A stretch of DNA of 20,074 nucleotides from a virus, in the IMG/VR virus record IMGVR_UViG_3300011113_000082, positions 1 through 20,074 of that record. One strand, given 5' to 3'. The notes under the pieces were generated by a model. The model had not been told where the DNA came from, did no database searches, and was given only the letters and a program-made list of their open reading frames with translations. Both the position numbers and the translations under genes were made by a program. Positions 1 to 20,074 of the stretch are shown in pieces (within the stretch, counting starts at the first letter, position 1; every line of letters begins with the position of its first letter).

Positions 1-278
1 CTATAGAATTTTTTATCACTAGGATCAAAATATTTATCTTCTTTAAAAGAAACGATCTTACCTACAGCGCTTGGCTGGTGCATTTCACGAAGATTGCCAC
101 GGAAATTCTTAAAAGCCTCTATACTAGATTCTGTCGTTACAATATCGCCTTGACGGTCAACATTGTCAAGCGTAGCAAAACCAGACACCATACGGCGTTC
201 AACGTCTATTTTTCCGATGGGCATTGAAAGGCGAACATTGTCACCTTTAGTTTCCCAATGAGCCTTGTTTGTTAACAT
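1..278 (-). CDS. XkdF-like prohead (head maturation) protease, C-terminus cut by window edge
   Basis: An open frame runs from ATG at 278 through 92 codons to the window edge with no stop, so the gene is partial. The visible part has a short basic start, then VSGFATLDNVDRQGDIV at about residues 31-47, then FRGNLREMHQP at about 59-69 and VGKIVSFKED. This pattern is typical of the putative phage serine protease family named after PBSX XkdF, which cleaves scaffold and coat precursors during head maturation. The catalytic region is not fully in view. It directly follows the portal gene, the usual order in tailed phages. There is no clear Shine-Dalgarno; an extended -10 box sits 9 bases before the ATG, so the mRNA may be leaderless. 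The identification is by motif memory and position, not by search. Confidence 0.75.
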   Translation of the reverse strand, partial: MLTNKAHWETKGDNVRLSMPIGKIDVERRMVSGFATLDNVDRQGDIVTTESSIEAFKNFRGNLREMHQPSAVGKIVSFKEDKYFDPSDKKFY

Positions 279-287
279 AACGTTATA

Positions 288-296
288 ATTATAGCA
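288..296 (-). promoter_or_regulatory. Extended -10 promoter TGCTATAAT before the protease gene
   Basis: The minus strand reads TGCTATAAT, then 9 bases, then the ATG at 278. No good -35 or ribosome binding site is visible. It matches the same motif in other gaps of this window. Confidence 0.5.
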
Positions 297-318
297 CTGG
301 TTTATATAGTTTTCTCAA

Positions 319-1926
319 CTATTGAGACGATCTACCTTCACCCTTTGGATTTCGTCCAGATATTGTAGTTGATGAGTCAGAATTATTATTTGTTCTTTCT
401 GAATCTCTTTGACGAGTCCCTGCTAAATTTGCTCTAGCATCAGTTGCCTGTCTTGGAGACATAACAAATGGATCATCTCCATCCGCTCTTAATGGCAAGT
501 CTAACTTTTCACGAGCCTCGTTTGGAGTCATAACCTGAGTCTTTACATATCTTTCAAGAATTTGAGATTGTGCAATTTCATCAGTTAGTGTCAACTCGTT
601 AAACCTAAGTTCTAAAATATCTGTTTTTTCTCTAATAATCTTATTTACAATTTTTTCTAGATGTCTTTGTGCTGGACGAGATACCTGCTCTTTAAATGTG
701 CGATCTTGGGAAAGTGCTGCTGCGGTACCTGCAGAATCCGCACCACCCAATTTTGAAATAGGAACTTGATGAGCAATTAAAATATCATCACGATTCTGCT
801 TACGATATTCTTTAAATGATCCATCTTGAATTCCGTTTTCAATTGGCTCCATCTTAAATTCAACCTTGTTTCCATCGCTGTCTCCAGGAAGTGGAATATA
901 AAGGGTTCTGTGTGACTGAGCCTTGAGTCCTGTTTGTAAGAATCTAAACATCTTGTCTTCAGCATCACCTGATAGTTTTGCACCCTTTAAGGTCACTACG
1001 TATCTTGGAACTGCCTTGTTTTCAAAGTAATCAATATTATATTGAGATGCTAGTTGGTCTCCAATTAAAGATGGCATTGCTGCAACAATATCTGGAATAC
1101 CATAAAATGTATTTAATGGAGAATATTCTTTAAGATGAATAATCTCATTTGGCCTTGGATCTGTGCCCATAGGATTTGCATTCTTTGCACCAAAGTTTCT
1201 AAAGTAAACTACTTTTTGACCAATAATTTGAATAAATCCATCACGTAAACGGCGCACACGAACAGTCGTTGCTGGAATATGTCCAACATACCCAATATCT
1301 CCAGCCACAGTTCTGCCTACTTCAATAAAGCCATTACCAGTTGCTTGAAGATCTGTGTAAACCTTTTCCATAGTTTTTGTAAAACTGTCATCATCATTTA
1401 AACTCTCTAGCCAATCACGTAATTGAATCTTTGCTCTTTCTATACGATTACGAGCACGATCTACTGCTGCTTGATCGTCATTCATTTCAAACCTTAGCAT
1501 TGTTCTATCTGAAATATCAAAACGATATCCAAGACCAACAACGTTTTCTACCTTAGCATCAATGGCAGCGTGGTTAGCAAATGATGTATCATAAAAGTTG
1601 GCTAACTCATACATATTGTATGGAGGAGTAATTACATCAAATAGTCCGTAACCATTTCTATATACCGTGCCAGGATTGATCTGTTTTGAACTTGCATCTA
1701 CCCCAGAAGGCGTAACATTTGCTGAATTTAAATATGCTTGGTTTGTTTCTGGACTAATATATTTTGAAAGATTACGACTTGTTCTACGACGAAAGTTTTG
1801 ATCTAGGCCAGAATAATCCTTTAAATCATCCCAACTTTTATTAAAAGGATCTTGATGTTTAAAAGGATTTTCTTCTTTGTTTTGTGTATTAAGACCTACA
1901 CGAACATATTCTTCTTGATCACTCAT
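319..1926 (-). CDS. Phage portal protein, PBSX-like family
   Basis: The product is 535 residues from the chosen ATG. Portal proteins form the dodecameric ring at the head vertex through which DNA enters and leaves. Support comes from family-like stretches: MYELANFYDTSFANHAAID early, VGHIPATTVRVRR mid-protein, NEIIHLKEYSP followed by FYGIPDI, and near the C-terminus a helix-rich segment with KLGGADSAGTAAALSQDRTF. The C-terminal tail is polar and rich in Ser, Asn and Gly. The frame stays open to an ATG at 1944, but ATG 1926 is preferred: it has GGAAAG just upstream, while 1944 has no ribosome site. The chosen start overlaps the end of the upstream gene by 8 bases, implying translational coupling. 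The protease gene follows directly. Size is normal for a portal. Confidence 0.9.
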   Translation of the reverse strand: MSDQEEYVRVGLNTQNKEENPFKHQDPFNKSWDDLKDYSGLDQNFRRRTSRNLSKYISPETNQAYLNSANVTPSGVDASSKQINPGTVYRNGYGLFDVITPPYNMYELANFYDTSFANHAAIDAKVENVVGLGYRFDISDRTMLRFEMNDDQAAVDRARNRIERAKIQLRDWLESLNDDDSFTKTMEKVYTDLQATGNGFIEVGRTVAGDIGYVGHIPATTVRVRRLRDGFIQIIGQKVVYFRNFGAKNANPMGTDPRPNEIIHLKEYSPLNTFYGIPDIVAAMPSLIGDQLASQYNIDYFENKAVPRYVVTLKGAKLSGDAEDKMFRFLQTGLKAQSHRTLYIPLPGDSDGNKVEFKMEPIENGIQDGSFKEYRKQNRDDILIAHQVPISKLGGADSAGTAAALSQDRTFKEQVSRPAQRHLEKIVNKIIREKTDILELRFNELTLTDEIAQSQILERYVKTQVMTPNEAREKLDLPLRADGDDPFVMSPRQATDARANLAGTRQRDSERTNNNSDSSTTISGRNPKGEGRSSQ

Positions 1927-2314
1927 CAATAGCGCTCTTTCCATATTTATCTAATGTCTGTTGTGCTGCATGCCAAGCACCCAAGTCATTCATTGAAGGG
2001 ATTAGACCTTCCTTCATTCTTTCTTTTTGTTCTGAATACTCTTCTTCGCTAATTCTAGTAAGTCCAGGCACAAACACGGCCTTACCTTCACCGTCGTCAC
2101 CATAGTGCATTGCTGCTTTTCTTAGTTCAGAAATTTTAGATAAATCTCCACGATCTGAAGGAATATTTAAAATTGAACCAGTATCGTCTGTGAACCACTT
2201 ACCGTTAGATTTTTTATATACATAAAGACCCCAGTCATAATGTTTATCTATTACTTTACGACGAACATTTTGTACATAGGGTTGACCAGTTTTTGGATTA
2301 ATTAAGGATTCCAT
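1919..2314 (-). CDS. Small phage protein of unknown function upstream of the portal
   Basis: The product is 131 residues from ATG 2314, or 133 if the first ATG at 2320 is used. It is hydrophilic and has no signal peptide or membrane segment. It opens with NPKTGQPYVQNVRRKV, has an aromatic-rich stretch (HYDWGLYVYKK...KWFTDD), and ends in a charged helical region. I do not recognise a family with a known role. Its stop overlaps the portal start, so the two are probably translated together, and a head-neck or portal-accessory role is only a guess from position. ATG 2314 is preferred because an extended -10 like box (TGCTATACT) ends 7 bases before it, the same geometry as other probable leaderless genes here. 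No Shine-Dalgarno is visible for either start. Confidence 0.75.
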   Translation of the reverse strand: MESLINPKTGQPYVQNVRRKVIDKHYDWGLYVYKKSNGKWFTDDTGSILNIPSDRGDLSKISELRKAAMHYGDDGEGKAVFVPGLTRISEEEYSEQKERMKEGLIPSMNDLGAWHAAQQTLDKYGKSAIDE

Positions 2315-2321
2315 AACCATA

Positions 2322-2340
2322 AGTATAGCAGATTATACTG
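2322..2340 (-). promoter_or_regulatory. Possible double -10 region (CAGTATAAT and TGCTATACT) before the 131-residue gene
   Basis: Two -10 like boxes lie back to back between the stop of the LamG gene and the next start. The second, TGCTATACT, ends at 2322 and fits a leaderless start at 2314. The call is weak because both boxes deviate from consensus in one part. Confidence 0.35.
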
Positions 2341-5300
2341 GTGTAGCGACAGTGCTTGACCACTCTATCTCTGTATACACCTTTAAAGTTTCAGGCTGGT
2401 ATATTAATCCTTCTCCATCATCAACAATAATCTTATTTGTTCCAATATATGTTTTATAAATGTCTAATGGATTAATTCCATAAAACTCTGATGAGCCTAT
2501 AACTAACATACCATCCCAGGTAAAGTTGTTATACCAGAATTGCCAGTCAAAAGTGGTTATTCCATCCGTTAAAACCTTAAACCATGGTCTTAGGCTTCTA
2601 CTTTCAACTTCCTGCAAACTATTTGCCTGATAGTAAGCGATATTATTAAATAAGGCTGGCCCAGTAATATTAATGCTTCCCAAATAAGAGTCATATATAA
2701 GAGAGGTTAAGAATGAGATACCAATTGCAGACCATTCTTTAAGAGATAAAACTGGCTCTCTTACAAGATTGCCATTTAAATAAAATGCAACGCCATTGTA
2801 AGGAATGCCATTTTCATTTAAAACAAATATCTTGCCTCTGTCTAAATCAGAACTGTTGGCTTGAATATAAAATCTTAATGTGCCATTCTTGTGATTAATA
2901 TCAAAAATTTCTGTTGCTGTTTCTGGAAATGTGTCTTGATCATATCTTAGCCATAACTGCATAGCGCTTACTTTATAAGATGTAGCAAGTTCTTTGTTAA
3001 TTGGAAGTGATAAACCACGACTTTCTAAAATATCTAATTCTCCACGTACCTCTACTCCAGAAGTTTTAGTTAAGTATAAATATGGAGTGCTTTCTTTATA
3101 TATGCTAAATGGATTTTTTGATTTATAGTCAAAATATATGCCATTCTTTTTATATGGAAATAGGTCTACTCCAAATCTTGTTCCCACAGGATTAGATGAA
3201 TTATCATTAAATGCTTGTGATGCCAGTTGTAACTTATTTAATAATATTGGCTTAGTTAAGATACCACGGCTGTTAAATTCAAGGCTATATACGATAGCAA
3301 GGTTATTAAAATCTTCAGTTTTAATAGGATAAATTAATGTATTATTTAAAACTTCAAATCTGGTTGTTTGCCAGTTTTGATATTCATTCATATCAAGAAT
3401 TTTATATTGATTTAGCGTTTGTTCGTTTGCAAAAGATGTTGGAATATTTGCACCTTCCGCAACATATTGAAACGTAACATAACTTTTTATTTGTGCTCCA
3501 GTTGTATCATAATATAACCCAGTTGCGCCAGACTCTTCTGTCAAAGTTATGGTTGTAGGATACCCTAAATTAAATTGTAAGAAGTCTAAATCATAGTATC
3601 TTTCTCCATCTTTATTTTGTACAAACTGACCAAAATATGACAATGGTAGGTAGTCTTGCCAATATCCAGCAACTCCTATATCTAAGAAATATTTTTGATA
3701 TGCTTCAGATGGTAACAAAGTATAACTGGCTGTATGTGTAACTAGTGTTGATGCATCTTCTAAAACAATAATTCCATCTTCATCAAAATTATCTAATATT
3801 TTAGAAGAATTCATTGCACTACAAATACCAACAGAATAAATCCTACCAGTAAAAACATATTGACCAGAATCATCGCCTCCTACATACATTTTTAATGAAT
3901 TTTGACTTCCAAAGAAAGAACTTACGCTTCCACCAAAATTGTTAGACAAGTCTCTTAAATTAAACCCTGCTGCAAAAGTGGTATTTGCTGTTATTGGATC
4001 TGAGGTAAATAATAACTCTGTATCTCCATTGTAGGTTAAAGAATATTTAATCTCATCGGCATCTTTTATAATAGAAAAATAATTTCCAGTTATAGGGTTA
4101 TATATTTTAAACAATATTTGCTCAGAAACAAGGTCATGTGAACTAAAAACACCATAAAAACTATCAACCTGATTTGCTAAAACATTAAATCTATTAAAAT
4201 TAATATAGGTGTTTTGAGAGTTCCAGGTATTGTTTGGTCTAAATGACAAAAACTTGTTTTCAATAAATGGACCAGATTCATTATCTTGTATTGCTTGGTT
4301 GTCATCATAAAGATCTTGCAGGGTTTTATTATCTAAAAATATTTCAGGAAGTGTATATTCTGGTGTTCTTAAACTTGTTGTGGTTGTTGTTAAATTATCA
4401 AAACTTCCTTGATTCCAACCAGCGAAATCTGGATAATTATAGTTTGCAGTATAGTTAGCAAATGGATAGTCTACGAATGCTGTTGTTCCTCCATATGCTG
4501 AGTTAATACCTTCTGGAGATATAACTCCCTGTCCATATACCCATCTACGCTTTGCTACTGTAACTGGAACCTGATACGAATAGATTGCAACACAATCAAT
4601 TTCAAAAGGATATACATTAGGACTTGCATAAAATCCAAGCCAATCCTGGTTATCTCCGTTATTGTCAAGTTCTTCTGGTAAAGAAAGATTTGCTGTGTCT
4701 AAAGACAAAGATAAAACTTCTTCTCCATTTACTAATAATGATGCTGAATTTCTAATTAAACGAATATGAATAAGCATCGGTCTAAACCATTCTCCAACGA
4801 AGTGTGAAGCAAATTGATTTCCAATAACTAATGTTAAGAATCCATCTTCAACATATAGTCCATCATCAGATGCAATTGGTCCAAATATTTTAAATGGTAT
4901 TGATGTGTTTACCGCTATTCTTGCCCAAAACTCAATTGTGTAATCATTGTATTGACCTTTTTTATTTAAAAATCCTTTACCTGGAATTATTAAAGATGCA
5001 CCTTCATTTGTCTCTAACCTTGTTGCTCCGCTAGCACCATATACTAAAGGAATTCCAGAATTTTTACATTTTAGCCCACCCTCTGTAATATAATATCCAG
5101 AATCTTCTGCTATGCCATAAGCCTGTGCTTCTACTGCATCTAGACCACCATAAATGCTTACAGTTGCTGGAACTGTAGTTTCTGTTATTCCATTTAACGA
5201 ATATGTATTAAATTCTTCGTTCCATTGTCCAAGAGTTATACCATTAAAATAAAACTCATTATCTTCTATTCCATTTGATCCTTCAATAATTCTTATTTTT

Positions 5301-5800
5301 ATAAGTATTCTTAACTGTGCATTAACGTTTGGGATTGTAAATGTTTCAGAAATAAATCCCCATTTTTGATATAAAGAACTTGTAAAAGTTTTTAAATTTT
5401 GAACAATTTCAGATGTATCTGGATCTGTATACTCATATCCTATTGAAACTGTTTGTAAAAATATACTATTAGAATAAAAATATGTTCCAACACAAAAGGT
5501 TCCAAGTTCTTGATTTAAATTTTGAAAATTTATTAAATCTGGACTCCAAAGAGAAATTTCTGAAAATTCTTCAGTTGGTACATCGCCATATATTAATGTA
5601 GTATAACTATTTGGAAATGGTGCATCTGCTGGTGTTTCCATTGGAGTGCTTCCACCATTAGTTCCATTCCACAATAAACCAATATCACGTTGTGCTTCAG
5701 AAATTAAACTCTTATAATTGAGTGTATCGTCTAATGCCCACAGAACTAGTGGATGTTCAGAATATATTTTTTCTGCATATAAATTTGATGGGTTAGACAT
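2333..5800 (-). CDS. Giant LamG/concanavalin-A-like domain tail adhesin
   Basis: The product is 1155 residues and is by far the largest protein in the window. It begins with MSNPSNLYAEKIYSEHP followed by LVLWALDD. A beta-rich region at about 60-200 looks like a carbohydrate-binding-module sandwich. A clear LamG-like domain lies at about 265-412 (YTIEFWARI, IHIRLIRNSASLLVNGEEV). Two more LamG-like stretches are seen at about 540-680 and 965-1100 (AMQLWLRYD, VAFYLNGNL, LKEWSAIGISF). There are no membrane segments or signal peptide. Such proteins are usually virion-borne adhesins that bind host surface glycans. The gene has a strong AGGAG ribosome site and an extended -10 just upstream. It sits between the cobalamin cassette and the portal-side genes, an odd place for a tail protein. 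The domain calls are by eye, and the glycan-binding role is inference. Confidence 0.85.
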   Translation of the reverse strand: MSNPSNLYAEKIYSEHPLVLWALDDTLNYKSLISEAQRDIGLLWNGTNGGSTPMETPADAPFPNSYTTLIYGDVPTEEFSEISLWSPDLINFQNLNQELGTFCVGTYFYSNSIFLQTVSIGYEYTDPDTSEIVQNLKTFTSSLYQKWGFISETFTIPNVNAQLRILIKIRIIEGSNGIEDNEFYFNGITLGQWNEEFNTYSLNGITETTVPATVSIYGGLDAVEAQAYGIAEDSGYYITEGGLKCKNSGIPLVYGASGATRLETNEGASLIIPGKGFLNKKGQYNDYTIEFWARIAVNTSIPFKIFGPIASDDGLYVEDGFLTLVIGNQFASHFVGEWFRPMLIHIRLIRNSASLLVNGEEVLSLSLDTANLSLPEELDNNGDNQDWLGFYASPNVYPFEIDCVAIYSYQVPVTVAKRRWVYGQGVISPEGINSAYGGTTAFVDYPFANYTANYNYPDFAGWNQGSFDNLTTTTTSLRTPEYTLPEIFLDNKTLQDLYDDNQAIQDNESGPFIENKFLSFRPNNTWNSQNTYINFNRFNVLANQVDSFYGVFSSHDLVSEQILFKIYNPITGNYFSIIKDADEIKYSLTYNGDTELLFTSDPITANTTFAAGFNLRDLSNNFGGSVSSFFGSQNSLKMYVGGDDSGQYVFTGRIYSVGICSAMNSSKILDNFDEDGIIVLEDASTLVTHTASYTLLPSEAYQKYFLDIGVAGYWQDYLPLSYFGQFVQNKDGERYYDLDFLQFNLGYPTTITLTEESGATGLYYDTTGAQIKSYVTFQYVAEGANIPTSFANEQTLNQYKILDMNEYQNWQTTRFEVLNNTLIYPIKTEDFNNLAIVYSLEFNSRGILTKPILLNKLQLASQAFNDNSSNPVGTRFGVDLFPYKKNGIYFDYKSKNPFSIYKESTPYLYLTKTSGVEVRGELDILESRGLSLPINKELATSYKVSAMQLWLRYDQDTFPETATEIFDINHKNGTLRFYIQANSSDLDRGKIFVLNENGIPYNGVAFYLNGNLVREPVLSLKEWSAIGISFLTSLIYDSYLGSINITGPALFNNIAYYQANSLQEVESRSLRPWFKVLTDGITTFDWQFWYNNFTWDGMLVIGSSEFYGINPLDIYKTYIGTNKIIVDDGEGLIYQPETLKVYTEIEWSSTVATPV

Positions 5801-5817
5801 TTTTCTCCTATAGCCTT

Positions 5818-5826
5818 ATTATAGCA
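5818..5826 (-). promoter_or_regulatory. Extended -10 promoter TGCTATAAT before the LamG adhesin gene
   Basis: TGCTATAAT lies 17 bases before the ATG at 5800. The intervening leader carries an AGGAG ribosome site. The box sits in the 34-base gap after the adenosyltransferase gene. Confidence 0.55.
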
Positions 5827-5834
5827 GGATGAAA

Positions 5835-6329
5835 CTAGTTTTTAGGAACCCACAACTTTTCATTGCCTTTATTGTGATATCTTGCCATTACGAATAACAA
5901 GTCTGAAAGCCTATTTAGATATTTTGCAATATTTGGATTTATACCATCTATTTTCCAGACCTGACGCTCTGCTCTTCTAACAACTGTCCTTGCGTTATGT
6001 ATAGCCCCAGTAGGAAGAACAAAAGAATGAAGTGGCTCCAAGTATTCGTTATAGTCATCAATTATGTTTTCTAAATGCGTAATTCTTTCCTCTGATATAA
6101 CAATTGTTGGAGCACCAGAAAGTTCTGCACCTAGATCAAATAGGTCATTTTGTATTCTATCTACAATATCATTATGAAATTCAGTTGCCATTCCTATTGC
6201 AGAGTTGGCTTCATCTACCGCACCTATTGCTTCAATTAAATCACTACTTTTATCTATTCTTTCATTAGTAGCCGTAGAAGTTTTTCCATCATCGCCAGTC
6301 TTTGTATAAATACGAGTTAGATGAACCAT
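5835..6329 (-). CDS. pduO: PduO-type ATP:cob(I)alamin adenosyltransferase
   Basis: The product is 164 residues, a little shorter than the usual 180-190 but with all landmark motifs. It shows the ATP-loop motif YTKTGDDGKTS at residues 8-18, GAVDEANSAIG at 36-46, the arginine motif RTVVRRAERQVW at 114-125, and YLNRLSDLLFVMAR at 137-150. The enzyme transfers the adenosyl group of ATP to reduced cob(I)alamin, giving adenosylcobalamin in the cytoplasm. It is the last gene of a run beginning with a B12-dependent ribonucleotide reductase, so the obvious role is to make the cofactor for that enzyme. Its ATG shares one base with the stop of the preceding 54-residue ORF (TAATG), and AGGA lies just upstream. 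The family assignment is strong; the link to the reductase is inference from context. Confidence 0.92.
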   Translation of the reverse strand: MVHLTRIYTKTGDDGKTSTATNERIDKSSDLIEAIGAVDEANSAIGMATEFHNDIVDRIQNDLFDLGAELSGAPTIVISEERITHLENIIDDYNEYLEPLHSFVLPTGAIHNARTVVRRAERQVWKIDGINPNIAKYLNRLSDLLFVMARYHNKGNEKLWVPKN

Positions 6330-6493
6330 TAGTGTCCTGTCAAAGAACGCCAGATATCAATAGTAATATTGTTTGCTATGGATAGTGCTACAAGATTTAT
6401 AGATAACTGAAGTATGTATTCAGCAGTTTTGGCTTTTCTTTTTTGTATAGGAAAATGTACTACGTTATCAAATTTTTTATATGCAACCTTCAT
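6329..6493 (-). CDS. 54-residue ORF linking the cobalamin-binding-like and adenosyltransferase genes
   Basis: This frame encodes 54 residues beginning MKVAYKKFDNVVHF and ending WRSLTGH. Its ATG lies inside the stop of the upstream gene (ATGA overlap) and its stop shares a base with the next start (TAATG). It fills the whole 160-base space between the two genes, strong positional evidence that it is real. AAGG lies about 8 bases before the ATG. The first 24 residues are basic. Residues 25-49 are rich in Ile, Leu, Val and Ala and could be an amphipathic helix or a marginal membrane segment. I do not recognise a family. A role in corrinoid handling is only suggested by its neighbours. It is too short for most gene callers and could easily have been missed. 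Confidence 0.7.
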   Translation of the reverse strand: MKVAYKKFDNVVHFPIQKRKAKTAEYILQLSINLVALSIANNITIDIWRSLTGH

Positions 6494-6945
6494 GGAAACC
6501 TTAACTCTCCGTTAGGGCCAGCCCAGACTAAACCTAGTGAATCTCCTGGGTTTAAATATTGTTGGTCTATTGCTAGTTGTCCCCAACCCCATTCTTTTCT
6601 AGGAAAAGGAATTGTTTGTTTTTCTTTAATAATTAATGCCCAGTATGCTTTTTCTGGTGGCATTATTTCACAAGACTCTGCCTTTTCGTCTGGCAAATTA
6701 TTGACTCTACAGACAACGCCTAGTCCATATTTTTTGGTTCCTTCTATTTCAAGGTTAGCCTTTTTTAAAACATCTAAAGCAATTGTCTTTGTAGATGCAT
6801 CTATACACTTTGTTAGTTTTGTATTACCATCTAATTGACCATAATCAATATATAGATTAATGCAACCATCTTCTGATTTATTTATGGTTTGTAATCCAAC
6901 AAAAGCCAATACTATAATTGCCAATGACGCTAATATTTTTTTCAT
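6490..6945 (-). CDS. Secreted transcobalamin-C-terminal/DUF4430-like protein, likely corrinoid-binding
   Basis: The product is 151 residues. It begins MKK followed by a hydrophobic stretch (residues 4-20), a Sec signal peptide or membrane anchor; no lipobox cysteine follows. The mature part has four cysteines (28, 47, 79, 92), enough for two disulfides. It shows the pattern I associate with DUF4430 and the C-terminal domain of vertebrate transcobalamin/intrinsic factor: LYIDYG, ALDVLKKANL, GLGVVCRVN, PPEKAYWALI, then GWGQLAIDQQYLNPGDSL. Similar secreted proteins occur beside cobalamin transporters in actinobacteria, as far as I recall. The gene starts 8 bases after the nrdJ stop with a strong AAGGGG site, so it is cotranscribed with a B12-dependent enzyme. 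Binding of cobalamin outside the membrane is inference. If the family call is wrong, it is an uncharacterised secreted protein. Confidence 0.68.
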   Translation of the reverse strand: MKKILASLAIIVLAFVGLQTINKSEDGCINLYIDYGQLDGNTKLTKCIDASTKTIALDVLKKANLEIEGTKKYGLGVVCRVNNLPDEKAESCEIMPPEKAYWALIIKEKQTIPFPRKEWGWGQLAIDQQYLNPGDSLGLVWAGPNGELRFP

Positions 6946-6953
6946 TTTTCCCC

Positions 6954-8984
6954 TTAGTAAAGTTTAATTTCACAGGCATCTGTGCTGCAATATGCTTCAC
7001 CCTGTGCTTCTAGATTGTCTATCCCATCATAAATTGCAGACCAATCAATCTTTGCAATTTTACCAACATAAAAGTTATATTCTTCTCTGGTTATTTCATT
7101 GTATGGCTGTTGTGGATAAACCTCATTGCCCATAGGTAAGAAAGAAACTGCTTTAAGTTGACCCTCATACATATGTAATGCTGGTGCAACATGCTTAGTT
7201 TCTGTTTCTTTGTTAAATGACAAGGTTACAGAAACTCCATTATCAGACCAATATTTTTGAGCAGTTGCTGCCAAACCAATTTTTTCAAAAAGGCTTACAT
7301 CTTTTTCAGATCTTGGATGTCCAGATGCTATTGGGAAATATACTACTGAAGTATTTGCTGAAACTAGGTCTGCTTCAACTTTATACCCTGCTGCTTTAAA
7401 CAGATGAAGCATTGGATCTGTATTTCCAAACCTTACAGCACGAAGATAGAATGGTCCTCCAGGACCCCAGTGAACTCCAGGAGTAGCACCAGAAAGTAAT
7501 GATACAGAGCCAGAAGGTTTCACGGTAGTTACACGAATTGACTCACGTACACACAACCATTCTGAATATGAATGATCGTATTGACGAATCTTTCCGTACC
7601 CTTGATCCATCCACTCACGTAATGCTGGCATACCTTTTGTATCTGCAAATGATGCAATACCTGTTAAAGATGTTCCAATACGACGATTACGTTGCATAAT
7701 TCCATTTGTGGTTTGCCAATGTGTTGGAAGAAGCGTTACTGCTTTTCCATAAAGGTAAGCAAACTTTAATGTACGTAAGAAATCTTCTTTATCTTCATGA
7801 CGATTTAAATGAACCTCTACTAGCGTACAAAGTTCGTATGATTCTAACGGTTGCTCTGCACAAGGATTAAAACCCATAACACGAGAATCTTTTCCATCTG
7901 CTGGATCTGCAAGTCTTCCAAAGTTACGTGCAACATCTAACCAAATAAATCCTGGCTCTCCGTTGTTTGCAATTAAATCAACATAATCTTCATACTTTGT
8001 TCCAACTTCTGCAGCAATGGAGTTGTTTGACATCCATGCCCATCCTGGTTTTTCTGGATCGTATGAGTTTCTTTCTGGAAATATCTCTGCATTTTTAAGA
8101 TTAATAAAAGTTTCATCTCCTGGCAAACCAAGTGCTAAAGTAGCAGAGCGACGAACGTTACCAGAAACAACGCAAGTGCCAATAAGATTAATAATATCTA
8201 CAATTGCTCTAGAGTCTAGTTTTTCTCCTGCTCTACCGCCAATAACTTTATCTATTCTTTCATGTAGTGCCTTTAATGGCTCTGGACCACTAGCAACCCC
8301 GCCAAACCCTTTTATAGGGGCACCTAGAGGACGGATAAGGTCATAGTTAAACTTCTGAATAGCCTGATTAGGACGTAGGTATGAGTTTAATAACATTCTT
8401 ACAGAATCTACCCAACCTTCACGAGTATCTGGAATGTCCCATACATTTTCTGGTTCTGTTGGGGCAGAGATAATGATTTCTTTATCTTCACCTATTGTGT
8501 CAAAACCTACACCAATACCTAACATTAAGGCATCCATTACCCAAGCAAATAAAGCACCTGGATCATTACGATCAATATCACGAGTAGATACCATAGCGCA
8601 GTTTTGAAGAGAAGCGGAATTACGTTTTTCCATAGTCATCTGAGTTCCAAAAGCCCAAAGACCACGGCCAGGAGGTGTCCACTTTAGGTTAAATAGACGA
8701 TCATATGCTTCCTGAGCAGATTTTTGGGCTTTATTATCATTCCATGGTAAACGGTTTTCTTTAGCATGATTTTTTTGAACTGAGTACATTCCTTCAATTA
8801 CACGCTTACAGACTTCAAACCATCTTTCTTTTTTACCGTCTTCTTTCATTCTTGAGTAAGTGCGTATAAAGGTGATCTCGCCAAGAGAGTTTGAACCAGC
8901 ATCTGAAAATCCAAATGGTGGTTGTACGTCTTTATATTTTGCTACGAAGTCTTCCAGTAAACGAAAAGAAAAGATGTCTGACAT
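6954..8984 (-). CDS. nrdJ: Class II (adenosylcobalamin-dependent) ribonucleotide reductase, monomeric triphosphate type
   Basis: The product is 676 residues. It reduces ribonucleotides to deoxyribonucleotides using a thiyl radical generated from adenosylcobalamin. The N-terminus (PPFGF, TYSR, WTPPGRGLWAFGT) matches the monomeric Lactobacillus leichmannii RTPR type. Catalytic residues are in place: Cys129 (LQNCAMVS), the radical Cys375 and Glu377 in NPCAEQPL, and Cys386 eleven residues later, the same spacing as Cys408/Cys419 in the L. leichmannii enzyme. The C-terminal redox pair is Cys666/Cys671 in YCSTDACEIK. The family is usually a little over 700 residues, so this one is compact but appears complete. 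It opens the cobalamin cassette, has GGAAA before its ATG, and has its own promoter just after a terminator, so it is controlled apart from the fibre genes. No NrdR box or cobalamin riboswitch is visible. Confidence 0.95.
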   Translation of the reverse strand: MSDIFSFRLLEDFVAKYKDVQPPFGFSDAGSNSLGEITFIRTYSRMKEDGKKERWFEVCKRVIEGMYSVQKNHAKENRLPWNDNKAQKSAQEAYDRLFNLKWTPPGRGLWAFGTQMTMEKRNSASLQNCAMVSTRDIDRNDPGALFAWVMDALMLGIGVGFDTIGEDKEIIISAPTEPENVWDIPDTREGWVDSVRMLLNSYLRPNQAIQKFNYDLIRPLGAPIKGFGGVASGPEPLKALHERIDKVIGGRAGEKLDSRAIVDIINLIGTCVVSGNVRRSATLALGLPGDETFINLKNAEIFPERNSYDPEKPGWAWMSNNSIAAEVGTKYEDYVDLIANNGEPGFIWLDVARNFGRLADPADGKDSRVMGFNPCAEQPLESYELCTLVEVHLNRHEDKEDFLRTLKFAYLYGKAVTLLPTHWQTTNGIMQRNRRIGTSLTGIASFADTKGMPALREWMDQGYGKIRQYDHSYSEWLCVRESIRVTTVKPSGSVSLLSGATPGVHWGPGGPFYLRAVRFGNTDPMLHLFKAAGYKVEADLVSANTSVVYFPIASGHPRSEKDVSLFEKIGLAATAQKYWSDNGVSVTLSFNKETETKHVAPALHMYEGQLKAVSFLPMGNEVYPQQPYNEITREEYNFYVGKIAKIDWSAIYDGIDNLEAQGEAYCSTDACEIKLY

Positions 8985-9029
8985 AATATTTCCAACTTTC
9001 TAATAAAAAATATAATAAGTACTTTAAGA

Positions 9030-9058
9030 ATTATAAAGTAGTGTTAAGTATATCACAA
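9030..9058 (-). promoter_or_regulatory. Sigma-70-like promoter for the nrdJ cobalamin cassette
   Basis: The minus strand reads TTGTGA (9058-9053), a 17-base spacer, then TATAAT (9035-9030). It lies just after a terminator and 46 bases before the nrdJ ATG. The spacing is ideal. This is unlike the extended -10 type used elsewhere in the window. Confidence 0.65.
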
Positions 9059-9061
9059 ATT

Positions 9062-9093
9062 TAAAAAGAAAAACACGCTTGTTTAGAGCGTGT
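9062..9093 (-). terminator. Intrinsic terminator after the large tail fibre gene
   Basis: ACACGCT (9073-9079) and AGCGTGT (9087-9093) form a perfect 7-bp stem with a 7-base loop. In the minus-strand transcript it is followed by a T-rich tract (TTTTCTTTTT). It separates the fibre operon from the cobalamin cassette. The stretch from 9094 to 9176 is very AT-rich and holds nothing I can name. Confidence 0.85.
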
Positions 9094-9176
9094 AAATCTT
9101 TAGTTTACAGTTAGTGCTTTAATTTTTAAAAAGTATTAATAAAAAATTAGATTAGTACTTTTATTTTAAATAAGTG

Positions 9177-10991
9177 CTATGCACCAATTAGCATAAATTC
9201 GCTAAATGCTGCTCCACCACCTGCTGCGCCCCAAGACAAAGCGCCAGAACCATCTGTTTTTAAGAACTGACCACTTGAACCATCTGCTGAAGGAAGTGTC
9301 CAAATTCTGTTTGCAGTTACAGTTCCAGGAGCCTTAAAACCAACATAGTTGCTTGAGTCTGTATCTGCTAATCTAAGTTCTGCTGTAGCATTAAGAGTAA
9401 GTGCAGTTGTTGCTACTGGACTAGATAAAGTTGGAGAAGATGCAAATACAAGTGATCCAGAACCAGTTTCATCTGTTATTGCAGAAGCAAGGTTTGCAGA
9501 TGATGGTGTTCCAAGGAATGTAGCAATACCAGTTCCAAGTGATGTTATTCCTGTACCGCCGTTTGCTACTGGCAGTGTTCCAGTAACACCAGTGGAAAGA
9601 GGCAAACCAGTTACATTTGTCATTACACCAGATGCTGGAGTTCCAAGTGCTGGTGTAGTTAATGTTGGAGATGTTAATGTTTTATTTGTAAGAGTTTGTG
9701 CGGTATTTAAATCTACAGTTGTTGCAGTATTAATACTAAATGTTGTTCCAGTTAGTGTTAATCCTGTACCTGCTGAGTATGTGCCTGCACCAGAGAATTG
9801 GGTAAACTCAATATTGTCTGAGCCAATAGTTGTTATAACGTTTGTTTGTACCCAGCCAGTTTTTCCGTTTACTGTACCAGCCTCTACGAAAATAAAGTCT
9901 CCAGCATCTACTTCTGGACTTGAGTCATAATCTGTTGCACGATCTGGAGTGCCAGATGCTTTAACTACATAAACGCCGTTTTCTGTTTTATTTGTTTGAT
10001 TTTTTACAAGAATGCGATTACCTGTTGCTAATGTTACTCCATCAAGAGTGTCGCCATTTTCAAGGGCACTTGCTAATGTAACATTTGCTGTTGTAGCAGC
10101 CTGTACTGCAGCATGAACGTTAAGTCCTGCTGTTGCAGCGTCTACATATGCTTTTGTAGCAGCATCTGCATCTGCTGTAGGAGTTCCAAGACCTGTGATC
10201 TTGTTTGTTCCCATTGCGATAGCACCAGTCATTGTACCACCAGCAAGTGCTAATTTGGCTGCAAGGTCTGTAGTTAGGTCAGAAATCTTTGATTGAGCAA
10301 TTGCAGCAGAAGCGTTAATATCATCATTTGTAATTGTTCCATTAACAATCATTGTACTTGTTACGGTACCACTATCACTAGTTGTAACAACTCCTGCTGG
10401 AATATCTGTTGTTAAAGCAATTGTGCCTGTGCTAGTTGGAAGAGTTAATGTTGCAGCACCATTAGTAATAGATGAAATTACTGGTGTTGTTAATGTTTTA
10501 TTTGTTAAAGTTTGTGTTGCGCTGTCAAGAACAATTGTTCCTGTAGCATTTGGAAATGTAGCAGTGCGGTCTGCTGTTGGGTCTCCTGCAGAAATTGTAA
10601 GTTCATAAGCATCTGCTGTAGAGCCTTCCATTGTAATTGTTGAAGTAAATACACCAATATCTGTGATATCTGAAAGATTTCCAGTTGTAATAACTGTACC
10701 ACTTGTATTTGGAAGAGTAATTGTACGATCAGCAGTTGGGTCTGTTACCTGTAACACTGTTTCATAAGAGTCAGCGGTAGCACCTTCAAAAGTAATGCTT
10801 GAACCAAAAGCAGGATTTACTGTTGAGTTAATATCAGCAAAGTAGTCTAGGTCTGCCCAGTGATTTGTTCCATCACCAATTTTAAATTTATTTGTATCTG
10901 ATTCCCAACCCATTTCACCAGCATTTAATACTGGGTTTGCTGATGTCCATTGCGCTGCAGTACCTCTGCGTTGCTGCATTCTGGTTGCCAT
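9177..10991 (-). CDS. Large tail fibre protein with structural-repeat shaft
   Basis: The product is 604 residues. It opens with the phage fibre N-terminal motif [15 protein letters not shown], then [17 protein letters not shown], a common attachment segment. The shaft has repeats of [12 protein letters not shown] type and LTNKTL type, then a block at residues 256-421 ([42 protein letters not shown]) shared with the fibre at 11507-13474. The C-terminus has [15 protein letters not shown] and ends FMLIGA, like the smaller protein at 16616-17047. There is no signal peptide. The role is probably receptor binding as a trimeric fibre. It has an AAGGAG ribosome site and an extended -10 upstream, and is followed by a terminator, so it ends its operon. 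A long antisense open frame inside it is a codon-bias shadow. Confidence 0.88.
9729..10226 (-). repeat. Fibre block paralogous to 12011-12514
   Basis: This roughly 166-codon segment encodes the same domain as the block in the fibre gene at 11507-13474. The match is clear at protein level, for example LENGD(T/V)(L/I)[16 protein letters not shown], with drift elsewhere. Boundaries are by eye. Confidence 0.75.
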
Positions 10992-11014
10992 TTTTACTCC
11001 TTATGCTTATTCAT

Positions 11015-11023
11015 ATTATAACA
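11015..11023 (-). promoter_or_regulatory. Extended -10 promoter TGTTATAAT before the 604-residue fibre gene
   Basis: TGTTATAAT lies 23 bases before the ATG at 10991. The leader carries AAGGAG. The box is in the short gap after the stop of the upstream gene. Confidence 0.5.
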
Positions 11024-11028
11024 GATAA

Positions 11029-11487
11029 TTAGTTGAAATTATCTATTGCTACTCCGCCATCGTATGTTGCTTCAAACTCTGACGTATTATATAATCCTGC
11101 ACTTACTAAAACTCCAGGCTCATTATATGCACCACCACTAATGAATGTACTAACAATTAATCCAGTACCATCAATAGCAGTATCGTGAATGTGATCCTGC
11201 AATATTTCTGCATCTTCAAGTGTTGCAATTGGAAGCCATTGACTGCCATAATAAACATGTACACGTTCTGTTAATGTATCAAACCATAAATCTCCATTTT
11301 CTGGAGATACTGGAGGTGTTCCGCTAACAGGAAGTTGTGGAGAGCCTACTGCGGTATCTACATATGCTTTTGTAGCAGCATGTTGATTTTCAGTAGGAGT
11401 GGCAACTGTGACTGTTGATCCAAAGATTCCGCCTTCGGCTACGTTAATGCCGTGCTTTACTCTGAAGTCTTTATTTACTGTTGCCAC
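11029..11487 (-). CDS. Small tail fibre/baseplate protein with shared MATVxKDFRVK start
   Basis: The product is 152 residues from a GTG start with AGAGG upstream. Its N-terminus MATVNKDFRVKHG is nearly the same as that of the large fibre at 11507-13474 (MATVVKDFRVKSG), suggesting both dock on the same partner. It then has HAATKAYVD, a fibre-repeat motif, and SPENGDLWFDT followed by VYYGSQW, seen in many phage tail proteins. The C-terminal 50 residues look beta-rich. It lies between two large paralogous fibre genes, so it may be an accessory or trimmed fibre. The function is inferred from motifs and place only. Confidence 0.8.
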   Translation of the reverse strand: MATVNKDFRVKHGINVAEGGIFGSTVTVATPTENQHAATKAYVDTAVGSPQLPVSGTPPVSPENGDLWFDTLTERVHVYYGSQWLPIATLEDAEILQDHIHDTAIDGTGLIVSTFISGGAYNEPGVLVSAGLYNTSEFEATYDGGVAIDNFN

Positions 11488-11506
11488 TTCTGACCTCTAT
11501 TCTTAA

Positions 11507-13474
11507 TTATGCTTCAATATATGTTTTGTGTACTTTTACAGAAGTATCTGATGCTGCAGCAGTCACTAGAAGACGAACATTGCCACCATTATAGTCAGCG
11601 TCTGTTGTTCCTAATTGAGCATTGCTAATAACATCTGCATACTCTGTTAAGTAAACGTTATTTGATCCATCTACAGTAACTAAAACTTCAATTACTTCAA
11701 TGTCTCCCGCTTTTTTCATCTGAACAATATATTTTGCAGATGAGTAAGTGCTTGCTGACCATGAGTCAACTACTGTTGCACTTGTAGAAGCAGTAGCAGT
11801 AGCAGTTCCAAGTAGTGCATCTGTAAGAGTTACAGATCCTACTGTTACACCGCTAAATGTTGGTGTTGCTCCTGAATGTAAATCTTGTGGGCCAGATAAT
11901 GTAATTGCACCAGTTGATGCAGTTGCACTAATTTGATTTGCTGTACCAGTAATTGAAAGAACACCAGTATTTGTAACAGCATCTGAAGAGATACTAATAC
12001 CAGTTCCAGCATTAACACTTAAAGTATTTCCTGACTTAGCAAGACCATCACCAGCAACAACTTGTCCCAAACCAGTAAATTGTGTAAATGAAAGTTCGGT
12101 TGTTCCAACTGTTACTGTTCCATTATTTGTTAATGTCCATCCAGAATCTGCGTTTACTGTTCCTTCTTCTACGAAAACAGCAAAACTTGCAGTAATTTCA
12201 GCACCTGAGTCTGCATCAGTTGAGCGAGTTGGTGCCCCAGAAGCGTTTACTGTATATAGACCATTTTCTGTTGCGTCTGCTTGGTTTTTAACAAGAATTC
12301 TATTTCCTGTTGCAAGTGTAACTCCATCAATTACATCGCCATTTTCTAAACCAGAGGCTAGTGTTACTGCTGCAGTTGTTGCTGCACGAACAGATGGCTT
12401 CCAGTCAATTCCTTGAACAGCAGAATCTACATATCCTTTATTTGCTGCATCTGTTGCATTTGTTGGTGTTCCAAGACCTGTAATCTTGTAAGTACCCATA
12501 GCAACATCGCCAGTTGGTGTTCCAACAGCATTAAGGGCAAACTCTGATGGATCTACAGAAATTGCTCCTGAAGAATCGTCATAATCAAGACCATTGCCAA
12601 CGTTATTACCAATAGCGTCTTGTGCTCTTTCATCTGTAAACCATAAATTGGTTGGTGAGCCATCTTCAGAAATATCATCTGTGTAAAGCGTTAAAGATCC
12701 ACCTAGTGACAATGAACTTGAGTTGATTGTTACTGATGAGTTTGTAAGTTTATTGTTTGCAATTGATCCTGCAAGCATTGTGTTTGTTACAGATCCAGTG
12801 TCTCCTGTAGTTACTACAGTACCTGTTACATCTGGAATTGTAATTGTACGATCTGCTGTAGGATCTGTAAATTGAACAGTAGTTTCATGTGCGTTTGCAG
12901 TTGCACCCTCTACGGTAAATGCGCCATCTGAAAGATACAATCCAGAAACGCTTGGTGATGTTAATGTTTTATTTGTAAGAGTTTCTGTGCCATCAATTGT
13001 CGCAAAATTTGCATCTGTTAAAGCAGTATTAAATTCTGCAATTGTTCCTGATACTGTATTTGAACCAAGAGCAATTGTTTTATTTGTAAGTGTGTCTGTT
13101 GTATCACGAAGAACAACCTGTCCAGTTGCATCAGGAAGTGTGATTGTTCTATCTGCAGTTGGATCAGTTACCTGAAGAACTGTTTCAAATGCATCTGCAG
13201 TAGCGCCTTCAAAAGAAACGCTTGTCTGGAATACTCCGACTGGTTGTGTTTCTTTCCAGGCAATTCCATTTGTGGCATTTGAGTCTGCTGTGAGAACGTA
13301 GTTATCTGTTCCAACGGCGAGACGAGTTACGGTATCTGCTGCTGAAGCAACTAATAAATCACCTTTGGCGTCTACTAATGCTTCTGTTAATATGTCGTGG
13401 TTGTTTACAGTTGCGGTTGATCCTTCAACTATAAGCCCCGATTTTACTCTAAAATCTTTTACTACGGTTGCCAT
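11507..13474 (-). CDS. Large tail fibre protein, paralogue of the 604-residue fibre
   Basis: The product is 655 residues. It starts MATVVKDFRVKSG, has DPTADRTIT(L/I)PD repeats at about 103-116 and 203-216 and LTNKT repeats, then a block at residues 321-488 shared with the neighbouring fibre. The C-terminal domain, about 565-655, contains VDSWSAST, AKYIVQM and LTEYADV and resembles fibre ends seen in cyanophages; a diverged copy makes up most of the protein at 13490-13936. It has a strong AAGGAG site 5 bases before the ATG. It is probably a trimeric receptor-binding fibre. The mosaic make-up points to past recombination among fibre genes. The specific receptor cannot be read from the sequence. 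Confidence 0.87.
   Translation of the reverse strand: MATVVKDFRVKSGLIVEGSTATVNNHDILTEALVDAKGDLLVASAADTVTRLAVGTDNYVLTADSNATNGIAWKETQPVGVFQTSVSFEGATADAFETVLQVTDPTADRTITLPDATGQVVLRDTTDTLTNKTIALGSNTVSGTIAEFNTALTDANFATIDGTETLTNKTLTSPSVSGLYLSDGAFTVEGATANAHETTVQFTDPTADRTITIPDVTGTVVTTGDTGSVTNTMLAGSIANNKLTNSSVTINSSSLSLGGSLTLYTDDISEDGSPTNLWFTDERAQDAIGNNVGNGLDYDDSSGAISVDPSEFALNAVGTPTGDVAMGTYKITGLGTPTNATDAANKGYVDSAVQGIDWKPSVRAATTAAVTLASGLENGDVIDGVTLATGNRILVKNQADATENGLYTVNASGAPTRSTDADSGAEITASFAVFVEEGTVNADSGWTLTNNGTVTVGTTELSFTQFTGLGQVVAGDGLAKSGNTLSVNAGTGISISSDAVTNTGVLSITGTANQISATASTGAITLSGPQDLHSGATPTFSGVTVGSVTLTDALLGTATATASTSATVVDSWSASTYSSAKYIVQMKKAGDIEVIEVLVTVDGSNNVYLTEYADVISNAQLGTTDADYNGGNVRLLVTAAASDTSVKVHKTYIEA
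12011..12514 (-). repeat. Fibre block paralogous to 9729-10226
   Basis: This roughly 168-codon segment encodes the domain with [16 protein letters not shown] and FTQFTGLG. It is the partner of the block in the 604-residue fibre. Boundaries are by eye. Confidence 0.75.
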
Positions 13475-13489
13475 CTTTTATCTCCTTGG

Positions 13490-13936
13490 TTAGGCCTTTA
13501 ATCCCATACGCATATAGCGTAGAGTTATAGGTGTACTTCCCCCCACAGGAACCACAGTTAATGAAACTGTATCCCCAGCCTTTGAAACAGAGATGGTGCC
13601 AATATTCCCATCATTTTCAATAGTGCCATATTGACTAACAGATACATCTGATCCATCATTCAATATTGTTAATTCTGTAACAGCGTACTTATTAGCACCG
13701 CCTGCTACATATTTAATGGAAATCATATATTTCATTGATCTCCACTCGCTTGCGGTAAAGTTATCAAAAACAGTTGAATTTTCAATTCCGTTGATTGTTA
13801 ATTCATTATTACCATCTGAACCAAGATCTGTAGACCTAGCAGAAGTACTATCAATTAAATCTTCATAGTTCTCTTGGGTTGGTCTATCACCAGTTTGAAA
13901 CAGGGCCTTAACGTTTGCTGTTGATATCTTTGCCAT
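13490..13936 (-). CDS. Short fibre-like protein with TGDRPTQ head and fibre C-terminal domain
   Basis: The product is 148 residues. The N-terminus has the phrase VKALFQTGDRPTQENYEDLIDS, met in many phage fibre and tail proteins. Residues 54-148 (FDNFTASEW, KYMISIKYV, YAVTELTI, LRYMRMGL) look like a diverged copy of the C-terminal domain of the next gene's product. It may be a separate short fibre or a tip protein. The ATG has no ribosome site; TGATATAAT ends 6 bases upstream, so it may be leaderless. The role is inferred. Confidence 0.8.
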   Translation of the reverse strand: MAKISTANVKALFQTGDRPTQENYEDLIDSTSARSTDLGSDGNNELTINGIENSTVFDNFTASEWRSMKYMISIKYVAGGANKYAVTELTILNDGSDVSVSQYGTIENDGNIGTISVSKAGDTVSLTVVPVGGSTPITLRYMRMGLKA

Positions 13937-13942
13937 ACCGCA

Positions 13943-13951
13943 ATTATATCA
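13943..13951 (-). promoter_or_regulatory. Extended -10 promoter TGATATAAT, possible leaderless start at 13936
   Basis: TGATATAAT ends 6 bases before the ATG. Another TATAAT lies 8 bases further upstream (13951-13956). No Shine-Dalgarno lies between box and start. Confidence 0.45.
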
Positions 13952-13958
13952 TTATATG

Positions 13959-14300
13959 TTAAAGTATATAGTTAGAAAAACCAATTATTTGAATACCGAT
14001 TCCAGGTGGATTTGCTGGATCATATCCTTCAATTCCAATATTGCTCAGGGTAAGTCTAAATGGTAAAACCGATGTAGGTGTAATAACTTTTGCATAATCT
14101 ACTTTTACTATATTTAATATTGTTGGTTTTAAGTCTACAATGGTTGAGGGGTTTGCAAGAGTTGTTGCAGCAATTAATGCTCCAAATGCAATATTTGAAA
14201 GAGTTGAGTCAAAAGGTTTTATATTTGATAAGGTTTTTGTTGATTGTATATCTTCAATATTTATGGTATTTGAAATATTGTTAATGGTTGTTATAGCCAT
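13959..14300 (-). CDS. Hypothetical tail-module protein
   Basis: The product is 113 residues, rich in Ile, Thr and Asn, starting MAITTINNISNTINIED. It has no signal peptide, and the pattern of short hydrophobic strands suggests a beta-rich fold. I recognise no family. It has AGGAG 8 bases before the ATG and starts just after the stop of the BppU-like gene, so it is cotranscribed with that adaptor and the fibres that follow. A structural role is a guess from context. Confidence 0.7.
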   Translation of the reverse strand: MAITTINNISNTINIEDIQSTKTLSNIKPFDSTLSNIAFGALIAATTLANPSTIVDLKPTILNIVKVDYAKVITPTSVLPFRLTLSNIGIEGYDPANPPGIGIQIIGFSNYIL

Positions 14301-14302
14301 TA

Positions 14303-14752
14303 TTATGACTCCTGGTCTGTAATCTCACCTATCATTGTCATTTCACCTTGACATACCGTCCAAACACGAGTAGCATCAGATAATTGAACATCAAATACAT
14401 CGCCAGTTCTTAACTGCTTTGATTGTGCTGGGGAAAGGGTAACCGTAAACTCTCCTGCATCGTCAAACTCTGTTGCATAAGGAGTTAATGTAAATAATAA
14501 ATCATCTCCAACGTTATCAGAGTATCTTCTAAAGTCTGCATGAATATCCCAACCAGTGACATCTCCGCTTTCTTCATTAGTATAGTCTAGTGGGTTACCA
14601 AGATCGTCTTCTACATAAATTCTAAAAGAAGCACTGTCTCCTATAACTACCGTCCAATTTACAAGTGGTGGTATATTACCAAGATTATATGTTGCTGGAG
14701 CCGTTGGCTGAGGCGACATTGCGGATTCATTAGGATTACGATATTGTGCCAT
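14303..14752 (-). CDS. BppU-like (baseplate upper protein N-terminal) adaptor, copy 3
   Basis: The product is 149 residues. After a Pro-rich start it has WTVVIGDSASFRIYVEDD, GNPLDYT, GWDIHADFRR, LSPAQSKQLRTGDVFDVQLSD and WTVCQGEMT. This is the pattern of the small Ig-like domain found in baseplate upper proteins, which anchor receptor-binding proteins to the baseplate. Two further copies are at 18137-18481 and 19325-19723. It heads the second adhesin block. TGGTATAAT ends 9 bases before the ATG with no ribosome site, so translation may be leaderless. The family call is by pattern and the adaptor role is inference. Confidence 0.75.
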   Translation of the reverse strand: MAQYRNPNESAMSPQPTAPATYNLGNIPPLVNWTVVIGDSASFRIYVEDDLGNPLDYTNEESGDVTGWDIHADFRRYSDNVGDDLLFTLTPYATEFDDAGEFTVTLSPAQSKQLRTGDVFDVQLSDATRVWTVCQGEMTMIGEITDQES

Positions 14753-14761
14753 AATCTAATC

Positions 14762-14770
14762 ATTATACCA
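14762..14770 (-). promoter_or_regulatory. Extended -10 promoter TGGTATAAT for the second adhesin block
   Basis: The sequence GTGGTATAATG here is also found at 18496-18506 before another BppU-like gene. It lies 9 bases before the ATG at 14752. It is divergent from the plus-strand promoter at 14818-14847. Confidence 0.6.
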
Positions 14771-14816
14771 CTAACTAATAATAAAATAAAAAATATTTTT
14801 AATTTTATGCGGGGTA

Positions 14817-14835
14817 TTTGACTCAATAAGTCAAA
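14817..14835. promoter_or_regulatory. Operator-like inverted repeat over the -35 box of the transglycosylase gene
   Basis: TTTGACT and AGTCAAA form a perfect 7-bp inverted repeat with a 5-base centre. It covers the -35 hexamer of the plus-strand promoter, so a dimeric repressor bound here would block transcription. A binding protein is not identified. Confidence 0.5.
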
Positions 14836-14847
14836 GAATGGTATAAT
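14818..14847 (+). promoter_or_regulatory. Promoter of the plus-strand secreted lysozyme-like gene
   Basis: TTGACT, an 18-base spacer, then TATAAT inside TGGTATAAT. It is the only promoter in the window with both a good -35 and an extended -10. Transcription would start near 14854. Confidence 0.8.
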
Positions 14848-14853
14848 TAATGT

Positions 14854-14874
14854 ATGCTACCTACTTGGTAGCAT
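14854..14874 (+). other. 5'-end hairpin of the transglycosylase mRNA
   Basis: ATGCTACC and GGTAGCAT form a perfect 8-bp stem with a 5-base loop, at the predicted 5' end of the transcript. It could protect the RNA or take part in attenuation with the hairpin at 15019-15041. It is followed by AGGAGG at 14884-14889. Confidence 0.7.
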
Positions 14875-14898
14875 TTGTTCTCTAGGAGGTATTTTACA

Positions 14899-15444
14899 AT
14901 GAGAGAATCTAATGCTTGGCTAGGGGTATTTACGTTAGTTATTTGCAGTACTGTTTTTGTTGGTACAGCAAAGGCTACAAATGAAAATAACTTACTAATT
15001 AGAGAGTCTGTGAGATCTGCCACCCAACAGGTGGCTTTTTTGGTTTCTAAAGACAAAAAATTAGAAAAGTATGAAAATGCTCATAATTTAACTGATGAGC
15101 AATTAGTTGATATGTTACGTCATGTGGGGTTTGAAGGAAAAGCCTTAAGATCTGCTTGTGCTATTGCCAAAGCAGAGTCTAATGGTCGTCCTCTTGCCTT
15201 TAATGGTAATGTAAAAACTGGAGATAGTTCTTATGGTGTATTTCAAATAAATATGCTTGGTGAACTTGGATCAGATCGTAGAGATAAATTTGAGTTAGAT
15301 TCAAATGCTGAATTATTAAATCCAGTACTTAATTCTCAAATTGCTTTACATATGAGTGATGGTGGAAAAGATTGGTCTGCATGGAGTTCCGTAAATGGAA
15401 AAAGGTATCAGGAATGGTACAACAAATATCCATGCAAAAGATAG
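14899..15444 (+). CDS. Secreted lysozyme/transglycosylase-like protein
   Basis: The product is 181 residues. The ATG at 14899 is chosen because AGGAGG lies 9 bases upstream; an upstream in-frame ATG at 14875 has no such site. Residues 1-25 form a Sec signal peptide (hydrophobic LGVFTLVICSTVFVG, cleavage after TAKA). Residues 65-175 look like a lysozyme-fold SLT domain: the presumed catalytic Glu93 in AIAKAESNGR, then SSYGVFQIN at 110-118, and DWSAWSSVNGKRYQEW near the end. Such enzymes cut peptidoglycan glycan strands. It is the only plus-strand gene here, has its own promoter, operator-like site and terminator, and interrupts the tail genes. It may serve in lysis, in cell-wall remodelling by a lysogen, or in exclusion of other phages; the sequence does not decide. 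Confidence 0.85.
   Translation: MRESNAWLGVFTLVICSTVFVGTAKATNENNLLIRESVRSATQQVAFLVSKDKKLEKYENAHNLTDEQLVDMLRHVGFEGKALRSACAIAKAESNGRPLAFNGNVKTGDSSYGVFQINMLGELGSDRRDKFELDSNAELLNPVLNSQIALHMSDGGKDWSAWSSVNGKRYQEWYNKYPCKR
15019..15041 (+). terminator. Terminator-like hairpin inside the transglycosylase coding sequence
   Basis: GCCACC and GGTGGC form a perfect 6-bp GC-rich stem with a 5-base loop, followed at once by TTTTTT. It falls in codons 41-48 of the gene. It fits an intrinsic terminator and could produce a short RNA of about 190 bases or act as an attenuator. Confidence 0.6.
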
Positions 15445-15450
15445 TTTAAA

Positions 15451-15497
15451 ATAAAAATACCCCCATTGGAATTATCCTTTGGGGGTTTATTTTTTAT
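15451..15497. terminator. Bidirectional intrinsic terminator between convergent genes
   Basis: ACCCCCA (15459-15465) pairs with TGGGGGT (15480-15486). An inner GGA/TCC pair continues the stem past a small TT/TT internal loop. T-rich tracts follow in both directions. It ends the plus-strand gene and the minus-strand block that stops at 15502. Confidence 0.9.
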
Positions 15498-15501
15498 TAA
15501 A

Positions 15502-15708
15502 TTATTCTGCAGGAGTTTCTTCAGCAGGAGTTTCTACTACTGGAGCAGTAAACACTCCATCAGCATATGAATATCCAATGTCAACAAATACTCCTAATGG
15601 AATTAGTATGCAATAAGATCCAGTTACGCTTTCTGCTACATCTAAAGAGCCAGCAACTATAATGTTAATAACTTGCGAATCATCATTTAACACAGCATAT
15701 TTTTTCAT
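15502..15708 (-). CDS. Small phage protein with YADGVFTAP motif
   Basis: The product is 68 residues, starting MKKYAVLNDDSQVINIIVAG with SYADGVFTAP near the end, then an acidic Pro-rich tail containing two PAEE/PAE repeats. Proteins of this pattern are common in phage tail regions, but I know no proven role. It has AAGGAG before the ATG. It is the last gene of the first adhesin block and sits just after the glycine-rich adhesin gene. It may help fibre assembly, which is speculation. Confidence 0.75.
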   Translation of the reverse strand: MKKYAVLNDDSQVINIIVAGSLDVAESVTGSYCILIPLGVFVDIGYSYADGVFTAPVVETPAEETPAE

Positions 15709-15719
15709 TTTTTTTCTCC

Positions 15720-16280
15720 TTAAAGATAAATATGTAACTGTCCAGCGCTACCTGCAGCACCAGCATTATATCTCACACCACCATTGCCACCAGCAGCAGC
15801 ACCAGTATTTTGAGTTGAAATATTTCCAGTTCTTACAATTGCTCCTGATGGTGATAAAGATGTAAGCGATGTGGTTCCACTAGCAGTACTTTGATTACCG
15901 CTAGTGCCAGTACTATATCTTCCTTGTGTTATAAATCCACCAGTTCCACCTGTAACAGAAAGAGCACCATCAAATGATGTTGTACCACCACTTCCTCCAT
16001 TACCGTTGTTACCTTGTATGCCAGCAGCGCCAGCAGCGCCGACTGTAACAACATGGTTTCCTGATGGAGTTATTTGTACAAAAGCACCAGCAACAAGTCC
16101 GCTACCACCTGAGCCTCCAGTAGCATATCTTCCACTGTTTGTGCCACCAGCACCGCCACCAGAAGCACCGTGTATTGATACGAATGCCAAAGTTGCTCCT
16201 GCTGGAGCAAGATAATTTCCACTAGAGTTAAAGGTTGCTACATGCCTTAAAGGTGATACTGGGTTAGTATTAATTGCCAT
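15720..16280 (-). CDS. Glycine-rich tail adhesin
   Basis: The product is 186 residues, dominated by Gly, Ala, Ser and Thr. After a short start it has YLAPAGATLAFVSIHGASGGGAGG, then runs such as GGSGGSGLVAG, GNNGNGGSGG and GAAAGGNGG. Such glycine-rich repeats are known in phage tip adhesins (for example T4-like gp38), where packed polyglycine helices hold the variable receptor loops. There is no signal peptide. Its ATG shares a base with the preceding stop (TAATG) and GGAG lies upstream. A receptor-contact role is likely but inferred. A long antisense frame opposite it is a shadow of the glycine codons. Confidence 0.8.
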   Translation of the reverse strand: MAINTNPVSPLRHVATFNSSGNYLAPAGATLAFVSIHGASGGGAGGTNSGRYATGGSGGSGLVAGAFVQITPSGNHVVTVGAAGAAGIQGNNGNGGSGGTTSFDGALSVTGGTGGFITQGRYSTGTSGNQSTASGTTSLTSLSPSGAIVRTGNISTQNTGAAAGGNGGVRYNAGAAGSAGQLHIYL

Positions 16281-16615
16281 TATGAATTCTCCGATCCAAA
16301 TAAATTAAATGCACACTTTCCATTTAAATCATATACCGTTACAACATCTGTTGCTGCTAAAGTAATTCCAATTGTATAAACTTGAGTTGAATATGGAGAA
16401 CAACCAGAATCGTAAACAATATAGTGTTTATCTGCTTGTGCTTCTCCTGCAGGCCGTATTGAAACTCTTACATTTGTTGAATCCCCAGTGATATTGTTTA
16501 TAACTAAAGAAGATACAACTGCATAATTTCCAGAACCTGTTGGCACTGTATATAGAGTTGTGGCTGTTGCTGCACTAGGTTTTACTTGACCTAAGACTTT
16601 GTAACTTACGGCCAT
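16280..16615 (-). CDS. Small tail/fibre structural protein (TVPTG type)
   Basis: The product is 111 residues. It has VKPSAATATTLYTVPTG, YAVVSSLVINN, VSIRPAGEAQADKHYIVYD, GITLAATDVVTVYD and ends near FNLFGSE. This is a pattern I know from small phage virion proteins of beta-rich fold, often next to fibres. The stop overlaps the start of the glycine-rich adhesin, and GGGAG precedes its own ATG. It may be a linker or a decoration of the fibre. The function is not established. Confidence 0.78.
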   Translation of the reverse strand: MAVSYKVLGQVKPSAATATTLYTVPTGSGNYAVVSSLVINNITGDSTNVRVSIRPAGEAQADKHYIVYDSGCSPYSTQVYTIGITLAATDVVTVYDLNGKCAFNLFGSENS

Positions 16616-17047
16616 TTATGCTCCCATCATTAAAATTACCTGGGTCATAGCATCTGGTGCCTGTTCCCATGCTGATATTGTACCATTACTTTTTAAGATT
16701 TTATCTGTTTGTCCTACTGGAGATGGAAGAACTGTTGTCCAACTACCGCCAATATAAACCTGTAATGAATTTACTGTTGCGCCACCTGAATCTTGCCTTA
16801 TTAAACAAGTTGTTCCAGCAGCAGGGGATGGTATCGCTGCATCTCTGGCTGCGGGATTAAGAAAATTATTCATACCTTTTTCAGCATTAAAATGATCTGC
16901 GGTAGTTAATGTTGATAGATGTGTATGTAAACCAGTCCACTCAAAAGTTCCAGAAATATCTGTCTTACCAGAAACTTGATACCAAGTATCATCTGCTAAA
17001 TTATAAACATACGCTGCTTTACCATCTGAATCAAATGAAGTTGGCAT
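16616..17047 (-). CDS. Small fibre-tip-like protein
   Basis: The product is 143 residues. It has AAYVYNLADDTWYQVSG early, a central HTHLSTLTTADHFN region, VYIGGSWTTVLPS, and an end with KILKSNGTISAWEQA and VILMMGA. The end resembles that of the 604-residue fibre ([17 protein letters not shown]), suggesting a common fibre C-terminal domain. Its ATG shares a base with the preceding stop and AGGTGA precedes it. It is probably part of the receptor-binding apparatus, by inference. Confidence 0.77.
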   Translation of the reverse strand: MPTSFDSDGKAAYVYNLADDTWYQVSGKTDISGTFEWTGLHTHLSTLTTADHFNAEKGMNNFLNPAARDAAIPSPAAGTTCLIRQDSGGATVNSLQVYIGGSWTTVLPSPVGQTDKILKSNGTISAWEQAPDAMTQVILMMGA

Positions 17048-17526
17048 TAAATCACCTGATCAAAAGTGCTAGTGTCGCCATTATAAACATACATCTCAAT
17101 TGGACTTGAACCCTTTTTAATCCATATAAGACCATTTGCTAAATTTGTTGATGGAGCAGTTGCAGTATAAACAGATGTTGCAGCATAATAACCAACACCA
17201 GCAGAAGAATCTTTATCTAACCAAATATATCCATCTGGGATTGTTGCAGAAAATGCTGTAAATGCTGCAGCAGTAGGTGCGGTTGTGCTTGCTCTAGATA
17301 TATCTCTTGCTGCCTCTTCAAGAGTAGCATTGTCATCTATTTGTTCTTGTAAGTCATTAATGGTGTATGCCATTGATGGGTTTAATAGGTTTGCTGTGTT
17401 TGTTTCAGCAGTATCAAAAGTATAAGATCCATAATGATACGCCTTTAAAGCATCTTGAATATTAGCATCGTCAATTAATGCTGGAATTTTAGTTGGTACT
17501 AAGTTTCCTATATTTTCTACAGCCAT
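17047..17526 (-). CDS. Hypothetical tail-module protein
   Basis: The product is 159 residues. It opens with an acidic segment (VPTKIPALIDDANIQDALKA), then a helical stretch (INDLQEQIDDNATLEEAARD), and a C-terminal part with GYIWLDKDSS and GLIWIKKGSSPIEMYVYNG, phrases like those in fibre connector domains. I recognise no named family. It has GAGGTGA upstream and a TGGTATAAT promoter in the preceding gap, and overlaps the next start. A virion role is inferred from its neighbours. Confidence 0.75.
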   Translation of the reverse strand: MAVENIGNLVPTKIPALIDDANIQDALKAYHYGSYTFDTAETNTANLLNPSMAYTINDLQEQIDDNATLEEAARDISRASTTAPTAAAFTAFSATIPDGYIWLDKDSSAGVGYYAATSVYTATAPSTNLANGLIWIKKGSSPIEMYVYNGDTSTFDQVI

Positions 17527-17546
17527 TTGGTCACCTCTTTAAAGAT

Positions 17547-17555
17547 TATACCATT
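17547..17555 (-). promoter_or_regulatory. Extended -10 promoter TGGTATAAT within the first adhesin block
   Basis: TGGTATAAT lies 20 bases before the ATG at 17526. The leader carries GAGGTGA. It falls just after the stop of the gene at 17562. Confidence 0.55.
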
Positions 17556-17561
17556 TTTATA

Positions 17562-18137
17562 TCAAACTATAGATATAAATATGTGTACCGTTTTACTTCC
17601 ACTTAGGGCTGACCAACTGCCACCACTATATTGAACTGCATCAAAATTAATTACTAAGTTTGTTCCAGCCCCTGCTAAAGCAGGTATTTCCATTGATGAC
17701 GCAATCGGGTTTGGTCCCTCAATTTGAAACTGAACGCTAAAGTTTGAAGCGGTAAGTGGTGATCCGCTAACTGTTACTATATTTGATATTGGAATAGTTA
17801 TTGATCCAGATCCAGATGTAAAAGATACAGTTTCTACTGCAGAATAAATTGCTGGATTTATTTTTAAAACTTGAACCCAAGTGTTTCCTCCAGCCTGAGA
17901 AATGTATTGATACATATATCCATAATTTGCTCCTGGTGCTGTGTTGATATACATATCGTTTAAAATTAAAGTAGTTCCTAATAAAACTCCACTTGAAGTT
18001 AATGCATTTGGCTCACCAGATCCAACAATAAATTTATTTCCACGAGTTCCTTGTGGTCCGATATCTACCAAAACATCAACCGAGTCTGGTGGACCTAGAA
18101 CAACTACATCTTCTGTATTAAGTAATACATCTACCAC
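17562..18137 (-). CDS. Fibre-like protein with short collagen-type segment
   Basis: The product is 191 residues. The start codon is GTG, sharing its first base with the preceding stop (TAGTG), so it is coupled to the BppU-like gene. Near residues 27-33 it has a short collagen-like GPQGTRG, then GYMYQYISQAGGNTWVQVLKI and a beta-rich C-terminal half with FTSGSGSITIPI and SVQFQIEGPNP. This order of adaptor gene then fibre gene is common in phage baseplates. The role as a minor tail or receptor-binding protein is inferred. Confidence 0.78.
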   Translation of the reverse strand: MVDVLLNTEDVVVLGPPDSVDVLVDIGPQGTRGNKFIVGSGEPNALTSSGVLLGTTLILNDMYINTAPGANYGYMYQYISQAGGNTWVQVLKINPAIYSAVETVSFTSGSGSITIPISNIVTVSGSPLTASNFSVQFQIEGPNPIASSMEIPALAGAGTNLVINFDAVQYSGGSWSALSGSKTVHIFISIV

Positions 18138-18481
18138 TATACTGCCCCAGTGATATCATCTGTTACTGTTATTGTTCCAGTCAATACTGTATAAATTTCT
18201 GAAGCGCTAGAATCAATTTGAACATCGTAAACATAATTTCCAGCAGCGAGTTCTCTTCCTACTTCTGGAAGAATAGTACATGTGATTGTATCTGCAGATC
18301 CATCAACTACTGCTTGTGCCTCATACTGAGTTCCTGTTTCGCCTCTTGCGGTAGCAATAAAAAAATCTGAATTAAAACCTGTTAAATCAAAAGCATCGCC
18401 ATTTGCTGTTTTAGGGCGTATGACAAATTCGGCGGTATCGCCACGATAATAGTTAAAATTATAAGAACCTGGAAATGCCAT
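18137..18481 (-). CDS. BppU-like (baseplate upper protein N-terminal) adaptor, copy 2
   Basis: The product is 114 residues. It has FNYYRGDTAEFVIRP, FDLTGFNSDFFIATARG, VDGSADTITCTI, GNYVYDVQIDSS and YTVLTGTITVTDDIT. This is a compact and clear form of the Ig-like domain of baseplate upper proteins. It has AGGAGG before the ATG and TGGTATAAT further upstream. It directly precedes a fibre-like gene with an overlapping start. The anchoring role is inferred. Confidence 0.8.
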   Translation of the reverse strand: MAFPGSYNFNYYRGDTAEFVIRPKTANGDAFDLTGFNSDFFIATARGETGTQYEAQAVVDGSADTITCTILPEVGRELAAGNYVYDVQIDSSASEIYTVLTGTITVTDDITGAV

Positions 18482-18496
18482 TATTCCTCCTGTAAC

Positions 18497-18505
18497 ATTA
18501 TACCA
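18497..18505 (-). promoter_or_regulatory. Extended -10 promoter TGGTATAAT before BppU-like copy 2
   Basis: GTGGTATAATG is identical to the sequence before BppU-like copy 3. It lies 15 bases before the ATG at 18481 and the leader carries AGGAGG. It abuts the stop of the collagen-like gene. Confidence 0.6.
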
Positions 18506-19222
18506 CTATGATACCGATATATATATGCCTTTTAAAATAAACGAACTTTCATTATCAGTTCTAATTTGAGGTATTCCTCCATAGTTTTTAATTTTGTCGT
18601 TATTTATAAAAATGGTTTGACAATGAGATAAATCGTACTCATATTGATACTTTAAGAGTCCAACATGTCCAATTGGTGATAAATCTTCATCTCTTAATAA
18701 AGTCCTTATCCAAACCTCTGTATTTGATACATAAGTTTCTAAAGAAAAGTCATATCTGATATCCACCCTTGAACCAACTTTTAAGGTTTTTAGATTTATG
18801 TTTTTTGATATAGGGTTTAATAAGGAAACTGATTTATTTGGTAAATAGGATTCAATGGTTTTTGATTCATCAATATCTAAGAAAAAATTTACCCAACCAT
18901 CATCTCCTCTTTCTGGTCCAGTCCTATATGTTTGTATGCCTTTGTTTGCATAGTATCCCCATCCAGGATATTGTCCAGATGGGCTATCATATCCATCCCC
19001 TGCTTTACCTGGTTCACCACGCTCACCCTGTGGCCCCTGTTTACCTGGATCACCTTTATCGCCTTTGTCTCCTTTAGGCCCTTGTGGTCCAGGAGGTCCC
19101 TGTGGTCCAGTATCGCCCTTTTCTCCAGTTATTCCAGGAACAGCGATATACTCTGTTGTTTTTACTTCTTTTATGGTTTCTAAATATTTTTTCTTTTGAG
19201 GAAAGTCCATGCTTTTAGCCAT
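18506..19222 (-). CDS. Collagen-like tail fibre protein
   Basis: The product is 238 residues. A lysine-rich, probably helical N-terminus (1-28) leads into about 16 Gly-X-Y triplets at residues 30-77 (GEKGDTGPQGPP, GDKGDKGDPG). These would form a collagen triple helix and so a trimeric stalk. The C-terminal 150 residues (GYYANKGIQTYRTG, GSRVDIRYDFSLETYVSNTEVWIR) look beta-rich and are the likely trimeric head. It has GAGGA about 10 bases before the ATG. It stands between two BppU-like genes. The role in host binding is inferred; the collagen repeat is seen directly. Confidence 0.85.
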   Translation of the reverse strand: MAKSMDFPQKKKYLETIKEVKTTEYIAVPGITGEKGDTGPQGPPGPQGPKGDKGDKGDPGKQGPQGERGEPGKAGDGYDSPSGQYPGWGYYANKGIQTYRTGPERGDDGWVNFFLDIDESKTIESYLPNKSVSLLNPISKNINLKTLKVGSRVDIRYDFSLETYVSNTEVWIRTLLRDEDLSPIGHVGLLKYQYEYDLSHCQTIFINNDKIKNYGGIPQIRTDNESSFILKGIYISVS

Positions 19223-19235
19223 GACTTAGTCCTCG

Positions 19236-19325
19236 TTACTTTATTTTTGTTTTAAATATTTTTTTGCCAATTTTTATTACTGGCGGAATCTGTGGTGTTG
19301 GGTGAGATACTTTTACGATTGGCAT
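19236..19325 (-). CDS. 29-residue basic ORF coupled to BppU-like copy 1
   Basis: This frame encodes 29 residues starting MPIVKVSHPTPQIPPVIK and ending KTKIK, with 7 lysines and 5 prolines. Its ATG shares a base with the preceding stop (TAATG), as for several certain genes in this window. It fills most of the 102-base gap before the collagen-like gene. No family is recognised. It may be a real micro-protein or a coupling device; its shortness keeps confidence modest. Confidence 0.45.
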   Translation of the reverse strand: MPIVKVSHPTPQIPPVIKIGKKIFKTKIK

Positions 19326-19723
19326 TATAGTCCTGGGGTCATGTCACTTAAAACACAAATAGTACCTATAACTGGAGTCCAGACTGTATCTGCATCTGCT
19401 CCACTACCGCCCTCTATAATAACCTGTAAATCAAATCTTAGTTCGGCTGCTATCTGTTTGTATCCTGTGCCCCACTCCTCTGTAATTGATGCAGGAGCAA
19501 TAATAGTTGCCTGATGACCATCAACCTCTACAGTTAGATTATCTAGGACATCTCCCATTGGATCATAAGATGTTGCGGTAAAGGTCCAATCACTGCAGTC
19601 AAAAGGTGTTATTTCGTCGTCTTCTAAAAACTCTACAAGCAAAGTTGCTGTGTCTCCACGGACTACGGTCCATTGAATATTTGCTGGCGAGGCGCCATAT
19701 TTTTCTATTGTAGGAGCACACAT
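19325..19723 (-). CDS. BppU-like (baseplate upper protein N-terminal) adaptor, copy 1
   Basis: The product is 132 residues. It has IQWTVVRGDTATLLVEFLEDD, ITPFDCSDWTFTATSYD, VDGHQATIIAP, RFDLQVI and VWTPVIGTICVLSDMT. The WTVV-GD start matches copy 3 closely, and the overall pattern matches all three. It heads the first adhesin block. TGGTATAAT ends 8 bases before the ATG, with no ribosome site, so it may be leaderless. The family call is by pattern and the adaptor role is inference. Confidence 0.75.
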   Translation of the reverse strand: MCAPTIEKYGASPANIQWTVVRGDTATLLVEFLEDDEITPFDCSDWTFTATSYDPMGDVLDNLTVEVDGHQATIIAPASITEEWGTGYKQIAAELRFDLQVIIEGGSGADADTVWTPVIGTICVLSDMTPGL

Positions 19724-19731
19724 AATAATTG

Positions 19732-19740
19732 ATTATACCA
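19732..19740 (-). promoter_or_regulatory. Extended -10 promoter TGGTATAAT for the first adhesin block
   Basis: ATGGTATAATC lies 8 bases before the ATG at 19723. It is just downstream of the terminator-like end of the small RNA candidate. No -35 is clear. Confidence 0.6.
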
Positions 19741-19751
19741 TTAAATAAACC

Positions 19752-19806
19752 AAAAACTGGACACCTAGACGCAGTGGGGTGGGGGGTAGTATCTAGGTGC
19801 CAGCAT
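19752..19806 (-). ncRNA. Candidate small RNA with C-rich loop (6C-like), ending in an intrinsic terminator
   Basis: On the minus strand CTGGCACCTAGA (19803-19792) pairs with TCTAGGTG plus CCAG (19769-19757), a 12-bp stem with one bulged base. The 22-base loop contains CCCCCC and CCCC, striking in such AT-rich DNA. TTTTT follows at 19756-19752. An extended -10 (TGTTATAAT) lies so that transcription would begin near 19804-19806, right at the stem. Together these describe an RNA of about 50-55 bases. Actinobacterial 6C RNA also has C-rich loops, but it has two hairpins, so this is a likeness and not an identification. It could also be only a terminator. Confidence 0.5.
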
Positions 19807-19810
19807 AAAA

Positions 19811-19819
19811 ATTATAACA
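19811..19819 (-). promoter_or_regulatory. Extended -10 promoter TGTTATAAT for the small RNA candidate
   Basis: TGTTATAAT ends about 5 bases before 19806, so the transcript would open with the hairpin stem. No good -35 is seen. Confidence 0.45.
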
Positions 19820-19842
19820 TTGTATTATTATAAAACGGACAT

Positions 19843-19871
19843 ATTATAACAAAACGTTATAAACCAGACAA
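19843..19871 (-). promoter_or_regulatory. Sigma-70-like promoter TTGTCT-17-TATAAT
   Basis: TTGTCT (19871-19866), a 17-base spacer, then TATAAT (19848-19843). It points toward the small RNA hairpin and would give a transcript of about 85 bases if the hairpin terminates. The -10 is also an extended type (TGTTATAAT). Confidence 0.5.
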
Positions 19872-20011
19872 TAAAAATTAATTGTTATAAAATCGTTATA
19901 TTCAATTCTGCATAAACTGTAAAAAGCCAGGGTATAAAAGTGTATACTTAAAAGATATAAAGAAAAAGAATAACTAGCAAATAAAGTATTAAGATATCTT
20001 ATATATAGTAA
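19872..20011. other. AT-rich intergenic region without recognisable genes
   Basis: No open frame of note on either strand. It has a short inverted repeat (GTATA, 6 bases, TATAC) near 19931-19947 and a palindrome AAGATATCTT near 19991-20000. With the promoters to its left, it makes up the control region upstream of the adhesin genes. Confidence 0.5.
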
Positions 20012-20074
20012 TTAAGATTTAGAAGATTTAGATTTCTTAGAATTTTGATTAGCGATAAAATCAATCAATATCTC
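20012..20074 (-). CDS. C-terminal end of an unknown gene cut by window edge
   Basis: Twenty codons run from the window edge to TAA at 20012-20014. The residues read EILIDFIANQ then a Ser/Lys-rich tail (NSKKSKSSKS). Such basic tails are common at protein ends. Nothing else can be said about the product. The call is tentative because the piece is short. Confidence 0.45.
   Translation of the reverse strand, partial: EILIDFIANQNSKKSKSSKS

Follow-up and report, generated by a model that had tools for sequence, protein, structure and literature searches.

A phage gene cassette that joins a class II ribonucleotide reductase and a PduO-type adenosyltransferase to a predicted transcobalamin-like protein

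Layout and boundaries of the gene block

The window analysed here is the whole 20,074-nucleotide stretch of the viral record IMGVR_UViG_3300011113_000082. Four open reading frames, all with ATG starts, form a block on its minus strand at positions 5835-8984: nrdJ (6954-8984, 676 aa), the gene of a predicted membrane-anchored protein called sec here (6490-6945, 151 aa), a micro-ORF (6329-6493, 54 aa) and the gene of a PduO-type adenosyltransferase (5835-6329, 164 aa). Between the end of nrdJ at 6954 and the start of sec at 6945 there are 8 bases, the end of sec (6490) and the start of the micro-ORF (6493) overlap by 4 bases in an ATGA-type junction, and the end of the micro-ORF and the start of the PduO gene share the single base 6329 (TAATG). 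The original prediction of four genes in one direction, with a gap of 8 bases at one junction and slight overlaps at the other two, is correct, and the grouping goes beyond chance: NrdJ and PduO have matches in Pfam, PHROG and NCBIfam, the identical four-gene order is found again in dozens of IMG/VR contigs, and median dN/dS lies between 0.05 and 0.25 (NrdJ 0.10, sec 0.25, micro-protein 0.25, PduO 0.05). All four genes are under purifying selection, and the micro-ORF is taken as a real gene because of its value of 0.25. In the group of viruses to which the window belongs, the cassette sits amid structural genes.

The intergenic space that separates nrdJ from the tail-fibre gene upstream contains a terminator-like hairpin with a T-run (9073-9093, minus strand), which divides the cassette from the tail-fibre gene, and a promoter-like site of the form TTGTGA-17-TATAAT (9030-9058, minus strand) upstream of nrdJ. 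Both are conserved in close relatives, and the stem of the hairpin (9093-9073) is preserved through compensatory changes in contigs L005, L038, L039 and L125. Promoter-like sites are no commoner in the region than in shuffled sequence, which makes the site at 9058-9030 weak evidence; the two elements together likely mark the boundary of the cassette. A search for a cobalamin riboswitch near the cassette found none, and this counts against reading the genes as a set for the supply and use of B12.

The two enzymes and the sec protein

Class II ribonucleotide reductases (RNRs) use adenosylcobalamin and PduO-type enzymes make it, as is established for both families. Judged by its residues and domains, NrdJ is a monomeric class II ribonucleoside-triphosphate reductase of the RTPR type, with a predicted dependence on adenosylcobalamin. 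Every class II catalytic residue is retained in the alignment to the enzyme of L. leichmannii (1l1l): the reducing pair C129/C386 aligns with C119/C419, the thiyl cysteine with its N and E (N373-C375-E377) with N406-C408-E410, and the C-terminal pair C666/C671 with C731/C736. The protein matches phrog_367 (E 3e-141) and 1l1l (E 3e-94), and PF17975 (110.2 bits) and PF21995 (44.2 bits) both score over their cut-offs. As its TIGR02505 score of 337.0 is 3 bits short of the equivalog cut-off (340.05), the name used here is RTPR-type class II RNR, without a claim to certified equivalog status in TIGR02505; a relative, L118, reaches 363.6. Misannotation of class I RNRs has been debated for cyanophages (PMC9531940) and is rejected here, as the B12-specific insertion domain and the RTPR cysteines are present.

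Family profiles identify the product of 5835-6329 as a PduO-type ATP:corrinoid adenosyltransferase (TIGR00636 152.6 bits, cut-off 108.45; PF01923 165.3 bits, cut-off 24). The N-terminal loop TKTGDxG and the active-site motifs RxxxRRAER and NRLSD are invariant across 12 lineage-i sequences and agree with 35 bacterial sequences at the positions conserved there, and the residues that match Arg186, Arg190 and Ser217 of human MMAB (taken from PMC9262797) are invariant as well. The window type is compact, with two loop deletions that leave the conserved active-site residues intact. Close to the active site, the loop that runs from LPxG to HxAR lacks five residues in lineage i and keeps them in lineage ii, and this deletion and the other loop deletion count against a role in B12 supply. 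The full LPxG-HxAR loop is usual in the family and not known to be essential. The closest cellular PduO proteins belong to freshwater acI/Planktophila bacteria. PduO matches in named phage records were not used, being at most 42% identical and in several cases (Listeria, Salmonella and Enterococcus records) resembling bacterial DNA in phage preparations.

The sec product is predicted to be a membrane-anchored extracytoplasmic protein and has four invariant cysteines. Its N-terminal hydrophobic helix (residues 3-22; 6880-6939, minus strand; hydropathy 2.15 over 19 residues) would act as a signal anchor or signal peptide and place the protein outside the cytoplasmic membrane, while the mature domain (residues 27-144; 6514-6867, minus strand) aligns to the beta domain of transcobalamin. 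Sequence searches with sec in Pfam, PHROGs, NCBIfam and the PDB returned nothing useful, the Pfam DUF4430 HMM (PF14478) matched none of 20 members and, at E<=1, nothing in any of four phage records, which counts against the B12 reading, and the placement was resolved only by fold search, not by hhalign against five actinobacterial DUF4430 proteins. A first model built from 20 sequences had a pLDDT of 75, and an AlphaFold remake from 53 sequences reached 86, with the B12-carrier match going from a Z of about 10 to about 11. Apart from a DUF4430 protein, all the top Foldseek matches were B12 carriers, with a probability of 0.97-1.00 and E-values of about 1e-3 to 1e-2 throughout. Compared with the B12-binding beta domains of transcobalamin, intrinsic factor and haptocorrin, the predicted model has Z-scores of 10.3-11.0, against at most 6.0 for unrelated folds, and 93-97 residues align with the carriers at 2.5-3.1 Å. 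A transcobalamin-type beta-grasp (SLBB/DUF4430-like) fold is therefore predicted for sec. The earlier guess of a secreted, DUF4430-like protein holds at the level of the fold and fails at that of the Pfam HMM.

What defines the transcobalamin-like SLBB clade is a hairpin inserted behind the helix, in which an aromatic or hydrophobic residue is conserved (PMC1796856). In sec, a helix at residues 56-62 is followed by strands 67-70 and 74-81, which form this beta-hairpin insert (residues 67-81), and the aromatic Y73 is Y or W in 53/53 sequences. The superfamily has two conserved glycines; glycines at 69, 74 and 134 are invariant in sec and are putative counterparts. A structure search in the BFVD viral library turned up no relative of sec, and neither did a search of GTDB species contigs. 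The beta domain of transcobalamin acts jointly with an alpha toroid, which is absent from the cassette, so that the affinity of sec for B12 may be low, a further point against the B12 reading. SLBB domains bind diverse ligands (PMC1796856), and together with the missing Pfam DUF4430 match this would suit a protein that uses the fold for another ligand, or that keeps B12 away from rival cells or phages instead of feeding the infected cell. The partner genes of sec, an adenosyltransferase and a B12 enzyme, and its hairpin insert with the conserved aromatic residue make such a role unlikely, and B12 binding and uptake are the putative function of sec.

The micro-ORF product has a single predicted transmembrane helix (residues 27-45), a basic N-terminal half and a near-invariant C-terminal WRSLTGH. 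It may serve as the membrane partner of sec.

Linkage and exchange across viral contigs

Across IMG/VR, sec adjoins PduO in 79/88 distinct loci with room, and NrdJ lies directly upstream of sec-micro-PduO in 54/85 distinct loci with room; some other genomes have it at another place. The co-occurrence in related phage contigs that the original prediction had proposed as a check was thus found, and the linkage to NrdJ is looser than it assumed. NrdJ is encoded in each of the 13 cassette records that reach 90 kb or more, adjacent in 7 and far off in 6. The tight unit is sec-micro-PduO. Many NrdJ phages do without it: it occurs in 0/80 loci of one set, and the unit, PduO included, is found in 0/21 NrdJ records of the DSL-LC01 type. 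Nine distinct loci have PduO without sec, and three contigs (L125-L127) have NrdJ-sec-micro without PduO. The exceptions, like the NrdJ phages that lack the unit, count against joint supply and use of B12.

Members of a single sec family occur with either of two PduO lineages and either of two NrdJ lineages, and each of the four pairings is found. The two PduO lineages were gained separately from Actinobacteria, and the sec-PduO unit is also found moved to a replication-gene region. This supports a conserved cassette that many phages have recombined time and again as one module. The structural genes around it in the window group could mean that unrelated metabolic genes were merely collected beside tail genes without a joint function. 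This is very improbable, given that there were independent gains, that NrdJ and PduO have each been exchanged for a non-orthologous version around sec, that the unit has moved as a whole and that purifying selection is strong.

T5-like phages are known to encode lipoproteins that sit at the cell surface and block the receptors for phages. With this precedent, the B12 circuit could consist of PduO and NrdJ only, and sec and the micro-protein could have another surface role, for example superinfection exclusion in which they mask an importer or a phage receptor, and be co-expressed for timing. Both are predicted membrane proteins, both are kept without PduO in L125-L127, and their faster evolution (dN/dS 0.25) is often seen in surface proteins. 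However, sec remains beside PduO after relocation and after the swap of PduO lineages, and its fold match is specific to B12 carriers, so that this role is rather unlikely.

PduO might also serve the adenosylcobalamin economy of the host (its NrdJ, a mutase or adenosylcobalamin-sensing regulators) and not the phage NrdJ, as could be argued from the six large records with a distant NrdJ, from the lack of PduO in the DSL-LC01-type records and from the B12-dependent RNR that the putative hosts own. This is improbable given that NrdJ occurs in every large record and directly upstream in most loci with room, and that no other B12-binding enzyme (PF02310) scores above cut-off in 32 phage records, with one sub-threshold match in G018.

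Putative hosts, proposed route of B12 and known systems

We infer that the cassette viruses probably infect abundant freshwater Actinobacteria (acI/Nanopelagicales-like). Members of acI/Planktophila carry a B12-dependent NrdJ, CobI/CbiL scores above cut-off in 0/10 of them and CbiQ is present in 9/10, and by this gene check the group appears to be a B12 auxotroph. The acI host already owns a PduO (L343), which counts against a need for supply by the phage. A cobalamin riboswitch lies just upstream of a Streptomyces DUF4430 gene. Bacterial SLBB proteins of the transcobalamin type adjoin CbiO/CbiQ genes in B12 auxotrophs and are predicted B12 scavengers (PMC1796856). Both observations speak for the B12 reading.

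A search of six phage records for a CbiQ-type transporter found none, and the window shows no gene for corrin synthesis or for a cobalamin reductase; therefore the phage very probably needs external B12, a host transporter and host reductant. The idea of a phage set for B12 binding, activation and use stands in so far as NrdJ, PduO and a protein with a B12-carrier-like fold share one gene block, while the accompanying claim of a dNTP supply independent of the cofactor state of the host is not supported in that form.

Our main reading, with a probability of roughly 0.6, is that the cassette is a phage module for the capture, adenosylation and use of vitamin B12. The observations behind it are the identities of the genes and their catalytic residues, the match of the predicted sec model to a known fold, purifying selection, linkage, modular exchange and NrdJ co-occurrence. 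During infection of a B12-auxotrophic freshwater actinobacterium of the acI/Nanopelagicales type, sec would be displayed outside the cytoplasmic membrane by its N-terminal anchor, capture corrinoid via its transcobalamin-type fold and hand it over to the host B12 importer, probably of the ECF type. PduO in the cytoplasm would make adenosylcobalamin from cob(I)alamin and ATP, as the cofactor with which the phage NrdJ would provide dNTPs for phage replication. This suggests that, in hosts dependent on B12, cassette viruses increase its capture and activation. A more tentative extension is a virus-encoded vitamin uptake system, in which the transcobalamin-like receptor and its tiny membrane partner dock on the host ECF-type B12 importer and feed PduO and NrdJ, so that the infected cell concentrates B12.

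For the question whether B12-dependent viruses simply draw on the cofactor of the host or promote B12 uptake themselves, the cassette supplies named, testable genes, apparently in viruses of a very abundant freshwater group. A viral transcobalamin-like protein would, if true, be a new biological setting for this fold, and phage-driven capture would influence which lake organisms obtain this scarce vitamin.

Each part of the cassette has known kin, and the combination itself is apparently undescribed: in line with the original prediction, no description of it was found in the open-access literature in PMC, nor one of a viral transcobalamin-like protein. The reductase is shared with phages and virioplankton (mycobacteriophage Gaia, DSL-LC01, cobaviruses; PMC10547690, PMC6775973), where it likewise serves adenosylcobalamin-dependent ribonucleotide reduction for phage DNA, and NrdJ of the window is 61% identical to the Gaia and DSL-LC01 enzymes. 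These known phages are described as dependent on host or environmental B12 and, unlike the cassette, the DSL-LC01-type records have neither PduO nor the sec unit; that B12-dependent viruses may enhance B12 uptake is only speculated upon (PMC10547690). The phage PduO has the TIGR00636/PF01923 family and the conserved active-site residues in common with the enzymes of M. tuberculosis (2g2d), human (MMAB) and Planktophila, and differs in being phage-encoded and, in the window lineage, compact (164 aa, two deletions). For viral adenosyltransferases, the one report located concerns virus contigs from wastewater with a gene annotated as cobA (PMC11183165). With transcobalamin, intrinsic factor, haptocorrin and bacterial DUF4430 proteins (3u7z), sec shares the predicted fold, the hairpin insert with its aromatic residue, the predicted secreted or surface location and the context of B12 genes; it differs from this clade in being viral, in its identity of about 13-18%, two putative disulfides and N-terminal membrane anchor, in having no alpha toroid partner and in escaping Pfam HMM detection. 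A further parallel is provided by the bacterial SLBB-CbiO/CbiQ loci (PMC1796856), for which surface capture of B12 in auxotrophs is predicted just as it is proposed here; in contrast to them, the cassette brings no transporter and would join capture to adenosylation and ribonucleotide reduction.

NrdJ and PduO

The four minus-strand open reading frames on which the original prediction was built are present as it described them in gene calls on the window. NrdJ (6954-8984, minus strand, 676 aa) matches the phage RNR family phrog_367 (E 3e-141) and has both RNR_Alpha (PF17975) and the insertion domain of B12-RNRs (PF21995). Its alignment with the monomeric RTPR of Lactobacillus leichmannii (1l1l, E 3e-94) matches the thiyl-radical cysteine together with the accompanying N and E, and likewise both cysteine pairs, the reducing one and the C-terminal shuttle pair; its TIGR02505 score lies 3 bits below the cut-off. 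PduO (5835-6329, minus strand, 164 aa) exceeds the cut-offs of both TIGR00636 and PF01923, with an M. tuberculosis enzyme as its best PDB relative. The counterparts of the human MMAB residues Arg186, Arg190 and Ser217 (PMC9262797) are invariant across the phage family, and the compact lineage of the window lacks one loop as well as five residues after LPxG. Median dN/dS is 0.05 for PduO, 0.10 for NrdJ and 0.25 for both sec and the micro-ORF.

A predicted transcobalamin-type fold

For sec, the 151-aa membrane-anchored protein at 6490-6945, sequence searches of Pfam, PHROGs, NCBIfam and the PDB gave no family match. A model built from 53 homologues reached a pLDDT of 86.4, mostly above 90 in the mature domain, with five models in agreement. 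The top 16 Foldseek matches are exclusively transcobalamins and the DUF4430 protein 3u7z. In VIA-align the first 15 places, at Z 10.3-11.0, go to transcobalamin, intrinsic factor, haptocorrin and 3u7z, with 93-97 residues superposed at 2.5-3.1 A; no other fold exceeds Z 6.0. An earlier model from a shallower alignment gave the identical list. The hallmark of the transcobalamin-like SLBB clade is a β-hairpin insert C-terminal to the helix, holding a hydrophobic position that stacks on the cobalamin base (PMC1796856). Such a hairpin is found at residues 67-81 of the model, and Y73 within it is Y or W in 53/53 sequences. Four cysteines are invariant, which suggests two extracytoplasmic disulfides. 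What this establishes for sec is a predicted fold and not binding. Neither the viral structure library nor the GTDB species contigs contained a relative. The 54-aa micro-ORF product (6329-6493) has a single predicted transmembrane helix and a near-invariant C-terminus, WRSLTGH.

Linkage, exchange and host

Co-occurrence was counted over those distinct PduO loci whose flanking DNA was long enough, retrieved by IMG/VR searches anchored on PduO and sec, so that the numbers are not an unbiased survey. The linkage predicted originally holds for sec, which adjoins PduO in 79/88 loci, but less so for NrdJ, adjacent in only 54/85. A class II NrdJ is encoded in each of the 13 cassette-bearing records that are at least 90 kb long, adjacent to the cassette in seven and far off in six. 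Around DSL-LC01-type NrdJ genes, neither sec nor PduO was found in 80 loci, nor PduO anywhere in the available sequence of 21 records; the sec-micro-PduO unit is therefore an add-on to NrdJ and no requirement.

Cassette parts are exchanged between loci. In L145 and L146 NrdJ is only 27% identical, and sec-micro-PduO nonetheless lies downstream; in ten others (L117, L118, L131-134, L142, L143, L147, L148) sec is 58-71% identical and PduO only about 50%. The order is PduO-sec in L277-L280, L282 and L283. In L077-L080 and many L28x-L31x loci sec-micro-PduO sits between two replication-region genes, a junction that is empty in the phage records G002 and G007, where the cassette adjoins tail genes. 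Among the window's close relatives the cassette has a likely terminator-promoter boundary of its own. In a tree of 65 PduO proteins the PduO of those ten loci forms a second lineage that nests within the freshwater Actinobacteria, separate from the lineage of the window, which requires several acquisitions by phages.

The genes on either side of the replication-region junction that is empty in G002 and G007 are a small conserved one and one for a Cas4-like exonuclease; in L077-L080 and L284-L320 they flank sec-micro-PduO, or PduO alone. L125-L127 read NrdJ-sec-micro, with PduO cleanly missing and a tail gene directly after the micro-ORF; these natural PduO deletions are of use for the role of sec without PduO. 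No other B12-binding enzyme exceeded the PF02310 cut-off in 32 phage records. One cassette phage, whose 60 kb fragment shows no NrdJ, has a 355-aa frame with a sub-threshold B12-binding-domain match (15.4 bits, L333, G018:C1:24639-24872). Elsewhere in the window are a protein resembling tail fibres that carries an Mtd_N domain, the N-terminus of the major tropism determinant (9177-10991, minus strand), a protein with collagen-like GPQGPPGPQGPKGDKGD repeats (18506-19222, minus strand), probably a tail or surface fibre, and a lysozyme-like SLT_3 protein whose N-terminal region has a hydrophobic stretch (14875-15444, plus strand), the sole opposite-strand gene among the tail genes, with like genes in L053, L060 and L067.

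The nearest cellular PduO proteins belong to acI-type Actinobacteria, among them Candidatus Planktophila versatilis. Ten of these genomes encode a long RNR, and the single one scanned is a B12-dependent NrdJ (NF005122, 1581 bits). CobI/CbiL exceeded the cut-off in none of the ten, and nine encode a CbiQ-type transporter component. Genes which we take, by eye, to be WhiB-like lie near the cassette in L142 (6368-6703) and L148 (1558-1875 and 3405-3707, one of them between NrdJ and sec) and fit an actinobacterial host. We infer that the cassette phages infect acI-type Actinobacteria. Planktophila is regarded as reliant on others for B vitamins, B12 included (PMC7527133).

Proposed role and known systems

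The best supported reading is that PduO feeds NrdJ with AdoCbl and that sec, outside the membrane, would increase corrinoid capture for import by a host transporter, perhaps with the micro-protein as its membrane partner. The original prediction went further, making dNTP supply independent of the host's cofactor state. As the cassette contains no corrin-synthesis or reductase gene, it would reinforce the host's B12 supply and not replace it. In B12 auxotrophs, bacterial SLBB proteins of the transcobalamin-like clade are found together with CbiO/CbiQ genes and are predicted to scavenge B12 (PMC1796856). Immediately upstream of a Streptomyces DUF4430 gene lies a cobalamin riboswitch. L420 (913-1641) holds a Streptomyces-like DUF4430 gene right behind a cobalamin riboswitch, beside a possible BtuF-like gene and near a toroid-DUF4430 protein; it is possibly a bacterial transcobalamin-like locus.

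A search of the open-access PMC literature yielded no account of the full combination or of a viral transcobalamin-like protein. The stronger reading, a viral vitamin-uptake module, is plausible. As for its parts, phage class II RNRs are already well known (PMC10547690, PMC6775973), viral cobA has been listed from wastewater contigs (PMC11183165), and transcobalamin-like proteins are known from bacteria (PMC1796856).
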